The position numbers and the translations under genes are program-made. A DNA stretch of 64,000 nucleotides from an uncultured Phycisphaerales bacterium (GTDB lineage Bacteria > Planctomycetota > Phycisphaerae > Sedimentisphaerales > Anaerobacaceae), in NCBI GenBank assembly GCA_937927975.1, contig CALEZT010000188.1, forward strand, positions 1 through 64,000, read 5' to 3'. Below, piece by piece: positions 1 through 64,000 of this stretch. Below the pieces are notes generated by a model. That model saw only the letters and a program-made list of their open reading frames with translations, was not told the DNA's origin and searched no databases. Each line of letters starts with the position of its first letter. The first letter of the stretch is position 1.

Positions 1-629
1 TCGTCCTGTGCCCAGGTCCTTCGGCTGCGCCTCAGGACGACAAATCCTCGCCGCGTATGAATCATTCCGAATCCGTATGAGTTGCTCGGCCGGACCGCCC
101 ACCGCGGCCGTGTCACAGCCAATCCATGACGCCCGAGAGTGCTCCACAGAATCTTGCCTTTTCCGCCGGAATTCCGTTGACGGCCCACTTGCGAGCACGT
201 ATGATAAATAGGCAACAATACGATAGGTTCGCACTCGCATCGCGAATCATGGCTCGCGGATCGCAAATCACGGTATTGGAGGGTCCGGTCATGTCCCAGC
301 ATTCCCCTGCCCGACGGCTCTGCCATTTCAACTCCACGCCGGGACCACTGGGAAACCCGGGCCTCGATTCTGCGGAACGAAGCCAATTTGCCGTGCCGGG
401 GCGACCGGCGAGGAAAGGCCCCATGGCGTCATTGCGAGCGTGCAAAACGAAGCCAATTCTGCTTCCGGAAGGTCGGAGACGTGTGCCTGGCGGGTATGAG
501 AGTCCGCAGCGCCGCCGAAATTGGCTTCGTTTGGCACACGTGTGACGCCGGGTGGGGTTTCGCCGGCCGGGCCGGACGGGTATACTGGCGTGCCATAGGC
601 ACATGAACCCAACTGGAAAGGAGCCGATC
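1..629. repeat. Gene-free leader region with three copies of a dispersed motif
   Basis: No convincing gene is seen here; the open frames are arginine-rich and lack family features. The motif AACGAAGCCAATT occurs directly at 376-388 and 446-458 and inverted at 519-531. The second and third copies share longer flanks (GTGC/GTGCC before AAACGAAGCCAATT), so 443-538 can fold back on itself. The resemblance to repeats scattered through related planctomycete genomes is from memory and was not searched. Confidence 0.6.
558..586 (+). promoter_or_regulatory. Probable promoter of the fucosidase gene
   Basis: The -10 box TATACT is at 581-586 and a weak -35 TTTCGC at 558-563, with 17 bp between. The predicted start of transcription near 593 leaves a leader of about 37 nt, which contains the GGAAAGGAG ribosome binding site at 615-623. 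Confidence 0.5.
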
Positions 630-2375
630 ATGCTGAAAGTGAGAGCCGCGGGAGGTTACGCCATCAGACTCGTTCTTCTGTCGCTTGTGTGGGGGGCAAC
701 CACGTGGGCCGGCGCCGGCCAGGCGGGGTCCCTCACAGCGAGCGACGCGGATATCCAGGCCTGGCGGGACATGAAGTTCGGGCTCTTTGTTCATTGGGGC
801 CCGGTCAGTCTCAAGGGGACCGAGATCGGGTGGTCGCGCGGGGCGCAGGTGCCGGCCGAGGAGTATGACCAGCTCTACAAGCAGTTCGACCCGACGCAGT
901 TCGACGCGGACGCCTGGGTGACGGTCGCCAAAGAGGCCGGGATGAAGTACCTGGTCATCACGTCGAAGCACCACGACGGCTTCTGCATCTGGCCCTCGAA
1001 GTACACGGACTACCATATCGGCAACACGCCGTTCAAGCGCGACGTTCTCCGCGAGCTGTCCGACGCCTGCCGCAAGCACGGCGTGCAGTTCAGCACGTAT
1101 CATTCCATCTGCGACTGGTGGCACCCCGACTACCCGCTGGGCAGCCCGGGCGGCCGCAGCGAGAAGCCCAACCCGAACATGCCCCGCTACGTCGAGTACC
1201 TCAAGAACCAGACGCGCGAGATCATCGAGAACTACGGGCCGCTCGGCATCATGTGGTTCGACGGCGAATGGGAAAAGCCCTGGACCATCGAGTATGGCAA
1301 CGACCTGTATCACTACCTCAAGGGCATCCAGCCCAACCTCATCATCAACAACCGCGTGAGCAAGGGCCGGGCCGGCATGGCGGGCACGACCCAGCAGGCG
1401 CACCTGAACGCCGGCGACTACGATACCCCTGAGCAGCGGATCGGCAGCTTCCAGAAAGACCGCCCCTGGGAGACCTGCATGACCATCTGCCAGCAGTGGG
1501 CCTGGAAGCCGGACGACAGGATGAAATCGCTCAAGGAGTGCATTCAGACGCTGGTCCGCGTCGTGGGCGGCGACGGCAATCTGCTCTTCAACGTCGGCCC
1601 CATGCCCGACGGACGCATCGAGCCCAGGCAGGTGGAAAGGCTCCGCGAAATGGGCCAGTGGCTAGGCAAGTACGGTCAGAGCATCTACGGCACTCGCGGC
1701 GGGCCCTACAAAACGACCGCACGCCTGGCCAGCACCTACAGCGGAAACACCGTCTACGTTCACGTTCTCGACTGGTCCGGCGACACGATCACCCTGCCCG
1801 CCCTGCCCAGGAAGGTGACGGATGCCTCCCTTCTGACGGGCGGCAGCGTCAGCATTCGCCAGACGAAGGACGCCATCGAGATCACCGTACCGCCCCAGAG
1901 CCGCCAGGAGATCGACACGATCGTGAAGCTGACGCTCGACGGCCCCGCCGGCGACATTGAGCCGATCGCGATCCTCCCGCCCTCCCTGACCACCGCAAAG
2001 AAGGCGACCGCCTCGAACGTCTTCCAGAAGAGTCCCGAACACAACGCCGCCAAAGCGGTGGACAACGACCCGGACACCCGCTGGGCGACCGACTCCGGCG
2101 TCAAGCAGGCCTGGCTGGAGGTGGACCTAGGCAAGCCCACCACGTTCAACCGGGTAGCGTTCCATGAGGCCTACGACCGCGTCCGCAAGTTCGAGCTCCA
2201 GTACAAGCACGGCGAAGCGTGGAAGACGTTTCTGTCAGGCACGCGAATTGGCGAGGAATACTCGCAGACCTTCGAGCCGGTGACCGCTCAGATCGTCCGC
2301 CTGAACATCCTGGAGGCCACCGACGGCCCGACGATCTGGGAATTCCAATTGCTCGCACCGGACAGGCCCCGTTAG
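630..2375 (+). CDS. Secreted alpha-L-fucosidase (GH29) with C-terminal F5/8 type C domain
   Basis: This enzyme should release terminal alpha-L-fucose from glycans outside the cytoplasm. The start at 630 is chosen because a strong ribosome binding site (GGAAAGGAG) lies just before it and the protein then begins with a signal peptide (about residues 1-33). The GH29 barrel covers about residues 40-390: MKFGLFVHWG near residue 46, HHDGF, and GIMWFDGEW, whose Asp211 is the expected catalytic nucleophile. A discoidin-like carbohydrate-binding domain (about 445-575) contains NAAKAVDNDPDTRWATD. The length of 581 residues suits a GH29 enzyme with one added binding module. A phosphoesterase gene follows after 21 bp, so the two are probably cotranscribed. 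The family call is firm; the glycan substrate is unknown. Confidence 0.93.
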   Translation: MLKVRAAGGYAIRLVLLSLVWGATTWAGAGQAGSLTASDADIQAWRDMKFGLFVHWGPVSLKGTEIGWSRGAQVPAEEYDQLYKQFDPTQFDADAWVTVAKEAGMKYLVITSKHHDGFCIWPSKYTDYHIGNTPFKRDVLRELSDACRKHGVQFSTYHSICDWWHPDYPLGSPGGRSEKPNPNMPRYVEYLKNQTREIIENYGPLGIMWFDGEWEKPWTIEYGNDLYHYLKGIQPNLIINNRVSKGRAGMAGTTQQAHLNAGDYDTPEQRIGSFQKDRPWETCMTICQQWAWKPDDRMKSLKECIQTLVRVVGGDGNLLFNVGPMPDGRIEPRQVERLREMGQWLGKYGQSIYGTRGGPYKTTARLASTYSGNTVYVHVLDWSGDTITLPALPRKVTDASLLTGGSVSIRQTKDAIEITVPPQSRQEIDTIVKLTLDGPAGDIEPIAILPPSLTTAKKATASNVFQKSPEHNAAKAVDNDPDTRWATDSGVKQAWLEVDLGKPTTFNRVAFHEAYDRVRKFELQYKHGEAWKTFLSGTRIGEEYSQTFEPVTAQIVRLNILEATDGPTIWEFQLLAPDRPR

Positions 2376-2396
2376 AGGCGAAAGAACAGGGCAACG

Positions 2397-4217
2397 ATGG
2401 CCAATTTCGAAAGCATCAAGAGGCGAGAATTGCTGCACAGGACCGGGCTCCTGGCCATCTGCCTGTCTTGTGGCCGAGGCGCCGCCGGACTGGAGTCGAC
2501 CGCCTCCAGAATGCGGAAGATCGACCCCGCCGAGGTGGGAATCCGGGCGACGGGAAATGACTTCGACTTCGTCGTCTTCGCCGATCCCCAGGGGGGCGAT
2601 CCGAGCGATACGACCAACGACAGCCCCGAACGGGTGGCCATTCATAATCCATACATCCGGAAGAACGTCGAGACGGTCAATCGCCTCGACCCGCTGCCGG
2701 CGTTTCTCGTGGTCGCCGGCGACATCGTCGACAGCAAGGGACAGAAAGCAAACTTCGATGCGATGCTCGGCTTCCTGAAGGCTCTTCGGATGCCCGTCCT
2801 GTTCGAACTCGGCAACCATGAGACCCGATACAGCGCCCGCATCACCCCTTCGGACGTGTCGGAACTGGAGAACTACTTGCGGGCCCAGCGACAGATCAAC
2901 GGTCTGGACGCGCTGCTGTACTCGTTCGATCTGGGCCGGTGGCACTTCGTCATCTGGCCCGATCCGCTCCGCGAAGGCTTCTGGGACGCGCACCGGCACT
3001 TCTTCGACTGGCTCGAAGAGGACCTGCGGACGCACCGCGACCGCCCCGCCATCTTCATCCAACACACCCCGCTGTTGCCCATCGGCATCGATCCGATGAT
3101 CGCGTATGCCGAAACCGTGCCGGTCAAGCGAAGACTGCTGGAGATCGTCACGCGGTACGGCAACGTGAAGTACGCCCTCAGCGGGCACGTGCATATCCCG
3201 CTCAAGGCCTCGCTCCGAATCGCCCGCACGTACCGAGGGACGACTTTCATCAATCTGCCGCCCGCCGGATACAGGGCCCGCGCGTTCGGAGAGGCGGATG
3301 TCGGGGATGGCCCTTCCCAGGGCTTCGCCCTCGTGAAGATCCGGGGCGAGGACGCCACCATCGAGTTCAGACGGGCCACCGGCGAGACGTTCGCCTATCC
3401 GCGGGACTTCCCCAAGTTCGATCCGGATGAATGGCCGCTCTGGCTGAACGAGCCCTGGCAATTGCCGGCTGCTCCGCAAGTCATCAACGGAGGATTCGAA
3501 CAGGGCCTCGAAGGTTGGGCCAAGCGATTCGTCTACGAGGAGCAGGAGGATCCGTCCTGGATCCGTCGTGCGACGGACCGGACCGCCCGCTCCGGCTCGA
3601 AATCCCTGCACCTGTTCGTTCGCGAGCGGGGCTATCACGCGCGAGGGCAGGACCGGATGCCCCAGACAATCAACCGCCTCAGCCAAGCGGTGGCGCTTCG
3701 TCCGGGCGACCGGCCTTTTGTGCATCTGGGCTATCGCCTCGACGGCAGGCACTTCGACGTCGGGAAGGCCTGCGGCGCCTGCCTCTGGATCGAGGGCTTT
3801 AGCGGCAGCGAGGCCCGGCTGCACATGGCCTACTGGGCGGGCCGGGCCATCGCGCATCCGGCGGGGCTCTACGGTCGGCTGCCCCCCTTCCTGCACTGGG
3901 ACATCATCTCGCCGCCGGACCGCTGGCATGACGTGGCCATCAACGTCGGCCGGGATCACGACCGCGGCGTCAAGGGGCCCCGGTTCGATGAACTCCACCT
4001 CGACCGCCTCGTGATTACGCTGGGCGTCTGGACGGAAAACGCTGGAAAAGACCAGTCGATTGGTATATACTTCGACGACGTCCGGATCGATTCGCCGCGC
4101 GACGCAAGCATGCCCAGCCGCGTGGATGAACGGGCGATCGAAGCCAAGCCGGCCGGAGAGATCTGGAACAAACGCATCGCCCACATCGATGGCGAGCACG
4201 TATTCGTGGACAGGTGA
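2397..4217 (+). CDS. Exported calcineurin-like metallophosphoesterase with C-terminal binding module
   Basis: A 606-residue protein predicted to hydrolyse a phosphoester with a two-metal centre. Metallophosphoesterase motifs appear in order: FVVFADPQGG (about residue 57; the usual DxH is DxQ here), GDIVDS (about 112), GNHE (about 141), QHTPLLP and SGHVHIP (about 263). The N-terminus has KRRELLHRTGLL, which could be a poor Tat or Sec signal. After about residue 360 a region beginning INGGFEQGLEGW resembles carbohydrate-binding jelly-roll modules. It lies 21 bp after the fucosidase, suggesting work on extracellular glycans or their phosphorylated products. The substrate is not known. The DxQ change is worth noting because it alters a usual metal ligand. 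Confidence 0.82.
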   Translation: MANFESIKRRELLHRTGLLAICLSCGRGAAGLESTASRMRKIDPAEVGIRATGNDFDFVVFADPQGGDPSDTTNDSPERVAIHNPYIRKNVETVNRLDPLPAFLVVAGDIVDSKGQKANFDAMLGFLKALRMPVLFELGNHETRYSARITPSDVSELENYLRAQRQINGLDALLYSFDLGRWHFVIWPDPLREGFWDAHRHFFDWLEEDLRTHRDRPAIFIQHTPLLPIGIDPMIAYAETVPVKRRLLEIVTRYGNVKYALSGHVHIPLKASLRIARTYRGTTFINLPPAGYRARAFGEADVGDGPSQGFALVKIRGEDATIEFRRATGETFAYPRDFPKFDPDEWPLWLNEPWQLPAAPQVINGGFEQGLEGWAKRFVYEEQEDPSWIRRATDRTARSGSKSLHLFVRERGYHARGQDRMPQTINRLSQAVALRPGDRPFVHLGYRLDGRHFDVGKACGACLWIEGFSGSEARLHMAYWAGRAIAHPAGLYGRLPPFLHWDIISPPDRWHDVAINVGRDHDRGVKGPRFDELHLDRLVITLGVWTENAGKDQSIGIYFDDVRIDSPRDASMPSRVDERAIEAKPAGEIWNKRIAHIDGEHVFVDR

Positions 4218-4246
4218 CAGGCAGGAATCGAAACAGGAGTTGGGAA

Positions 4247-5623
4247 ATGGCGGAACGGTTTGATGTCGTCGTGATCGGGGCAGGACCTGGGGGATTTCGC
4301 GCGGCTCGACGCTGCGCCCAGCGTGGGGCTTCCACGGTGTTGGTCGAGAAGGAATTCCCTGGCGGCACATGTCTGAACTGGGGTTGCATCCCCTCCAAGA
4401 CCCTGCTGGCCTCGGCCCACCTGCTGCATCGGGCTCGCCACGCGGGCGACATGGGCATCGACATCCCCTCCGCGACGCCGAACTGGGCCAAGATCCAGCA
4501 GCGGCGCGAGGCCATCATCACCGGCACCCGCAAGGGCATGGTCGGCACGCTCAAGAACCACGGCGTGACCTATATCGAAGGACGAGCCGTCGTCACCGCC
4601 CCCGGCCGCGTCAGCGTGCAATCGAACGGGCAGAGCCGCGACCTCGAAGCCGGCAAGATCATTCTCGCCATGGGCTCCGACTCGATCCAGATCCCGACGA
4701 TTCCCTTCGACGGCCAGGTCGTCATCAGCAGCAAAGAGGCCCTGTCGCTGCCGGAGATTCCCAAGTCCATGGTCATCGTCGGCGGCGGCGTCATCGGCTG
4801 CGAGATGGCCTGCGCCTACGCCGCGTTCGGCACGAAGATCACCATCGTCGAGGCCCTCGACAGGCTGCTGCCCATGGAGGACGCCTGGGTCAGCCGGTTG
4901 GTCGAGCGGGAGTTCAAGGGCCTGGGCATCGAGGCCATGACCGGCCGCAAGGTGATGGGCGTCGACAAGAGCGTCTCCCCTGCCAGAGTGAGCCTCGACG
5001 GCGGGCAGACCGTTGAGGCACAGAAGGTGCTCGTGGCCGTCGGTCGTCGGGCCCGCGTGGACAAGGACGTCGTCGGCGCCCTCGGCCTGGAAATGAACGG
5101 CCCGGCGATCAAGGTCAACAAGAAGCTCGAAACCAGCATCCCCGGCGTCTACGCGCTGGGCGACATCGTGGGCACGACCTATCTCGCCCACGGCGCGACC
5201 GCGGAGGCGGAAATCGCGGCGGCCAACGCCACCGGCGGCAACGAGGAAATGCTCGACTATTCGATGGTCCCGCGCGTGGTCTTCACGTTCCCCGAGGTGG
5301 CCTCGGTGGGCAAGTCCGAGGAGAAGTGCCAGGCCGCGGGCATGGACATCACGATCGGCAAGGGCTTCTACCGCGCCAACGGCCGCTGCCACGCGGAGAA
5401 CCTCACCAACGGCCAGTTCCACGCGGTCCGCGACAACGCGATGAACGAAATCGTGGGCATCAGCATGGTGGGCGACATGGCGACCGAATTCGTCGCCTTC
5501 GCCAGGACGCTGCTGGGCACGTGCGAGCCGATCCGCAACATCACGTTCCCGCACCCGACGATCTCCGAAACGATCGAGGACGCCCTCCACGAAGCCCTCG
5601 GCGGACTGCTCTTCGAGCAGTGA
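4247..5623 (+). CDS. lpdA: Dihydrolipoyl dehydrogenase
   Basis: FAD-dependent E3 subunit that reoxidises dihydrolipoyl groups of 2-oxoacid dehydrogenases or the glycine cleavage system, making NADH. The 458-residue length is typical. The FAD-binding GAGPGG is at about residue 12, the redox disulfide in GGTCLNWGCIPSK at about residue 42, the NAD-binding VGGGVIGCEMA at about 180, and ALGDIVG at about 305. The C-terminal HPTISE active-site His-Glu pair is present (HPTISETIEDALHE). The start at 4247 is preceded by AGGAG at 4235-4239. No E1 or E2 gene is in the window, but the lipoate synthesis genes lipB-lipA lie 860 bp downstream. Confidence 0.93.
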   Translation: MAERFDVVVIGAGPGGFRAARRCAQRGASTVLVEKEFPGGTCLNWGCIPSKTLLASAHLLHRARHAGDMGIDIPSATPNWAKIQQRREAIITGTRKGMVGTLKNHGVTYIEGRAVVTAPGRVSVQSNGQSRDLEAGKIILAMGSDSIQIPTIPFDGQVVISSKEALSLPEIPKSMVIVGGGVIGCEMACAYAAFGTKITIVEALDRLLPMEDAWVSRLVEREFKGLGIEAMTGRKVMGVDKSVSPARVSLDGGQTVEAQKVLVAVGRRARVDKDVVGALGLEMNGPAIKVNKKLETSIPGVYALGDIVGTTYLAHGATAEAEIAAANATGGNEEMLDYSMVPRVVFTFPEVASVGKSEEKCQAAGMDITIGKGFYRANGRCHAENLTNGQFHAVRDNAMNEIVGISMVGDMATEFVAFARTLLGTCEPIRNITFPHPTISETIEDALHEALGGLLFEQ

Positions 5624-5692
5624 TAGAACCATCTGGATGACGTCGGATCGGACTCCACTGTCCGCCCGCAGTCGAATCCCTTGCGCCGCGGA

Positions 5693-6018
5693 TCAAAGCT
5701 TGGCGATCTGCGCGCGAAGGGAAGGGAGTTCGTTCCGGATAACATCCCAGACTACCTTCGGGAGTATCCCGAAGTACTGATGAATAATCACGTTTCGCAT
5801 CCCGACGATCTCGCCCCAGGGGACACTGGCATGTCGCTCTGTGAAATCCTCGGGCAGAGCTCGTGCAGCCTCCCCGATGATCTCGATGTTGCGGGCCACG
5901 GCGTCTGGGTCTTCCGGTCCGCCAGAAAAGCCGCGTAGTCCATCCCCTCGACATAGGAGGCAATTCTGTCCATTGCATCCAGGATGTCCAGCAGACGCAG
6001 TCTCTCAGGTCGGGACAT
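5693..6018 (-). pseudogene. HepT-like toxin (DUF86), broken by a frameshift
   Basis: HepT proteins are HEPN-type RNases paired with MNT nucleotidyltransferases. The first 38 residues (MSRPERLRLLDILDAMDR through LADRKTQ) read in one frame from ATG 6018. The remainder (DAVARNIEIIGEAARALPED to the stop at 5693) reads in another. The two parts join if one G is restored near 5908, where the minus strand reads ACCCAGACGCC and ACCCAGGACGCC is expected. The Rx4-6H catalytic motif is intact (RNVIIHQY). The start overlaps the end of the nucleotidyltransferase gene by 14 bp, as is usual for coupled pairs. Either the toxin has been inactivated or there is an assembly error. Confidence 0.82.
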
Positions 6019-6295
6019 GGACAAGGTCCCTCTCGATCTCTTCTTTCAGTCTCCCCTGGACCGCGTCAGGAGTGAGGAGATCGACTTTGCGGCCCAGAAC
6101 CGATTCGAGAAACACCTTGAGGCCGATGAATCGTCTGTAGGTGGTTTCCGAAAACTCGACCACCATATCCACGTCGCTGTCAGGACGGAGATCCCCACGC
6201 GCCGCGGACCCAAACAGGCTCATTCGCCTGACACCAAGTCGCCGCAGGTGTTCGCGGTGCTCTCCCAGTACCTCGATGATCTGCCGACTCGTCAT
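6005..6295 (-). CDS. MNT-type nucleotidyltransferase antitoxin
   Basis: A 96-residue minimal nucleotidyltransferase. Members of this family AMPylate and neutralise the partner HepT toxin. The motif FGSAARGDLRPDSDVD carries the GSx10DxD signature, followed by VVEF, and the C-terminus has LGRKVDLLTPD, typical of the fold. The start at 6295 (MTSRQIIEVL) is chosen because the longer frame begins inside the -10 box of the promoter. The gene overlaps hepT by 14 bp. With the toxin frameshifted, the antitoxin may persist as a relic or still act elsewhere. Confidence 0.85.
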   Translation of the reverse strand: MTSRQIIEVLGEHREHLRRLGVRRMSLFGSAARGDLRPDSDVDMVVEFSETTYRRFIGLKVFLESVLGRKVDLLTPDAVQGRLKEEIERDLVHVPT

Positions 6296-6338
6296 CGGGC
6301 ACGGGGCGCGGCCCTCACCAGCGTTGTGCTCTGTTGGA

Positions 6339-6366
6339 ATCATACACCCCAGGATACCGGCAACAA
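6339..6366 (-). promoter_or_regulatory. Promoter of the MNT/HepT pair
   Basis: On the minus strand the -35 TTGTTG (6366-6361) and -10 TATGAT (6344-6339) are separated by 16 bp. Transcription would start near 6332, leaving about 36 nt before the start codon at 6295. Confidence 0.55.
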
Positions 6367-6446
6367 CCCCACAAGTCAAGTAGGACATCTGATCCCGCAT
6401 CCCCCTGCGTTTCGGAGCTTCGTAAGGCAACCTAACGCAAATAGTG

Positions 6447-6475
6447 CTGCAAGGTGTCGGTGTTTTCGCTATGAT
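6447..6475 (+). promoter_or_regulatory. Promoter of lipB, possibly giving a leaderless mRNA
   Basis: The -10 box TATGAT is at 6470-6475, with a weak -35 CTGCAA at 6447-6452 (17-bp spacer). The first lipB ATG lies at 6482, only 6 nt after the -10 box, so transcription would begin at or next to the start codon. Confidence 0.45.
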
Positions 6476-6481
6476 GGAGCG

Positions 6482-7195
6482 ATGGAGTCACCGCTGGGAA
6501 GATCGCAGATGGAACAAGCCAGGAAAGCCACTCGACTGGCCATCCGCGATTGCGGGCTGGCTGAGTATCGGGCGGTGTTGGCTTTGCAGCAGCAGTTGCA
6601 GGAGCAGCGGCGGGCTGGGGGGATCGGCGACACCGTGCTGGTTGTGGAGCATCCGCCGGTGATTACCCTGGGAGCGCACAAGAGCTCCAACAAGCTGCTC
6701 GCCTGCCCTGAGGACCTGGCCCGGCGGGGCATCGACCTGGTCGAGATCCGCCGGGGCGGCGGGACCACTGCGCATAATCCGGGACAACTGGTGTTCTATC
6801 CGATCCTGAACCTTCAGGAACGGCGGCTCGACATCAACGCCTACGTGCGGACTCTGGAACAGGTCGGGATCGACCTGTTGGCCGGGCTGGGCGTTGCGAG
6901 CCACTGCAAGAAGGGCTTCCCCGGCTTATGGGTCGGGCCGCGGAAGATCGCGTCCGTCGGCGTGCGGGTGTCGCGGTTCGTCACCTGCCACGGCATGGCG
7001 ATCAACATTCAGAACGACCTGAGCATCTTTGGGTGCATGGTCCCGTGCGGCCTGGACGGCGTAGCGATGACGTCCGCCCAGAAGGAGACGGGGCAGACTT
7101 ACGATATGAACAGGATCAAGGAGCAGTTGGCCGCTCTGCTTCATCGGCATTTGGGGCATGCGGCCTCGCAGAACTGCGGGACGGTGGAATCATGA
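6482..7195 (+). CDS. lipB: Octanoyltransferase (lipoate-protein ligase B)
   Basis: Transfers octanoyl groups from acyl carrier protein to lipoyl domains, the first step of lipoate synthesis. LipB motifs are clear: RRGGGTTAHNPGQLVFYP (RGGxxTxHxPGQ), the lysine in GPRKIASVGV, CHGMAINI, and the catalytic Cys in VPCGL. The length of 237 residues is normal. Two starts are possible: 6482, with a -10 box 6 nt before it (leaderless), or 6509, with a weak GGGAAG upstream. I favour 6482. The stop overlaps the lipA start (ATGA), so the two genes are translationally coupled. Confidence 0.92.
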   Translation: MESPLGRSQMEQARKATRLAIRDCGLAEYRAVLALQQQLQEQRRAGGIGDTVLVVEHPPVITLGAHKSSNKLLACPEDLARRGIDLVEIRRGGGTTAHNPGQLVFYPILNLQERRLDINAYVRTLEQVGIDLLAGLGVASHCKKGFPGLWVGPRKIASVGVRVSRFVTCHGMAINIQNDLSIFGCMVPCGLDGVAMTSAQKETGQTYDMNRIKEQLAALLHRHLGHAASQNCGTVES

Positions 7196-8055
7196 CGGAA
7201 CGGACGCGGAAACTGCCGCCGTGGCTCAAACGCCCCTGGCCGGCCGGCCACAGCTTTCAACACACCCGCGAGACGGTGGAATCGCTGGGCCTGGAGACCA
7301 TCTGCACCAACGCCAACTGCCCCAACCGCGGCGAGTGCTGGGGCCGTGGCACCGCGACCGTCCTGATCCTGGGCAACGTCTGCACGCGCAACTGCAAGTT
7401 CTGCTCCGTCGCCACAGGCAAGCCGCAGCCGCCCGACCCGACGGAGCCGGCGCGCCTGGCGGACATGGCCAAACGGATGGACATCAAGTATCTGGTCATC
7501 ACGAGCGTCAACCGGGACGATCTGCCCGACGGCGGCGCAGGCCAGTTCCGCGACTGCATCAACGAAGTTCGGCGGCAGTGCCCTGCCATGCGATTCGAGA
7601 TCCTCACGCCGGACTTCAGGGGCTGCACGGAACAGGCGCTGGAGATTCTCGCAGACGCCCTGCCGTTCGTGTTCGCGCACAACGTCGAGACCGTGCCCTC
7701 GCTCTACCCGGTGGCCCGCTCCGGCGGCGACTATGAGTACTCTCTGACCGTCCTGCAAGAAGCCCGCGACCGGTATGCCGGCGTTTCCACGAAATCCTCC
7801 ATCATGCTCGGCCTGGGCGAGAGCGACGTACAGGTCGAGCAGGTCCTTCATGATTTGCGCCGGGTCGGCTGCGACCGGCTCACCATCGGCCAGTATCTCA
7901 AACCATCGAAAGACTCGCTCGACGTGGTCGAGTACGTCACGCCCGAGAAGTTCGCCTGGTGGAAGGATCGTGCGACACAGATCGGCTTTGCCTGGGTCCT
8001 CTCATCTCCGTTTGCCCGCAGTTCCTACCTGGCCGAACAGGAAAACGCCCGATAA
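7192..8055 (+). CDS. lipA: Lipoyl synthase
   Basis: Radical SAM enzyme that inserts two sulfurs into the octanoyl group to make lipoate. The auxiliary cluster motif CTNANCPNRGEC (Cx4Cx5C) is at about residues 37-48, and the radical SAM motif CTRNCKFC follows at about 63-70. The C-terminal RSSY that binds the auxiliary cluster is present (ARSSYLAEQ). At 287 residues it is a full-length LipA. It overlaps lipB by 4 bp (ATGA). With lpdA nearby, the segment covers lipoylation and lipoyl turnover but lacks the lipoylated E2 or GcvH target. Confidence 0.95.
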   Translation: MTERTRKLPPWLKRPWPAGHSFQHTRETVESLGLETICTNANCPNRGECWGRGTATVLILGNVCTRNCKFCSVATGKPQPPDPTEPARLADMAKRMDIKYLVITSVNRDDLPDGGAGQFRDCINEVRRQCPAMRFEILTPDFRGCTEQALEILADALPFVFAHNVETVPSLYPVARSGGDYEYSLTVLQEARDRYAGVSTKSSIMLGLGESDVQVEQVLHDLRRVGCDRLTIGQYLKPSKDSLDVVEYVTPEKFAWWKDRATQIGFAWVLSSPFARSSYLAEQENAR

Positions 8056-8115
8056 CCGACACGCATCACGCAGGGCATTTCACGCATCGGGGTTTGCCGT
8101 TTGGAGCCCTGCGGA

Positions 8116-8150
8116 TTATTGCGTATGCTTTCCTCGGAGCCTTTGAAGTG
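8116..8150 (+). promoter_or_regulatory. Conserved upstream element of PilX-like module 1
   Basis: A stretch of about 35 nt that aligns with 10085-10120 upstream of the second module. Both end with TTTGAAGTG and share GTA-CTTT-CT-GG in the same order, with about 25 of 36 positions alike by eye. It ends 39 nt before the start codon at 8190. The lipA-to-8190 gap otherwise holds no gene. Confidence 0.45.
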
Positions 8151-8189
8151 CAGCACTACTGACGCATTACCTCATCGTTTGAGGGCAAC

Positions 8190-9581
8190 ATGAAACCGGT
8201 CAACAGCATCACCCACCATCAGCGGCAGGGCTCCGCACTCGTCCTCTCGCTCATCTTCCTCGCCATGTTCTCGGCGCTGGCCGCGGCCATGGCCGGCATG
8301 TCCGGCGCAAACATCCAAATTGCCGAGAGTCACCGCAAGGTGGACAACGCGCGAGCCTGCGCCGAATCCGGACTGGAAGTCATTCGCTTCTGGATGGACA
8401 AAGTGGAGATTTCCGGCACCACCGCGCCCGACCAGCGGTTTGCCCAGTTGACGTCGGACCTGCAGAGCAAGCTGACCAACGCAGGGATCACGAATCTCGT
8501 CCCGACCGCCACCAGTTCAACCATCGCGATCTCGAACGTGTCGGTCAACTCCGGCCTGGGGCAGAGCTTCTCGGCGCTGCTGACCAAGCTCGACAACGAC
8601 AACATCCGCGTCGATGTGACCGGCCATTACGGGTCCTTCAATCGAACGATCCGCTCGGCCTACGCCTTCGGCACGCGGGCCAACAACGTATTCGACTTCG
8701 GCGTGGCCTCCCGAGGCCCCGTATCCCTCTCGGGCAACGTCGAACTCGAAGGCGTCAACCTCCAGGTTGAGTCCAATGCCTATATCGAAAGCCTCAACAC
8801 TCTTCTGTCGCTGTCGATCATCGGCAATTCGCACATCGCCGGCAACGTGAAGATCGTCAATCCCCTGGCCATGGTCTATCTCCAGGGCGGCAAAGCAGGC
8901 ATCGGGGGCGAGACCGGCGAGGCGGCCATGAACCACGTCCAGATCGGCGTAGCGCCCTGCGAATTTCCCGAGATGGACCCGACCCCCTTCATTCCATACG
9001 CCACGCGAATCCTCACGGCGGCCGACAGCACCTCCGCTAACGCAACGTATGAGAACCTCAGGATTCCCCAAGGGATGAATCCGAGCTTCTCCGGGAACGT
9101 TGTTCTGAAAGGCGTCGTCTTCATCGAATCGCCCAACGTCGTCACCTTCAGCGGTGGCGTCGACATCACAGGAGTCATCGTCACCAATGGAGACCCCACG
9201 GACAACTCCGCCACCAACAAGCTCAAGTTCACCGGCAACGTGACAGGGCATCCCATCACGCAACTGCCGCAGGAGTCGAAATTCGCGGGTCTTCACAGCC
9301 AGATCGGCACGTTCATTATGGCCCCCGGCTTCCAGGTGGGCTTCGGAGGCAGCTTCAGCACCTTGAGCGGAGCCATCGCAGCCAACGGCATCGAGTTGTG
9401 GGGCAACGCCGGCGGCACGATCAACGGATCCATCGTGAACTATTCCGATGCCCCGATGACTCTCCAGGGCAACACGGACCTGTACTTCAACCGCTCGGGC
9501 CTCACGGAGGTCCCCGCCGGTTTCGTGCCGCAATTGGTGATGTTCTACAATCCCGCTTCCTATGCGGAGGTGGTCCTCTGA
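8190..9581 (+). CDS. PilX-like N-terminal domain protein with beta-helical body (module 1)
   Basis: A 463-residue protein whose N-terminus (QRQGSALVLSLIFLAMFSAL, then NIQIAESHRKVDNARACAESGLE) matches the PilX/pseudopilin N-terminal pattern: a short basic leader, one hydrophobic helix, then an Ala-rich helix ending in ESGL. PilX proteins are minor components of type IV pili; this placement in the envelope is an inference. The body from about residue 165 is rich in short GN, SG and GVV repeats (LSGNVELEGV, HIAGNVKI, FSGNVVLKGVVF), suggesting a right-handed beta-solenoid. GAGGG precedes the start. A 59-residue membrane protein follows 89 bp downstream. The whole arrangement is repeated at 10163-12399. 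No pilus assembly genes are nearby. Confidence 0.75.
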   Translation: MKPVNSITHHQRQGSALVLSLIFLAMFSALAAAMAGMSGANIQIAESHRKVDNARACAESGLEVIRFWMDKVEISGTTAPDQRFAQLTSDLQSKLTNAGITNLVPTATSSTIAISNVSVNSGLGQSFSALLTKLDNDNIRVDVTGHYGSFNRTIRSAYAFGTRANNVFDFGVASRGPVSLSGNVELEGVNLQVESNAYIESLNTLLSLSIIGNSHIAGNVKIVNPLAMVYLQGGKAGIGGETGEAAMNHVQIGVAPCEFPEMDPTPFIPYATRILTAADSTSANATYENLRIPQGMNPSFSGNVVLKGVVFIESPNVVTFSGGVDITGVIVTNGDPTDNSATNKLKFTGNVTGHPITQLPQESKFAGLHSQIGTFIMAPGFQVGFGGSFSTLSGAIAANGIELWGNAGGTINGSIVNYSDAPMTLQGNTDLYFNRSGLTEVPAGFVPQLVMFYNPASYAEVVL

Positions 9582-9670
9582 TGAAACCTTTCACACACGA
9601 TACGTCGCGATCCGCAGACACGGACCATTTCGGTTCAACTCCTCACTCGCGGGCAAAGGAGGAAACGCGT

Positions 9671-9850
9671 ATGCAGAAAACATCCTTCAGAACTCTCGCC
9701 CTGCTGCTGGAACTGTTCATCGCCGTGGTGTCCATCCAATACCTGGGCACGATCCGGTCCGCCAAGGCAAGCGCCTCCTGGCTTGGAGGCACTTGTGCGA
9801 CCGGCGCGTCCATCCTGGCGCCGGACGTCAACGACATGATGAAGACCTGA
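9671..9850 (+). CDS. Small single-span membrane protein, partner of PilX-like module 1
   Basis: A 59-residue protein starting at 9671 behind a very strong ribosome binding site (AAAGGAGG at 9656-9663). Residues 6-25 (FRTLALLLELFIAVVSIQYL) form a hydrophobic segment, followed by a short exported tail. It is a paralogue of the product at 12112-12399: both begin M-[QK]-[KR]-T-x-x-RTL-x-LL-x-EL and both follow a PilX-like gene. I do not recognise a named family. Conservation of the pair, position and binding site make it a real gene in my view. The role is unknown; a membrane partner of the PilX-like protein is a guess. Confidence 0.6.
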   Translation: MQKTSFRTLALLLELFIAVVSIQYLGTIRSAKASASWLGGTCATGASILAPDVNDMMKT

Positions 9851-10162
9851 TTCTCCCGCAGAGCGTCACAAGCTCCGCGACGGTATCGCCATGCCAAGGC
9901 CGGTTTCCCCGCTCGGGGAGCCGGCCTCAACGCCAGGCGCCGACGCCGCCCGCCCACGCCCCTCCTTGGTGCCACTCCTCCTTCGATGTCCTTGCCCCGC
10001 CGTCCTTTTCCTCAGGCCCGTGCCCCGTCGCGCACAGATGTTCAGCTCTGCCGTAATTTTCCGGATCGCTTTGCAGATCACGAGTTGTTCTGTACACTTT
10101 GCTTGGGAATATTTGAAGTGAGTCAAGCGAAGCAAGCGGGTTTCCGCCGAGAGGAAAAGAGA
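9851..10162. other. Intergenic region with strong hairpin
   Basis: No gene seen. A GC-rich hairpin lies at 9897-9927 (AGGCCGGTTTCCCCG, CTC, CGGGGAGCCGGCCT), a possible terminator of module 1 although no T-run follows. The 3' part carries the upstream element of module 2. Confidence 0.55.
10085..10120 (+). promoter_or_regulatory. Conserved upstream element of PilX-like module 2
   Basis: Counterpart of 8116-8150. It contains TTGTTC (10085-10090), GTACACTTTGCTTGGG and the shared end TTTGAAGTG (10112-10120), 42 nt before the start at 10163. It could be a promoter or activator site common to both modules. Confidence 0.45.
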
Positions 10163-12058
10163 ATGTCATCCCAACACCCAGTCCGCGGCATGCGCCGCGG
10201 GGCCGCGCTCATCCTGGCCATGGTCTTCGTCCTCGTGTTTTCGGCCCTGGCCGTCGCACTCGCGTCGTTCTCAGGGTCCAACATCCAGATCGCCTCCGGC
10301 CAGCACAAGGTGAACAAGGCGCTTCACGCGGCCCAGTCCGGGCTCGAGTGCGCCAAGTACCTCGTCAAGACGGTGACGACCAGCGCCGGTTGGCCCGCGC
10401 CGACCGACAAGAACTTCGTCACGGACGAGCAGGCCGACCTCGTGTGGGCGGCGCTGTGCCAGTACGCCCAGGACACCCGGATCGACGGCAAGACCGTGCC
10501 GGAACCGTCCGCCTTCGCCGGGGGCGTGGAACTCCTGATGCCGACCATGGATTTCGGCGACGGCAACGGCCAATTCACTCTGCGACTGTTTCGAAATGAC
10601 GATGACCCCCGCGTCATCCACATCCAGTCGACCGGCGCCGACGGAGGCGCGGTCCGTCGCGTCGCCATGACGATGAACGTCACCAAGGACCGCCAGGTCC
10701 TGGAATACGCGATCGCCACGCAGGGACGCATGTGGCTGACCGGCGACACCACCATCCACGGCAGCATCTACAGCTCGTACGGCCGCAAGTACAATTCCAG
10801 CGGAACGTCCTACAGTCTTCTGTCTCAGGCGCCGTTCAACATGACCAGCGACTCCCGAGTGGAAGGCACGATCAACACCGTCCTGAGCCACAGCGATATG
10901 GCGTCGCGGTCCTACCAGCTCGAGACGCTCACCGCGTCCAAGAAGGCCAAGTTCACTTTCGGCGCGACCGTCTATGACGAAGGCGGCAACGTCGTCACGG
11001 ACAGCTACGGCATCGTGGACGACGAAGGCTACATGCTCGATGCCGGCGGCGATCCGGTCTTCGACGCGGAAGGCAAACGGATTCCCGTGGACTTCGCCAA
11101 CCGCGTCTACAGCACAGCCGACGAGATCCAAGGCTACCACGAGAACATCAACTACGGACAGCCCCGTTCCGCCCAGGTGAACGGCATGCAAATCGGGGAT
11201 TACGACACTTCCTCGTACAAGAGCGCCATCTCCACGACGGTTCGGGCCGCATCGGCCTCGGTGATCGAAAATGGCGTCCTCGGGACCTCCGGCGTCAGCA
11301 CGGTCACCGAGTACTTCCCCCACGCCCCGCTGTCCAGCGGCGGCTACACCACCCGCTCGGGCAGCAGCCTGCCCCTGAAACGGCACATCTATGAGAACAA
11401 GACGATCCGCGACGTGGTCGTCGCCAAGGGCACCAACGCCCTGTTCAAGAACTGCACGTTCGAGGGCGTGCTGTACGTCGACACCAACTACAGCGGGCCG
11501 AGCGTCTCGCTTCCCTCGTCCTACACCAGTTCCACAATCAGCTCGTTCCTGTCCACGAGCAAGAACTACAACAACATCCGCTTCGAGAATTGCACGTTCA
11601 ACGGCGTCATCGTCACGAACACGCCGCAGGCCCTCAACAGCAACTGGTGGATGGGCAACAACCTGTACTTCACCGGCGAAGCGGCCTTCGAGAACCAGTC
11701 TTCGGTTCAGGAGGCGACGATCCTGGCGCCCCACTTCAACGTCAACCTGGGCAACACCAATCCCAACGCCAGCGAGAACAACGTCCTGACCGGCGCCATC
11801 GTGGGCGGTATCGTGGACGTTCGCGGCAACGCCCAGATCTACGGAACGATCATCTCGATGGCCGACACGTCGGCCTACAGCAGCGGCTACGTGACCAACA
11901 TCGGCGTCACCCTCGAAGACGGCGGCTCGGAAACCACCGAAGCCGGCGACGTCGGCGTCATCAGCATCACGCCGGATGAGGATACGATGCTTCCCAGCGG
12001 AATCAAGAGCCCGATCATCATCAAGCCGGACCCCAGGACGTATTGCGAAACCATATAG
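10163..12058 (+). CDS. PilX-like N-terminal domain protein with beta-helical body (module 2)
   Basis: A 631-residue homologue of the module 1 protein. The start at 10163 is behind AGAGGAAAAGA. The N-terminus has RRGAALILAMVFVLVFSALA, then NIQIASGQHKVNKALHAAQS and GLE, the same pseudopilin-like layout. The body carries beta-solenoid-like segments (TGDTTIHGSIYSSYG, FKNCTFEGVLYVD, FENCTFNGVIVTN, VDVRGNAQIYGTII), a pattern like polymer-forming or parallel beta-helix proteins. It is 168 residues longer than the first copy and clearly diverged, so the duplication is old. A small membrane protein follows after 53 bp. Function unknown; probably envelope-located. Confidence 0.75.
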   Translation: MSSQHPVRGMRRGAALILAMVFVLVFSALAVALASFSGSNIQIASGQHKVNKALHAAQSGLECAKYLVKTVTTSAGWPAPTDKNFVTDEQADLVWAALCQYAQDTRIDGKTVPEPSAFAGGVELLMPTMDFGDGNGQFTLRLFRNDDDPRVIHIQSTGADGGAVRRVAMTMNVTKDRQVLEYAIATQGRMWLTGDTTIHGSIYSSYGRKYNSSGTSYSLLSQAPFNMTSDSRVEGTINTVLSHSDMASRSYQLETLTASKKAKFTFGATVYDEGGNVVTDSYGIVDDEGYMLDAGGDPVFDAEGKRIPVDFANRVYSTADEIQGYHENINYGQPRSAQVNGMQIGDYDTSSYKSAISTTVRAASASVIENGVLGTSGVSTVTEYFPHAPLSSGGYTTRSGSSLPLKRHIYENKTIRDVVVAKGTNALFKNCTFEGVLYVDTNYSGPSVSLPSSYTSSTISSFLSTSKNYNNIRFENCTFNGVIVTNTPQALNSNWWMGNNLYFTGEAAFENQSSVQEATILAPHFNVNLGNTNPNASENNVLTGAIVGGIVDVRGNAQIYGTIISMADTSAYSSGYVTNIGVTLEDGGSETTEAGDVGVISITPDEDTMLPSGIKSPIIIKPDPRTYCETI

Positions 12059-12111
12059 CCTGCCGTTGAAGAAGGTGCCTATCAACAGAACTTCCTATGA
12101 GAGGGAGGACA

Positions 12112-12399
12112 ATGAAACGAACACCGATCAGAACACTCGTCTTGCTCGTGGAATTGCTCGCGGTCGTGGCGGCCTACCAGTTCATCGCCTGGAGCCCGCC
12201 GGCCACCGCTGCCCTGGTGTGGCTGGGCGACGACGATCCGAACGAGGTCCCCGACCCCAACGCGGTGGACGATCCACAGCCCGAGTGCATCGGGAGCGTC
12301 TCGTGGATCCAGCTCGACGACGAGCCTGAGGATCCCAACGCCCCGGAATCCGAGGGCGAACCCCAGCCGGAAAGCGTCTTCCGCCTGCCGGCCGCCTGA
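12112..12399 (+). CDS. Small membrane protein with acidic tail, partner of PilX-like module 2
   Basis: A 95-residue protein starting at 12112 behind GAGGGAGGA. Its N-terminus (MKRTPIRTLVLLVELLAVVA) aligns with the 59-residue protein at 9671. The tail is much longer and strongly acidic and proline-rich (DDDPNEVPDPNAVDD, EDPNAPESEGEPQPE). It sits 53 bp after the second PilX-like gene. Family not recognised. Being found twice behind a PilX-like gene suggests a functional pair. Confidence 0.6.
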   Translation: MKRTPIRTLVLLVELLAVVAAYQFIAWSPPATAALVWLGDDDPNEVPDPNAVDDPQPECIGSVSWIQLDDEPEDPNAPESEGEPQPESVFRLPAA

Positions 12400-12482
12400 G
12401 GTTCGCGACAAGGACCCTGGACGCTCTTCCGGAGCGTCCAGGCGGAGGCTCCTTGCGACATTGGCCCCTGCGCCGCTGAAGA

Positions 12483-12545
12483 GAACGCCCGGGACTCCGG
12501 TCTTCACAGAAAGACCGGAGCCCCCTGGCGTTCGGGCGTCGTTTT
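12483..12545 (+). terminator. Terminator after PilX-like module 2
   Basis: A long two-part stem: GAACGCC (12483-12489) pairs with GGCGTTC (12527-12533), and inside it CTCCGGTCTT pairs with AAGACCGGAG. TTTT follows at 12542-12545. A second hairpin at 12416-12442 (CCTGGACGCT with AGCGTCCAGG) lies between it and the stop codon. Confidence 0.65.
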
Positions 12546-12596
12546 CCGCATTTCCTCTCCCCAGACCATCATCCTTTTCCCACCCTCTCTTGCCCT

Positions 12597-12625
12597 TTGA
12601 CAGATCGAAGCGGATATGCTCTAAT
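12597..12625 (+). promoter_or_regulatory. Promoter of carB
   Basis: A perfect -35 TTGACA (12597-12602), a 17-bp spacer and -10 TCTAAT (12620-12625). The leader to carB is about 120 nt long and contains no recognisable riboswitch. Confidence 0.7.
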
Positions 12626-12754
12626 CCCGCCAGCCCGGTCAGGTCGCGACCTCGGCGTCCGACGTTCCGCTAAACGCCGGAAAGAGGTTCTGGGGACCAC
12701 CAGCGCGATGAATCGCGTCGGGACGCCCTTTGTCGTAACTTCAGGAGAAACCCA

Positions 12755-15700
12755 ATGCCCAAACGAACGGACATCAAGAAGGTACTGATCATCGGTTCCG
12801 GCCCCATCGTGATCGGCCAGGCCTGCGAATTCGACTACTCGGGCACGCAGGCCTGCAAGGCTCTTCGCAAGCTCGGCTACGAGATCGTGCTGGTCAACTC
12901 GAACCCGGCCACCATCATGACCGATCCCGGCATGGCCGACGCCACGTACATCGAGCCGCTGACGGTCAACGCGGTGACGGAGATCATCAAAGTCGAGCGT
13001 CCGGACGCCCTGCTGCCGAACCTGGGCGGCCAGACCGGTCTGAACCTGGCGTCGGAACTGGCCGCGGCAGGCGTTCTCGACCAATACGGCGTCCAGGTCA
13101 TCGGCGTGAAGCTCGACGCCATCAAACGAGGCGAGGACCGCCAGGCCTTCAAGGACACGATGCTGAGACTGGGCATCGACATGCCTCGCAGCGAGATCGC
13201 CTACAGCGTCGAGGAGGCCGAGAAGATCGCCGAGAAGCTGGGCTACCCGGTCATCATCCGTCCGGCCTACACGATGGGCGGCACCGGCGGCGGCGCCGTC
13301 TTCAACGTCGAAGAGCTGCGGACGATCGCCAGCCGGGGGCTGGATGTCAGCCTGGTCCACCAGATCCTCGTCGAAGAGTCCGTCTTGGGGTGGGAAGAAC
13401 TGGAGCTGGAGGTCGTTCGAGACTCCAAGGGGCACAAGATCACCGTCTGCTTCATCGAGAACGTTGACCCCATGGGCGTCCACACGGGCGACTCCTATTG
13501 CACCGCTCCCATGTTGACCATCGACACCGCCCTCCAGGAACGATTGCAGAAGTACTCGTACGACATCGTCGACGCGATCGGAGTCATCGGCGGCACGAAC
13601 GTCCAGTTCGCCCACGATCCCGCCACCGACCGGGTCGTCATCATCGAGATCAACCCGCGGACAAGCCGCTCTTCGGCGCTGGCTTCCAAGGCGACCGGCT
13701 TCCCGATCGCCTTCGTCTCGGCCCTGCTGGCGGCCGGGCTGACTCTCGACGAAATCCCCTACTGGCGCGACGGGACATTGGACAAATACACCCCCTCCGG
13801 CGATTACGTCGTCGTCAAGTTCGCCCGCTGGGCCTTCGAGAAGTTCAAAGGCGTCGAAGACCGCCTGGGCACCCAGATGCGCGCCGTCGGCGAAGTGATG
13901 AGCATCGGCAAGAACTACAAGGAGGCGTTCCACAAGGCCATTCGTTCTCTGGAGAACAGCCGCCACGGCCTGGGCTTCGCCAAGAACTTCAACAAGCTGT
14001 CCCTCGATCAGTTGATGTCGATGTTGACCTACCCCACCAGCGAGCGGCAGTTCGTCATGTATGAGGCCCTCCGCAAGGGCGCCAGCATCGACGCCATCTA
14101 CGACAAGACGCGGATCAAGCACTGGTTCATCCAGCAGATGGCGGAACTGGTCGCCCTGGAGGAGCAGATCCTTCAGCACAAGGGCAAGACGCTGCCCGAC
14201 CAACTCCTGCTGCAGGCCAAGAAGGACGGGTTCGCCGACAAGTACCTCGCCAAACTGCTCGGAGTCCCGGAGGCCCAGATCCGTGGCCAACGGATCAAGC
14301 TCGGCGTCACCGAAGCCTGGGACGCGGTCCCGGTCAGCGGCGTCGAGAACGCAGCCTATTACTACTCTACCTACAACGGCCCGGACAAGGTCCCCGTCAG
14401 CAACCGTCGCAAGATCATGGTCCTCGGCGGCGGTCCCAACCGCATCGGTCAGGGCATCGAGTTCGACTACTGCTGCGTCCATGCGGCCTTCACGCTCCGC
14501 GACGAGGGCTTTGAATCGATCATGGTCAACTGCAACCCCGAGACCGTGTCCACCGACTACGACACGTCGGACAAGCTCTACTTCGAGCCGCTGACCGTCG
14601 AGGACGTCCTGAGCATCTACGAAAAGGAAAAGCCCGAAGGGGTGATCGTCCAGTTCGGCGGCCAAACCCCGCTGAATCTCGCGATGGAACTGGCCCAGGC
14701 GGGCGTCAAGATCATCGGAACCTCGCCCGAGGCGATCGACCTGGCGGAGGACCGCGACCGGTTCCGCGTCGCGATCCGCAAGATGGGCATTCCTCAACCC
14801 GAGTCCGGCATGGCCGGCAGTCCGGAAGAGGCCATCAAGATCGCGGACCAGATCGGCTATCCGCTGATGGTGCGTCCCTCTTTCGTCCTGGGCGGCCGGG
14901 CGATGGAAGTCGTCCACGACGAGGAAATGCTCCGCCTCTACGTCGCCAAGGCGGTCGAAGTCTCGCCCGAACGTCCCATCCTGATCGACAAGTTCCTGGA
15001 GAACGCCACCGAGACCGAGGCCGACGCCATCGCCGACGGGGTCGACGCCTTCGTCCCGGCGGTCATGGAGCACATCGAGCTGGCGGGCATCCATTCCGGC
15101 GACTCGGCCTGCGTCATCCCGCCGGTGAGCATCGCGAAGAAACACCTCGACACGATCCGCGACTACACCCGCCGGATCGCGGTGGAGCTGAACGTCGTCG
15201 GCCTGATGAACATCCAATACGCCATCTGCAACGATGTGGTCTACATACTCGAAGCCAACCCGCGGGCGTCGCGAACGGTTCCGCTGGTGTCGAAGGTCTG
15301 CAACATCGGCATGGCCCGCTTGGCCGTCCAGTGCATGCTCGGCAAGAGACTCTCCCAACTCAATCTGACGCTAAAGAAGATCCCGCACTTCGGCGTCAAA
15401 GAGGCGGTGTTCCCGTTCAACATGTTCCCGGAGGTGGACCCCCTGCTCGGTCCCGAGATGCGATCGACGGGCGAAGTGCTCGGCATGGCGAACTCCTACG
15501 GCCTGGCGTTTTTCAAGTCGCAGCAGGCGGCCAAATCGGAGCTGCCCATCGAGGGCACCGTACTGATGACGGTGACGGACGCCGACAAAAAAGACGCCGT
15601 CACAGTGGCCAAGGAGTTCCAAAAGCTTGGCTTCCGGATCAAGGCGACGGAAGGCACCTGCAAGGGTCTGGCCGCCGGCGGCGTGCAGGCCGAGCCCATC

Positions 15701-15958
15701 CTCAAGATGTACGAGGGCCGGCCCAACATCGCCGACGCCATCAAGAACGGCGAGATCCAGCTCGTCATCAACACCCCCGCCGGCAAACTGAGCAAGACCG
15801 ACGACTCCTACATCCGCAAGACCGCGATCAAGTACAAGGTCTCGTACATCACGACGACCGCAGCGGCCGCCGCCGCGGTCAAGGGGATCGCCGAGACGCG
15901 GGCCAGCGGCGCCGCGCCCGTCCGCTCGCTTCAGAGCTACCACGCGGGAATCAAGTAG
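12755..15958 (+). CDS. carB: Carbamoyl-phosphate synthase large subunit
   Basis: Makes carbamoyl phosphate from ammonia, bicarbonate and two ATP for pyrimidine and arginine synthesis. The 1067-residue length is typical. The two ATP-grasp halves each begin with the family signature (IIGSGPIVIGQACEFDYSG near residue 11; VLGGGPNRIGQGIEFDYC near 557). EINPRTSRSSALASKATG and EANPRASRTVPLVSKV mark the two synthetase domains. The C-terminal MGS-like allosteric domain starts near residue 930. AGGAG precedes the ATG. The small subunit carA is not adjacent. A strong hairpin follows. Confidence 0.96.
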   Translation: MPKRTDIKKVLIIGSGPIVIGQACEFDYSGTQACKALRKLGYEIVLVNSNPATIMTDPGMADATYIEPLTVNAVTEIIKVERPDALLPNLGGQTGLNLASELAAAGVLDQYGVQVIGVKLDAIKRGEDRQAFKDTMLRLGIDMPRSEIAYSVEEAEKIAEKLGYPVIIRPAYTMGGTGGGAVFNVEELRTIASRGLDVSLVHQILVEESVLGWEELELEVVRDSKGHKITVCFIENVDPMGVHTGDSYCTAPMLTIDTALQERLQKYSYDIVDAIGVIGGTNVQFAHDPATDRVVIIEINPRTSRSSALASKATGFPIAFVSALLAAGLTLDEIPYWRDGTLDKYTPSGDYVVVKFARWAFEKFKGVEDRLGTQMRAVGEVMSIGKNYKEAFHKAIRSLENSRHGLGFAKNFNKLSLDQLMSMLTYPTSERQFVMYEALRKGASIDAIYDKTRIKHWFIQQMAELVALEEQILQHKGKTLPDQLLLQAKKDGFADKYLAKLLGVPEAQIRGQRIKLGVTEAWDAVPVSGVENAAYYYSTYNGPDKVPVSNRRKIMVLGGGPNRIGQGIEFDYCCVHAAFTLRDEGFESIMVNCNPETVSTDYDTSDKLYFEPLTVEDVLSIYEKEKPEGVIVQFGGQTPLNLAMELAQAGVKIIGTSPEAIDLAEDRDRFRVAIRKMGIPQPESGMAGSPEEAIKIADQIGYPLMVRPSFVLGGRAMEVVHDEEMLRLYVAKAVEVSPERPILIDKFLENATETEADAIADGVDAFVPAVMEHIELAGIHSGDSACVIPPVSIAKKHLDTIRDYTRRIAVELNVVGLMNIQYAICNDVVYILEANPRASRTVPLVSKVCNIGMARLAVQCMLGKRLSQLNLTLKKIPHFGVKEAVFPFNMFPEVDPLLGPEMRSTGEVLGMANSYGLAFFKSQQAAKSELPIEGTVLMTVTDADKKDAVTVAKEFQKLGFRIKATEGTCKGLAAGGVQAEPILKMYEGRPNIADAIKNGEIQLVINTPAGKLSKTDDSYIRKTAIKYKVSYITTTAAAAAAVKGIAETRASGAAPVRSLQSYHAGIK

Positions 15959-15972
15959 CGATCCATCGGCAG

Positions 15973-16014
15973 GCCCAGGCAAACGCGGACGCCATGATCC
16001 GCGTTTGCCTGGGC
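15973..16014 (+). terminator. Hairpin after carB
   Basis: Perfect 17-bp arms GCCCAGGCAAACGCGGA (15973-15989) and TCCGCGTTTGCCTGGGC (15998-16014) with an 8-nt loop. No T-run follows, so this may be a terminator or an mRNA 3'-end stabiliser. Confidence 0.55.
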
Positions 16015-16041
16015 TCCCGTCTCGAAATTCCCGATTCCGGT

Positions 16042-16070
16042 TTGCCGCGCCCAGGGTCTTGGTGTATCAT
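16042..16070 (+). promoter_or_regulatory. Promoter of lon, possibly giving a leaderless mRNA
   Basis: TTGCCG (16042-16047), a 17-bp spacer, then TATCAT (16065-16070). The ATG of lon begins at 16079, 8 nt beyond the -10 box, and no ribosome binding site can be seen. Confidence 0.6.
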
Positions 16071-16078
16071 CGGCTCTC

Positions 16079-18526
16079 ATGGCAAGTTATCTGAACAACC
16101 TGTTGCTGTTCGACGATCAGGACTGGTCGAGTGAACCGAGTCCCGACGAGCGGGATGGGATGGAGCCCTACCTGGACGACGACGGGGAGGAATTCGAAGA
16201 CGAGCTCGACCATATGAAGTTGCCCGAAATCATCGGCATCCTGCCGATTCGCAATACCGTAGTGTATCCCGGAACGGTCACGCATCTGGCCGTGGGACGG
16301 GAACGAAGCAAGGCCCTGTTGGCGGACGTCGAACCCAACGATGCGGTCATCGGGTTGCTCACCCAGCGCAATCCCGATACGGACCGCCCCGGATTCGGCG
16401 ATCTATACTCCGTCGGCACGACCGCGTCGGTCCTCAAGACCATCAAGATGCCCCAGGGCTCCCTCAACATCGTCGTTCACGGGATCGCCCGGTTCCGCAT
16501 CGTGGAGCGGATCTCGACCGAGCCGTACCTCAAGGCCAAGGTCGAGCTGCTCAAGGTCGAGACGAGGATGACCAAGAAGCTCCAGGCGCTGATGGTCAGC
16601 GTCCGGCGCACCGCCAATCGCGTGATTGCCTTGAGCCCGAACGTGCCGGAGGAGGCCTCCGTCCTCCTGGAGAACATCGAGGAGCCCTCGTCGCTCGCGG
16701 ATTTCCTCGCGGCCAATCTCACGATGGAGATCGCCCAGAAGCAGGATCTCATCGAAGAACTCGACCCGGGCAAACGCCTCGAGAAGATCTCCGTCGCCCT
16801 GGCCCACCAGCTCGAAGTGCTCGAACTGAGCCATAAGATCCAGGGTCGAGTCCGAGAGTCCATCGACAAGACCCAGCGGGAGTATTTTCTCCAGGAACAG
16901 CTCAAGGCCATCCAGACGGAACTGGGCCAGCAGGACGCCCGGACCGAGGAACTGCGCGAGCTGCGGGAGAACATCGCCAAGGCCAGGATGCCCAAGGTCG
17001 TCGAGATGGAGGCGTTGCGGGAACTGGACCGGCTCGGCAAAATCCCGGCGGCCTCGCCCGAATACAGCGTGATCCGGACGTACCTCGACTGGGTCTGCGA
17101 GCTGCCCTGGTCCGTGCGGACGGAGGACCTGCTCGATATCCGCCGGGCGGAGAAGGTCCTCAACCACGACCACTACGACCTGGTCAAGATCAAGAAACGA
17201 ATTCTCGAATTCCTGGCGGTGCGGAAGCTCAACCCCACCGGCAAGAGCCCCATCCTGTGCTTCATCGGCCCTCCCGGCGTGGGCAAGACTTCCCTGGGCA
17301 GGTCGATCGCTCGTTCCATGGGACGCAAGTTCGTTCGCGTCTCGCTCGGCGGCATCCGCGACGAGGCCGACATCCGCGGCCACCGTCGCACGTACATCGG
17401 CGCCCTGCCCGGACGAATCCTCCAGGAACTGCGCAAGTGCCGCAGCCGCAACCCGGTCTTCATGCTCGACGAGTTGGACAAGATCGGCGCCGATTTCCGC
17501 GGCGATCCCGCCAGCGCCCTGCTGGAGGTGCTCGACCCCGAGCAGAACAACTCTTTCACCGACCACTACCTCGACCAGCCGTTCGACCTGTCGAACGTGA
17601 TGTTCATCGGCACCGCCAATTACGCCGAGCCGATCCCGCCGGCGTTGCAGGACCGCATGGAAGTCATCGAACTGCCCGGCTACACCGCCCAGGACAAACT
17701 CAACATCGCCAAGCGGTATCTGGTCCCGCGACAATTGAAAGAGCATGGTCTGCGAAAGAACCAGCTTGTGTTCAAGGACCAGGCCCTGACCACGATCATC
17801 GCCAGCTATACCCGCGAAGCGGGCGTTCGAAACCTCGAACGTCTCATCGCGTCGGTGTGTCGGGCGGTGGCCACGGAGATCGCACGCGGCGACAAGAGAA
17901 GACGAACGATCGATAAGAAGGATCTCGCCCCGATTTTGGGCCCGATCCAGCATGAATCAGAGCTGGCCCTGCGGACGGGGATTCCCGGTGTCGCGACCGG
18001 ACTGGCGTACACCCCCGTCGGCGGCGAGCTGCTGTTCATCGAGTCGGCGATGATGCCCGGCAAGGGACATCTGCAATTGACCGGTCAGATCGGCGGCGTG
18101 ATGAAAGAGAGCGCCCAGGCGGCGTTCTCCGTCGTCAAGGCCAACGCCCGCAGGCTCAGACTCGACGAGAGGCTGTTCAGCCGGTCGGATTACCACATCC
18201 ACGTGCCCGCAGGCGCGGTGCCCAAAGACGGCCCCAGCGCGGGCGTCGCGATGTTCACATCCCTGGTGAGCCTGCTGCTGCAGAGGCCCACCCGTCCGGA
18301 AGTGGCCATGACCGGAGAAATCACGCTTCGCGGCCTCGTGCTGCCCATCGGCGGGCTCAAGGAGAAACTCCTGGCCGCCAAGGAGGCGGGGATCAAGACG
18401 GTGATCCTGCCCGCGAGGAACAAGAAGGACATCGCGGACATCCGCCCCGAGACGATCAAAGGCCTGGATTTGCAGTTCGTCGGCAACACCGACGAGGTGA
18501 TGCGAATCGCCCTGGGCGAGGTGTGA
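16079..18526 (+). CDS. lon: ATP-dependent protease Lon
   Basis: Cytoplasmic LonA protease of 815 residues that degrades misfolded and regulatory proteins. The N-terminal substrate-binding domain begins at about residue 50 (LPEIIGILPIRNTVVYPG), after an acidic extension (DDDGEEFEDELD). The AAA+ domain has Walker A GPPGVGKTS near residue 397 and Walker B FMLDELDK. The protease domain has the catalytic Ser in PKDGPSAGVA near residue 720 and the Lys in GGLKEKLLAAKEAG near 762. The start is supported by domain position and by the promoter placement, not by a ribosome binding site. Confidence 0.95.
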   Translation: MASYLNNLLLFDDQDWSSEPSPDERDGMEPYLDDDGEEFEDELDHMKLPEIIGILPIRNTVVYPGTVTHLAVGRERSKALLADVEPNDAVIGLLTQRNPDTDRPGFGDLYSVGTTASVLKTIKMPQGSLNIVVHGIARFRIVERISTEPYLKAKVELLKVETRMTKKLQALMVSVRRTANRVIALSPNVPEEASVLLENIEEPSSLADFLAANLTMEIAQKQDLIEELDPGKRLEKISVALAHQLEVLELSHKIQGRVRESIDKTQREYFLQEQLKAIQTELGQQDARTEELRELRENIAKARMPKVVEMEALRELDRLGKIPAASPEYSVIRTYLDWVCELPWSVRTEDLLDIRRAEKVLNHDHYDLVKIKKRILEFLAVRKLNPTGKSPILCFIGPPGVGKTSLGRSIARSMGRKFVRVSLGGIRDEADIRGHRRTYIGALPGRILQELRKCRSRNPVFMLDELDKIGADFRGDPASALLEVLDPEQNNSFTDHYLDQPFDLSNVMFIGTANYAEPIPPALQDRMEVIELPGYTAQDKLNIAKRYLVPRQLKEHGLRKNQLVFKDQALTTIIASYTREAGVRNLERLIASVCRAVATEIARGDKRRRTIDKKDLAPILGPIQHESELALRTGIPGVATGLAYTPVGGELLFIESAMMPGKGHLQLTGQIGGVMKESAQAAFSVVKANARRLRLDERLFSRSDYHIHVPAGAVPKDGPSAGVAMFTSLVSLLLQRPTRPEVAMTGEITLRGLVLPIGGLKEKLLAAKEAGIKTVILPARNKKDIADIRPETIKGLDLQFVGNTDEVMRIALGEV

Positions 18527-18585
18527 CTGTCGCATGCGTCCCATGAGTCCTATGCGTCGCACGGGACCGATAGGATACATGGGAC
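18527..18585. repeat. Short GGGACCTAT-type repeats between lon and folP
   Basis: The convergent gap after lon is made of related short words on both strands: CCCATGAGTCCTATG, then GGGACCGATAGGATACATGG and GGGACCTATGGGACC, the latter running into the folP end. The words are near-palindromic (CATAGGNCCCATAGG type). This may be a bidirectional terminator or a low-complexity dispersed repeat. Confidence 0.5.
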
Positions 18586-19434
18586 CTATGGGACCGCCGA
18601 GCCCGTGATCGCCCGGGTGACTTTCGCCACGTCGACCATCTCCGCAACGTCGTGGACGCGGACGATGGAGGCCCCTGCCCAGACGCACCATGCGACTGCC
18701 GCTGCGGTCCCAAACACGCGTTCGGCCGGTTTGTCCCTGCCGGTGAGTTTGCCGATGAATCCTTTGCGGCTGGGACCCACGAGGACGCGGTGGCCGGTGG
18801 CGACGAGCCTGTCGAGACTCCGCAACAGCGCCAAGTTGTGTTCCAGCGTCTTGCCGAACCCGATGCCGGGGTCGAGGAAGATCCGCTCTCGCGGAATGCC
18901 GAGCCGGACTGCCTTCTCGGCCCTGGCAACGAGGAAGTCACGGACTTCCTGCACCACGTCGCCGTAATGAGGCGCCGCCTGCATCGTGGCGGGCGAACCC
19001 TGCATGTGCATCAGGATCACCGGGACCTGCTGCTGCGCCGCCTGTTCCGCCATGCGATCGTCGCCCAGGGCTGTGATGTCGTTGAGGATCGAGGCGCCGG
19101 CCCGAAGCGCCGCCCATGCCACCTCGACATCCGTCGTATCGATGCTGATCGGGATATCGATCCGCTCGGCCAAAGCCCCGATCACAGGCACGATTCGACG
19201 GATCTGCTCAGCCGGCGGGACGGGCTTCGACCCGGGACGGGTCGATTCGCCGCCCACGTCGATCATCGCTGCACCCTGTGCGACCATCTGCAAGCCACGT
19301 TCGACCGCGGTCTTCGGATCGAGGAACAGCCCGCCGTCGCTGAAAGAGTCCGGCGTAACGTTCAGAATCCCCATCAATAGACATCCGCCGGAGAAATCCA
19401 GCCGGCCACGCGGCCATTGCACCACAGGATTCAT
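18586..19434 (-). CDS. folP: Dihydropteroate synthase
   Basis: Condenses 4-aminobenzoate with dihydropterin pyrophosphate in folate synthesis. The 282-residue protein has all family signatures: MGILNVTPDSFSDGG, IDVGGESTRPGS, SIDT, FLDPGIGFGKT, LVGPSRKGFIG and RVHDV. The start at 19434 shares one base with the stop of pdxB (TGATG), so it is coupled to the upstream gene. It is the last gene of the minus-strand run mlaE-mlaF-FAD oxidoreductase-amrS-pdxB-folP. Confidence 0.94.
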   Translation of the reverse strand: MNPVVQWPRGRLDFSGGCLLMGILNVTPDSFSDGGLFLDPKTAVERGLQMVAQGAAMIDVGGESTRPGSKPVPPAEQIRRIVPVIGALAERIDIPISIDTTDVEVAWAALRAGASILNDITALGDDRMAEQAAQQQVPVILMHMQGSPATMQAAPHYGDVVQEVRDFLVARAEKAVRLGIPRERIFLDPGIGFGKTLEHNLALLRSLDRLVATGHRVLVGPSRKGFIGKLTGRDKPAERVFGTAAAVAWCVWAGASIVRVHDVAEMVDVAKVTRAITGSAVP

Positions 19435-20588
19435 CACGCCGTCCCTTCCACCAGAAAACCGATGCCGCGCAGCTTGCGAGCGAGGCTCTCGCGAGGCTTG
19501 TCCAGCACGACCGTCGTGTTCTGGAACTCCCGCCGGACCGGGTACTTCTTCCGCAGCGCGTCGAAAAACCGGCCCCGACTCTCGGGAGGTTGATCCGCGA
19601 TCTGCCTGGTGTCTCGATCGTCTCGCGAAATGCTGTAGATCCGCTCGGCGATCCGAACCAGCAGTTCGTCGTCGGTCGCGTCGCCCGTCTCGACCTCCAG
19701 CCGCGGGATCTCGGGCACCGGGAGAAAGTCCTTTACGTCGAACTTCGGGGTCAGACCGAAGTGCTCGCACAGAGATCGATAGATCATGACCATCCCGGCG
19801 ACCTTGCCATCGAACGAGTAACCCGCGATGTGGGGCGAGGCAAGATCCACCATGCCGAGCAGTTCCACGTCGATGTTGGGTTCGCCTTCCCAGACGTCCA
19901 GCACCACCGCACCCAGTCGGCCCGCTCGAATCGCATCCTTGAGGGCCTGCGTCTCGACCACCGCGCCCCGCGAGGCGTTCACGAAGACCGCCCCCTGCTT
20001 CAGACGGGCGAAGAACTCCCTGTCCGCCAGGTGAAACGTCTTGTCGATTCCTTCCCGCGTCAAAGGCGTGTGAATCGTAATGAAGTCGCAGTCATACAAC
20101 GCCTCCAGCCCGACGTACTGCGGATCTCTCGTCTGTCGCTGCAAAGGCGGGTCGTTTTTCACCACACGCATGCCGAGTCCTTCGCACTTGCGCGCGACGC
20201 GTCCTCCCACATTGCCCACGCCGATGACGCCGATCGACTTGCCCTCCAGGGCGATCTTTCTTCGACGGGCGATCTCCAACAGACCTGCAATCACGTATTC
20301 CGCGGCCGAATTCGCGTTCGACCCCGGCGCCGAGGCGAAGCCGATACCGCTACGCCGGAGGTACGAGACATCGACATGATCGAAGCCGATCGTCGCGGTG
20401 CCGACAAAACGCACTCTGCTGCCGGCCAGCAACGACTCATTCACCACCGTGATGCTGCGCACGAGCAACGCATCGGCATCGGCCACCGCCTCCGGCGTGA
20501 TGTCGCGCCCGCTCAGGACTCGGACCTCGCCAACCGAAGAAAGACACTCGCGAACGAAGGGGATGTTCGCATCCGCCACGATCCTCAT
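19434..20588 (-). CDS. pdxB: 4-phosphoerythronate dehydrogenase (PdxB type)
   Basis: NAD-dependent D-isomer hydroxyacid dehydrogenase of 384 residues. The beginning MRIVADANIPFVRE, the early SITVVNESLL and the C-terminal dimerisation extension beyond the catalytic domains match PdxB rather than SerA. The NAD-binding IGVIGVGNVGGRVA is at about residue 117, and the catalytic Arg, Glu and His regions follow (NASRGAVV, DVWEGEP, SPHIAGYS). It acts in the deoxyxylulose-5-phosphate-dependent pathway to pyridoxal phosphate. It overlaps folP by one base and follows amrS by 6 bp. No other pdx genes are nearby. Confidence 0.88.
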   Translation of the reverse strand: MRIVADANIPFVRECLSSVGEVRVLSGRDITPEAVADADALLVRSITVVNESLLAGSRVRFVGTATIGFDHVDVSYLRRSGIGFASAPGSNANSAAEYVIAGLLEIARRRKIALEGKSIGVIGVGNVGGRVARKCEGLGMRVVKNDPPLQRQTRDPQYVGLEALYDCDFITIHTPLTREGIDKTFHLADREFFARLKQGAVFVNASRGAVVETQALKDAIRAGRLGAVVLDVWEGEPNIDVELLGMVDLASPHIAGYSFDGKVAGMVMIYRSLCEHFGLTPKFDVKDFLPVPEIPRLEVETGDATDDELLVRIAERIYSISRDDRDTRQIADQPPESRGRFFDALRKKYPVRREFQNTTVVLDKPRESLARKLRGIGFLVEGTA

Positions 20589-20594
20589 AGCACC

Positions 20595-21650
20595 TCACAA
20601 TCCAAAGCCGGCAATTTCGGTCCCACAGTGGGGACATTTCGAGTTCTCGATCCGATTGGCGACGATCTGGTATCCCATGCGTTCGATGACCCTCCCGCCG
20701 CAACCGGGACAATGCGTGCTCTCCGATTTCTCGCCGGGCACGTTGCCGAGATAGACGTAGCGCAGACCCGCAGCCTTGCCGATCTCTTCCGCCCGGCGCA
20801 TGCTCTCCAACGACGTCGCCTTGGACTCGGCGTACCTGTACTGCGGATAGAACCGGCTGATGTGCCAGGGCACGTCGGGTCCGGCCTCGCTCACGAGGAA
20901 TCCCGCCAGCTTCCGCAACTCCTCATCAGAATCGTTCTGACCCGGCAGCAGCAGTGTCGTGATCTCCATCCAGATTCTCGTGTGCCGGGCGATGTGCGAA
21001 ATGCAGTCCAAGACTGGCTGGAGCCTGGCCGAACAGAGGTTGCGGTAGTACTCGTCGCTGAAGGCCTTGAGATCGACATTGATGGCGTCCAGCCAGTCGG
21101 CGCCGTAGTCGATCGCTTCGCGGGTCATGTAGCCGTTCGAGACGAACACGTTGGCCAGCCCCTGCGACTTGGCGACACTGCCGCACTCCTGGGCCAGTTC
21201 CATGAATACGGTCGGTTCGGTGTACGTGTACGCGACGCTCCTGCACCCGGTCCGAACCGCGGCTTCCACGATCTGCTCAGGCGCAATCGGCTCCCCTTCG
21301 ACGCCTCCAGCCTCCAAGGCCGCCTGGCTGATCTGCCAGTTCTGGCAGAACTCGCAGCGAAAATTGCAGCCGACCGCGGCGATGGAAAAACTCCGACTGC
21401 CCGGCAGGAAATGGAACAACGGCTTTTTCTCGATCGGGTCCGGACTGCCCGCGACGACCTTGCCATAATTGAGCGAGTAGAGCTTGCCATCGACGTTCTT
21501 CCGTACGGCGCAATGCCCCAGCTTCCCCTCGGCAATCCGGCAATTGAAACCGCACAACCGGCAATGCACCCGCCTGCCTTCGAGAGGCGTCCACAGCACA
21601 GCGGGTTTCAGGGCTTCCGTCGGTTCCATCGGTGCGGTCCGGATTCTCAT
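20595..21650 (-). CDS. amrS: AmmeMemoRadiSam-system radical SAM protein
   Basis: A 351-residue radical SAM enzyme of the AmrS type (distantly PflA-like). The cluster motif is CNFRCEFCQNW at about residue 98. An early four-cysteine region (CRLCGFNCRIAEGKLGHC) is typical of this family. The C-terminus adds a zinc-ribbon-like pair (CPGCGGRV and CPHCGTE). AmrS is known to occur with AMMECR1 (AmmeA) and Memo (AmmeB) proteins in an RNA-modification-related system; neither partner is in the window. It starts 13 bp after the oxidoreductase and ends 6 bp before pdxB, so it is probably in the same operon. Confidence 0.88.
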   Translation of the reverse strand: MRIRTAPMEPTEALKPAVLWTPLEGRRVHCRLCGFNCRIAEGKLGHCAVRKNVDGKLYSLNYGKVVAGSPDPIEKKPLFHFLPGSRSFSIAAVGCNFRCEFCQNWQISQAALEAGGVEGEPIAPEQIVEAAVRTGCRSVAYTYTEPTVFMELAQECGSVAKSQGLANVFVSNGYMTREAIDYGADWLDAINVDLKAFSDEYYRNLCSARLQPVLDCISHIARHTRIWMEITTLLLPGQNDSDEELRKLAGFLVSEAGPDVPWHISRFYPQYRYAESKATSLESMRRAEEIGKAAGLRYVYLGNVPGEKSESTHCPGCGGRVIERMGYQIVANRIENSKCPHCGTEIAGFGL

Positions 21651-21663
21651 TCTTTTCCGGCAA

Positions 21664-24525
21664 CTACAACAGTCCGTAGCTGCGGGCGATCAGCTTGATC
21701 GGATGCGTCGTGCTCGTCGGGGCGATGTGTTCGATCTGCATCTTGCAGGCGGCGCATTCCGTCAGGACGTTCCGGGTTGGAGCTTTCGCCAGAGCCGCCT
21801 TGAGGCTTTCGGAAATCTCGGTTGCCAGTTCGTAGTTCTTCTGCTGCATGCCGAACGTACCGGACAGGCCGCAACAACCCGCCTGCAAGTCCGCGACGTC
21901 GATCTTGAAGTGCTCCTGCAAGAGCCGCAGCGTTACGGTTTCATCGCCGACCGCACACAGATGGCACGGCAGGTGATAGACGAACTTCTCACCGGCGTCG
22001 TGGACCGCGGGTTTGAGCTTGCCCCCGGCGCGCAGGGTTGCCAGATAGTTCATCAACTCCGACGTATGGGCCGCGACGAGGGCTGCGTCCTCGCCTGCGA
22101 TGTAGTGGCGCATCTCCTCCCTCAGACACAGGGCGGCGCTGGGCTCGGAGCAAACGACCCTGCAGCCGGCGCGGACCGCCTTGGCCAGGTTCTTGACGCT
22201 GTAGGCGAGGTCGCGTCGCACCAGGTGTGCATTGCCGTAGACGATCGCCGGCAGCGGAGACGGACGCTGATCGGGCAGGATCACCTCGACCCCGTTGTGC
22301 CGCAGAACATCCAGGACCGCGAAGCCCAGCTCATGGTCGTTGAAATTGGCGTAGGTATCGACAAAATAGGCGACTTTGTCGACCGGGTTAATGACCGATC
22401 CTTGAGCCGCGAGGTATTTGGCGCCGGCCTTGAGGAACGAACCCCGCGCAAACTGCGGCATGCTCCGCCGTTTGTCAATACCGGTAGCCTTCTCCAGAAG
22501 CCACTTGGAGATGGGCAGCTTCATGGCGACATTCGACAAGGGGCTGAACACGCTGCCCATCCAACTGAGATACCGATTGCGGCTCAAGAGAAACTCGGTC
22601 CTGCGGAGCCCCTTGCGGCGTACGTACTCGGCGCGGGCCGCTGTCATCAGCATGGAGATGTTGGTCCCGGACGGGCACTGCCGCTCGCACATCTTGCAGT
22701 TGACGCACAGATCCAGGAACTTGCGGAATTCGGGCGACTCGAAGTCCTTGTCGCTGAGCTGTCCTGTCGCCCAGTAATGGAGCAGGTTGGCCTTGGCTCG
22801 GGAGCTGCCCAACTCCTCGCCCGTGGCGCGAAACACCGGACACATCCGCAGCGACGGTTCCCGGCCCAGGCACAGGCCGCAACCATAGCACTGCTCGAAC
22901 TCCAGCTCCAGCTCGTTGGCGTGGAAGATCATCTCGGATCGCGCCCGCTCGGGAAGGATGGGACGCTCCCGCCGGAGGCTCTTGAACATGACGTCGGGGT
23001 CTTCGTTGAGGATCTTGCCGGGGTTCATCAGGCCCGCGGGGTCGAAGATCGCTTTGACCTTCTTGAGGATATCGTAGTATGCGTCGCCGTACTGCCGCCG
23101 GACATAACCGGCGCGGATCAGACCGACGGCGTGCTCGCCGCTGATGGAGCCGCCGAGCGACCAGGCCAGGGTAAAAACCTCCTCGGCGATGGCCTTCATC
23201 TTGTCCCGATCCCGCGGATCGCCCAAGTCCAGGTACGGCCGCAGGTGCAGTTCGCCGTCGCCGGCGTGGCCGAAGTAGCATATCGCGATGTCGTGCTTCT
23301 TCTGGATCTTCTCCAATCCCGCGATGTAGTCGCCCAGACGGCGGTAATCGACGCTCACGTCTTCCATGAATTCCGCCGGATGCTGTCGCCTGCGTTTTCG
23401 GTACAGCAGCGGCCCTGCATCCTTACGCGACTTCCACACGCGGGTCTGGGCCCTGGGATCGGTGATGATCGTCCGGCCGCTTGCTCCTTTCCCCACCGCG
23501 GCGTCCGTCGCGTGGATTTTCTCGCGGACTTCATCGGCCGAGGCCCCGACGTGCTCGATCAGCAGAACCGCCGCGGCGCCGGCAGGCAGGATATCCCGGT
23601 ACTGGGGAAGCTGGTCGATCGCCAGGTTGACCAGCGAGCGATCCATCAGCTCGCAGGCGACGGGGTTGGTGTCCACGATCGTGGGCACGACCTTGGCCAT
23701 GCTGTCGAAGGAGTCGAACTCCAGTTGGAGCAGGCCCTTGACCGCAGGCAGCGGAACGGTCCTGAGGGTAACGCTCGTAAAGATGGCCAGCGTCCCCTCC
23801 GAGCCCACCAGCAGGCGGGCCAGATCGATCTGATCGCCGTGACAGACGCCGGCGATGTGGTAGCCGGTTCGATTTCGCTTCGTCGCAGGCTGGGCTTTGT
23901 CGATGACCGCCTGGTTGGCCGTCAGGAGCGACCGGCATTCTCTGGCAACAGATTGCCCCCTGCCGGCGAGCGTCTGTGGATCGACCCCATTGCGGAACTC
24001 GACGATCGTTCCATCCGGCAGCACCGCTTCGACGGCTTCCACGTAGGCCGAGGTATGGCCGTACTGGAGGGAGTGAGCACCGGTGGCGTCATTGCCCACG
24101 ACGCCGCCGAGGGTGGCGCGGTTGGCGCTCGACGGATCGGGCCCGATCTTGCGTCCGGACGAAGCCAGTCGTTTGTTCAGATCGTCGAGCACGACGCCCG
24201 GCTGGCATGCGGCCAGTTCGCCGTCGATTCGCGTGATCTGCTTCATGTAACGAGTCATGTCCAGCACGATCCCGCTGCACAGCGATTCTCCCGCGACGCC
24301 GCTGCCGGCCCCTCGCGGGGCCACAGGAATTCCCAGATCCCGCGCATAACGTACCACTGCGACGACATCCTGCACGTCCTGCGGCGCCACGACGCACTGC
24401 GGAACGATTCGATAGCTGCTCGAATCCGTACTATACGCAACCCGGTGGATGATGTCTGCGAAAACGTCGCCCCGAACGAGTTTCGTCACGTCGGCGGCGA
24501 TTTGAGATGGTTCTTTCTGCGTCAT
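21664..24525 (-). CDS. FAD-linked oxidoreductase fused to Fe-S and cysteine-rich (CCG) domains
   Basis: A 953-residue fusion resembling D-lactate or D-2-hydroxyacid dehydrogenases of the GlcD/Dld type. Residues about 35-215 form the FAD-binding PCMH domain (VAPRGAGSGVAGE, DPSSANRATLGGVVGND). A FAD-oxidase C-terminal domain follows, with GHAGDGELHLRPY and GGSISGEHAVG. Residues about 570-690 carry two [4Fe-4S] motifs (CYGCGLC...CP, CVNCKMCERQCP). The C-terminal third has CCG-type half-clusters (CHLCAVG, AGCCGLSGTFG, ECAACKMQIEH). It probably oxidises a 2-hydroxyacid such as D-lactate and passes electrons to a membrane or ferredoxin carrier. The substrate cannot be read from the sequence. Confidence 0.87.
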   Translation of the reverse strand: MTQKEPSQIAADVTKLVRGDVFADIIHRVAYSTDSSSYRIVPQCVVAPQDVQDVVAVVRYARDLGIPVAPRGAGSGVAGESLCSGIVLDMTRYMKQITRIDGELAACQPGVVLDDLNKRLASSGRKIGPDPSSANRATLGGVVGNDATGAHSLQYGHTSAYVEAVEAVLPDGTIVEFRNGVDPQTLAGRGQSVARECRSLLTANQAVIDKAQPATKRNRTGYHIAGVCHGDQIDLARLLVGSEGTLAIFTSVTLRTVPLPAVKGLLQLEFDSFDSMAKVVPTIVDTNPVACELMDRSLVNLAIDQLPQYRDILPAGAAAVLLIEHVGASADEVREKIHATDAAVGKGASGRTIITDPRAQTRVWKSRKDAGPLLYRKRRRQHPAEFMEDVSVDYRRLGDYIAGLEKIQKKHDIAICYFGHAGDGELHLRPYLDLGDPRDRDKMKAIAEEVFTLAWSLGGSISGEHAVGLIRAGYVRRQYGDAYYDILKKVKAIFDPAGLMNPGKILNEDPDVMFKSLRRERPILPERARSEMIFHANELELEFEQCYGCGLCLGREPSLRMCPVFRATGEELGSSRAKANLLHYWATGQLSDKDFESPEFRKFLDLCVNCKMCERQCPSGTNISMLMTAARAEYVRRKGLRRTEFLLSRNRYLSWMGSVFSPLSNVAMKLPISKWLLEKATGIDKRRSMPQFARGSFLKAGAKYLAAQGSVINPVDKVAYFVDTYANFNDHELGFAVLDVLRHNGVEVILPDQRPSPLPAIVYGNAHLVRRDLAYSVKNLAKAVRAGCRVVCSEPSAALCLREEMRHYIAGEDAALVAAHTSELMNYLATLRAGGKLKPAVHDAGEKFVYHLPCHLCAVGDETVTLRLLQEHFKIDVADLQAGCCGLSGTFGMQQKNYELATEISESLKAALAKAPTRNVLTECAACKMQIEHIAPTSTTHPIKLIARSYGLL

Positions 24526-24540
24526 GGCTCCCAGCGATTG

Positions 24541-25401
24541 TTACTGAAAATCCCGGGGCAGGAACTGCGACGAGCCGACGGATCCACTCATTCGCAGCAC
24601 CGCCAGATCGTCCTCGCCGACCTGGCCGTTGATGAACTGCTGAACCACCGGATGGGGGTGATTGCGGATATGGTCGGCGTCCCCGTCGGCGACAATCCTG
24701 CCGTTGTGAAGCATGATGATGCGGTCCGCCACTTTGTACGCGCTTTTCATGTCATGCGTTACGACGATGCTCGTCACCCCCAGTTCGCGTTTGAGCTTCA
24801 GGACCAGCTCGCTGATGATGTCCGAACGGATCGGGTCCAGTCCGGTGGTGGGCTCGTCGTACAGGATCACTTCGGGGTTCAAAGCGATCGCGCGGGCCAG
24901 GGCCGCCCGCTTTCGCTGGCCGCCGGAGAGCCTGGCGGGGAAGTAATTCTGGAATCCGTCCAGGCCGACCATCGCCAGCTTCATCTTGACCACGTCGTCG
25001 ACCTCCCGCCAGTTGCGGATCTTCACGTGCTGGCGGATCGGGAACATGATGTTCTCCGCGATCGTCATGCTGTCGAAAAGCGCCCCCTCCTGAAAAAGAT
25101 ATCCGAACTGAGTGCGAATCCCGTTCAATTCGCGCTCGCTCAGATCGTCGACCCGACGGCCCTTGAAGTGCACCTGGCCCTCGGTGGGCCTCTGCAAGAC
25201 GATGAAATGCTTGATCAGAACCGTCTTGCCGCAGCCGCTGGGACCGATGATAACCGTCGTCTTGCCCTTTTCGACGGACAGGCTGACGTTGTCGAGCACC
25301 AGCTTGCGGCCGAACCTCTTGGTGAGGTTGCGTACCTCGATGATCGTCTCGGAACGATCGTCCTTGTGATCCTGATCCCTCGTTTTTTCCAAAGCAGGCA
25401 C
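24541..25401 (-). CDS. mlaF: MlaF-type ABC transporter ATPase
   Basis: Cytoplasmic ATPase of an Mla/Mkl lipid transporter. Walker A is GPSGCGKT, the ABC signature LSGGQRKRAALARA and Walker B VILYDEPTTGLDP. The sequence NLTKRFGRKLVLDNVSL and the His switch VVTHDMKSAYKVADR are characteristic of this subfamily. The 286 residues include about 20 extra charged residues at the N-terminus. It follows the MlaE-type permease by 40 bp and precedes the FAD oxidoreductase by 15 bp. The MCE-domain substrate-binding gene mlaD, usually next in such operons, is missing here. Confidence 0.88.
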   Translation of the reverse strand: MPALEKTRDQDHKDDRSETIIEVRNLTKRFGRKLVLDNVSLSVEKGKTTVIIGPSGCGKTVLIKHFIVLQRPTEGQVHFKGRRVDDLSERELNGIRTQFGYLFQEGALFDSMTIAENIMFPIRQHVKIRNWREVDDVVKMKLAMVGLDGFQNYFPARLSGGQRKRAALARAIALNPEVILYDEPTTGLDPIRSDIISELVLKLKRELGVTSIVVTHDMKSAYKVADRIIMLHNGRIVADGDADHIRNHPHPVVQQFINGQVGEDDLAVLRMSGSVGSSQFLPRDFQ

Positions 25402-25441
25402 TCCCAGACGGCGAACGACTCAGTCCGAGGCGGTCCAGGCC

Positions 25442-26272
25442 TCAGGTTACGATGCTCTTGATGGGCCAGAAGATCGCATAGATGCTCTTGAAAGTCACGG
25501 CCAGCGCAAAATCCAGGGCAAGAATCGAGATGAAACTGGCGACGAAAGCCTCCGTGCACGCCTGCCCGACGCCGTGAGCCCCCTCCCGGCAGTTGAATCC
25601 CTTGTAACAACTGATCACGGCGATGGCGCCGCCGAAGAAGAAGGCCTTCACAATCCCGACGGACACGTCCCAGAGGGCCACTGCCGAGGCACTGAACGTC
25701 CAATAGGCCCGGCTGTTGATGCCGAACTGCAGGAAGCTCACCAGGGCGCCTCCGACCACGCCCATCATATCGGCGAAAACCGTCAGGATCGGGGTGAGCA
25801 GCAGACACGCCAACAGTCGGGGCGCCACGAGATGACGAACCGGATCGGTGCCCATGCTGCGGACCGCATCGATCTGCTCGGTCACATTCATCGTGCCCAG
25901 TTCAGCGGTGAGAGCCCCGCCGACGCGTCCGGCCAGCATCACCGCGGCCAGCACCGGCCCCAGCTCCTTGACCACCGAGAGGTTGATCAGCACGCCCAGA
26001 TGCTCCTCGAGCCCCATGCCGGCAAGCTGGTCGTAGGCTTGAACCGCCAGCGTCATCCCGACGAACGCGCCTGTGATCATGACCACAGGGACGCTGTGCA
26101 CCCCGATGATGAACATCTGCGTCCTGATCAGAGGAAACGTGGGCTTTCGGGCAAGGCACCGGAGAGAGGTAACCGTAGATCGCCAGGCGAACCGACCGAA
26201 CCGGCCGGCGTTGACCACATCCTCAATCGCCTTGGCGCCAAGGGCTGCAATCATTGCAGACTTCCTATCCAT
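25442..26272 (-). CDS. mlaE: MlaE-type ABC transporter permease
   Basis: Integral membrane permease of 276 residues for a phospholipid-type Mla transport system. The MlaE family core is present: SVPVVMITGAFVGMTLAVQ, ELGPVLAAVMLAGRVGGALT, AELGTMNVTEQIDA and RMGTDP-like RSMGTDPVRHLVAPR. Several transmembrane helices are evident. It is the first gene of a minus-strand run, 86 bp after the GAF-GGDEF gene. The gene pair mlaE-mlaF supports a lipid-transport role between the membranes. Confidence 0.88.
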   Translation of the reverse strand: MDRKSAMIAALGAKAIEDVVNAGRFGRFAWRSTVTSLRCLARKPTFPLIRTQMFIIGVHSVPVVMITGAFVGMTLAVQAYDQLAGMGLEEHLGVLINLSVVKELGPVLAAVMLAGRVGGALTAELGTMNVTEQIDAVRSMGTDPVRHLVAPRLLACLLLTPILTVFADMMGVVGGALVSFLQFGINSRAYWTFSASAVALWDVSVGIVKAFFFGGAIAVISCYKGFNCREGAHGVGQACTEAFVASFISILALDFALAVTFKSIYAIFWPIKSIVT

Positions 26273-26358
26273 AACAACGAACGGGTCTTACGCGCAGGCA
26301 GGCACAAGCCGCACAGCTTCCTTGCTTTTAGCAGGACGAACGGAGAATGTCAAGATCG

Positions 26359-27426
26359 CTACTGCGACAGGGGTTCGAAAACCCGGACGGTGTTCTTGCC
26401 GGAATGCTTGGCCACGTAGAGGGCCTGATCGGATCGGCTGGTAATATCCTCGGGATTCACCTCTGCGCCATATTCCCCGACCCCGACGCTGATCGACAGC
26501 GGAATCTGCTCGTGCTGCCACAACAGGGGCGCGCGCCCCACTGCGTCCACGATGCGCTCGCATACGATCTTGGCGGCTTCAAGGCCGGTGCTGGGCAGAA
26601 TGATGGCGAATTCATCGCCGCCATAACGGGCGGCCAAATCGATCTGGCGAATGCACTCCTTGATGCGATGGCTGATTTCGACGATCGCCCGGTCGCCTGC
26701 GCGGTGGCCGTGGATGTCGTTGATCTTTTTGAGGTTGTCGACGTCCGCCATGATCAGAGAGACCGTTCCCCCGTGCCGGCGGGACCGCCACAGTTCGCGT
26801 TCCAGGGCCTCGTAGAAGGTTTTGTGGTTCATCAGGCCGGTCAGACCGTCTGTGGTGGCCTGTCGCTGCATCCTCTCGAAGAGCCGGATGTTGCCGATCG
26901 AGGCGCCGACGAGCTGGCCGAACAACTCGATCAGAGCGATGTCCTCCCCGTTAAAATCGTCTACATCGGCCTTGTCGGCCAGATTCAAGACGCCGACGAC
27001 TCGTTCATGACAGATCAGCGGCACGATCGCGCAGTTGCGGGTGCTGTAATTCTTGGCGTAATTGCGCTGGGATCGCCGGATGACGGGCTTGGTGTGCAGA
27101 TCGATGTTGCCGGTCAGGATCAGGCCCTTGCTCTTGACGGCCATGACCATCGGGGACGGCGGTTTCTGGTTCAGCGACACAATCTTGTTGATGGGAAATG
27201 GATGGTTGTGCCGGATCAGGTGCAGGATGCTGTTGGTCTCGTCCAGGGCGTAAAGAGACGCAAAACGTGAACCGACCACGCTGGGGATCCTGTTGACGCA
27301 CACCTCGGCAATGCGGTCGATATCGAGGCAGTTGATCTCCCTTGCCAGCGGCGTTACCTGCTCCAGGAGCGAAGTCCCCGGGAGGCGTTCACTCGGATTG
27401 TCGTCATTTTTCTTGTTGCGGGTCAT
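26359..27426 (-). CDS. GAF-domain diguanylate cyclase
   Basis: A 355-residue cytoplasmic protein with a GAF sensory domain (about residues 20-185) and a C-terminal GGDEF domain (about 195-350). The active-site motif is RYGGDEFAI, and an inhibitory I-site RQID sits five residues before it, so the enzyme is probably active and product-inhibited. It should make cyclic di-GMP in response to a ligand or redox signal. The start at 27426 (MTRNKK) leaves no ribosome binding site; the longer frame from 27468 is unlikely. A flagellar islet and two PilX-like modules elsewhere in the window are plausible output targets but there is no direct link. Confidence 0.9.
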   Translation of the reverse strand: MTRNKKNDDNPSERLPGTSLLEQVTPLAREINCLDIDRIAEVCVNRIPSVVGSRFASLYALDETNSILHLIRHNHPFPINKIVSLNQKPPSPMVMAVKSKGLILTGNIDLHTKPVIRRSQRNYAKNYSTRNCAIVPLICHERVVGVLNLADKADVDDFNGEDIALIELFGQLVGASIGNIRLFERMQRQATTDGLTGLMNHKTFYEALERELWRSRRHGGTVSLIMADVDNLKKINDIHGHRAGDRAIVEISHRIKECIRQIDLAARYGGDEFAIILPSTGLEAAKIVCERIVDAVGRAPLLWQHEQIPLSISVGVGEYGAEVNPEDITSRSDQALYVAKHSGKNTVRVFEPLSQ

Positions 27427-27696
27427 GATCGTATCAGGATATCGGTCCGGTAAACTGCGGCTCGGCATCTACGGTTTCAATGATGGTTCTATCGGCGATT
27501 CCGACGGGTCGATTCTGAAAAAGTGCGGAGATCGGGGTCCGGCGCCGTCGCCATCGAGCACTGAACTATCCGCAAGTAACGGCACGGAGGGCTCTTACGA
27601 TTCTTCTTGAGTTGTGGGCATGTCACGCTACCCCTGCGGCGGACCGCAAGCCCCGATAAAGGTCCGGAATTTTTTGCGAAATGAGACGAAAACCAG

Positions 27697-27740
27697 TTGA
27701 CACCGGTCGGATCTGCTTTTACATTTTGTAAAATGTAAAA
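27697..27740 (+). promoter_or_regulatory. Strong promoter overlapped by a perfect palindromic operator
   Basis: TTGACA (27697-27702), a 17-bp spacer and TACATT (27720-27725). The -10 box lies inside a perfect palindrome with 11-bp arms TTTTACATTTT (27717-27727) and AAAATGTAAAA (27730-27740) around GT. This is the form expected of a repressor operator. Confidence 0.65.
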
Positions 27741-28031
27741 TGGCTTTGACTGTTGGAGCTGTACATGGTGGCTTTGTCACTGAGGACACGAAGGTTGGCA
27801 GGGATCGCTGACGTTCCAATAGGTTGGATTCTGGCCTGGCATCGAGACTCGTAGCCGGGCCTCGGGAGTGGGAGATCACATGGTGCTTCTGGATCGAGAC
27901 CTGCGTCACCTCCATTGGCGTTACGGTCCTGAGCGGTCGCGCCCTGAGACTCGGGGCGGGAGTCCTGCCCCTCGGAGGTTTGCCGCAACTTCCGATGTCC
28001 CCTGTCGATGCCTCTGGCTTTTTTTGCGTGG
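27741..28031 (+). other. Region downstream of the palindromic promoter, no clear gene
   Basis: Transcription from the promoter above would pass through this stretch. A 23-codon frame starts at 27740 (MALTVGAVHG). A hairpin GGGGCGGG/CCTGCCCC lies near 27954-27972, and a run of T occurs just before the MerR promoter at 28019-28025. It could be a long leader or a small RNA. The left part, 27427-27696, shows nothing. Confidence 0.35.
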
Positions 28032-28061
28032 TTGACAAATCGATCGATGTCACGGTATGAA
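28032..28061 (+). promoter_or_regulatory. Promoter of the MerR-like gene
   Basis: TTGACA (28032-28037), an 18-bp spacer and TATGAA (28056-28061), 18 nt before the start at 28080. Confidence 0.6.
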
Positions 28062-28079
28062 TGGACTGAGAACGATTGC

Positions 28080-28397
28080 ATGAACTGGCAAGAACACAGT
28101 ACCGGATTGAGGGTGCCTGCAAAACGTTATCGGATCGGCGAACTCGTTCGTCACAGCCCTTTCTCCCGCCAGACGATTCACAACTACACCGTCATGGGCC
28201 TGATCCGCGAGGTGGAATGGACCGATGGCGGACACCGTTTGTACGACGAATCGGTGTTCGAGCAGTTGTCGCGAATCGTGGAACTTAGAAAGACCAAGAG
28301 CCTGACGGAAATCCGTCATCTCCTCAGGGAAGAGGAGATCGCCGCCCGCGTGAGACAATTCTCCGGCGGGCCGGCCTCTCAGGCGGCCAACGCCTGA
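28080..28397 (+). CDS. MerR-family transcriptional regulator
   Basis: A 105-residue DNA-binding protein. The winged-helix MerR core is YRIGELVRHSPFSRQTIHNYTVMGLI then GHRLYDESVFEQLSRIVELRKTKSLTEIR, ending with a short helix. There is no effector-binding domain or cysteine set for metal binding, so it may work as a small regulator of the HspR or BldC kind. The start at 28080 is chosen from the promoter position; longer frames begin inside the -10 box. It lies 293 bp ahead of the flagellar islet (28398-28690 shows no gene), which may be its target; that is an inference. Confidence 0.8.
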   Translation: MNWQEHSTGLRVPAKRYRIGELVRHSPFSRQTIHNYTVMGLIREVEWTDGGHRLYDESVFEQLSRIVELRKTKSLTEIRHLLREEEIAARVRQFSGGPASQAANA

Positions 28398-28690
28398 CCT
28401 GGGCCTGGCGACAGGACCTCTGACCGGCCGGCAGGATGTCCGGCTGAATGCATAACGAACTCGCCCGCTGGGCGATCGATAGAAGACCGAAAGGATCAAG
28501 GATGATGCATACGGCTTCGCTTTTCCAAGGTGGTTCGTTCCGACCCACTTTTGTCTCGTCTGCCCCGCCCTGTTTCCATTTGCCGTCGCGACTGCTGATC
28601 CGCCGACGCGAGGCCGGGCGTTCTTGCGTCTCGGTCCTGCGATCTCGCCTGTCGTGACAATCTTCTTCACACCCGCCTGAGGGAATGCAA

Positions 28691-29182
28691 ATGGATTTGC
28701 TGTCGCTCATTCCGGATAACGTCACCGAAGTTCTCACGGCAATTCTGCGCTTCACCGAACTGCGCCGCCGGATTCTGCATGCGAACATCCACGGCGTGGA
28801 CGTCCCCGGATTCGTGCCCCAGGACATGCCTGTCCGGGAGTTCGCCGAAGTGCTCAACGACGCTCTGGCCGAGCATCTGCGCAGCCGTCGGCTTCTGTTC
28901 CGCGACACCACGAATATCACGTTCGGCCCCAACAGCTCCACGCGGGTCCGACCGGTGATCGACGAAGGCGCTCTTGCCCTGCTCGCGAAAAACCGGGATG
29001 AGTACATGGAACTCCAGGTCGGCAAGCTCCTGGAGAACGCGTTGAACCGCAAAGTGGCGATGGAACTGCTGGCCCAGAAGTGCGGCGCGTGCCCCAGCGT
29101 TGTGGAGTGGAGTGTGGATATGACGCTCGCCGGCGACAGCCCGGTCGAGAACTCATCGACGCAGTTCGACAAAGCCCAGTGA
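28691..29182 (+). CDS. flgB: Divergent flagellar basal-body rod protein FlgB
   Basis: A 163-residue protein resembling FlgB, a proximal rod subunit exported by the flagellar apparatus. The N-terminal rod motif appears as LRRRILHANIHGVDVPGFVP (consensus LxxRxxxLAxNIANxxTPGY), and the C-terminal half has the FlgB-like ELQVGKLLENALNRKVAMELL. It is about 25 residues longer than usual at the C-terminus and the rod motif is degenerate. The start at 28691 has GAGGGA six bases upstream, better than the ATG at 28685. flgC and fliE, which normally follow, are absent; flhG starts 23 bp after the stop. Its placement next to flhG and fliA supports the call. Confidence 0.65.
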   Translation: MDLLSLIPDNVTEVLTAILRFTELRRRILHANIHGVDVPGFVPQDMPVREFAEVLNDALAEHLRSRRLLFRDTTNITFGPNSSTRVRPVIDEGALALLAKNRDEYMELQVGKLLENALNRKVAMELLAQKCGACPSVVEWSVDMTLAGDSPVENSSTQFDKAQ

Positions 29183-29205
29183 CACGGAGGAGTTCGCGGC
29201 GGCGT

Positions 29206-30051
29206 ATGGAGAATCAAGCGCTCAATTTGCAGCAGTTGCCCGGCGTGCGGCGGCCTTCGGCCACGGTGCTGGCGATCACCAGCGGCAAAGGCGGGGTCGG
29301 CAAGACCAACATCGCGGCCAACATCGCCGTGTGCCTGGCCAACCAGAATAAGAAGGTGCTCCTGCTGGACGCGGATCTGTCGCTGGGCAACCTCGACTTG
29401 GTGATGGACATCCGCAGCAAATACAACATCTCGCATGTGATTAGCGGACATAAGCGGATGGAAGAAATTATTCAGCCCGGCCCCAAAGGATTGCGAGTCA
29501 TTTGCGGGGCTTCCGGTCTGGACCGCCTGGCGGACATCAGCGAGATCGAGCAGCGTCGTCTGCTCGACCACTTGTCCCTTCTCCAACAGGAAACCGACAC
29601 GATCCTCATCGACACCGCCGCCGGCATCTCCACCTGCGTCATCGGCTTCTGTCTGGCGGCCGACCACGTACTGGTCGTCACGACGCCGGAAGCGGCCGCC
29701 ATGGCCGACGCCTACGGCGTCATCAAGGTTCTGGTCCGAAAAAGATACGGCCAGCCCATCAGCCTCGTGGTCAATATGGCCCGCAGCACAGCCGAGGGCA
29801 AGCAGGTCTACCAGCGAATGGCGGACGTGACCAAGAAGTTTCTCCAAACGAATCTCTACTTCGCCGGGGTGCTGCTCAAGGATGAGCGGCTGTGCGACGC
29901 GGTCCGGGCTCGCAAGCCGGTCGTCCTCGCCTACCCCAAGGCCCCGATCAGCTCGTCTTTCGCCTCGCTGGCGGCGCGAGTCGCCGGCGCCAGGCTGGGC
30001 AACACCCTGGACGACAGTTTTTTCCGGAGAGTGATGCGATGGCTCAATTAA
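29206..30051 (+). CDS. flhG: FlhG/FleN-type MinD-like ATPase
   Basis: A 281-residue ParA/MinD-family ATPase controlling flagellar number and placement. The deviant Walker A SGKGGVGKTN is at about residue 25, followed by LLLDADLSLGNLDL, and IDTAAG is the Walker B region. The overall pattern (ANIAVCLANQNKKVLLLDAD; VTTPEAAAMADAYGVIK) fits FlhG rather than cell-division MinD. It sits between a flgB-like gene and the sigma factor gene, the usual setting of flhG. GGAGGA lies 14 nt before the ATG, somewhat far. FlhF is not in the window. Confidence 0.85.
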   Translation: MENQALNLQQLPGVRRPSATVLAITSGKGGVGKTNIAANIAVCLANQNKKVLLLDADLSLGNLDLVMDIRSKYNISHVISGHKRMEEIIQPGPKGLRVICGASGLDRLADISEIEQRRLLDHLSLLQQETDTILIDTAAGISTCVIGFCLAADHVLVVTTPEAAAMADAYGVIKVLVRKRYGQPISLVVNMARSTAEGKQVYQRMADVTKKFLQTNLYFAGVLLKDERLCDAVRARKPVVLAYPKAPISSSFASLAARVAGARLGNTLDDSFFRRVMRWLN

Positions 30052-30134
30052 AGTCCCGCCGCATCGGATCGATAATGGAATCTAGGAGATTGCGTGCCCG
30101 CGTATGGGACGTATTCGCTGGCAAGGATGAATGA
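30039..30134 (+). CDS. Possible 31-residue basic peptide between flhG and fliA
   Basis: A short frame starting 12 bases before the flhG stop codon and ending 65 bp before fliA. It reads MAQLKSRRIGSIMESRRLRA and ends DVFAGKDE, strongly basic in the middle. Overlap with flhG suggests coupling, but there is no ribosome binding site or known family. It may be chance. Confidence 0.25.
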   Translation: MAQLKSRRIGSIMESRRLRARVWDVFAGKDE

Positions 30135-30199
30135 ACTGTGAACATGGCGACTCGTCACGCCGCCCTTGAATGGAGTGTCAACCGCACCGGAGGCAATCT

Positions 30200-30994
30200 G
30201 TGAAGACCCACGCATCCAAGACCGCCACCTCGCTGAGCATCGAGGAGATTTGGACGCTCTTCCACCAGACGCGAGGCAGTCAGCACCGCAACCTGCTGAT
30301 GGAGCACTATCGGGACCTGGTTCGCTATGCCGCCGAGCGGCTCCACGCCAAGCTGCCCGACAAGGTCGAACTCGACGACCTCATCAGCGCCGGCACCTTC
30401 GGCCTCATGGATGCGATCGACGCCTTCGACCCCGCCCGGGGGGTCAAGTTCGAGACGTACTGCGCTCCGCGAATCAAGGGATCGATCCTCGACGAGCTTC
30501 GCAGTATGGACTGGGTCCCCCGCCTGGTCCGAGCCCGCGCGCACCAGCTCGCCAAAGCCACTCATGCGCTCGAAATGCACCTCGGTCGAAAACCCGACGA
30601 ACAGGAACTCGCGAGCGAGCTGAATATGGACATGGAGGAGTTCATCCGCCTCCAGCGGGACGCCAACGCCGCCAGCCTGGTTTCGCTCAACAACAAGTGC
30701 GGTGACGCTGAGGGCGAGAAGGACGTCTATGAAATCGACGTCATCAAAGACCACCGAAGCGAAGACCCCCTGCAGGAAGCCCAGAAACGCGACCTCAAGA
30801 GCCTCCTGACCAAGGGGCTCACCCGCGCCGAACGGCTGATTATCGTCCTGTATTACTATGAAGAGATGACGATGAAGGAGATCGGCGCGACGCTGGACCT
30901 GTCCGAGTCCCGAGTATCGCAGATGCATTCCTCCATCGTCCAGCGACTCAAAGCCCAGATGAACACTCGCAAGAAGGAATTCGCCGTCGAGTGA
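30200..30994 (+). CDS. fliA: Sigma-28 family RNA polymerase sigma factor (FliA/WhiG type)
   Basis: Sigma factor for late flagellar or motility genes, 264 residues. A GTG start at 30200 is chosen because GGAGG lies six bases upstream. Region 2 includes LVRYAAERLHAKLPDKVELD, DLISAGTFGLMDAIDAFDP and FETYCAPRIKGSILDELR, the classic FliA/WhiG signature, followed by RSMDWVPRLVR. Regions 3 and 4 follow, ending with MTMKEIGATLDLSESRVSQM. It is the last gene of the flgB-flhG-fliA islet and converges with folB. I found no FlgM anti-sigma gene. Confidence 0.92.
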   Translation: MKTHASKTATSLSIEEIWTLFHQTRGSQHRNLLMEHYRDLVRYAAERLHAKLPDKVELDDLISAGTFGLMDAIDAFDPARGVKFETYCAPRIKGSILDELRSMDWVPRLVRARAHQLAKATHALEMHLGRKPDEQELASELNMDMEEFIRLQRDANAASLVSLNNKCGDAEGEKDVYEIDVIKDHRSEDPLQEAQKRDLKSLLTKGLTRAERLIIVLYYYEEMTMKEIGATLDLSESRVSQMHSSIVQRLKAQMNTRKKEFAVE

Positions 30995-31025
30995 CGCGGA
31001 CGCAGGCTCGCAACCGGCGCCTCGT

Positions 31026-31421
31026 TCAGGTTCGGGATGATATCCGACTGCGGCGAATGATCTCCACGCCGACCGTGCGTGCGAATCGCAGTACGCCGGG
31101 CTTCTCGACCGCCACCTTGACACACTTGATCCGCGGGTCCTTGAGGCATTCGTCGGCGATCCGTTGGGCCAGGGCCTCGATCAAACGATACTGCGTGTTC
31201 TCGGTCGCATGGAGGATCCGCCTCTTGAGGACGCTGTAATCGACGCTGTCGGCCAAGGCGTCGCTCCGGCCCGCCTTGCGCAGGTCCACCCACAGATCGA
31301 CCTGCACCACGACGTCCTGCTTCTCCCGACGTTCCCCCTCTTCCACGCCGAGGATGCATCGAACCAACAGGTCGCGGATGAAGATCCGATCGGTTGCCGC
31401 CGGCCTCGCGTCGTCAGTCAT
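31026..31421 (-). CDS. folB: Dihydroneopterin aldolase
   Basis: Converts dihydroneopterin to 6-hydroxymethyl-dihydropterin in folate synthesis. The 131-residue length is usual. DRIFIRDLLVRCILGVEEGERREKQ-type start (IFIRDLLVRCILGVEEGE), DYSVLKRRI, and LIEALAQRIADECL fit the family, with a C-terminal KPGVLRFARTVGVEI. The start overlaps the preceding reductase by 8 bp, indicating an operon. Together with folP it gives two folate genes in the window. Confidence 0.88.
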   Translation of the reverse strand: MTDDARPAATDRIFIRDLLVRCILGVEEGERREKQDVVVQVDLWVDLRKAGRSDALADSVDYSVLKRRILHATENTQYRLIEALAQRIADECLKDPRIKCVKVAVEKPGVLRFARTVGVEIIRRSRISSRT

Positions 31422-32166
31422 ACATGTGTCCCTTCATGTGGTATCCGCCGTCGATGTAGAGGATCTGGCCCGTGACGAATCGGCTTCGGACCAGAAACAG
31501 CATGGCGTCGACGACATCCTCCGGCCCGCCGTAGCGATTCAAAGGATTGGCGTGGGCCAATCGTTGGAGGTAGCTTTCGTCCTCCCCCGCCGGCGGCAGG
31601 ATCAGCCCTGGCGCGATCCCGTTGACAGCGATCCTCGGCGCCAACTCCAGGGCCATCATTCGCATCAACGTCAGGAGAACGCGTTTGCTGATGTGGTACG
31701 ACGCGTGCTCCTTGTCGTACACCATCGCTCGCGTGTCGAGCAAATTGACGATATGCCCGGTCCTGCCCTGGCCGGCCATCTCCCGACCCAGCGTCAGCGG
31801 CGCCAGCGCGTGGACGCGAAGATTCAACAGAATCGATTCTTCGGTCGCCTCCCAGAGCGTGTCCCGCTCGTAGAACGAAGCGTTGTTGACGAGAATGTCG
31901 ATCGGACCACCCAAGGCGACCGCGTCGCAGAAGAGTCGCTTCACCTGCCCTTCGTCGGCCAGATCGCCCTGCAAAGGCCACGCGGCCCCTCCATTGCGGC
32001 GGATCTGCTCGCACAAAGCAGCGGCCTCGTCCCCTGAGCGATTGTGATGGACCACCACCGCAGCTCCCTGCGCGGCCAGAGCCATCGCCATGGCCTTGCC
32101 GATCCGCCGAGCGGCCCCGGTAACCAGGGCGGTCCTTCCTGTCAGCGAAATGTCCGAGTCGTCCAT
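31414..32166 (-). CDS. Short-chain dehydrogenase, FolM/pteridine reductase-like
   Basis: A 250-residue NAD(P)-dependent reductase. The cofactor motif TGAARRIGKAMA, with the Arg-Arg pair typical of FolM and pteridine reductases, is near residue 17. NNAS is near 90, and the catalytic YHISK near 160. Overlap with folB by 8 bp makes a dihydromonapterin or pteridine reductase role likely, since folM-folB pairs are known. A generic SDR role cannot be excluded. It begins 14 bp after the GLUG-repeat gene, with no promoter seen between them. Confidence 0.75.
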   Translation of the reverse strand: MDDSDISLTGRTALVTGAARRIGKAMAMALAAQGAAVVVHHNRSGDEAAALCEQIRRNGGAAWPLQGDLADEGQVKRLFCDAVALGGPIDILVNNASFYERDTLWEATEESILLNLRVHALAPLTLGREMAGQGRTGHIVNLLDTRAMVYDKEHASYHISKRVLLTLMRMMALELAPRIAVNGIAPGLILPPAGEDESYLQRLAHANPLNRYGGPEDVVDAMLFLVRSRFVTGQILYIDGGYHMKGHMYD

Positions 32167-32180
32167 GGATCAGTCCAACG

Positions 32181-33452
32181 TCATTCCAGACCGGCCAGCC
32201 AGTTGGCGGCAAACACGGCCAGATCCCGCGGGTCCACTTCTCCCGACTTGTCGAGATCCACCCCGTCGCAGAACCAATTCGCCTGCCCGCAGGCGTCGCT
32301 TCGCCACTGGACCGCAAACCAGGCGAAATCCGTGAAGTCCACTCCGTCCGGGCACCGCAGGTCACCCGCGGGAATCTGCCATTGAAGGATCGGATAGGCG
32401 AGGCCTTCGCACAGACTCCAGACAATGTAAAAATCCCAACTCATCGAGAAATAGAGGTCGGCCACCTTCATCTCGGCCGTCGTCTTTCCGGTTCCCCCCA
32501 TGCTGGTCGTCTGGCCGCTCGCCTGGGTGTCCCAGAAGGACCCGATCACCTCGCCATTGACCCTTCGGGTCCCCACCAGCCCTCCGACGAGTTCCTTCCC
32601 GGAGACTTTCCCGACGCTGTAACAAGAATAGATGCGACCCGCGGTCAGCGACCCGATGAGCCCGCCGACGTAGATTCTCCCGACGACCGCCCCACGGGCG
32701 TAACAGGAATCCATGATGGTCATCACGTTGGACACACTTCCGACAAGCCCGCCGACGGAATCGTCGCCTGTAACGGCGACGGTCGAATAGCAGCGTTCCA
32801 CGGTGCCTGAGCCGATCCGCCCGATCAGCCCTCCGACGGACCAGAGGCCGGAGACGCGACCGGTCGACCAGCACGCGCGGACCCTGCCGTCTACCAGACC
32901 GATGAGGGCCCCGACTTCCCCGTTGCCCGACGCACGCACGTCCGTCGCGGAGCAACTGTAAACACCGCCACCGCCCAGATAGCCCACGAGCGTCCCGGCC
33001 CCCATTGCATCCGCGACAACGCTGGGTCCGACCAAATGGAGGTCGCTGATCTGTCCTGTCACATAGCGGAACAACCCGACGTATTGAGCCTGCATGTCTT
33101 TGTACCGAAACCCAAGGACGCTCTTGCCGCCGCCATCGAAGGTCCCATAAAACGGACGGTTCGCGTTGGAGCCCAAGGCGACCCAGCCGCCGATCGGCTG
33201 CATGGTTGTCTCGTCATGTTTCGAAAGGTCGATATCGTTGACCAGCTTGAAATGCGAGCCCCAGTCGCCCGGCGTTTGGCCGATCAGAATGAACTGATTC
33301 GCGTCCTGAATGAGGAAGGGGTCATTCTCGGTACCGCTACCTCCGCCGTAGGTCGCCGCCGCTGCGACCGACGGAAACCAGGCCGGCAGGATGAACAAGC
33401 CACTGAACAGGCACAAACACGACAAACGACTCAAAACCGCGATGCGATTCAT
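32181..33452 (-). CDS. Secreted GLUG-repeat protein with dockerin-like C-terminus
   Basis: A 423-residue exported protein. AAGGAGGA precedes the start at 33452 and residues 1-33 form a signal peptide ending ASVAAAA-like. From about residue 135, repeats of the GLUG type recur every 35 residues or so (VGGLIG, VGGLVG, AGTLVGYLGG), which are known in bacterial surface adhesins and peptidases. The last 55 residues contain DFTDFAWFAVQW and DLDKSGEVDPRDLAVFAANW, two EF-hand-like segments like type I dockerins common in Phycisphaerae secreted proteins. A role in cell-surface attachment is inferred. The gene stands at the head of the folM-folB run, an odd combination. Confidence 0.8.
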   Translation of the reverse strand: MNRIAVLSRLSCLCLFSGLFILPAWFPSVAAAATYGGGSGTENDPFLIQDANQFILIGQTPGDWGSHFKLVNDIDLSKHDETTMQPIGGWVALGSNANRPFYGTFDGGGKSVLGFRYKDMQAQYVGLFRYVTGQISDLHLVGPSVVADAMGAGTLVGYLGGGGVYSCSATDVRASGNGEVGALIGLVDGRVRACWSTGRVSGLWSVGGLIGRIGSGTVERCYSTVAVTGDDSVGGLVGSVSNVMTIMDSCYARGAVVGRIYVGGLIGSLTAGRIYSCYSVGKVSGKELVGGLVGTRRVNGEVIGSFWDTQASGQTTSMGGTGKTTAEMKVADLYFSMSWDFYIVWSLCEGLAYPILQWQIPAGDLRCPDGVDFTDFAWFAVQWRSDACGQANWFCDGVDLDKSGEVDPRDLAVFAANWLAGLE

Positions 33453-33504
33453 CTGTTCCTCCTTCAAAAGAGCCGACCCAATCCCTCCCCGAAACACACC
33501 CCCT

Positions 33505-33534
33505 ATCATAGCAAATTCTTCAGTCTCTTGTCGA
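33505..33534 (-). promoter_or_regulatory. Promoter of the GLUG-repeat gene
   Basis: Minus-strand TCGACA (33534-33529), an 18-bp spacer and TATGAT (33510-33505). It overlaps the divergent truB promoter, so the two genes may compete. Confidence 0.5.
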
Positions 33535-33546
33535 GATTGTTATAAT
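33518..33546 (+). promoter_or_regulatory. Promoter of truB, possibly giving a leaderless mRNA
   Basis: A perfect -10 TATAAT (33541-33546) with a weak -35 CTTCAG (33518-33523). The truB ATG at 33553 begins 6 nt after the -10 box. Confidence 0.6.
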
Positions 33547-33552
33547 GGCGAA

Positions 33553-34266
33553 ATGATTGATCGGACAACGGTACCCCAGGAAGGCATCTTTGCCGTCTAC
33601 AAGGACGAGGGAATGACCTCGCACGATGTGATCGACGTGGTCCGCAGGATCACACGGGAAAAACGTGTGGGCCACGCCGGCACGCTGGATCCCTGCGCCA
33701 GAGGCGTCCTGGTCGTCGCAGTGGGCCGGGCTGCGACCAAGACGCTGGGCGAGATCACCGGCTCGGAGAAGGAATACATCACCCGCGTCAAGCTGGGGTG
33801 GCGAAGCACCACCGACGACCGTGAAGGCGACAAAGAGGAGGTCCCGTCCTCGCGGATTCCTACTGAGGAACAAGTCCGAGCCGCCCTTGCGGGTTTCGAA
33901 GGCGTCATCAGCCAGCGTCCGCCCATCTACTCCGCTCTCAAGATCGGCGGGCGGGCCGCCTACAAACTGGCCCGGGCCCATAAGCAGATCGAATTGTCCG
34001 AACGGCAGGTCGAAGCCAAGGCGGTCGAACTGATCCGCTATGAGTGGCCCTGGGTGGACGTCAGACTGGTCACCGGGTCGGGCTTCTACGTGCGGTCATT
34101 CGCCCGGGACCTGGGCGAAGCATTGGGCACAGGCGGATACGTGGATCAACTGGAGCGCACCCGCGTGGGCGCATTCACCAAAGAACAGGCTCTGCGAATC
34201 TCGGACCTCCGCAGGCGGCCTCCCGACGGAGGACAGAATCGCCCTAATCCTGACGCGGTTCCGTGA
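33553..34266 (+). CDS. truB: tRNA pseudouridine(55) synthase
   Basis: Converts U55 of the tRNA T-loop to pseudouridine. The 237-residue protein has the catalytic motif GHAGTLDPCARGVLVV with Asp near residue 43, then EYITRVKLG, RPPIYSALKIGGRAAYKLAR and SGFYVRSFARDLG. It is shorter than E. coli TruB because it lacks the C-terminal PUA domain, as in many bacteria. The start is set by family alignment and by the TATAAT box just upstream. The last 23 bp overlap the convergent beta-helix hydrolase gene. Confidence 0.93.
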   Translation: MIDRTTVPQEGIFAVYKDEGMTSHDVIDVVRRITREKRVGHAGTLDPCARGVLVVAVGRAATKTLGEITGSEKEYITRVKLGWRSTTDDREGDKEEVPSSRIPTEEQVRAALAGFEGVISQRPPIYSALKIGGRAAYKLARAHKQIELSERQVEAKAVELIRYEWPWVDVRLVTGSGFYVRSFARDLGEALGTGGYVDQLERTRVGAFTKEQALRISDLRRRPPDGGQNRPNPDAVP

Positions 34267-35650
34267 CCACGAAGCGGATGTTGTCCGTGGTGTTTGGATC
34301 GATCAGGAAATTGCCTTCCAACGGGCCGGAAATGATCCGACCGCCGATCTTCACGTTCTCGAACAGCACATTGCTGACGCGGTGGTCTGCATCCCAGCCC
34401 TTGATGACGCTCGGACGCCGCATGGGCCCTGTTGCCGAGATGTTGCGGAACACCAGGTTGGAGATCCGCCCCATTCCTTTGCTGGAATCGGCAAACTCGT
34501 TCTTGTCGATCGTAATGTAGAACAGCCTCCAGTCGGCGTTTTCGATCCGGATGTCCTCGAAGAGATAATCACTCATGTGGGCGCGTCCCCCATGAATGGC
34601 GTCAAATACCGCCTCGTTCTTGTTGTCCCACTGGTGCTCTACACGGATCACGTCGATGTTGGAGACGTGGAAGCCGCTGTTGTCGCTGGGCATGTTCCAA
34701 CTGATCTGAAAAGGCGCCCCATTTTCCATCTGCCAGATGACGCAGTCTTTCACCGTCATCTCGGATACGTACAGCTTGACCGCGTCGTCGTTGACCTTGA
34801 AGAAGCAATCCTCCACCAATCCGCGATATCCTGTGGAGACGCCGTCCGTACTGAAGTACCACCCGATCATCTTTACGTTCCGTACGGTGTGATTGCTGCC
34901 GTCCAGCCAGATGTTGTAGTGCGGCGAATTGACCAGCGTGATCCCTTCGATCACGACGTTTTCGACACCTCGAAATCGGATAAGGTGCTCGCTCCCCTGT
35001 TCGAAGTTCTCGCCGGAGAGCACGCCCCGGCCGGAGATTCTGACGTTTCGAGCGTTGCGGCTGCGGAGCCGGCCCTTCACGTAGGCGCCGCCCGCCAGAT
35101 AGACCGTCGTATCGGACGGGATGTCCAGGGTCTCGCCCACATCGTGGACACCCGGTCCGAAGTACATCACGCCGCGATCGCCCTGATGTGGGCCGCCGCC
35201 TTCGAGAGGATTGGCGAACACCAGCATCGGATGCGTGGTGTCGTCGTCGAATTCCACGGAGACCTTTCGCGGCCGATCCAGATCGAATGCCACACTGTTG
35301 CCGTCGATCCGTGGCTGGATGCGGTAGCTGCTGGGAAGGACCCGGCACGTGGAGAACCCTCCCTTGAGCTTGGTCACTCTCACCGTCGCCGGGCCGGAAC
35401 ACGAGAAGGTTGTCCACGAGGTGGTCTTGCTTCGGTTGCTGCGCCACTGTGCGTTCGCGATGTACACGAAAGATCCTTGGACCTGATCGCCCTGTACGAC
35501 CTCGACAGCGTATTGGTCGGAGGGCCGTACCCCCTCAGGACCGGGATATGTGATTATCTCCGCTCCGCCAGACCGTGTAACCGCCATCGCCAAACCGAGC
35601 ACGATCAATACACGCATTCCTACGCTCCCGAAAAGGTCGCCGATTCTCAT
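34244..35650 (-). CDS. Secreted right-handed beta-helix glycoside hydrolase (GH28/GH49-like)
   Basis: A 468-residue protein predicted to cut a polysaccharide outside the cell. An N-terminal beta-sandwich (about residues 40-160; SFVYIANAQWRSN, ATVRVTKLKGGFSTCRVLPS) resembles GH49 dextranases. The beta-helix follows, with MYFGPGVHDVGETLDIPSDT, VYLAGGAYVKGRLRSRN, ISGRGVLSGE, and VNDDAVKLYVSE, where the adjacent Asp residues are likely catalytic. The start at 35650 overlaps the stop of the preceding gene (TGATG), implying coupling; an in-frame ATG at 35617 is followed by a better signal peptide. It belongs to the MFS-glycosidase-hydrolase operon. Confidence 0.8.
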   Translation of the reverse strand: MRIGDLFGSVGMRVLIVLGLAMAVTRSGGAEIITYPGPEGVRPSDQYAVEVVQGDQVQGSFVYIANAQWRSNRSKTTSWTTFSCSGPATVRVTKLKGGFSTCRVLPSSYRIQPRIDGNSVAFDLDRPRKVSVEFDDDTTHPMLVFANPLEGGGPHQGDRGVMYFGPGVHDVGETLDIPSDTTVYLAGGAYVKGRLRSRNARNVRISGRGVLSGENFEQGSEHLIRFRGVENVVIEGITLVNSPHYNIWLDGSNHTVRNVKMIGWYFSTDGVSTGYRGLVEDCFFKVNDDAVKLYVSEMTVKDCVIWQMENGAPFQISWNMPSDNSGFHVSNIDVIRVEHQWDNKNEAVFDAIHGGRAHMSDYLFEDIRIENADWRLFYITIDKNEFADSSKGMGRISNLVFRNISATGPMRRPSVIKGWDADHRVSNVLFENVKIGGRIISGPLEGNFLIDPNTTDNIRFVVTEPRQD

Positions 35651-37905
35651 CAATCTCGGCCGAATTGGTATGTTGCCGGCTGCGACAGGAGGAACGTGCC
35701 ATCCACTCGTTCCAGGTCCTGCCCGGTCCAGGATTCCTGCAGGGCGACCCTCAGCGGGTCCTGGGCGGCGTCCTTTACTGTGATTTCGATCTGTTTCCCG
35801 CTCACCGCCACGTCCATCCGAACGCCGTGATAGAGAAGACCCCGGACCGCGATCCTGGGACAACTCGCGGGCAGCCGGGGGATAATGCTCAGAATACCCG
35901 ATGGCCGGGCCTCCAAGCCGAGCAGACCATAGACGACGATCGAGGGGACCAGGCTGCTCTCAAAGAACTCGTAGTCGATTCCCAGCCCTCCGGCGGTCCC
36001 GCCGCCCTGGAGGGTCGTGCCCCGCTTGCCGCCTTCGTAGTACTTGCGATAGCCGCCCTCCGCGTGGACCTCCTTCTCCCACGCCAGGATCTTCACGAGC
36101 CTCTGCCAACAGTCGTCGGGGCCGAGGACCTGCAGTCTCGCCCACAAGTCATAGAAGCTAAAGCCCAGGACCGCCCCGCCGTCCTGGATCTGCCCGCCCC
36201 AGGGGATCGATTCCGGCCCATGCCAGCCTTGCCCATACCAGGTGACGTTGCGGACCGTCGTCGCCCGCGGGCCGAAACGCCAGTGATAGATGTCCGCCCC
36301 TTGCGAGGTGTCCCCTGTCACGACCCGCTTGCCCCCGATCCAGTCCATGATCGAAGAGGCGTGCCCGTCATCGGCCAGGCCGTACCAGATCGAATCCAGA
36401 TTGAGGAACGTGTAGCCGTAGTCGTATCGACGGCCCTCTTTGTCGATGCTGGCGAAGAATCGGCCTGTCTCGCGGTTCCAGAAGAGCGAGTTGGCGGTCT
36501 TCTTGACCTCTTCTGCATGTCTGCGCAGCCATGAGGGATCTATCCTCAGCGTACCGAGGGGGACGCCCCACCCAGGGTTTTCCGCGATCGCCTGCTCGAT
36601 CTCGGCCATCGCCATCGTCGCGGCGTAGTACTGACTCGTCGCATACAGGTCGTCCCAACCGAAGGGCATAAGGTCCCAGTAGTTGGTCCCGATGCCGTGA
36701 CCGCCTCGAATCGTCAGCTTGCCGTCGGCGTCCTTGACGAAACCGGCCAGCCCGTCGTGGCCAGGCCAGGTGTTGCGGATGTGCTTGTGCTCCAGACCAC
36801 CCATCTCAGTCTGCTGGTAACGAAGGGCCAGGCGCATGCGATTGATCTGGCGCCGCAGGAAGTCCAGGTCTCCGGTCCAGTTGAAGTACCGCGAACTCGC
36901 CAGGATGAAGATCGGGTTGTTGATCGTATGCCGCGTGTCGTAGGCGGTGAAGAACGAATCGATCTCGAAATGGCCCTCAGACTGGCCCGGCGCCAGACAG
37001 ATCCGAATCCGCTCGATTCGCCCGGTCCACTTGGGGTGGCGGTGCATCGCCAGAATGGAGTGGTAGCACTCGCCGGATAGAGGCGTCTTCTCAGGGGCGA
37101 AGTAGACCCGCCGATCCGATCCGAACTCGGCGTCGCCCTCGCAGAGCCATTCCACATAGGGCAGCGAGGAACCCTGGGGATTCCCGTCGCGAGTCCATCG
37201 CAGTAGCAGATAAGGCGCATTGAATGCGTCGATCGCGTAGCCTTTTGGCGTGACGATCGCAGGCGACGGCCCCTGTGCTTCGAGATGCCAGCGATTCTCT
37301 CGAATGCCCAGGGAGCGAACGTTGTGCAGGTCCCAGAGCGAGACCGCCTTCTCTCCGCAGTACTCGTCCCGCTTCCAGTGCCTCAGGGCGTCGCCCGCCC
37401 AGCCGGGCACCTTGTCCAGGGGCTGAAAGTGCCAGCCGAAGGTCTTGCCCTTGACGCGGTCGGGATGATTGTCCGACTGGGTCCAGAGCGGAAAGGGCCA
37501 GCCGTGGTCGTGGGCGTGGGAGAAGTGCTGGTGGGTCAGGACGTAGCCCTCGTCGTCCATCTGCATGCCCAGGAGCATCGAGCGATGGACCTCCTGGATC
37601 GTCTTGTCCGATCCGCGAGGGCGAGCGTTGCCCAGCCAGATGTCGGAGGTCAGCAGATACTCCTGGTTGAAGAGCGTCAGGCCGTTGCCAAGACGATGGT
37701 GGAAGTGGTACCACAGGTAATGCGTCAGGAGGTCCGCCTGCTCCGTGTGACCGGCGAATTCAAACCGCGGAAAGTCCGCCGGGACGTGCTTCATTAAGTC
37801 GGAGGCGACAGTGCCGCCAGCGGTCTGGGCCGACGCGAGGGCCCCTGCAATCGATAGGACCACCCCCGTCAGCGTCCGAACGCGATGTCCACCTGCAATT
37901 CTCAT
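35650..37905 (-). CDS. Secreted six-hairpin glycosidase-like protein
   Basis: A 751-residue exported protein; the signal peptide (about residues 1-27, RTLTGVVLSIAGALASAQTA) follows a ribosome binding site AGAGGAT. The long middle and C-terminal region reads as an (alpha/alpha)6 toroid, with WPGHDGLAGFV, NYWDLMPFGWDDLYATSQYY, FFASIDKEGRRYDYGYTFLN and GGTAGGLGIDYEFFESSLV, similar in layout to amylo-alpha-1,6-glucosidase and GH63/GH78-like enzymes. I cannot assign a family number. It lies 19 bp after the MFS transporter and is coupled to the beta-helix hydrolase, so the three probably degrade and import one glycan. Confidence 0.75.
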   Translation of the reverse strand: MRIAGGHRVRTLTGVVLSIAGALASAQTAGGTVASDLMKHVPADFPRFEFAGHTEQADLLTHYLWYHFHHRLGNGLTLFNQEYLLTSDIWLGNARPRGSDKTIQEVHRSMLLGMQMDDEGYVLTHQHFSHAHDHGWPFPLWTQSDNHPDRVKGKTFGWHFQPLDKVPGWAGDALRHWKRDEYCGEKAVSLWDLHNVRSLGIRENRWHLEAQGPSPAIVTPKGYAIDAFNAPYLLLRWTRDGNPQGSSLPYVEWLCEGDAEFGSDRRVYFAPEKTPLSGECYHSILAMHRHPKWTGRIERIRICLAPGQSEGHFEIDSFFTAYDTRHTINNPIFILASSRYFNWTGDLDFLRRQINRMRLALRYQQTEMGGLEHKHIRNTWPGHDGLAGFVKDADGKLTIRGGHGIGTNYWDLMPFGWDDLYATSQYYAATMAMAEIEQAIAENPGWGVPLGTLRIDPSWLRRHAEEVKKTANSLFWNRETGRFFASIDKEGRRYDYGYTFLNLDSIWYGLADDGHASSIMDWIGGKRVVTGDTSQGADIYHWRFGPRATTVRNVTWYGQGWHGPESIPWGGQIQDGGAVLGFSFYDLWARLQVLGPDDCWQRLVKILAWEKEVHAEGGYRKYYEGGKRGTTLQGGGTAGGLGIDYEFFESSLVPSIVVYGLLGLEARPSGILSIIPRLPASCPRIAVRGLLYHGVRMDVAVSGKQIEITVKDAAQDPLRVALQESWTGQDLERVDGTFLLSQPATYQFGRD

Positions 37906-37924
37906 ATCCGATCCTCTCGAAAAA

Positions 37925-39142
37925 TCATGTGGAAGGTTCAAGGGCCGATGTCACGCTGGAAGCCAAGGCGGATTTCGGATGCTGCCGGAGGACCCAGAAC
38001 GTGAGCAATCCCGAAATCAAATAGCCCGCGGGCGCCAGCCGCAGGATGGGTTCTGTCCCCACCCTGTCGGCTACCGCAGCGAGCGCGAGGAAGACGAGCA
38101 TCGCGATGCCCCAGGTGCCGCCGACGATAAGGGCCATCCGTGAGCCCAGGCTCGCTCCATGGGCCTCCCTCGCCAGCGTGATCGTCAGAATGTAGGCCGA
38201 CATGGCGGAGAAACCCGCGCCGAACAACAGCCAGTGTGCTGCCGGATGCCTCACGAACACCAGGTAGAGGAACATGAACGGAAACGAGAGGAAGAAAGCC
38301 CAGCCGGAACAGGCCAGACCGCCCTTGCGATACGCGATAGCCGCCCATAGAAAAGGACCGACCGCCCCGCCCCACCCGAACAGCGCCGTCGAGAACCCGC
38401 TGAGTCTCAGGCTGAAGCCCAGTTCGCCGAGATACGTCGGGTTCAGGAGTTGGACGATGGTCGTGGACACCGCGGCCGGAAGCCCGATCCCCAGCACCTT
38501 CCAGAAAGGCAGCGAGTACGGGTTCCTCTCCGAGGCCGTCGAGTGCGCCCGCGGATCGACATGCTCGGTCGAAAGGCGCACCCTCGCCAGGACCAGGACC
38601 GCGACACCCGCCACTGGAAGAAGGACCAGCGGACACAGACCCCTCAATCCGTACGAGGAGACCAACTGGGCGGAGATGGCCCCGCCGCTGGCAAAACCGA
38701 AGAACCCCGAGGTCATGAAGACCGCAGTGCTCAGCGTCGGCGCGATTCGGTCGAGAGCATGAACCGCCCGAAGCCCCTCGGGGTGGGTAATCGCGATGCC
38801 CGAGCCGCTAACCACACCGAAGGCAAAGAGCAGTGCGATCCCCCCAAACGACTTCGGCGCCAGGACGATCAGGCAGATACACGCGGCCAGAACCATCCCG
38901 ACGTGAAGAAACAGAGGCGACGATTTATCCTCCCGCATCCGACCGGTCAGGATCTGCATACCATTGGAGGCCAGGGACAGCGCCACCATGATGAACCCCG
39001 CGGTCGAGAGCGTGATGGCGAACTCCGAGCGGACCACCGGGACGATCGCCGGCAGCATGTTGCTGAACATGTCCACGAGGAAATGGATGCCCGAGAGAAC
39101 GACCAATTGTGCCCACTGAACCCGTAGGGATAGCCGATTCAT
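37925..39142 (-). CDS. MFS transporter
   Basis: A 405-residue inner-membrane transporter with about 12 predicted helices. The start at 39142 (MNRLSLRVQWAQLVVLSG) gives a normal MFS N-terminus; the longer frame adds an unlikely basic leader. The sequence FLVDMFSNMLPAIVPVVRSE and the GRMREDKSSP loop recall the Fsr (fosmidomycin resistance)-like branch. As first gene of an operon with two secreted glycan enzymes it probably imports the released sugar, but this is inferred from context only. A TATGCT box lies near 39193-39198 on the minus strand. Confidence 0.82.
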   Translation of the reverse strand: MNRLSLRVQWAQLVVLSGIHFLVDMFSNMLPAIVPVVRSEFAITLSTAGFIMVALSLASNGMQILTGRMREDKSSPLFLHVGMVLAACICLIVLAPKSFGGIALLFAFGVVSGSGIAITHPEGLRAVHALDRIAPTLSTAVFMTSGFFGFASGGAISAQLVSSYGLRGLCPLVLLPVAGVAVLVLARVRLSTEHVDPRAHSTASERNPYSLPFWKVLGIGLPAAVSTTIVQLLNPTYLGELGFSLRLSGFSTALFGWGGAVGPFLWAAIAYRKGGLACSGWAFFLSFPFMFLYLVFVRHPAAHWLLFGAGFSAMSAYILTITLAREAHGASLGSRMALIVGGTWGIAMLVFLALAAVADRVGTEPILRLAPAGYLISGLLTFWVLRQHPKSALASSVTSALEPST

Positions 39143-39276
39143 ACGTACCCTGCTGCACTCCGAACCGCCCGAACCCGGGCGCAAGCGGGACAGCATATCA
39201 AATCCGCGAGGAAGTGCAATAGGCGCACACGATCGCAAGAACAGCCGATTACAGTGGGAGACCGTGAACAGCGAAA

Positions 39277-40464
39277 TCAACGCCGGCCTGGGTTGGCTCT
39301 ATGCTCCGCAACGTAGCGCGCCACGTTGGCCACGGTGTCCACCCAGAGGCCGTTCTCTGCGTCGGCGGCATACTCGCAGAACGCCCTGAGCGTGTCGGCC
39401 CGCGTGGTTTGGCGTCCCTTTTCGCCGATTTCGTGGCCGGCCAGCACCAGCCAGGCGCCCTGCTTGGCCGCCGCTTCAACCAGCGTCTTGAGCTGCTCGA
39501 ACGTCAGACCGTCGAGTTCCACAGCCAGCAGTTGCGCCGGATCGCAGAACGCCGGATCGTTGGCGGTCTCGTCCCGCCAGCCGCGACCGGCTGCGAATCG
39601 CTCCGCAACCAGCGGCACATAGCTGCGGACCCGCTTGCCGCGTCCCACGAACTTCTGGCCGCACGGGTAGGCGAACGTCATCGCTTGAACACCGAGCAAC
39701 TGTCGGATCTCTGCGCTGGCTTGATCCAACTCCTCGGCCATCTGCTTGAGCGTGTAGTCCTCCAGGGCCTTCTGCCGGGACCAGGCGAAGTTCCCGGTGC
39801 AGGCGTGCTGCATCGAGTGGTTGCCGATCTCATGGCCCGCAGCCACAGCGGCTTTCCACGCATCGAGCCGCTCCGGCACTCGGGATGGGGAGATGTAGAA
39901 CGTCGCTCTTACGCCGTATTCGTCGAGAAGCGGGACGCCGACGTCCACCTGGCTGGGCCGTGCATCGTCGAAGCTCAGACTCACCGCGACCCGCTTGCCG
40001 TCGGGCCAGGGGAATCGCACGTCGGTCGTCTTGCTCCCGACATACGGATCTCCCGACCTCGCGTCGCCCTTGGCCGTGACAAGCCGCTCCTGCTCTCGGT
40101 GAATCCGCCTGGCATACCGGTTTGCCGCCTTCGCCGAACTGAACTTGCCGAGATGCCTTCCCGTTTGCCGGTATTGCTGAACCGCTTCCTCGTCGGACAG
40201 GATCCGCCCTTCGTCGCTGACGGTGGGGATCAGGACCTCTTGCCCGTCAATTTCGACAGAGATCGACCGAACCGTGCTGACCGTGCCGTCGGCATTCCGC
40301 ACCACAGGCCGGTTGGTCAGATCGATGTTGCCCTGCTCGATCATGCCCTCCGGCCAAACGGATCGCGAGACCGCCGATCCACTTGCGTCCCCGACAGGTC
40401 TCGAACTGCAGGACAGAAAAAGGCCCAGCAGGCAAGCCAGGACCATCCGTGACATCGCCGCCAT
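39277..40464 (-). CDS. Polysaccharide deacetylase lipoprotein with an N-terminal phage-virion-like domain
   Basis: A 395-residue lipoprotein: signal and lipobox LFLSC with Cys19, and GGAGG six bases before the start. The C-terminal part (about residues 150-385) is a NodB-type carbohydrate esterase with SLSFDDARPS (metal-binding Asp pair, 166-167), the HSxxH motif HSMQH (216-220) and FAYPCG. Residues about 42-128 are unusual: QGNIDLTNRPVVRNADGTVS, then EVLIPTVSDEGRILSDEEA and TGRHLGKF resemble a domain I know from podovirus internal virion proteins. The fusion is intact, with no frameshift. It probably deacetylates a surface polysaccharide or peptidoglycan. It lies 45 bp after the ACT gene on the same strand. 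Confidence 0.85.
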   Translation of the reverse strand: MAAMSRMVLACLLGLFLSCSSRPVGDASGSAVSRSVWPEGMIEQGNIDLTNRPVVRNADGTVSTVRSISVEIDGQEVLIPTVSDEGRILSDEEAVQQYRQTGRHLGKFSSAKAANRYARRIHREQERLVTAKGDARSGDPYVGSKTTDVRFPWPDGKRVAVSLSFDDARPSQVDVGVPLLDEYGVRATFYISPSRVPERLDAWKAAVAAGHEIGNHSMQHACTGNFAWSRQKALEDYTLKQMAEELDQASAEIRQLLGVQAMTFAYPCGQKFVGRGKRVRSYVPLVAERFAAGRGWRDETANDPAFCDPAQLLAVELDGLTFEQLKTLVEAAAKQGAWLVLAGHEIGEKGRQTTRADTLRAFCEYAADAENGLWVDTVANVARYVAEHRANPGRR

Positions 40465-40509
40465 AACAACCTCCGAACCATGCGGCCGCGGGAGTCGCGC
40501 TCCAGCGTC

Positions 40510-40944
40510 TCACAAGGCGTAGAGCTCTTCGTTTTCGAGGACCGTGAAACCGACCTGGCGGGCGACCTGGGCCGCCTTGGCCAATTGCGGCTGCTCGACC
40601 TCCATACAGCAAATGCCGGTCTTGTGGGGCTGAACGACGAAGCCGTAGGCGTCGCGGATGTTGATGCCCTCGGCGGCCAACGCGGAGGTGAGTTTGTGGA
40701 AATTGCCCGGCTCATCCGGAACCGACACCGCCAGCACGTCCTTGAGGGCGCAGGCGCAGCCGACGTCCGCCAGGGCCAGGTAGGCGTCGTTGGGCTTGTC
40801 CACGATCAGGCGAAGCAGACCGTAGTCGCCCCGGTCCTGGATCGTGAAGGCGCGGATGTCGATGTGGTTCTTGTTCAGGTTTTCCGAGATCGCCTTGAGT
40901 CTGCCCGGCCGATTCTCGACGAAGATCGTCAGTTGTTTCGCCAT
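40510..40944 (-). CDS. Tandem ACT-domain protein 1
   Basis: A 144-residue protein made of two ACT domains (about 1-70, QLTIFVENRPGRLKAISENL; and about 71-144, AVSVPDEPGNFHKLTSALAA). ACT domains bind amino acids. Stand-alone tandem ACT proteins often follow paaK-type ligase genes in anaerobes. It starts 11 bp after the paaK1 stop codon, so it is translationally linked to it. It is a paralogue of the protein at 42305-42736. It is likely a sensor for an aromatic or branched amino acid controlling the ligase; the ligand is unknown. Confidence 0.85.
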   Translation of the reverse strand: MAKQLTIFVENRPGRLKAISENLNKNHIDIRAFTIQDRGDYGLLRLIVDKPNDAYLALADVGCACALKDVLAVSVPDEPGNFHKLTSALAAEGINIRDAYGFVVQPHKTGICCMEVEQPQLAKAAQVARQVGFTVLENEELYAL

Positions 40945-40955
40945 CGTCAATCGCC

Positions 40956-42269
40956 TCAGTCCTTCGGCCGTTCATCCACGACGCGTTTGGCCTTCCCCTC
41001 GTATACAGGCAACGATCCCGGTTCGTGCAACTCGACGCCGGGACTGATCGTGATCGAGGACCGCAGTTCCTCGACGATCCTGTGCTTGAGCGATTCCAGC
41101 TTGGAGACCTCGCCCAGGAACAGCTTCGGGTAGATCTCGACCTTCACGGTCAGCCGATCGAGGGCGCCCTTCTTGTCGACATGGATCTGGTAGTTCGTCG
41201 CCACCTCGGGGATCTTCATGATCTTCTCCTCGATCTGCGAGGGGAAGACGTTGACGCCGTTGATGATGAGCATGTCGTCGGTGCGCCCGAGAATGCGGGA
41301 CAACCGCCGGTGCGTGCGGCCGCAGTCGCAGCCTTGCGGATGCAGGAACGCCAGGTCTCGCGTGCGATATCGCAGGATCGGGGTCGCCCGACGGACCACG
41401 TTCGTCAGGACGACCTCGCCCTCTTGCCCATCCGGAAGTGGCTCGCCTGTCTTGGGATCGATGATCTCGACGATGAAGGCGTCTTCCCAGACGTGCATAT
41501 CCTTCTTGCAGACGCACTCGAAAGCGACGCCGGGACCGTTGAGTTCGCTCAGGCCGTAGGAGTTGTAGGCGTCGATGCGCAGGAGGTCCTGGAGCTTGCG
41601 GCGGGTATTCTCCGAGTGGGGCTCGGCGCCGATGAAGGCCTTGCGCAGAGCCAGATCCTTCAACTCGATGCCATCCTCGCCCAGCTTGGAGTGGATATGC
41701 AGCAGATAGCTCGGAGTGACATGCACGACGGTGGTCCGGAAGTCCTTCATCACCTGGATCTGCCGCTTCGTGTTGCCGCCCCCGATGGGAATGACGGTCA
41801 GGCCCACACGCTCGGCGCCGTAGTGAAGGCCCAGACCGCCCGTGAAGAGCCCGTACGTCATCATGTTCTGGAAAATGTCGCCGGGGCCGGCTCCGGTGGC
41901 GACGATGCTCCGCGCCAGCAGGTCCGTCCAGTTGTCGAGGTCCTGCCTGGCATAGTAGATGACGGTCGGAATGCCGGTCGTGCCGCTGGAGGAATGGACC
42001 CGCAGGACCTCGTTCATGGGCACGGCCAGATGCCCTTTAGGGAAACTGACCCGCAGATCGTCTTTCGTCGTGAACGGGATGCGGCGCAGGTCGCCGAGAC
42101 TCTTGATGTCGTCGGACGAGTTGACGCCGACCTGGCTGAGCCGCTTGCGGTAGAGATTGGTCTTGAGGGCCCAGCCGATCGTTTCCTGGAGCCGCTGGAA
42201 CTGGATCTGCTCGATCCGGCCCCGCTCGGCAGTTTCGATCTCTCTATTCCAAAAGGGGATGTCCATCAT
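40956..42269 (-). CDS. paaK: Phenylacetate-CoA ligase family enzyme 1
   Basis: AMP-forming arylacetate-CoA ligase of 437 residues. The adenylation motif HSSSGTTGIPTVIYY is near residue 92, with NSYGLSELNGPGVAFEC, LRYRTRDLAFL, GRTDDMLIINGVNVFPSQIE and the C-terminal EGKAKRVVD lysine region. It should interconvert aryl acetates and their CoA thioesters. It is the second of two paaK-ACT pairs in the iorAB cluster. A 35-bp gap from the upstream ACT gene holds an AT-rich sequence; no promoter is obvious. Confidence 0.92.
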   Translation of the reverse strand: MMDIPFWNREIETAERGRIEQIQFQRLQETIGWALKTNLYRKRLSQVGVNSSDDIKSLGDLRRIPFTTKDDLRVSFPKGHLAVPMNEVLRVHSSSGTTGIPTVIYYARQDLDNWTDLLARSIVATGAGPGDIFQNMMTYGLFTGGLGLHYGAERVGLTVIPIGGGNTKRQIQVMKDFRTTVVHVTPSYLLHIHSKLGEDGIELKDLALRKAFIGAEPHSENTRRKLQDLLRIDAYNSYGLSELNGPGVAFECVCKKDMHVWEDAFIVEIIDPKTGEPLPDGQEGEVVLTNVVRRATPILRYRTRDLAFLHPQGCDCGRTHRRLSRILGRTDDMLIINGVNVFPSQIEEKIMKIPEVATNYQIHVDKKGALDRLTVKVEIYPKLFLGEVSKLESLKHRIVEELRSSITISPGVELHEPGSLPVYEGKAKRVVDERPKD

Positions 42270-42304
42270 CAGAAATCAACAATCCGAAATCGTGAACTCA
42301 ACTC

Positions 42305-42736
42305 TCAAAGGCCCTCGATCTCCTTCTCGGTGACCACGTGGATCTTCTGCTTGGCCAGGATCTGCTGGGCGAAGTCAGTGTCCTCGAACCGCATCACGAG
42401 CAGGGCCTTGTCGCTGAACTTCTCGACGAACCCATACATGTACTCGATGTTCACGTCGTGCTCGGACAGGATCTTGAGGATGGAGGCCAGGCCGCCGGGC
42501 TGGTCCGGAACCTCGATCGCCACGACGTCCGTGAAGTTGGCGACGAACTGGTTCTCGCGGAGCAGTTTGATGGCCGCTTCGGACTTGTCCACGACGACCC
42601 GCAGGACGCCGAAGCTCTCCGTCTCCGCGATCGTCAACGCGCGGATGTTCACGCCGTGGCCGCCCAGGAGCGAACACACGTCGTACAGCCTGCCCTTGCG
42701 GTTCTCCAGGAACACCGATATCTGTGTGATCTTCAT
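42305..42736 (-). CDS. Tandem ACT-domain protein 2
   Basis: A 143-residue tandem ACT protein (ISVFLENRKGRLYDVCSLLG in the first domain, IEVPDQPGGLASILKILSEH in the second). It is similar throughout to the ACT protein at 40510-40944. It begins 12 bp after the paaK2 stop codon. The placement repeats the paaK-ACT arrangement and suggests amino-acid control of the aryl-CoA pathway. Confidence 0.86.
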   Translation of the reverse strand: MKITQISVFLENRKGRLYDVCSLLGGHGVNIRALTIAETESFGVLRVVVDKSEAAIKLLRENQFVANFTDVVAIEVPDQPGGLASILKILSEHDVNIEYMYGFVEKFSDKALLVMRFEDTDFAQQILAKQKIHVVTEKEIEGL

Positions 42737-42748
42737 GTGCAGCCCCCT

Positions 42749-44050
42749 CTACAGAGTTCGCTTGTCCACGATTCGCTTGGCCTTGCCCTCGCTGCGCGCG
42801 ATGGTCTTGGGCTCCACCAGCGTCACCTTGACGCCGATCGAGAGCACGTTCTCGATTTCCTTGCGGATCTTCTCCCGAATCACGTTGAGATGCTTGATCT
42901 CGTCGGAGAAGAACCTCTGTTCGACCTCCACCAGGACCTCGACCTCGTCGAGCTTGTGCGCCTGGCGGTCGACGATGATCTGATAGTGCGGCTGCGTCCC
43001 TTCGATCCCGACGAGCACGTGCTCGATCTGGGACGGGAACACGTTGATGCCGCGGACGACGATCATGTCGTCGGTCCGGCCCTTGATCTTGCTGATCCGA
43101 GGGCTGGTCCGGCCGCAGCGGCACTTGTCGTATCGGATGCTGACGATGTCCCGCGTTCCATAGCGAATCAGCGGGATTCCTTGCTTCGTCAGCGTCGTGA
43201 TGACCAGTTCGCCCGATTCGCCCTCCGGCACCTCCTCGCGGGTCTTGGGGTCCAGGATCTCGGGATAGAACACGTCGCTGAAGACGTGCAGGCCGTCCTT
43301 GTGATGGCATTCCTGTGCGACGCCGGGGCCGATGATCTCCGACAGGCCGTAGATGTCCGTCGCGAGCATGTTCCATGCGTTCTCGATCTCCCGCCGCATC
43401 GACTCGCTCCAGGGCTCGGCGCCGAAGACCCCGATTTTCCAATTGCCCTTGGTGGGATCGATGCCCAGCGTCTTGGCCTCCTCGGCCATGTACAGCACGT
43501 AGCTGGGCGTGCAGGCGATGATCCGCGGCTTGAAGTCCTGCATGAGCTTGAGCTGGCGAGCGGTCTGGCCCGACGAGGTCGGGAGAATGCGAAGGCCCAT
43601 TTCGAGGGCCCCGTAGTGAGAGCCCAGGCCGCCGGTGAATAGGCCGTAACCGTAGGCGATCTGGATCGTGTCGCCCGGGACGGCCCCTGCGCAGCAGAAG
43701 GCGCGGGCCATGACATCGCCCCAGAGCTTCACGTCATCTTTCGTGTATCCGACGAGGGTCGGGTTGCCGGTGGTGCCGCTGGAGACGTGGATCTCCGTGA
43801 TCTGGTCCTGCGGCGCGGAGAACAGGCCGTACGGATAGTTGTCCCGCATGTCCTCTTTGGTGGTGATCGGCAGCCGCTTGATGTCGTCGATGGACTTGAT
43901 CTGGTCCGGCCTGACCCCGGCGGCGTCGAGCCTTTGCCGGTAGACGGCGCATCCGTTGTAGATGTAGGGAATCAGCTTCCTGAGATAGCCCGATTGCAGC
44001 TCCTTGAGATCCTCGCGGGCCGCACACTCGACGTTCTCTTTCCAGATCAT
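42749..44050 (-). CDS. paaK: Phenylacetate-CoA ligase family enzyme 2
   Basis: A 433-residue paralogue of the ligase at 40956-42269. Motifs: VSSGTTGNPTLVGYT, DIYGLSEIIGPGVAQEC, IRYGTRDIVSIRYDKCRCGR, GRTDDMIVVRGINVFPSQIE and SEGKAKRIVD. The start overlaps the iorB stop codon (ATGA), so translation is coupled to the oxidoreductase. Because IOR produces aryl-acetyl-CoA, this ligase can release arylacetate with energy recovery or activate arylacetate for reductive carboxylation. The direction cannot be read from sequence. Confidence 0.92.
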   Translation of the reverse strand: MIWKENVECAAREDLKELQSGYLRKLIPYIYNGCAVYRQRLDAAGVRPDQIKSIDDIKRLPITTKEDMRDNYPYGLFSAPQDQITEIHVSSGTTGNPTLVGYTKDDVKLWGDVMARAFCCAGAVPGDTIQIAYGYGLFTGGLGSHYGALEMGLRILPTSSGQTARQLKLMQDFKPRIIACTPSYVLYMAEEAKTLGIDPTKGNWKIGVFGAEPWSESMRREIENAWNMLATDIYGLSEIIGPGVAQECHHKDGLHVFSDVFYPEILDPKTREEVPEGESGELVITTLTKQGIPLIRYGTRDIVSIRYDKCRCGRTSPRISKIKGRTDDMIVVRGINVFPSQIEHVLVGIEGTQPHYQIIVDRQAHKLDEVEVLVEVEQRFFSDEIKHLNVIREKIRKEIENVLSIGVKVTLVEPKTIARSEGKAKRIVDKRTL

Positions 44051-44538
44051 GATTGACCCATCTTCCTTCCGTCCAGGAACACTCTCTTGTTCTCTTCGAC
44101 GCCTTTGTTCTTGAAGACCGTCTCGATGGCCTTCATCCAATGCTCTTCCTTGATCGACAGCTTGGCGGAGAGCACCCCGACCAGACACGTGTTGACGCCC
44201 CGCGGATTCGCGACGGCCTGGGCGACCTTGTCGAGGTAGCCGATCAGATCGATGCCGTCCTTCTTCAGAAAGACGCTGAGCCTCGGATGCTCTTCCTGGT
44301 AGAAGCAGACCAGGACGTCCGCCCCGCCGGTCGGGACCAGGGGCGAGAAGACCCGCTTGCCGAACCGCACGTGCGACTCCACGGAGCCGCCCCGCTGCGC
44401 CATGCCGTGGACCTCGGATTTCTTCACGTGATAGCCCGCGTACAGGGCCGCCCAACTGCACAACTCGGAGGCCGTGAGGACCCCCTGGCCGCCGATTCCG
44501 CCGAACGTGACGCTGTAGATCTTGCTGTTGCTGGGCAT
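44047..44538 (-). CDS. iorB: Indolepyruvate:ferredoxin oxidoreductase, beta subunit
   Basis: Gamma-domain subunit of the 2-oxoacid:ferredoxin oxidoreductase for aromatic pyruvates. The 163-residue protein has TFGGIGGQGVLTASELCSWA, KKSEVHGMAQRGGSVESHVR and NTCLVGVLSAKL, the IorB hallmarks. It is somewhat shorter than the usual 190-200. It starts 2 bp after the iorA stop and overlaps paaK2 by 4 bp, forming a tight operon. With IorA it makes aryl-acetyl-CoA from aromatic 2-oxoacids, or the reverse. Confidence 0.9.
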   Translation of the reverse strand: MPSNSKIYSVTFGGIGGQGVLTASELCSWAALYAGYHVKKSEVHGMAQRGGSVESHVRFGKRVFSPLVPTGGADVLVCFYQEEHPRLSVFLKKDGIDLIGYLDKVAQAVANPRGVNTCLVGVLSAKLSIKEEHWMKAIETVFKNKGVEENKRVFLDGRKMGQS

Positions 44539-44540
44539 GC

Positions 44541-46094
44541 TCAACTCACCTTCTTGATCAGCTTGCACGGATGCCTGGAGATGATCACCGACAGGGCATC
44601 CTCATTGATTCGTTTTTCCAGGATCGCCCGGAACTCCTCCAGGTTCTTGGGATCGACCACGTCCACGTTGTCGGCGCCGCAGGCTCGGCACACATCCTCC
44701 AGGATCAGCTTCTTCGTGGGCTCGTTGCGGATCGTCAGGCCGGTGGCCGGGTGCTGCTGGCCGCCGGTCATGGCGGTGGTCGAGTTGTCCAGGATGAGGA
44801 TCACGCCCTTGCACCTGTTGTAGACGGCGTTGATCAGGCCGGTGATGCCGGAGTGGACGAACGTCGAGTCGCCCAGAACGCCCACGATGGGTTTATCCGG
44901 CGCGGCCTTGCGCCAGCCCTCGTGGAAAGTGACGCCCGCGCCCATGCACACGCACGAATGCAGCGCCGACATGGGCGGCAGACAGGCCAGCGTGTAGCAG
45001 CCGATGTCGCCCGCCACGTAGGCGTCGAGCTTCTTGAGGGCCGCGAACGAAGCCCAGTGCGGACACTCGGGACACAGGCGGGGCTTGCGTTTGACCGACC
45101 GCTGCTCGACCTTGACCTTGCCGGCCACGACGTCCGGGATCAGTTCGGGCGTCAATTCCCCGATCCGGAAGGACGGGTCCTTGGCCGCGGCCTTGACGCC
45201 CAGGGTCTTGATGTGATCCTCGATGAAAGGGTCCAGCTCTTCGACCACGACGAGCTTCTTGACGCTCTTGGCGAACTGGCGAATCTTCTCGTCGCAGAAC
45301 GGGTACGTCATCCCGAGCTTGAGGTACGAAGCGTCCGGATAGTTCTCTTTCACGTACTGGTAAGTGACGCCCGAGACGACGAAACCGAGCTTGCCGTCGC
45401 CTTTTTCAATCTTGTTCAGGCGGGTCTTTTCCGCGAGCGCCGCGAGCTTGACGAGCCGCTGCTCGACGAAGATGTGCCGCTGGTACGCATGCCCCGGCAC
45501 CATGACGTACTTGGGGGCATTCCGCTCAAACACCGGCGCATCCGGGACCTTTCGTTCGCCGACCGCGACGTTCTCCTTCGTGTGGGAAATGCGGGTCGTC
45601 ATCCGCAGCATCACCGGCGTATCGAATCGTTCGCTCATCGCGAACGCCTCTTTCACGAACTCCCGGGCCTCCGCGGGACTGGCAGGCTCGAGCATCGGCA
45701 TCTTGGAGTACAGGGCCACCCAGCGGGTGTCCTGCTCATTCTGCGAAGAGTGCATGCCGGGGTCGTCGCAGACGACGATGACGAACCCCGCCAGGATGCC
45801 GGTGTAGGAGGCGGTCATCAGAGGGTCCATCGCGACGTTGAGTCCCACGTGTTTGCAGGCGAAGAGGCTGCGGGCCCCTGCCGTCGCGGCCCCCAGGGCC
45901 ACCTCGAAGGCGACCTTCTCGTTCACCGACCACTGCGCGTCGACATCGGGGTATTCCGACAGGACCTCGAGGATTTCGGTCGATGGAGTGCCCGGATAGG
46001 CACAGGCGACTTGCAGGCCGGCCTCGTAGGCGCCCTGGGCCAAGGCTTCATTTCCGGAGAGCAACGCTTGATTGAGTGTGTCTTTCTTAGCCAT
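44541..46094 (-). CDS. iorA: Indolepyruvate:ferredoxin oxidoreductase, alpha subunit, lacking the C-terminal ferredoxin domain
   Basis: TPP-dependent large subunit, 517 residues. The start at 46094 (MAKKDTLNQALLSGNEALAQ) is set by family alignment and a TATAAT box 9 nt upstream. Present are ACAYPGTPSTEILE, a KxE-type active-site VNEKVAFE, CPECPHWASFAALKK and the TPP motif GDIGCYTLACLPP...NSTTAMTGGQQHP. Typical IorA proteins continue for about 100 residues with two [4Fe-4S] motifs; here the chain ends ISRHPCKLIKKVS. Electrons must therefore leave through a separate ferredoxin, or the enzyme behaves differently. It heads the operon iorA-iorB-paaK-ACT-paaK-ACT. Confidence 0.9.
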   Translation of the reverse strand: MAKKDTLNQALLSGNEALAQGAYEAGLQVACAYPGTPSTEILEVLSEYPDVDAQWSVNEKVAFEVALGAATAGARSLFACKHVGLNVAMDPLMTASYTGILAGFVIVVCDDPGMHSSQNEQDTRWVALYSKMPMLEPASPAEAREFVKEAFAMSERFDTPVMLRMTTRISHTKENVAVGERKVPDAPVFERNAPKYVMVPGHAYQRHIFVEQRLVKLAALAEKTRLNKIEKGDGKLGFVVSGVTYQYVKENYPDASYLKLGMTYPFCDEKIRQFAKSVKKLVVVEELDPFIEDHIKTLGVKAAAKDPSFRIGELTPELIPDVVAGKVKVEQRSVKRKPRLCPECPHWASFAALKKLDAYVAGDIGCYTLACLPPMSALHSCVCMGAGVTFHEGWRKAAPDKPIVGVLGDSTFVHSGITGLINAVYNRCKGVILILDNSTTAMTGGQQHPATGLTIRNEPTKKLILEDVCRACGADNVDVVDPKNLEEFRAILEKRINEDALSVIISRHPCKLIKKVS

Positions 46095-46103
46095 AGTCGT
46101 GTG

Positions 46104-46132
46104 ATTATAAGGCGATTCGCCGGTGGATTCAA
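46104..46132 (-). promoter_or_regulatory. Strong promoter of the ior-paaK operon
   Basis: Minus strand: TTGAAT (46132-46127), exactly 17 bp, TATAAT (46109-46104). The ATG at 46094 follows after only 9 nt with no ribosome binding site, so the mRNA is likely leaderless or nearly so. Confidence 0.72.
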
Positions 46133-46186
46133 GGAAAACCCGCCGGCGAATCGCTCGCAATCAACACAATCTCGCACGCGAGACGG

Positions 46187-47626
46187 TCAGAAGACATACT
46201 CGATGTTGAACCGGAACCACCAGGCGTCGTCGTTGGTCGCCTCGTCGTAATAGCTGCCCGGCACAAAGTACTCGCCGAGGAAATGCCCATAGAGCTGGCT
46301 GTTGAACTTGAACCTCAGCCAACTGGTGAAAAGGTCGCCGCGGAACTTATCGTCGTCGGAGATGACGTACCGGTTCGAAACCCCCGTTTCATCGGCCCAC
46401 AAGGCATGATAGTCGAAGGTGAGCGTCCACTGCTTGTTCAGGTCGATCTTGTGCCCGACGTTCAACCGATGGAGATTCGTCATCTCCGCAGGGGTCGTCT
46501 CGAACGAGGCCGTGTAGATCAGCATCTCGCTCCATCGCGGCCATTCGCCCCACAGCAGGTCGAACTGTTCGTTGTCGTTCGTATCGGGGTCGTCGCCCGA
46601 TGCGTATTCGTACGTGACATGGGTGGCGTTCGCGTGGGAATCCTTGAACAGATACTCCAGGGTGGCCATCGCACCATAGGCTTCGAGATCACGCATGTCG
46701 CCGACGGTCAGGTCCGGCGTCACCGTGGACTTCTCGCCTGTCTGAATGGCGCCTTCGGCCCGATACCGCCAGTGATCGCGAAGCAGGCCGGAGATCGCGC
46801 CGCCGAACGTGAAGATCTCCGCTTTGCGGCTCCACGCATTCGGCATGTTCGTCACGGGTCCGTCGATCACGTTGTCATTCTTGTAGATGAAGAACCCCTC
46901 CAGTTGGACCGGCTTGAAGGACGTGTTCGTGACAAACAGGATCATGCCGTGCTCATCCTGCTCGGTCACGGACCGCTCCTGATCGTTGATCGGGTTGAGC
47001 CACCGATTGGACTCGGCGGACTGATCGATATAGGCCAGATCGATCTTGTTGCTCGTGTCCATCCAGTCGTATGTGAACCGAACCGCGTCGAAATACAGCG
47101 TGCGAGATCCATCCAACGGGGTCCCGTCCATGATGAGCCAGCCGCCCCCCAGAATGATGTCCTGGCGACCGATGGTGGCGGTCAGCGGCATCCCGCCGAC
47201 GTTCCGCAGGTTGATGTTGAACCAATCGAACAGCGCTTCGTCTGCGTTGAAGTTGACATCCTGCGTTCGCGGCTCATCCCAGGTTCTGAACTCCCACGCC
47301 AGACGCGTATTGAGGCTGACGTCTTCCCCCAGGATCCACTTCGTCCACCACCGCAGGCGGTACCGCTGGTACTCGCGCTCATGGTCGATATGGCTGTCGT
47401 TCAGGGTCATCCAGTTCTCGCCGTACTCGATCCTGAATCGGGCATCCGCGCCCATGCTCAGCCACGACGTCGGATTGTGCAACGTCTTCATGAGCTCGGG
47501 GAAGAACAATTCCTTGTGCTCCGGAGCCGCAGGAGCGCCAGCTCCAGCGCCGGCCCAAGCCGCCGAACCGACAATCACCGTCAACATTGCCCCCACCAGT
47601 CCAGCCATCCACACTCGGTGTTTCAT
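46187..47626 (-). CDS. Alginate-export-type outer-membrane beta-barrel protein
   Basis: A 479-residue outer-membrane protein. AAGGAGAGAAC precedes the start at 47626, and residues 1-25 form a signal peptide ending ...SAAWAGA. The rest alternates aromatic and polar residues as in porin strands (YQRYRLRWWTKWIL, NTRLAWEFRTWDEP, ATIGRQDIILGGGW, LYFDAVRFTYDW) and ends in FRFNIEYVF, a C-terminal aromatic suited to barrel insertion. DIILGGGWLIMDGTPLDGSR is typical of AlgE-like porins. It may pass oligosaccharides or other solutes. Neighbouring genes do not clarify the substrate. Confidence 0.85.
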   Translation of the reverse strand: MKHRVWMAGLVGAMLTVIVGSAAWAGAGAGAPAAPEHKELFFPELMKTLHNPTSWLSMGADARFRIEYGENWMTLNDSHIDHEREYQRYRLRWWTKWILGEDVSLNTRLAWEFRTWDEPRTQDVNFNADEALFDWFNINLRNVGGMPLTATIGRQDIILGGGWLIMDGTPLDGSRTLYFDAVRFTYDWMDTSNKIDLAYIDQSAESNRWLNPINDQERSVTEQDEHGMILFVTNTSFKPVQLEGFFIYKNDNVIDGPVTNMPNAWSRKAEIFTFGGAISGLLRDHWRYRAEGAIQTGEKSTVTPDLTVGDMRDLEAYGAMATLEYLFKDSHANATHVTYEYASGDDPDTNDNEQFDLLWGEWPRWSEMLIYTASFETTPAEMTNLHRLNVGHKIDLNKQWTLTFDYHALWADETGVSNRYVISDDDKFRGDLFTSWLRFKFNSQLYGHFLGEYFVPGSYYDEATNDDAWWFRFNIEYVF

Positions 47627-48285
47627 TGTTCTCTCCTTAAGCCTCCCAGGATCATTTGATGCCATCGACCGAGACGAGCCCTTGCACAGACCAGCACACG
47701 ATGCGTTGCGATCTCGGCCTCGCACGCACCTTGGCAACCTTTCAATCGGCTTATTGTGCCGCAAATCAGTAGAGAAATAAAGAATCTTCTCGGACAAACC
47801 TGTAAAATTTGTTTAATGAACAGGACTGCTCAGGGGAATGCCCTCACTCACAAAAAGGCCTCGTATTATGAGACGCGACCAGGAGACGGGTTCAGCCTGT
47901 CAAATGCTCTTAATAAACGACGAGGGCTGCTCATTACATCAATGACCAAGTCCGGCGGGCCTTGGATGCCCACCGCCCTGTGACTTCAGTCGCCAGAAGA
48001 AGGAACTACCTGGCAACAGCAAGAGGAATGCGCGGTGCAGGAAGTGAACCTGCGACATTCCCGTAAATTGGGGCAAATACTGCACTTACAGAGACCCCAG
48101 AACGCAAAAAGAACGACAGATTCCCCCGGAACACAGCCGTATGAGTGCGGCAAAAGTGTGGCCCAGAGACCTCCATGCGAAATCCGCATCCTGGCGATAC
48201 TGACACCTGAGTTGATTCGGTGCAAGGCGTTGCCGGAGGGACTCGATCGGCACCTCCCAAGCAGCGTCAGACGACCCGCCTGGGA
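47627..48285. other. Gene-free region of lower GC, accessory debris
   Basis: No gene is supported. A tRNA T-arm-like hairpin lies at 48037-48053 (GCAGG, TTCACTT, CCTGC on the minus strand), but no matching acceptor or anticodon arm is found. The rest shows no clear structure. It contains the promoter region of the porin gene at its left end. Confidence 0.55.
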
Positions 48286-48519
48286 ACCTGGCAGACGCTC
48301 TCGACCTTGCCGGCAGGGTTCGCCGGCAGCAGCTCCCCCCGCAGCTTCAGCTTCGACCCCATCGGCCGGTTCTCGTATTGCCGCAACCAGTGGGCCGACA
48401 ACGTCGCGGTCTTCCGCGTCGACCGCGACAAGGGCACTCTCACCTTCACCAACCAGTACACCCCCGTCGGCGACCCGTCGATCATCATCTTCCTGGATTT
48501 GGCGAAGACGCAGCGTTGA
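48286..48519 (+). pseudogene. C-terminal fragment of a lactonase-family (6-phosphogluconolactonase-like) protein
   Basis: Residues from TWQTLSTLPAGFAG through FSFDPIGRFSYCRNQWADN, VAVFRVDRDKGTLTFTNQY and TPVGDPSIIIFLDLAKTQR match the last two blades of the beta-propeller lactonase family (pattern SGRFLYxxNRxxDSIxxFxVDxxTGxLTxxGxxxTxGxxPxxF). Only about 75 residues of an expected 340-400 remain, with no start codon of their own or upstream blades. The gene has lost its 5' part and is not expected to work. Confidence 0.65.
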
Positions 48520-48587
48520 AGTTGAATTGGCCCAAAGAAAGCACGGACGAAGCTCGACGTGCCGACTCATCCCCCAGGATTCGAACC

Positions 48588-48616
48588 TTGCTCCGGCGGT
48601 TCGCGATACCTATAAT
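48588..48616 (+). promoter_or_regulatory. Intact promoter in front of a PIN-like gene fragment
   Basis: TTGCTC (48588-48593), a 17-bp spacer, then a perfect TATAAT (48611-48616). Confidence 0.6.
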
Positions 48617-48654
48617 GGTCATGGCAGCCCATTTAGACGCGGAAGAAATGGACC

Positions 48655-48747
48655 ATGAAACCGAAAGTATACATAGAAACCATCGTCGTCAGGCGATGCA
48701 GCAGGCGCGAGGACTCAAAGTCGTTCGATTGCCCCCCAAGAGGATAG
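48655..48747 (+). pseudogene. 5' fragment of a PIN-domain toxin-like gene
   Basis: The frame from ATG 48655 begins MKPKVYIETIVV, which matches the start of VapC-like PIN proteins of the MKxKVYIETSI type, with the first catalytic region KVYIET. It then becomes basic, cysteine-containing sequence and stops after 30 codons. GGAAG lies upstream. The remaining 120 residues of a PIN domain are gone. The overlapping 60-codon frame at 48621 (MAAHLDAEEMDHE) is not recognised. To 48933 nothing else is seen. Confidence 0.5.
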
Positions 48748-48933
48748 AACCCAAGGGCCGACCCAAGACGCTTCAGACGGAACAATCGGACCGACAAGAA
48801 TAGCCGTCGGAAAGTGGTGTACGATCATAACGATGGCCGTTGGAGAACGGAGCATGAAACCCCAATGAGGCAGAGACGCCGGCTCTTGCAGGGGTGGGTT
48901 CTTAACCCACGCGTTCAATCTGTCTCCAGCTTT

Positions 48934-49553
48934 CTAGTTTGCGCCGGCCTCCTGATGCCGATTCTCGATCCCGACGCGCAGCGATCGCACCCTGTCGACT
49001 GCTTCAGACGCTTTCTCGGTCCGCAAGTAGATCATGAGCGTCTCCAGAGTCTCTCGGCGTTCCTCGTCTCCGACCCGAACCTTGTCAAGCTGCATCAGAA
49101 CCATGTCGACCGCCGGAAGCAGACTGGCGTATGGATTCATGATCTGTACTCCCCCATCCGGAACCCTTCCAAGAACCCTCCACCGACGCTCCTGGGGGAT
49201 GGGAATACCCAGCCTGCGCACTTCTCTCGATAGTCTGGATTCAAAGACCACATACCGATCACCCGGCTCCAAACGGGGTTTCAACCCTCGCAGATCGCCG
49301 CTGTTGATGTCCATATCCAAACCGAGGAAATCCATGGTCGATGGATCCCCGGTGTTTTGCCCATGAGTACTCGTCTCGATGGCAACAAACAAATCGTTGG
49401 GGCACTGGGTCGAGGAGGCTGCACGAATGAACTTCCGTTCGAGTTGGCGTCAGAAGGTCCGCCAGACGATTGGCTCTGATCGTCATCAGGGACCCGTGAA
49501 CACGATGAGCCAACAAGCAACACGGTGATCAGCACAGCAATCAACAGTCTCAT
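48934..49553 (-). pseudogene. Hypothetical lipoprotein, interrupted by a frameshift
   Basis: AAGAGGA precedes an ATG at 49553 and a lipoprotein signal (MRLLIAVLITVLLVGSSCS, lipobox GSSC), followed by a Ser/Asn/Gln-rich linker. The frame then becomes unlikely at about 49400-49450, and another frame continues with QCPNDLFVAIETSTHGQ, SREVRRLGIPIPQERRWRV and LETLMIYLRTEKASEAVDRV to the stop at 48934. Joining the two needs a one-base change. The restored protein is about 205 residues. Family not recognised. It may be a pseudogene or an assembly error. Confidence 0.55.
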
Positions 49554-49784
49554 GACGTCCTCTTATCCTCGTTCATGGTCCTCACCTTCGGACGAACTGC
49601 CGGAAGTTGCGGCTGAAAACCGCCACGATTGCCCCGGAAATCGTCGCAATGTTGTCAAGAAGGGACGGTGTGCACAGCACACCCTACTGCTGCCGCCCTG
49701 CCCAACGCCCCTTTTGACACGACACGCGACGACATCACACTCGCTTCAGGACCAAGACAGTCACTTGATCTTCCGCTGCCTTGG

Positions 49785-51062
49785 TCATGCTTCCACCGCC
49801 TGATGCTTCTTGATGTACGCCGGGTCGATGTCCACGCCCGCGCCCGGGCCGGTGGGGACTTGGATCTTGCCGTCCGTCACGGTCAGCGGCGAGGTCTTGC
49901 ACTCGAACTGCACGTCGGTCTTGAGGCCCTTGAATTCGTGGTGGGGGCAGGCGTTGGGCAGAGCCGAGACGAAGTGCATCATGTACAGGAACCCGAGGCC
50001 TCCGCCGGACATGTGCGGCGTGCAAGCCTTGCCGAAGGCCTTCGCCATGCGGGCGACCTTCATCGAGCGGATCATGCCGCCGAAATAATAGAAGTCCGGC
50101 TGGACGATCTGAAGGCCGTCGTTGGCGATCAGCCAGCGGAAGCCATGCAGACTGTATTCCTGCTCGCCGCCGGCGATCGGCAGGGTCAGCGCGTCGGCGA
50201 CCTGCTTCGTCTCCTCGTACCAGTCGAACATCACGGGCTCCTCGAAGAACCCGTAGCGGTGCTCCTCCAGCAGGCGTCCCACGCGGATGGCCTCCTGTAC
50301 CGAGTAGAAGCCGTTGGCGTCCGCGTACAGAGCCATGTCGTCACCGAAGGTCTTGCGGATCAGGGGGATCATTGTCTCGGTGCGGCCCTTCGGCCCTTCG
50401 GCCTTGTGGTCCTTCGTCATGAACATCAGGCCGCCAACCTTGATCTTCAACGCATGGGCGTTGTACTCAGCGACGTCGCGTCGGATCAGCTCCAGGGACT
50501 CTTCGACGGACTTCTCGCGGTATTCCGTCGCCTGATAGACCGCGACCTGCGGGTGGTGAATGTCCCCGATCAACTGGCCGATGGACTTGCCTGTGATCCG
50601 GCCCAGCATGTCGAGGATCGCGAACTCGACGGTCGCCAGCGGGACCCCGAGGGCCTGGCCGCTCAGACGGAAGTTCAAGCTGTAGATGTACACCTTCTCC
50701 ACAAGGAGATCCAACTCGCGGGCGTCCTTGCCGATGAAGAACGGCTGCACCTTGTTGACGAAGATCGGGTACAGCGAGTTCAGTTCGCCATGCCCGACCG
50801 ACATCCCCTCGGCCCCATCCCTGGACCGCACCCGGCACAGGAAATTGCCTCTGTATCGAAGCAGTTCCAGGCTCTCGATGATCACCGGCGTCGTGAACAG
50901 CTCGCTCTTGAGAACCGGCCTGGCAAGGACCATATCGAGCACCGCGTACTGCGGACTGAAGGGCTTTGTCCCTCCCGAGGTCTGGGCTTGAGAACAGTTC
51001 GAGAACATCGGCACGGCCGCCGCAACGGCGCCGGCGATCCATTGGCGTCGGGTGGTTCGCAT
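49785..51062 (-). CDS. Enolase-superfamily (mandelate racemase/muconate lactonizing) enzyme with Tat-like signal
   Basis: A 425-residue enzyme that should dehydrate or epimerise an acid sugar or related carboxylate. The N-terminus [20 protein letters not shown] is a twin-arginine signal, so it acts outside the cytoplasm. In the barrel domain, LKIKVGG gives the Lys of KxK, ADANG the first metal-binding Asp, FFEEPV the Glu, and IAGGEQEY the third ligand; [10 protein letters not shown] lies near the C-terminus. AAGGATGGA precedes the start. The 5' side abuts the hairpin element at 51081-51261. The neighbouring TIM-barrel gene suggests sugar-acid catabolism. The substrate is not predictable here. 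Confidence 0.87.
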
Positions 51063-51080
51063 GGCATTCCATCCTTATGA

Positions 51081-51261
51081 GTGAACTTCTGCAAAATGCC
51101 CATTGGGCCTATATTCTTCAAGGAGATCTTATTCTTCGATCTCCTTGAAGAATCGGCATGAACCCCTATTTGAAAAGAGGTTAAAATTCGGGAAGGAAAA
51201 ATCGAGGAACAAGATTTTTCCTTCCCAAAGTAGGCCCAATGGGCATTTTGCAGAAGTCCAG
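51081..51261. mobile_element. MITE-like element with 27-bp perfect terminal inverted repeats and two inner hairpins
   Basis: Perfect 27-bp inverted ends lie at 51085-51111 and 51231-51257 (starting ACTTCTGCAAAATGCCC). Inside are a hairpin with 16-bp perfect arms (51113-51128 and 51138-51153, ATTCTTCAAGGAGATC) and one with 14-bp perfect arms (51190-51203 and 51213-51226, GGGAAGGAAAAATC). TTATGA occurs immediately on both sides (51075-51080 and 51262-51267), like a 6-bp target duplication. There is no coding capacity. It lies in the 214-bp gap between two minus-strand genes. It may instead be a structured RNA or attenuator in the leader of the enolase-type gene. Confidence 0.75.
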
Positions 51262-51276
51262 TTATGATACTTCGTG

Positions 51277-52524
51277 TCAGCGGGTCAGTCTCAGGAGTAC
51301 TCCGCCGCCCGGCGGCAGAGTCAACTCGGCGTCGGTCCCGAGCGAAATCCACTGCGGGTCGGCCGCGTTGAACAGTTCCATGTCGCGCGGCCCTTTGAAC
51401 GAAGCGGTCCCGGCGGCCCTGTAGTCCAGATTCACCACGACTGCATGAGTCGGTTTCTCCGCAGTCCCGAAGAATCCCAGCAGGTATCCGCGAGACGAAA
51501 CGGGCGACTTGGCGGACTCGACGCGGAGGACTGCCTCGGCCGGCAGCGGCTCGCAGCCGGGCTCTTTCATCGCGGTATGGTACACGCCCAGCGACCGCAG
51601 CGGCTGGAGTTCCTTCGCGATCGCGACGAACTCGCGGTTGTAGGATTTCACCGCGTGGTAGAGCGGGCCCGGCACGCCGTCCAGGCCGACGAGGCTGCCG
51701 TGATGGTTCGGATGCGCGTACACGTAGTAGCTGATGCCCTGTGCCCCGTAGGCGGCTGTGGTGTAGACCAGGTACCGCAGCTCGTTCGGATCCGGAATGC
51801 GCATCGCCTCCGGGGCCCAGGTGCAGGCCTGGACAATGTTGAGAAACGGCACACCCGCCTCCTGCGCCGCCTTGCGGATCATCGCGAGGTTCAGGAAGTA
51901 CTGCTCGCTGTCGCCTTTGAGCCTGAACTGATAGTGGTCGTAGCTGATCAGCGATGGCTTCACCTGCTCGACGTACAGGCGCAGATGCTCGCGATAGGCG
52001 GTCACCGTGTCGCCCTGCGTGCCGAGCTGCTGATTGTTCGCGTAGGTGGGGAACAGGTTGATGTAGGCCAGATGGGCCGGGTCGCGTTGTCGCAGGTACG
52101 AGACGAGCTTGCCCAGCGCAGGGAATTGCGCAGCGCTGGGTTCATCCACAAGGTGGTAGGCGTACAAGGCCCGGTGCCTGCCGAGCCGGGCGATCAAAGC
52201 ATCCAGTTGCTCCCGGCGGGCGGGGTCGTCGAGCGACGCAGGTGTCAGCAGACCATTCGTGAGCAGGGCACGCAGACCGTGACGGTGCGCGACGTCGAGT
52301 TCCTGCTCGTTGGCGCACCAGACGAGGTTGAAGCCCCCTTCGACCATCTGCTGCGCGACCGCGTCGGTCAGCGCGGGCCCCGCCCAGTAGGTCGCGATCG
52401 GCGTACCGACCTGCCAGAAACCGCCGGCCTCCCCTGCCTGTGTCGCCGGGCAAAACACACACAGAGCCAGACAAAGAACGAAAGCCAATCGATCCCAAAT
52501 CCAGGTGCGAATGCCGTTTCTCAT
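51277..52524 (-). CDS. Secreted TIM-barrel glycoside-hydrolase-like protein
   Basis: A 415-residue exported protein; the signal peptide covers about residues 1-30 (WDRLAFVLCLALCVFCPATQ). The body looks like a TIM-barrel glycosidase: GGFNLVWCANEQELD, ALYAYHLVDEPSAAQFPALG (likely acid/base in DEP), KPSLISYDHYQF, GAQGISYYVYAHP. A C-terminal beta domain (about 330-415) resembles the small sandwich of GH42/GH2-like enzymes. I cannot give a family number. It is separated from the next gene by the hairpin element. The start at 52524 is chosen over an upstream in-frame ATG because the signal peptide then begins normally. Confidence 0.7.
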   Translation of the reverse strand: MRNGIRTWIWDRLAFVLCLALCVFCPATQAGEAGGFWQVGTPIATYWAGPALTDAVAQQMVEGGFNLVWCANEQELDVAHRHGLRALLTNGLLTPASLDDPARREQLDALIARLGRHRALYAYHLVDEPSAAQFPALGKLVSYLRQRDPAHLAYINLFPTYANNQQLGTQGDTVTAYREHLRLYVEQVKPSLISYDHYQFRLKGDSEQYFLNLAMIRKAAQEAGVPFLNIVQACTWAPEAMRIPDPNELRYLVYTTAAYGAQGISYYVYAHPNHHGSLVGLDGVPGPLYHAVKSYNREFVAIAKELQPLRSLGVYHTAMKEPGCEPLPAEAVLRVESAKSPVSSRGYLLGFFGTAEKPTHAVVVNLDYRAAGTASFKGPRDMELFNAADPQWISLGTDAELTLPPGGGVLLRLTR

Positions 52525-52909
52525 TGCGTCGAACTCCCACATGCGGTCGTTTCACGTCGCCCGGTTCGGCCAGGGCCATCTCACGACGTCCCCATGGTAC
52601 CGCCTTCCCACACGCCGTCACAAGCCGTAATCCTCGGGGAAGTTCACCCACCGCATGTTCGGACGTTACCGCCAGGACAGTATGGACAGTCTGTACAACG
52701 TGGCCATCGTGAACCATAAGCACTAAGCCACGGCCTACGGCTAAAGACCGATCTTTGCAGGCGAACCTTGCGGATCGCCCCGTGCGAAGTTCCGAGTACA
52801 GCTACTACACCCGAGATGCCAGAAACGGGCGATGAGCGTCTGCGAAGGGACCGGTCAAGTGCGGGTTCTTCCACGCTTCCGCGGATTCGCCCCCGGCCGA
52901 GCGCGACGA
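52525..52909. other. Gene-free gap
   Basis: No gene supported. Weak coding-like frames on both strands have no family features. Nothing structured was seen apart from normal GC variation. Confidence 0.5.
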
Positions 52910-53209
52910 TCACAGGGCGTAGATATTCCGGCGGCTTTGCTCGATGCTCTCCCACAGTGCGGGGCTCTTGACCGTTTCCTCGACGGTGACGTCGACCGCC
53001 CGGCCGAAGACTTCTTCGAGCCCTTCTTTGAGGTCGAAGAACCGGTTGAAGATCTCGCCCCGCTCGTGCGTGAAGCGAACGAGGACATCGACCTCGCTTT
53101 CGCTGGGGCAGTTGCCGCACGCGGCTGGCCCGATGAGGTCCAATCGGCTGACCTTGGCGTGACGACAGATTTCCACGATCTTCGGTTTGAGCGGTTCGAC
53201 ATCGAACAT
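52910..53209 (-). CDS. Solitary MNT-type nucleotidyltransferase with degenerate active site
   Basis: A 99-residue protein of the minimal nucleotidyltransferase fold (MFDVEPLKPKIVEICRHAKV, then VDVLVRFTHERGEIFNRFFD and FGRAVDVTVEETVKSP). The usual GSx10DxD reads GPAACGNCPSESEVDV, so the Gly-Ser pair and first Asp are altered and it may be inactive. No HepT partner lies next to it, unlike the pair at 5693-6295. It may be an orphan antitoxin remnant. The start at 53209 is an internal Met after a longer frame. Confidence 0.65.
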   Translation of the reverse strand: MFDVEPLKPKIVEICRHAKVSRLDLIGPAACGNCPSESEVDVLVRFTHERGEIFNRFFDLKEGLEEVFGRAVDVTVEETVKSPALWESIEQSRRNIYAL

Positions 53210-53316
53210 ACTGCCACCTCCCGTTCGCCCAGACTGCCCATCGATCGGCAACGGACCACCTCAGTCCGCCAGCCACGGCTTGCCCATTCTGAGTCATTAT
53301 CCCGCGAGGGCCAGAG

Positions 53317-53540
53317 CAAGTCAACAATCATGCGGGTCCGCATACGGCGGCTGCGGATGCAAATACTGCGGTCGTCCACGTACCGCGTGAAGCTAAGCCC
53401 GCGTCGCTCCAACCGGCCATCGAACTCGTCAAGCACGATGTTGCTGAGCAAGGGGACGACGGACACCCGTGAGCCTCGCTATGACTTCACCGCCATCAGG
53501 TTGTCAAAGGGACTTACACCCTCAAGCTGTCAAACATGCT
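53317..53540 (-). mobile_element. Remnant of a group II intron (5' RNA part and reverse-transcriptase fragment)
   Basis: The frame at 53317-53466 reads PLLSNIVLDEFDGRLERRGL, then TRYVDDRSICIRSRRM, matching intron-encoded reverse transcriptases at the SPLLSNIVLDELD block and the catalytic YxDD. Just upstream, 53470-53540 has GAGGGTGTAAGTCCC, GGCGGTGAAGTCATAGCGAG and GGGTGTC, like the 5' domain I of such introns. The middle of the RT, the maturase and the intron 3' end are missing, and the intron RNA joins directly to the RT fragment, so about 2 kb were deleted. It is not expected to be active. Confidence 0.65.
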
Positions 53541-53551
53541 CGGCGCACATG

Positions 53552-53586
53552 AAAAAGCCCCATCCGGCCCACAGACCGGCGGGGCT
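53552..53586 (-). terminator. Rho-independent terminator of yebC
   Basis: On the minus strand AGCCCCGCCGG pairs with CCGGATGGGGCT with an 8-nt loop, followed by TTTTT. It lies 35 bp after the yebC stop codon. Confidence 0.85.
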
Positions 53587-53620
53587 GTGATTCACTCGAT
53601 TGTTCACCCCATGGCGTCTT

Positions 53621-54373
53621 CTACGACGCGACCTGGGCGGCGATTTCCTCGGGGATATCGAAGTTCGCATGGGCGTTCTGCACATCGTCGTGCTCGTCGA
53701 AAGCGTCCATGAGCTTGACGATCTTGCGGGCCGCCTCGACCTCCGAGAGGGGAATCGTGTTCTGGGGCACCATGGAGATTTCCGCCGATTGGATCGGGAT
53801 GTTCTTCGCCTCGATGGCCTTCTTCAGTCCCTCGTAGGCCGTCGGATCACAGGTGATTTCGTACACCTCGCCGGCGTTCTGCATGTCTTCGGCGCCCGCC
53901 CCGAGCGCCAACTCCATGAGCTCGTCCTCGCCGATGGCGGAGGTGGCGACCACGATCATGCCCCTCTTGCTGAACATCCAACTCACGCAGCCAGGGGTGC
54001 CCATGGAGCCGCCGCCCTTCTCGAAGATTCGCTTAATCTCCGGGCCGGTGCGGTTGCGGTTGTCGGTGAGCACCTCGACGAGGATCGCGACGCCGTTGGG
54101 GCCGTACCCTTCGTACTGGATCGACTCGAAGCTCGCTCCCTCGGCGCCGCCGGTGCCCTTCTTGACCGCCTTTTCGATCGTGTCCTTGGGCATGTTGGCG
54201 CCCTTGGCCTTGTCGATCGCGTAGCGGAGAGTCAGATTGGAGTCGGGATCGCCGCCGCCGTTTTTCGCGGCCACGATGATCATCCTGGCAATCTTGCTCC
54301 AGATCTTGCCTCGCTTGGCGTCCGCGGCGCCTTTCTTATGCTTGATTGTCGCCCAATGTGAGTGACCTGACAT
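53621..54373 (-). CDS. yebC: YebC/PmpR family DNA-binding regulator
   Basis: A 250-residue cytoplasmic protein of the YebC/TACO1 family, known as transcription regulators and, in some bacteria, helpers of translation of proline stretches. The family start SGHSHWATIKHKKGAADAKR is intact, with YEGYGPNGVAILVE in the centre. The start at 54373 is behind AAAGGAGA. It is divergent from the DUF1080 gene and has its own terminator. ruvC, a frequent neighbour, is not present. Confidence 0.94.
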   Translation of the reverse strand: MSGHSHWATIKHKKGAADAKRGKIWSKIARMIIVAAKNGGGDPDSNLTLRYAIDKAKGANMPKDTIEKAVKKGTGGAEGASFESIQYEGYGPNGVAILVEVLTDNRNRTGPEIKRIFEKGGGSMGTPGCVSWMFSKRGMIVVATSAIGEDELMELALGAGAEDMQNAGEVYEITCDPTAYEGLKKAIEAKNIPIQSAEISMVPQNTIPLSEVEAARKIVKLMDAFDEHDDVQNAHANFDIPEEIAAQVAS

Positions 54374-54536
54374 TCTATCTCCTTTGCCAGACTCTGACCG
54401 GTCAGTTCCCAACCATGAATTCTATAGAGACGCAATTATAACTGCACTATTTCGCTTGTACATAGCGTTTTTTCCCAAATCCATCGCCGTCGCCTGTCCG
54501 ACGTTCCGTCCGCCGGGACCGGCACAAGCAGGCCCC

Positions 54537-54565
54537 TTGCGTCGCAAGGCGGACGGAGCTATGAT
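54537..54565 (+). promoter_or_regulatory. Promoter of the DUF1080 gene
   Basis: TTGCGT (54537-54542), a 17-bp spacer, TATGAT (54560-54565). The leader to 54609 is about 37 nt. Confidence 0.55.
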
Positions 54566-54608
54566 CGACGATGATCCTCGAATCCCCATTGTTTCTGGAA
54601 ACGACGAC

Positions 54609-55367
54609 ATGAAAGCAAGACGCAACATTCGTTCGATGCCTTTTCTCCTGGCAGGCCTGCTGGCCGCGGGAATTGGATGCGCCTCGCGCGGAGAGGCGAA
54701 CCGGTCCAAGTGGCAGTCCCTTTTCAACGGCCAGGATCTGGCCGGATGGACCGTCAAATGCAAACCCGCGGATCGCGGCAGGGATTTCTGGCGGGTGGAG
54801 GACGGATGCATCGTCGCGGATTCCATGGGTCGGGCGGACCACGATTACGTATGGCTCGTCTGCGACCGGGAATTCTCGGACTTTGCCCTGCGCCTGAGCT
54901 TCCAGGCCTACCGCGACAGTCCGGGCAACAGCGGCGTACAGATCCGCAGCCGGTACGACGACCAGGCCGGCTGGCTGGACGGTCCTCAAATCGACATCCA
55001 CCCTCCCGGCCCATGGCGGACGGGCATGATCTGGGACGAGACCCGCAGCGTGAACCGCTGGCTGTTCCCGCCGGTCCTTCCTGGAAAGTGGGTAAACCAG
55101 TTGATGGCCAATCCCGACCTCGTGTTCTATTACGAGAACGAGGGTCCGGGCTGGAACTCCCTTGAGATCCAGGCAGTCGGCGCCACGATCAGCGCCACTC
55201 TTAACGGGATTCCTGTTACATCTTATGATGGGGCAGGAATCCTCGACGATGCGGTCCACCAGACGCGAGGCGTCGGGATGCGAGGTCACATCGCCCTGCA
55301 GATCCACACCGGCGACCAACTGAAGATCCGCTTCAAGGACATCCTGGTGTTGGAGCCGAAACCTTGA
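54609..55367 (+). CDS. DUF1080 (3-keto-disaccharide hydrolase-like) lipoprotein
   Basis: A 252-residue lipoprotein: a hydrophobic signal followed by GIGCAS, with the lipobox Cys near residue 21. The DUF1080 fold, a concanavalin-like sandwich related to 3-keto-disaccharide hydrolases and very frequent in Planctomycetes, begins with SLFNGQDLAGWTVK and includes FWRVEDGCIVADS, SGVQIRSRYDD, GPQIDIHPPG and GHIALQIHTGDQLKIRFKDI. It may cleave a 3-keto-glycoside or bind a carbohydrate at the cell surface. The start at 54609 is chosen because it gives the signal; the reading frame upstream lies before the promoter. No partner 3-dehydrogenase gene is adjacent. Confidence 0.86.
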   Translation: MKARRNIRSMPFLLAGLLAAGIGCASRGEANRSKWQSLFNGQDLAGWTVKCKPADRGRDFWRVEDGCIVADSMGRADHDYVWLVCDREFSDFALRLSFQAYRDSPGNSGVQIRSRYDDQAGWLDGPQIDIHPPGPWRTGMIWDETRSVNRWLFPPVLPGKWVNQLMANPDLVFYYENEGPGWNSLEIQAVGATISATLNGIPVTSYDGAGILDDAVHQTRGVGMRGHIALQIHTGDQLKIRFKDILVLEPKP

Positions 55368-55394
55368 CAACGAGACTTGTGAGATCCTCCTATG

Positions 55395-55418
55395 GGCATA
55401 CTCCGTAAGGAGTATGCC
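55395..55418 (+). terminator. Hairpin after the DUF1080 gene
   Basis: Perfect 10-bp arms GGCATACTCC and GGAGTATGCC around GTAA. No T-run follows, so termination is uncertain. Confidence 0.45.
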
Positions 55419-55491
55419 TCTCGATGAGTCTCTGTTCATGCAAGGAGTACTCAACGCCTGTGCCAACCCTGGTGATTTTGTCTTTTTTTTC

Positions 55492-55520
55492 TTGACGGGC
55501 GTTTAGCACTCTTCTAACAT
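55492..55520 (+). promoter_or_regulatory. Strong promoter about 490 bp upstream of rny
   Basis: TTGACG (55492-55497), a 17-bp spacer, TAACAT (55515-55520). A T-rich run (TCTTTTTTTTC) lies just before the -35 box and may act as an UP element or mark a terminator of the gene before. Confidence 0.62.
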
Positions 55521-56014
55521 GGCCGATATTAGCAGCAACTGTGAGCCAACACGGTTGTGGGTTGTCCCACGTCGCTCGGGTGAAAGTGATGCCCGGCGGA
55601 TGGGATTGGGAGGTAGGCTCGTCTGAGCTTATCTTGATTGGCGGTTAAGTTGCAGAGACACTTTGAGGTTGTCGAGGCCGAGGTTATAAACGTTGCAGTA
55701 CCAGCCCTCCTGCCGGCAACTGGCAAAGTGAGTTTCGAGTGAAACGAGATTACCTTTGATGAACCATAGCTTCCCATCGACGGAGGGGTGTTGTTGAGGA
55801 TACAGTCGGCAAAGCTTCGTTTTCTGGCGAGTCTGCCACCTGCTTTCGATCAGGATGCGAGAGGGTTCGTGCCCCTGCCGAGTTGATTCTGCACCCACGC
55901 GGGAAGTCTGTCGCGTTTCACCAGCACCTCTTTGGAGCTTTCCTGCCGGTCCACCTGCTGTTTGCCCACAGTCCGTAACGGTATTTTGACTCTGTGGTGT
56001 GGAAAGGTAGGAAC
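55521..56014. other. Long leader or unknown transcript before rny
   Basis: No gene is recognised. The GC content is below its neighbours. A minus-strand frame at 55629-55898 (ending ...VSLQLNRQSR) has some coding-like stretches (GKLWFIKGNLVSLETHF) but no family or start support. The RNase P, SRP, 6S and tmRNA signatures I know are not present. It could be a long 5' leader of rny, a small RNA or relic sequence. Confidence 0.4.
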
Positions 56015-57595
56015 ATGGACGCCGTTTTAATGCAGATTACCCTTCAGGCCGGCATTGCCACCGTGATCGGCTTCCTGCTCGGCGGCTGCCTGATCGCGGT
56101 CATCTACGAGATGGGCCGACGGACTCGCAAGAAGACAAGAGACGAAGATCTTCAAAGGCAGATCGACGGGGCAAAACGAGAAGCAGAGAACATCATCAAG
56201 ACCGCCCAGATCGAGGCGGCAGCGGAAGCCATCAAGAAGAAGGAGGAGTTCACAGCCGAGGCGAATCGAATCCGTGGCGAATTGAGGGAGAATGAGATGA
56301 GGCTCTCCAAGCGCGAGGACGTGCTGGAACGCCAGACCAATCTCCTGCAAGATCAGGAGAAGAGCCTCAAATCGCAGGAACAAGAATGCGAACGTCGGAT
56401 CCGCAACGTCGACGTCAAGGACAAGCAGCTTACCGTCCTGATCGCCCAGCAGAAGAACCAACTGCTCAAGATCACCGGCATGCAGATCGAAGAGGCCAGG
56501 CAGCTCCTCCTCAAACGCCTAGAAGACGAGTGCGAGCACGAGATGTCCTCGCTGATCCAGCGGAAGGTGGAAGAGGCCAAGGAAGTGGCCAACGACAAAT
56601 GCCGCGAGGTCATCAGCACCGCCATCCAGCGGTACGCCGCCGAGCAGACGTGCGAGGTGACCGTCTCGACGGTCGAAATCCCCAACGACGACATGAAGGG
56701 CCGCATTATCGGTCGCGAAGGCCGCAATATCCGAGCCTTCGAGAAGGCCACCGGCGTGGATGTCATCGTGGACGACACCCCGGGAATGGTCGTCGTCAGC
56801 GGATTCAACCCTGTGCGCCGCGAGGTCGCCCGGCTCTCCATGGAGCGACTCATCCAGGATGGCCGGATTCACCCGTCGCGGATCGAGGAACTGGTGGCCC
56901 AGACCAAGAACGAAGTCAACCACAAGGTCCTCCAGGTCGGCAAAGACGCCGCGGTGGAGACCAACATCCGCGGCTTGCCCAACAAGTTGCTGAGCCTCCT
57001 GGGGGCCCTGAGCTTCCGCACCAGCTACGGCCAGAACGTCCTTCGCCACAGCGTGGAAGTGGCGTTCCTGAGCCAGGCGATGGCGGACGAGCTGGGTCTG
57101 GACGGGTCGCTGGCCCGCCGGGCCGGCCTGCTCCACGACATCGGCAAGGCCATCGACCACGACGTGGAAGGCAACCACCCCACCATCGGCGCCAACTTCC
57201 TCAAACGATTCAACGAATCGCCGGTCGTGCTGAACGTCGTCGCAGGCCACCATGGCGACGTCCCGCCGGACAACCCGTATACACCGCTGGTTGCAGCAGC
57301 GGATGCGATGAGCGCATCCCGTCCGGGCGCCCGACGCGAGACGCTCGAACGCTACATCAAACGGCTCGAGAAGCTCGAGGAGATCGCCACCAGTTTCAAG
57401 GGTGTCGAAACCGCTTACGCGATTCAGGCTGGCCGCGAAATCCGCGTGATCGTCGACGCCAACCAGATCGACGACGAATGCGCCATGAAGGTCGCCCGCG
57501 ACATCGCCACGAAGGTCGAGCAGGAGATGACCTATCCCGGCGAGATCCAGGTGACTCTGCTCCGCGAAGTCCGCTGCATCGAATACGCCAAGTAG
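56015..57595 (+). CDS. rny: Ribonuclease Y
   Basis: Membrane-anchored endoribonuclease that starts mRNA decay. The 526-residue protein has one N-terminal transmembrane helix (about residues 10-30, GIATVIGFLLGGCLIAVIYE), a long coiled coil, a KH domain (RIIGREGRNIRAFEKATGVD, about residues 230-290) and an HD domain (RRAGLLHDIGKAIDHDVEGN near 375, GHHGDVPPDNPYTPLVAAAD). The start at 56015 is behind AGGTAGGA. ymdB follows 106 bp downstream, as in many bacteria with RNase Y. Confidence 0.95.
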   Translation: MDAVLMQITLQAGIATVIGFLLGGCLIAVIYEMGRRTRKKTRDEDLQRQIDGAKREAENIIKTAQIEAAAEAIKKKEEFTAEANRIRGELRENEMRLSKREDVLERQTNLLQDQEKSLKSQEQECERRIRNVDVKDKQLTVLIAQQKNQLLKITGMQIEEARQLLLKRLEDECEHEMSSLIQRKVEEAKEVANDKCREVISTAIQRYAAEQTCEVTVSTVEIPNDDMKGRIIGREGRNIRAFEKATGVDVIVDDTPGMVVVSGFNPVRREVARLSMERLIQDGRIHPSRIEELVAQTKNEVNHKVLQVGKDAAVETNIRGLPNKLLSLLGALSFRTSYGQNVLRHSVEVAFLSQAMADELGLDGSLARRAGLLHDIGKAIDHDVEGNHPTIGANFLKRFNESPVVLNVVAGHHGDVPPDNPYTPLVAAADAMSASRPGARRETLERYIKRLEKLEEIATSFKGVETAYAIQAGREIRVIVDANQIDDECAMKVARDIATKVEQEMTYPGEIQVTLLREVRCIEYAK

Positions 57596-57701
57596 GACGC
57601 GGACGGCGGAAGACGCCTAGAAAAATGAGATTTGGGGTGCTTTGGGTCCTTGCGGTGCGTAGTCATCTGAAGGACCCGAGGATCCAACTCAAAGGCCGGT
57701 T

Positions 57702-58550
57702 ATGAAACTGAACATCTTGTGCATAGGCGACATCGTCGGCCGACCGGGCCGGCGTGCTCTGGCGGACAGACTCAAGACCCTCATCGCGGAACGGTCCATC
57801 GACTGCGTGATCGCCAACGCGGAAAACGCGGCCGGCGGATCGGGCCTCACGCCGCAGATCTACGAGAAGCTGCTTCGCTACGGCGTGAACATCGTCACCC
57901 TGGGCGACCACGCCTTCCGCAAACGCGACATCATCGAGACGCTGGAGCGATCCGACAACGTCGCCCGCCCCGCCAATTTCTCCGAGCAGGCCGCCGGGAG
58001 GGGCACAGCGATCTACAAGACCGCCAAGGGCCCTACGGTCGGCGTGGTCAATCTGATCGGACGGCTGTTCATGAAGCCCGCGGACTGCCCCTATGCGGCC
58101 GCCGACAAGCTGATCCCCCGGCTTCGCCAGCAGGCGGAGATCATCGTCGTCGAGATGCACGCGGAGGCGACCAGCGAGAAGGTCGCCATGGGCTACCACG
58201 TCGACGGCCGAACCTCCTGCTGTTTCGGGACGCACACGCACATCGCCACCGCCGACGAACGGATACTCCCCAAAGGGACCGCCTACATCAGCGACGTCGG
58301 GATGACCGGCGCCCACGACTCGGTCCTGGGACGAAGGAAAGAAAGCGTCCTCAAGTCGTTCCGCACGCAGATGCCGGTTCCGTTCGAGATCGCCACGGAC
58401 GATGTCCGCATCAACGCGGCCCTGATCCTGGTGGAGAGCAGCACCGGAAAGGCGGAGAAGATTGAGCGGATTCGCGTGGATGTCGATACCACGGACGGCG
58501 CCGGCTATGACAGCGATGACGGTCGGCCGGAGTACTTCAACGCGTTCTAG
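57702..58550 (+). CDS. ymdB: YmdB-type metallophosphoesterase (TIGR00282 family)
   Basis: A 282-residue protein of the calcineurin-like family whose Bacillus member is a cyclic-nucleotide phosphodiesterase. GDIVGRPGRRAL is the first metal site, NAENAAGGSGLTPQI the second, and GTHTHIATADE the HxH site. It lies 106 bp after rny, the conserved rny-ymdB neighbourhood. A role in linking cyclic-nucleotide signalling to RNA turnover is known from other bacteria, not shown here. Confidence 0.93.
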   Translation: MKLNILCIGDIVGRPGRRALADRLKTLIAERSIDCVIANAENAAGGSGLTPQIYEKLLRYGVNIVTLGDHAFRKRDIIETLERSDNVARPANFSEQAAGRGTAIYKTAKGPTVGVVNLIGRLFMKPADCPYAAADKLIPRLRQQAEIIVVEMHAEATSEKVAMGYHVDGRTSCCFGTHTHIATADERILPKGTAYISDVGMTGAHDSVLGRRKESVLKSFRTQMPVPFEIATDDVRINAALILVESSTGKAEKIERIRVDVDTTDGAGYDSDDGRPEYFNAF

Positions 58551-58619
58551 ACCGTCTCAAGATTGAAGTGTCAAGTTTCGAACAGAGCCAAGAGGTCTTT
58601 CGCCGCTTCACACTTGAGA

Positions 58620-59255
58620 CTACCCTCTGACGTACGGATTGGTCCGCTTCTCGCGTCCGATCGTCGTCCGCATTCCGTGGCCGGGGTAGACGACTGTCGC
58701 GTCCGGGAGCGTGAACAGCTTGGTTCGGATGCTGGCGAGCAACTGATTCTCGTCGCCGCCGGGAAAATCCGACCGACCGACTCCGCCGGCGAACAGGGCA
58801 TCTCCCGCAAACACTGCCCCGTCTTTGGCTTCATAGAGGCAGATCCCGCCGGGAGTATGGCCGGGCGTGTGAAGCACTTTGAGCCTGACGCCGGCCAGAT
58901 CGATCGTGTCGCCGTCCTCCAACAGGACGTCCGCAGGCCCGGTCGTGAAATGCCCGCCGACGAACAGCGACAGGTTTCCCTGCGCATCCCCCAGCATGGA
59001 CGCGTCCTGCCTGTGGATGTACACCCGCATCTGGGGAAAGAGACGCCGCACCTCCGCCAGACCGACGATGTGGTCCGCGTGGCCATGCGTCAGAATGGTC
59101 GCGACCGGGTTCAGATGCTGCCCCTGGAGCAACTCGATCAAAGGATCGGGTTGCGCCCCTGGATCGATGACCAGACAATCCGTCGCGGCTTCGTCCGCGC
59201 GGACGACATAACAGTTCGTCTCAAGATCACCCAGAGCGCGTCGGTCTATCTTCAA
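58620..59255 (-). CDS. MBL-fold metallohydrolase (glyoxalase II-like)
   Basis: A 211-residue cytoplasmic hydrolase. The zinc-binding THGHADH motif is near residue 57, HTPGHTPGG near 130, FAGDALFAGG near 150 and YPGHG near 190. These motifs and the short length match the YcbL/GloB-like group that hydrolyses thioesters such as S-lactoylglutathione or related substrates. There is no C-terminal glyoxalase domain. It ends convergently 70 bp from ymdB, and lies 13 bp after the DUF4340 gene on the same strand. Confidence 0.87.
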   Translation of the reverse strand: MKIDRRALGDLETNCYVVRADEAATDCLVIDPGAQPDPLIELLQGQHLNPVATILTHGHADHIVGLAEVRRLFPQMRVYIHRQDASMLGDAQGNLSLFVGGHFTTGPADVLLEDGDTIDLAGVRLKVLHTPGHTPGGICLYEAKDGAVFAGDALFAGGVGRSDFPGGDENQLLASIRTKLFTLPDATVVYPGHGMRTTIGREKRTNPYVRG

Positions 59256-59268
59256 GCGAACTCCTCAC

Positions 59269-60420
59269 TCATTTGGTCTGATTCGGTTCAGCCGCCTGCG
59301 GGGTCGTCGGAGCATCCAGAGACAGAGCCGGCACGACGGGCGAAGCCGACTCCTCTTTGGCCTCGACAGGCTTGTCCTTGGATTCAAGCAGATCCGCTTG
59401 GGGCATCAGAAGATGCTTGGATTTCCATTCCGGAATCTCGTAGACCCAGTTCTTGTGCCGCAGCGTGAAACGCTGCGCGGCTTCCTGGGCCATGAGAATC
59501 GCCTCTTTCTTCTTCAACTCCTCGGGCGAATCCTGTTTCGAGGGGTCGATCGCCACCTTGGCTGCGCTGGTGTACACCGCCCTCGCCTTCAAATAGGTCT
59601 TGTCGCCCTTCCTGGCCAGTTCCAGCGTGTATTCGGTCGAGTCGTCCATGCGGGCCACATACTTGTGGTCGAAGGTCAGCCCCTCCATCCGAGCGGGGGT
59701 GTTGACGTCGTCGAAACGCAGCCCCTGCAGAGCGGTGAACACGCTCTTGGCGTCGGTCTCCTTGAGCATCTTTTCGGCCGGCACGCCGTCCATGAGGACG
59801 CCGTCGCCGCCGCTCTTCTCGGCCCGCAACACGTACGACCCCTGGGGCGTGGTGACCGTGACTGTATTGACGTCCTCTCGCTTGACCGAAGCGATTTCCT
59901 GATTGACGTAATCCAGGGCCCTCGTGCGAATCCACGGCGAATCGTTCGTCAGATACACGTCATGGCTCGACGCCTCGCGAACGTATGTGCCCTGATCCTC
60001 GCGGGTCTTGCCGATGACGATGCCGGCCAGGAGGGAACCGTCGGCCTTGAAGAACTTGATGAACCCCTTGGCCTTCTCTTCCGCGACCTCCAACTCCTCA
60101 TGGTTGGCCACGTCGCTCGTATAGCGATCCACGGTCTTGATGTCCAGGGCTTTGGTGATCAGATCGTTGATCTGCTTGGCGTCCGCGGGATAGTTGATGT
60201 CCGCAACGACGAACTGCCCGCCCTGCCGGCGGATCTTGACCTGCTCTGTGCCCTGGCCCACGCGGAGACTGTCGATCATGGCCGTGTCGAGCCCTTGGAT
60301 CAGGTAAGCCGGACCGGAGAGCCTCCCCCGGTTGCCGACGGATGTGCGCGCCGTAAGTACCGCCAGAAAAACCATTGCCGCCGCGACGACGGCCAAGATG
60401 CCAAGTTTCTGGTTGCTCAT
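59269..60420 (-). CDS. DUF4340 protein of the Gld-type ABC operon
   Basis: A 383-residue protein with one N-terminal membrane helix (about 7-26, LGILAVVAAAMVFLAVLTAR) and a large exported domain with two DUF4340-like repeats (VKIRRQGGQFVVAD, TREDQGTYVREASSHDVYLT, YVNQEIASVKREDVNTVTV). A Pro/Glu-rich tail ends it. AAGGGA precedes the start at 60420. DUF4340 proteins regularly accompany ABC transporters with GldG subunits; the function is not established. It starts 130 bp after the GldG gene, with an AT-rich repeat between. Confidence 0.85.
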   Translation of the reverse strand: MSNQKLGILAVVAAAMVFLAVLTARTSVGNRGRLSGPAYLIQGLDTAMIDSLRVGQGTEQVKIRRQGGQFVVADINYPADAKQINDLITKALDIKTVDRYTSDVANHEELEVAEEKAKGFIKFFKADGSLLAGIVIGKTREDQGTYVREASSHDVYLTNDSPWIRTRALDYVNQEIASVKREDVNTVTVTTPQGSYVLRAEKSGGDGVLMDGVPAEKMLKETDAKSVFTALQGLRFDDVNTPARMEGLTFDHKYVARMDDSTEYTLELARKGDKTYLKARAVYTSAAKVAIDPSKQDSPEELKKKEAILMAQEAAQRFTLRHKNWVYEIPEWKSKHLLMPQADLLESKDKPVEAKEESASPVVPALSLDAPTTPQAAEPNQTK

Positions 60421-60439
60421 GTGCAAATCCCTTAAGTCG

Positions 60440-60550
60440 ATTTACAATTTACTACTTACGATTGCCTGTCGCCGCCGAACGGATAACGACAAAAGTCCTG
60501 GCAGTCTATCAATCGTAAATCCCAAATAGTAAATAGTAGATAGTAGATTT
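60440..60550. repeat. AT-rich inverted repeat in the ABC operon (copy 1)
   Basis: TTTACAATTTACTACTTACG is followed, after about 50 bp, by the complementary AATCGTAAAT and a string of AAATAGTAAATAGTAGATAG, so the stretch can fold into an imperfect hairpin. It is much more AT-rich than the genes around it and is related to 63277-63364. Confidence 0.65.
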
Positions 60551-62527
60551 CTACGCGTCGCTCGCGTGGCTGATGTAATGCCGCCTTCGGACGCTTCGCC
60601 AGATTCCCAGAACCGCCGCGACGACCAGGATCACGCTGGGCACCGCCGCGATGTTGACCATCTTGAACTGGTTGCCGAGTTGATCGGTCTGGACCCGGCT
60701 CTTCTCTTTGATGGCCCGCAGGCGCTTCTGCGCGTCGCGAATCTTCATCTCCAACTCGCGCTTGGTCTTGACGATGTCACTGCCCAGGATCTTCTGTTCG
60801 TCCTCGCCCTTGGCGGAGGAAACCAGCTCCTGCAGCTTCTGGTTGAAGCCGTCGATCTGGGCGTTGACCAGGGCCACCTCGTCGGCACTGGCCCGCTCGG
60901 CCTCCCGCTCGATCTCGTCCACCACGGTGAACGGCCGCTTGAAGTTGCCGCGGGAGCGGATTGCGATCAGGTCGCCCGAGCCGCCGAGCTCTTCGACCGT
61001 ATTCATCAGAAGCGCGCCGTTGTCGCCCACGACCATCTTGCCGAAGATCGAACTGGCGTAGGCCAACTGGTCGCTGATGAAATCCACGTCGGAGAAGACG
61101 ACCACGGCGCAGTCGGCCGTCGCTTCGGTCAGACCTGTGACGCGTTTCTGGATCTTCCGGGATTCGTTCGGATCGTTGGGATCGGCGGGGGCATCGGTTT
61201 CGACCTCGATGCCCTCCGGGAAGCTGCTTTGGAACCGACCGGTGACAAGATACCCCATGGCGACGGGCCGGTCGCCGTCGACAAAGCTCGCCATCATCTT
61301 GGCCGGATCGGGGAACATCAGCTCGAATGAGCTGCCCACCTTCCAGGCGTTGCCGCTCTTGGTGGTCGTCACGAGGGGCGTTCGCCGGAGCGCAGGCTTA
61401 TTCGGATCGTTCGCTGGGGCGTCAATTTCATTCAGTACGCCTGCGAACAACATGCGGACTTCGTTCAGTTCGGTCGTGATCGGATTGTCCCGATTGAAGC
61501 AATCGCGATTGAGCGCGAGATAGCCGATGATCTTCTCGGCTCTCGCGTTGCGGCTGACCGCGGCCTCCATGGCCAGCGACCGGTCGCCCGCGAAGGTGTT
61601 GGCGGGCATCTCCAGGCCCCAGGTTTTCATCAACCGGTCCAGGCTGGAGTTCTGACTCTGAACGGACATCTGCATCGGGTTTCGCTGCGGACGGTCCGCG
61701 ATGCAGTGCGGGTCCACGCAGACGATGGTCCGGCCGCCTTTGAGGACGAACTGGTCGATCGCGAACTGCGTCTGTTCGGACAGATCCTTCGGGTGTACGA
61801 CGATCAGGACGTCCACATCCTTGACCTCGTTGACGTCCGTCGGGACCGTGGTCACCTCGTGCTTGTTCCGGAGCTGCTCGACGAACGTCCACGGCGGCTG
61901 GAGCTGCTGGCCCTGCATCTGCATCATCCGGGCCATGTAGTCGCTGGCGTCCTGCCCCATCACCGGCAGCGAGCTCAAGACTCCGATCCTCTTTTTCTGC
62001 TTGGTGATCGCGGTGTCGATCAGGTAGCTGATGTCGTACTCGACGAAATTGTGCCGATCAGGCGAGAAGAAGGGAATCACCTTGTCGACGCCGAACTGCG
62101 TCTGAATGGCCAGGCCGAAGAAAAAGTTCTCATTCTCGGTGATCGGGAACCGCTGGAGCCCCAGACGCATGGCCTGCTCCTCGTCGTCGGAGAACGGACG
62201 CGGATCGATCACCTCGAGCTTGACCTTGCCGCCGGAGTGCGCCACGTACTCGTCCAGAAGCGACTTGACGAATTCGAAGTAGTTCGTGAAGTACTGGATC
62301 TGATCGGGGGCCTTCATGGCCGCCTTGCGGGCGAAGTACAATCTCGCGGTGATCGGCTGGTTGAGCCGGGCGAGAATGGCCTTGGTCCCGTCGGACAGGC
62401 TGTAGAGTCTCTGTTCGGTGACGTCCACCTTCACGCGGCTCCCGATGTTCTGACAGATGCTGATGCCGCTGAACGCGATGATCAGGATCAGAACGGCACC
62501 CAGTATGGCTCGAAGTGTGCGGTTCAT
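60551..62527 (-). CDS. GldG-type ABC transporter auxiliary protein
   Basis: A 658-residue membrane protein with an N-terminal helix (about residues 5-25) and a C-terminal helix (about 635-650). The exported middle part has the GldG/DUF7088 beginning VDVTEQRLYSLSDGTKAILA and an IFT52-like/GATase-like domain (DVLIVVHPKDLSEQTQFAID). A coiled-coil segment near 560-620 includes EDEQKILGSDIVKTKRELEM. The start at 62527 overlaps the permease stop codon (TGATG). In Bacteroidetes GldAFG support gliding; here a cell-envelope role is inferred from the operon only. Confidence 0.85.
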   Translation of the reverse strand: MNRTLRAILGAVLILIIAFSGISICQNIGSRVKVDVTEQRLYSLSDGTKAILARLNQPITARLYFARKAAMKAPDQIQYFTNYFEFVKSLLDEYVAHSGGKVKLEVIDPRPFSDDEEQAMRLGLQRFPITENENFFFGLAIQTQFGVDKVIPFFSPDRHNFVEYDISYLIDTAITKQKKRIGVLSSLPVMGQDASDYMARMMQMQGQQLQPPWTFVEQLRNKHEVTTVPTDVNEVKDVDVLIVVHPKDLSEQTQFAIDQFVLKGGRTIVCVDPHCIADRPQRNPMQMSVQSQNSSLDRLMKTWGLEMPANTFAGDRSLAMEAAVSRNARAEKIIGYLALNRDCFNRDNPITTELNEVRMLFAGVLNEIDAPANDPNKPALRRTPLVTTTKSGNAWKVGSSFELMFPDPAKMMASFVDGDRPVAMGYLVTGRFQSSFPEGIEVETDAPADPNDPNESRKIQKRVTGLTEATADCAVVVFSDVDFISDQLAYASSIFGKMVVGDNGALLMNTVEELGGSGDLIAIRSRGNFKRPFTVVDEIEREAERASADEVALVNAQIDGFNQKLQELVSSAKGEDEQKILGSDIVKTKRELEMKIRDAQKRLRAIKEKSRVQTDQLGNQFKMVNIAAVPSVILVVAAVLGIWRSVRRRHYISHASDA

Positions 62528-63261
62528 CAACTGGCCTTCCTTTCATCCAAAACGACCGTGCAGGCCGCGACCCAGCCCGCGATCAACAAGACAAAGTATG
62601 CGATGTCGTTGAATCGCACGACGCCCCGTTGCAGGGAGGCGAAATGCTCCTGAAGGCTCATGGTCCCGATGGCCGAGACGAGCCCCGCGGGCAGGAACGT
62701 CGAGAGGTAATTCAGCATCGAGGGCAGGCCGGCCACCACGAGCACCAGGCAGGCGACGACCGACAGCACGAACGCAATGACCTGGTTCTTCGTCACGGCC
62801 GAGAACAGGCAGCCGACGGCCAGGAACGAACCCGCCATCAGGAAGCTGGCCAGATACCCCGTCGCGATCAGGCCCCCGTCGGGATTTCCCAGGTAGAAGA
62901 CCGTGAGCACCATGGGAAACGTGAGCGCCAAGGCGATGCCCAGGAATACCCAGGCGGCCAGGAACTTGCCCAGGACCGCCTGCGTGATCGTGATGGGAAG
63001 AGTGAACAGCAGCTCGACCGACCCCACCTTGCGTTCCTCCGCCCACAGCCGCATTGCGGTCGCCGGGACCATGAAGATCATCAGCCAGGGAAGATTCACG
63101 AAGAACGTTCGCATGTCCGCCTGACGCAATTCGAAGAACTTTTCCCGATTGAACGTCAGGAACCCGGCCGCGATCAGAAAGATGACCAGGAACACGTAGG
63201 CCAAAGGCGTCGCAAAGTAGCTTTTCAGCTCCCTCTTGAATACCGCCCAGAAGCTATTCAT
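62527..63261 (-). CDS. ABC-2 type permease (GldF-like)
   Basis: A 244-residue integral membrane subunit with about six helices: FWAVFKRELKSYFATPLAYV at the start, FLTFNREKFFELRQAD, ERKVGSVELLFTLPI, the family-typical loop, and several hydrophobic runs. Its stop codon overlaps the start of the GldG gene. It should pair with the ATPase at 63365-64000. The gap to that gene holds the second AT-rich repeat. Confidence 0.87.
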   Translation of the reverse strand: MNSFWAVFKRELKSYFATPLAYVFLVIFLIAAGFLTFNREKFFELRQADMRTFFVNLPWLMIFMVPATAMRLWAEERKVGSVELLFTLPITITQAVLGKFLAAWVFLGIALALTFPMVLTVFYLGNPDGGLIATGYLASFLMAGSFLAVGCLFSAVTKNQVIAFVLSVVACLVLVVAGLPSMLNYLSTFLPAGLVSAIGTMSLQEHFASLQRGVVRFNDIAYFVLLIAGWVAACTVVLDERKAS

Positions 63262-63276
63262 AGGTACTCCCGTAGA

Positions 63277-63364
63277 AATTTACAATTTGGCATTTACTAT
63301 TTGCGATTGGGTCCGCCTCCGGACGTCGCAGAAATAGCAAATCGTAAATAGCAGATAGCAAATC
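63277..63364. repeat. AT-rich inverted repeat in the ABC operon (copy 2)
   Basis: AATTTACAATTTGGCATTTA and CTATTTGCGATTG at the left pair with AAATCGTAAATAGCAGATAG at the right. It fills the gap between the ATPase and permease genes and is similar to 60440-60550. Confidence 0.65.
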
Positions 63365-64000
63365 CTAAGCGCTTTTCTTCATCTTCGTGACTTTGCGGAA
63401 GATCTCTTCGAGACCGACCTTGTGCTGCTCCTTGAGCTGCTTGGGGGTCGAGTCCACGAGGACCTTGCCTTTGGCGACGATGATCGTCCGCGAGCAGATG
63501 GCCTCCACCTCTTCGAGAATGTGGGTGGAGATGATGATGCACTTGTCCTTGCCCATGCTCGTGATGAGCTGGCGGACATCGTGTTTCTGATTGGGGTCGA
63601 GACCGTCGGTCGGCTCGTCGAGGATAAGCACCTGAGGATCGTGAATCAGGGCCTGCGCCAGGCCGACGCGGCGTTTGTAGCCTTTTGAGAGCGTTTCGAT
63701 CGTCTGGTGATAGACCGAATCGATCGAACACATCGGCACCACGCGATCGAGGGCCTTCTTGCGCTCGGCGCCCTTGATTTGGCGAACGTCGCAGATAAAC
63801 TTGAGGAAGCCCCCCACCGTCATTTCGCCGTAGGCCGGGGAGTTCTCGGCCAGGTAGCCCAGCGACCGCCGGACCCCGAGGGGATCCTTGAGGATATCGT
63901 GCCCACACACGCTGGCGGTGCCCCCGTCCGGGCGGATATAGCACGTGATCATTCGCATGGCGGTGGTCTTGCCGGCCCCGTTGGGGCCCAGGAGACCAAG
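63365..64000 (-). CDS. ABC transporter ATPase (GldA-like), 5' end outside the window
   Basis: The coding strand enters from the right edge: 63953-64000 encodes LGLLGPNGAGKTTAMR, the Walker A region, so the N-terminal part of about 30-40 residues is missing. Further motifs are YLAENSPAYGEMT, the signature LSKGYKRRVGLAQALI, Walker B VLILDEPTDGLDP and the His switch IIISTHILEEVEAI. It drives the GldF-like permease and heads the operon ATPase-permease-GldG-DUF4340. Confidence 0.92.
   Translation of the reverse strand, partial: LGLLGPNGAGKTTAMRMITCYIRPDGGTASVCGHDILKDPLGVRRSLGYLAENSPAYGEMTVGGFLKFICDVRQIKGAERKKALDRVVPMCSIDSVYHQTIETLSKGYKRRVGLAQALIHDPQVLILDEPTDGLDPNQKHDVRQLITSMGKDKCIIISTHILEEVEAICSRTIIVAKGKVLVDSTPKQLKEQHKVGLEEIFRKVTKMKKSA

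Follow-up and report, generated by a model that had tools for sequence, protein, structure and literature searches.

Which machinery is served by a pair of PilX-like proteins encoded between housekeeping genes? In the window analysed here (64,000 nucleotides of DNA from an uncultured member of the Planctomycetota; Phycisphaerae, Sedimentisphaerales), two such genes, both with a gene for a small protein directly behind them, form a block flanked by lipB–lipA on one side and carB on the other. A first-pass annotation had read this arrangement as an undescribed envelope or surface-fibre system. Here we propose that PilX1 and PilX2 are likely to be minor pilins from the tip of a type IV pilus, the assembly operon of which would lie elsewhere in the genome, and that each is followed by a small, predicted-exported protein that would partner PilX at the tip.

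All features of the locus are on the plus strand. Downstream of lipB, the lipoyl synthase gene lipA (7192–8055) is followed by pilX1 (8190–9581; 463 amino acids), the gene for small protein 1 (9671–9850; 59 amino acids), pilX2 (10163–12058; 631 amino acids) and the gene for small protein 2 (12112–12399; 95 amino acids). The next open reading frame (ORF; 12755–15958), which we take from its sequence to be carB, encoding the large subunit of carbamoyl-phosphate synthase, is the downstream neighbour in the nearest relatives as well. The start of pilX2 was set at 10163, just ahead of the PilX_N segment, the listed ORF (9986–12058) being overlong at its 5′ end. The four ORFs and a common upstream element bear out the earlier description of two adjacent units of the same design. 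No pilus assembly genes came to light nearby, in agreement with the earlier statement: a Pfam scan of 30 further ORFs, covering part of those in the window, found no pilus genes, with 3 of the 30 meeting no family.

Both large proteins begin with a PilX_N-like segment that, by our reading of the sequences, is without the pilin Glu5. PilX2 passes the curated cut-off of the Pfam family PilX_N (PF14341; 31.5 bits, cut-off 25.5) and PilX1 falls just under it (24.4 bits); the PilX1 orthologues in genomes G001, G002, G003, G005, G006 and G007 pass. The cut-off of the GspK family (NF037980; 130 bits) is not reached by either large protein (21.9 and 23.1 bits), nor is that of Verru_Chthon cassette protein A (TIGR02600; 332.3 bits) by PilX1, the only one of the two to match it (13.3 bits). 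In the predicted models (pLDDT 87.8 and pTM 0.77 for PilX1; pLDDT 85.1 and pTM 0.80 for PilX2), each protein consists of a pilin module with an inserted beta-solenoid and ends in SYAE (PilX1) or YCE (PilX2). The top PDB match of both models in Foldseek was ComZ of Thermus thermophilus (6qvi; E = 1.5e-8 for PilX1; E = 2.9e-9, probability 1.00, for PilX2), a pilin proposed to sit at the end of the competence pilus, in which a beta-solenoid is inserted ahead of the last strand (PMC6561018). The solenoid of both PilX models is followed by a single long terminal strand, which fits this architecture. Whole-chain superposition on ComZ is poor, and the sequence profile matched ComZ weakly, as the top hit among 177635 sequences (E = 0.033). 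The PilX_N scores and the models agree with the pseudopilin-like start and beta-solenoid body recognized in the first-pass annotation, and a ComZ-like organization is predicted for both proteins, which are themselves strongly acidic.

The duplication that had been suggested earlier fares differently for the two kinds of gene. PilX1 makes up one side of a branch with an SH-aLRT value of 97 in a quick tree, the long branches of which were flagged by the program. On this tree, PilX1 and PilX2 are old paralogues, and a recent tandem duplication of the two-gene module is rejected by the tree for the large genes; for the small genes, given their common first 40 residues, a tandem duplication is possible. 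Among viral contigs, 57 pattern matches to PilX2 relatives were obtained, none of which was confirmed.

In other genomes, relatives of PilX2 are found inside operons of the pilM-N-O-B-T-C-V-X-W type. The same gene family as pilX2 lies inside the pilus operon in 12 genomes, with the order C-V-X-W in 10, C-V-W-X in one (L057) and C-V-X-X-W in another (L060); one of the C-V-X-W loci (L059) has an extra pilX behind W. In the genomes with a displaced pilX, 38 operons were readable over 3.8 kb behind pilC or over the available sequence (at least 1.2 kb); another 7 stretches, truncated at a contig end, and 6 that lacked pilC were left out. None of these 38 has a pilX behind pilC, and pilV and pilW follow pilC in direct succession in 35. 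Searches of 62 genomes with a PilX2 profile likewise placed none of their matches within the pilus operon in these 38 displaced-kind genomes. Because most of the genomes are metagenome bins, absence in one of them says little, but the same order in 38 says more. The commonest site of the displaced gene is downstream of lipA (29 of 49 non-operon loci). Kin of pilX2 inside the pilus operon in 12 genomes, together with an operon without pilX in 38, indicate that the pilX genes of the window probably encode minor pilins of a pilus tip that have been displaced from their operon.

These observations bear on three other readings. That PilX-like and small membrane proteins form a surface-fibre or envelope system independent of known pili, as first suggested, would agree with the stand-alone site, the promoter-like elements of its own and the dedicated small protein conserved in position; we regard it as very improbable, given that pilus operons elsewhere carry the same gene family, that the operon is without pilX where the gene is displaced, and that no assembly gene was found beside the pilX pair. 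The converse picture, of ordinary PilX minor pilins in complete pilus loci, is right as to the likeness to minor pilins and wrong as to location, which in this clade is outside the pilus locus. The pair could instead be GspK-like tip pseudopilins of one of several type II secretion-like systems, with the small proteins as exported factors or substrates, but this is unlikely: where these genes are not at the displaced site they occur in one particular operon, marked by a PilT-like ATPase beside PilC, and the GspK cut-off is far from reached. Nor do we much expect that displaced copies have taken on a different function, for example as cell-surface adhesins, while the operon pilus works without PilX. 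Such a change would be in keeping with further PilX1-like genes that stand alone elsewhere (L094–L097 and L099), with three PilX-like genes in a row at L012, L020, L049 and L053, and with the second copy that four operon-kind genomes carry elsewhere; it sits badly with the C-terminal half of PilX2, which is well conserved inside and outside the operon, and with the lack of a second pilX in all 38 displaced-kind operons.

Related genomes encode the assembly genes pilB, pilC and pilT as well as a prepilin peptidase. PilT orthologues were found in all 23 related genomes of one set and in 35 of the 39 of another, and PF00437 ATPases in 23 of 23. The prepilin peptidase that the first-pass annotation had advised looking for elsewhere in the genome was sought in relatives, where an A24 peptidase is present in all 23 at E ≤ 0.001 and exceeds the cut-off in 21. 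A link to competence is the ComEC family, likewise encoded in all 23; in 20 of them its gene and that of the A24 peptidase are on one contig, no more than 8 kb apart.

The companion small protein behind displaced pilX2 is the new element here. Small proteins 1 and 2 align over 40 residues with 40% identity and begin, as described before, with M-[QK]-[KR]-T-x-x-RTL (MQKTSFRTL and MKRTPIRTL). The accompanying label of small membrane proteins fits less well: a hydrophobic core is followed in both by A-x-A before [VLI]WL (AKASA|SWL in small protein 1 and ATAA|LVWL in small protein 2), so that, by our reading, they look exported rather than simply membrane-bound, and Sec export is predicted. Beyond this point small protein 1 has a short, variable tail and small protein 2 an acidic tail rich in DPN/PE. 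No Pfam or NCBIfam family exceeded its cut-off for either; a Trypan_PARP match (E = 0.038; 14.4 against 100 bits) was dismissed as low-complexity chance.

The pairing is real and specific. By our own hydrophobicity rule, the ORF behind displaced, non-operon pilX2 has a signal-like start in 44 of 48 loci and is acidic as well in 42, whereas among 98 control gene ends the two counts are 11 and 6, all 6 of the latter being pilV behind pilC. Inside operons the ORF behind pilX encodes a pilin in 10 of 13 cases and is missing in 3. A profile of the window small proteins gave 18 matches in the window's clade, every one directly behind a pilX gene, in 11 of the 15 genomes searched; this includes two less clear-cut matches, which a separate check placed there as well. 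The companion sequence barely aligns between clades. Across whole ORFs, dN is below dS in every pair given (0.025/0.202 for L016–L017, 0.054/0.248 for L014–L015 and 0.235/0.681 for the window and L006), and for type 2 and the equivalent proteins most pairs show constraint in the tail too; the type 2 row of L002 crosses a stretch of N into carB, which voids its tail figures.

We propose that the companion is a putative exported partner of the PilX tip. It is possible, though doubtful, that the small ORFs are not working partners at all and that type 1 especially is what is left of a signal peptide, or a leader for translational coupling, and stays near pilX by chance or for regulation, which would leave the preferred explanation of PilX intact. 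Type 1 was seen in no clade but that of the window (7 loci and one more) and its tail drifts: over six window pairs, dN/dS there is 0.46–1.25, against 0.19–0.41 for residues 1–37. Type 2 and the equivalent proteins, by contrast, have mostly constrained tails and follow pilX2 in those 42 of 48 loci, which span deep branches; that the position is conserved although the sequence drifts speaks for a product under selection. More tentatively, and with rather less than even confidence, we suggest that the small acidic exported proteins are a dedicated, undescribed and fast-evolving component of the complex at the type IV pilus tip that arrived when a ComZ-like tip pilin was displaced from the pilus operon, occupying the position behind pilX that is pilW's in the operon and capping or holding the beta-solenoid until the tip is assembled. 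Two other ideas were set aside. A membrane-buried Glu of the small protein (E in RTLxLxxELL) replacing the pilin Glu5 was rejected as a general idea, being absent in L005, L007, L008, L055 and other clades; an acidic DNA mimic shielding a DNA-binding PilX is not favoured because PilX is itself acidic.

Upstream of each pilX gene lies a predicted promoter-like element of the form TTTGSA, TAYRCT, 15–16 nt, GAAGT. That of pilX1 (8100–8149) has a −35-like TTTGGA, a −10-like TATGCT at 8124–8129 and a GAAGT box at 8145–8149; that of pilX2 (10070–10119) has TTTGCA, a −10-like TACACT at 10093–10098 and GAAGT at 10115–10119. The box starts 45 and 48 nt ahead of the ATG, respectively. The pattern TA[TC][AG]NT-N6..26-GAAGT is present upstream of 24 of 71 non-operon pilX-like genes and absent from 47, compared with 1.2 of 71 in mononucleotide shuffles, 3 of 251 other ORFs of at least 300 amino acids, and 0 of 15 pilX genes inside pilus operons. 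A genome-wide regulon was rejected, as 12 genomes gave 25 matches against 28 in a reversed control; pilX sites account for 3 of the 25 (G002, G007 and G008), the strict pattern missing others, and the one well-formed extra site inspected (G004:C1, L093) has no pilX adjoining. An Rfam scan of positions 7500–13000 returned a single snoRNA match far under its gathering score (22.5 against 60 bits), so the element met no known RNA family.

In the mechanism that we envisage, each pilX gene would be transcribed from its own sigma-70-like promoter, and PilX, trimmed by prepilin peptidase, would join PilV and PilW to start the fibre. PilX would end at the fibre tip with its beta-solenoid pointing outward as a contact surface for a substrate, a glycan or DNA. 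In the periplasm, the small acidic protein may bind PilX2 and hold or cap it, a role that would become necessary when pilX ceased to be expressed beside pilV and pilW.

On this explanation, a stand-alone PilX pair in little-cultured Planctomycetota becomes the missing piece of the pilus operon of the same organism. It also yields an annotation rule: where a pilC-pilV-pilW operon lacks pilX, a displaced copy should be looked for, and lipA is often the gene ahead of it. The tiny predicted-exported proteins are revealed only by position, since they barely align and sequence searches miss them; at a pilus tip they would, if confirmed there, be a new kind of pilus component. This locus seems not to have been described in the open-licence literature searched.

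Among known systems, PilX/GspK-type minor pilins (PF14341, NF037980) share the N-terminal PilX_N segment without Glu5 and, in 10 relatives, a gene between pilV-like and pilW-like genes. Unlike them, the proteins described here have an ectodomain modelled as a beta-solenoid of about 400 residues, their genes are displaced to the lipA–carB site, and the GspK threshold is not attained. The small protein PilY2, from the minor pilin cluster of Pseudomonas aeruginosa, resembles the companions in being encoded beside minor pilin genes, whereas gene order and partner differ. In Streptococcus sanguinis, the modular type IV pilins PilB and PilC have an extra module (vWA or lectin-like) grafted behind the pilin module; they share a bulky module expected at the tip (PMC8179133), whereas the module of PilX is inserted and a small predicted-exported companion accompanies the gene. 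The differences from ComZ are that comZ adjoins pilA1–pilA3 and ComZ binds PilA2, whereas the neighbour here is a small non-pilin protein; that a partner pilin gene next door, absent beside the pair in the window, is present in the operon relatives of PilX2; and that the sequence match is only marginal, the PilX proteins are acidic, and their DNA binding and tip position are putative. ComZ and the PilX models have in common a pilin module carrying, ahead of its last strand, a large beta-solenoid akin to ice-binding proteins; ComZ, like the PilX pair, is missed by classic pilin motifs; and, as in the setting of ComZ, ComEC is encoded in genomes related to the window.

The four genes lie on the forward strand between lipB–lipA and carB: pilX1 (463 aa; 8190–9581), a small open reading frame (ORF) of 59 aa (9671–9850), pilX2 (631 aa; 10163–12058, the ORF-list start at 9986 being judged too early) and a small ORF of 95 aa (12112–12399). 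PilX2 reaches the PilX_N cut-off and PilX1 misses it by about 1 bit; neither small protein matches any Pfam or NCBIfam model. A Pfam scan of 30 further window ORFs assigned a family to 27 and a pilus family to none, in line with the first-pass annotation, which had reported no pilus assembly genes nearby. Elsewhere in the window, a ParA-like ATPase gene precedes one for a sigma-70-family factor with regions 2–4 (29080–30994), an order that we take to be FlhG–FliA-like and perhaps a flagellar control pair, and a TPP-dependent oxidoreductase gene adjoins two AMP-binding ligase genes (PF00501 with PF14535; 40956–46160).

Scoring of 7,997 candidates gave 694 PilX2 homologues at E ≤ 0.001; small protein 2 had nine at E ≤ 1. 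One scan of named genomes yielded 62 pilX loci, 61 of them Planctomycetota by title, mostly Phycisphaerae and Sedimentisphaerales (the exception, L028, is an uncultured bacterium). These loci are of two kinds: in 13, pilX adjoins at least one of pilB, pilT, pilC, pilV and pilW (operon kind), and the other 49 showed no pilus gene next to pilX (displaced kind). Upstream of pilX, lipA is present in 29 of the 49, many of the others being incomplete stretches; lipA, lipB, carB and lon were seen in none of the 13. Because six loci (L026, L036, L041, L046, L054 and L058) lack lipA over 6–8 kb upstream, at least one further displaced site exists. By N-terminal profile, a PilX1-like gene stands beside pilX2 on the same strand in 22 of the 49, and L003 has an additional one cut by the contig start. 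Further stand-alone PilX1-like genes occur at L094:6372–7733, L095:7707–9068, L096:1482–2870, L097:1113–2501 and L099:986–2542, with no pilus operon gene noticed beside them.

Pilus operons were fetched from relatives' genomes, not the window's own, with PilT as bait, and the genes behind pilC were then read. No PilX was found there in any of the 38 displaced-kind genomes whose sequence extends 1.2 kb or more past pilC (seven stretches ended by contig ends and six without pilC were left out), so the operon site is empty in these genomes. A PilV-like and then a PilW-like pilin directly follow pilC in 35 of the 38; in L132, L144 and L145 the motif recognised just one of the two. Among operon-kind loci, 10 of the 12 having pilC show the order pilC–pilV–pilX–pilW, L059 with another pilX behind pilW; L057 (3438–5027) has pilC–pilV–pilW–pilX and L060 (6579–9560) pilC–pilV–pilX–pilX–pilW, two copies in a row. 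The PilX2 profile matched nowhere else in nine of the 13 operon-kind genomes and once in four (G015, G053, G055 and G059). Gene order and alternation with the operon are directly observed. PilB/GspE-type ATPase matches number 9 to 22 per genome (G001–G023), far above what a single pilus and a single secretion system require.

A quick tree built from 85 proteins, with long branches flagged and mixed support, sets PilX1 apart as one side of a branch (support 97). Of the 15 operon copies, 14 fall on the PilX2 side and that of L060 next to PilX1. Four from Planctomycetales fall outside all other PilX2 sequences, nine make up a single clade within the displaced copies, and L052 is placed beside L044 and L046. 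The simplest story would begin in the operon, with pilX later displaced and since returned once or twice.

The first-pass annotation had paired PilX-like genes with small membrane proteins; the pairing is right and more general than could be seen from the window. We counted as a companion a short ORF, no more than 120 nt behind the gene, whose product has a charged N-terminus and a hydrophobic core. One follows displaced pilX2 in 44 of 48 cases, its remainder also acidic in 42 (not in L027); L002, L019, L049 and L050 have none by this rule, although in L002, which contains a run of N, the profile found one, and the L036 ORF is probably spurious. Control gene ends had such an ORF in 11 of 98 cases, six acidic and all six pilV behind pilC. 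Behind operon pilX the rule was positive in 10 of 13, each time a pilin (pilW), and negative in L032, L033, where pilW exceeds the permitted length, and L057. Behind PilX1-like genes it was positive in 8 of 28 (one acidic); six of these belong to the type seen in the window's clade, and the other two, both short, are probably chance finds. The window's small-protein profile gave 18 matches in 11 own-clade genomes, all directly behind a pilX gene (by coordinates; two cases checked individually), and none elsewhere, which upholds the proposed tie between these proteins and PilX-like genes. It had no match in the L012, L013, L020 and L053 genomes, as small-protein sequences diverge strongly between clades.

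Substitution patterns reveal protein-level constraint in the small ORFs (L016 versus L017, dN 0.025, dS 0.202; window versus L006, dN 0.235, dS 0.681). In six window pairs, the first 37 residues of type 1, that of the window's 59-aa protein, are kept (dN/dS 0.19–0.41) and its tail drifts (0.46–1.25). A final glutamate ends 27 of 43 small proteins, with L036 set aside, although not the window's own. PilX proteins carry Y-x-E near the end in 81 of 85; an acid end thus occurs in both.

Ahead of both pilX1 and pilX2 stand three boxes (TTTGSA-like, TAYRCT-like and GAAGT), each at a fixed distance from the ATG. The −10/GAAGT pattern lies upstream of 24 of 71 displaced pilX-like genes, compared with 0 of 15 operon genes and 3 of 251 other ORFs, and is predicted from sequence to be a promoter of the sigma-70 type accompanied by a conserved 5′ element. 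A genome-wide signal role was rejected (25 matches versus 28 in the reversed control; 12 genomes). One well-formed element (L093:4217–4267; G004:C1:8216–8266) has no pilX gene beside it.

We propose that PilX, whose fold is predicted, would join PilV and PilW as pilus starter and tip, and that the small protein, with its predicted export signal, may bind PilX2. ComEC is present in 23 of 23 genomes (G001–G023), and in 20 of them the A24 prepilin peptidase, whose reading frame usually spans some 400 residues, is encoded no more than 8 kb away on the same contig, which suggests a kept competence-peptidase neighbourhood and makes natural competence a plausible job of this pilus. Surface attachment is as likely, and PilX, being acidic, offers no sign of binding DNA. 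The first-pass annotation had envisaged an undescribed envelope or surface-fibre system; with pilX inside the pilus operon in 13 relatives' loci and the operon site empty in 38, the system is instead a known machine in a variant arrangement, in which the small companion appears to be the one component new to description.
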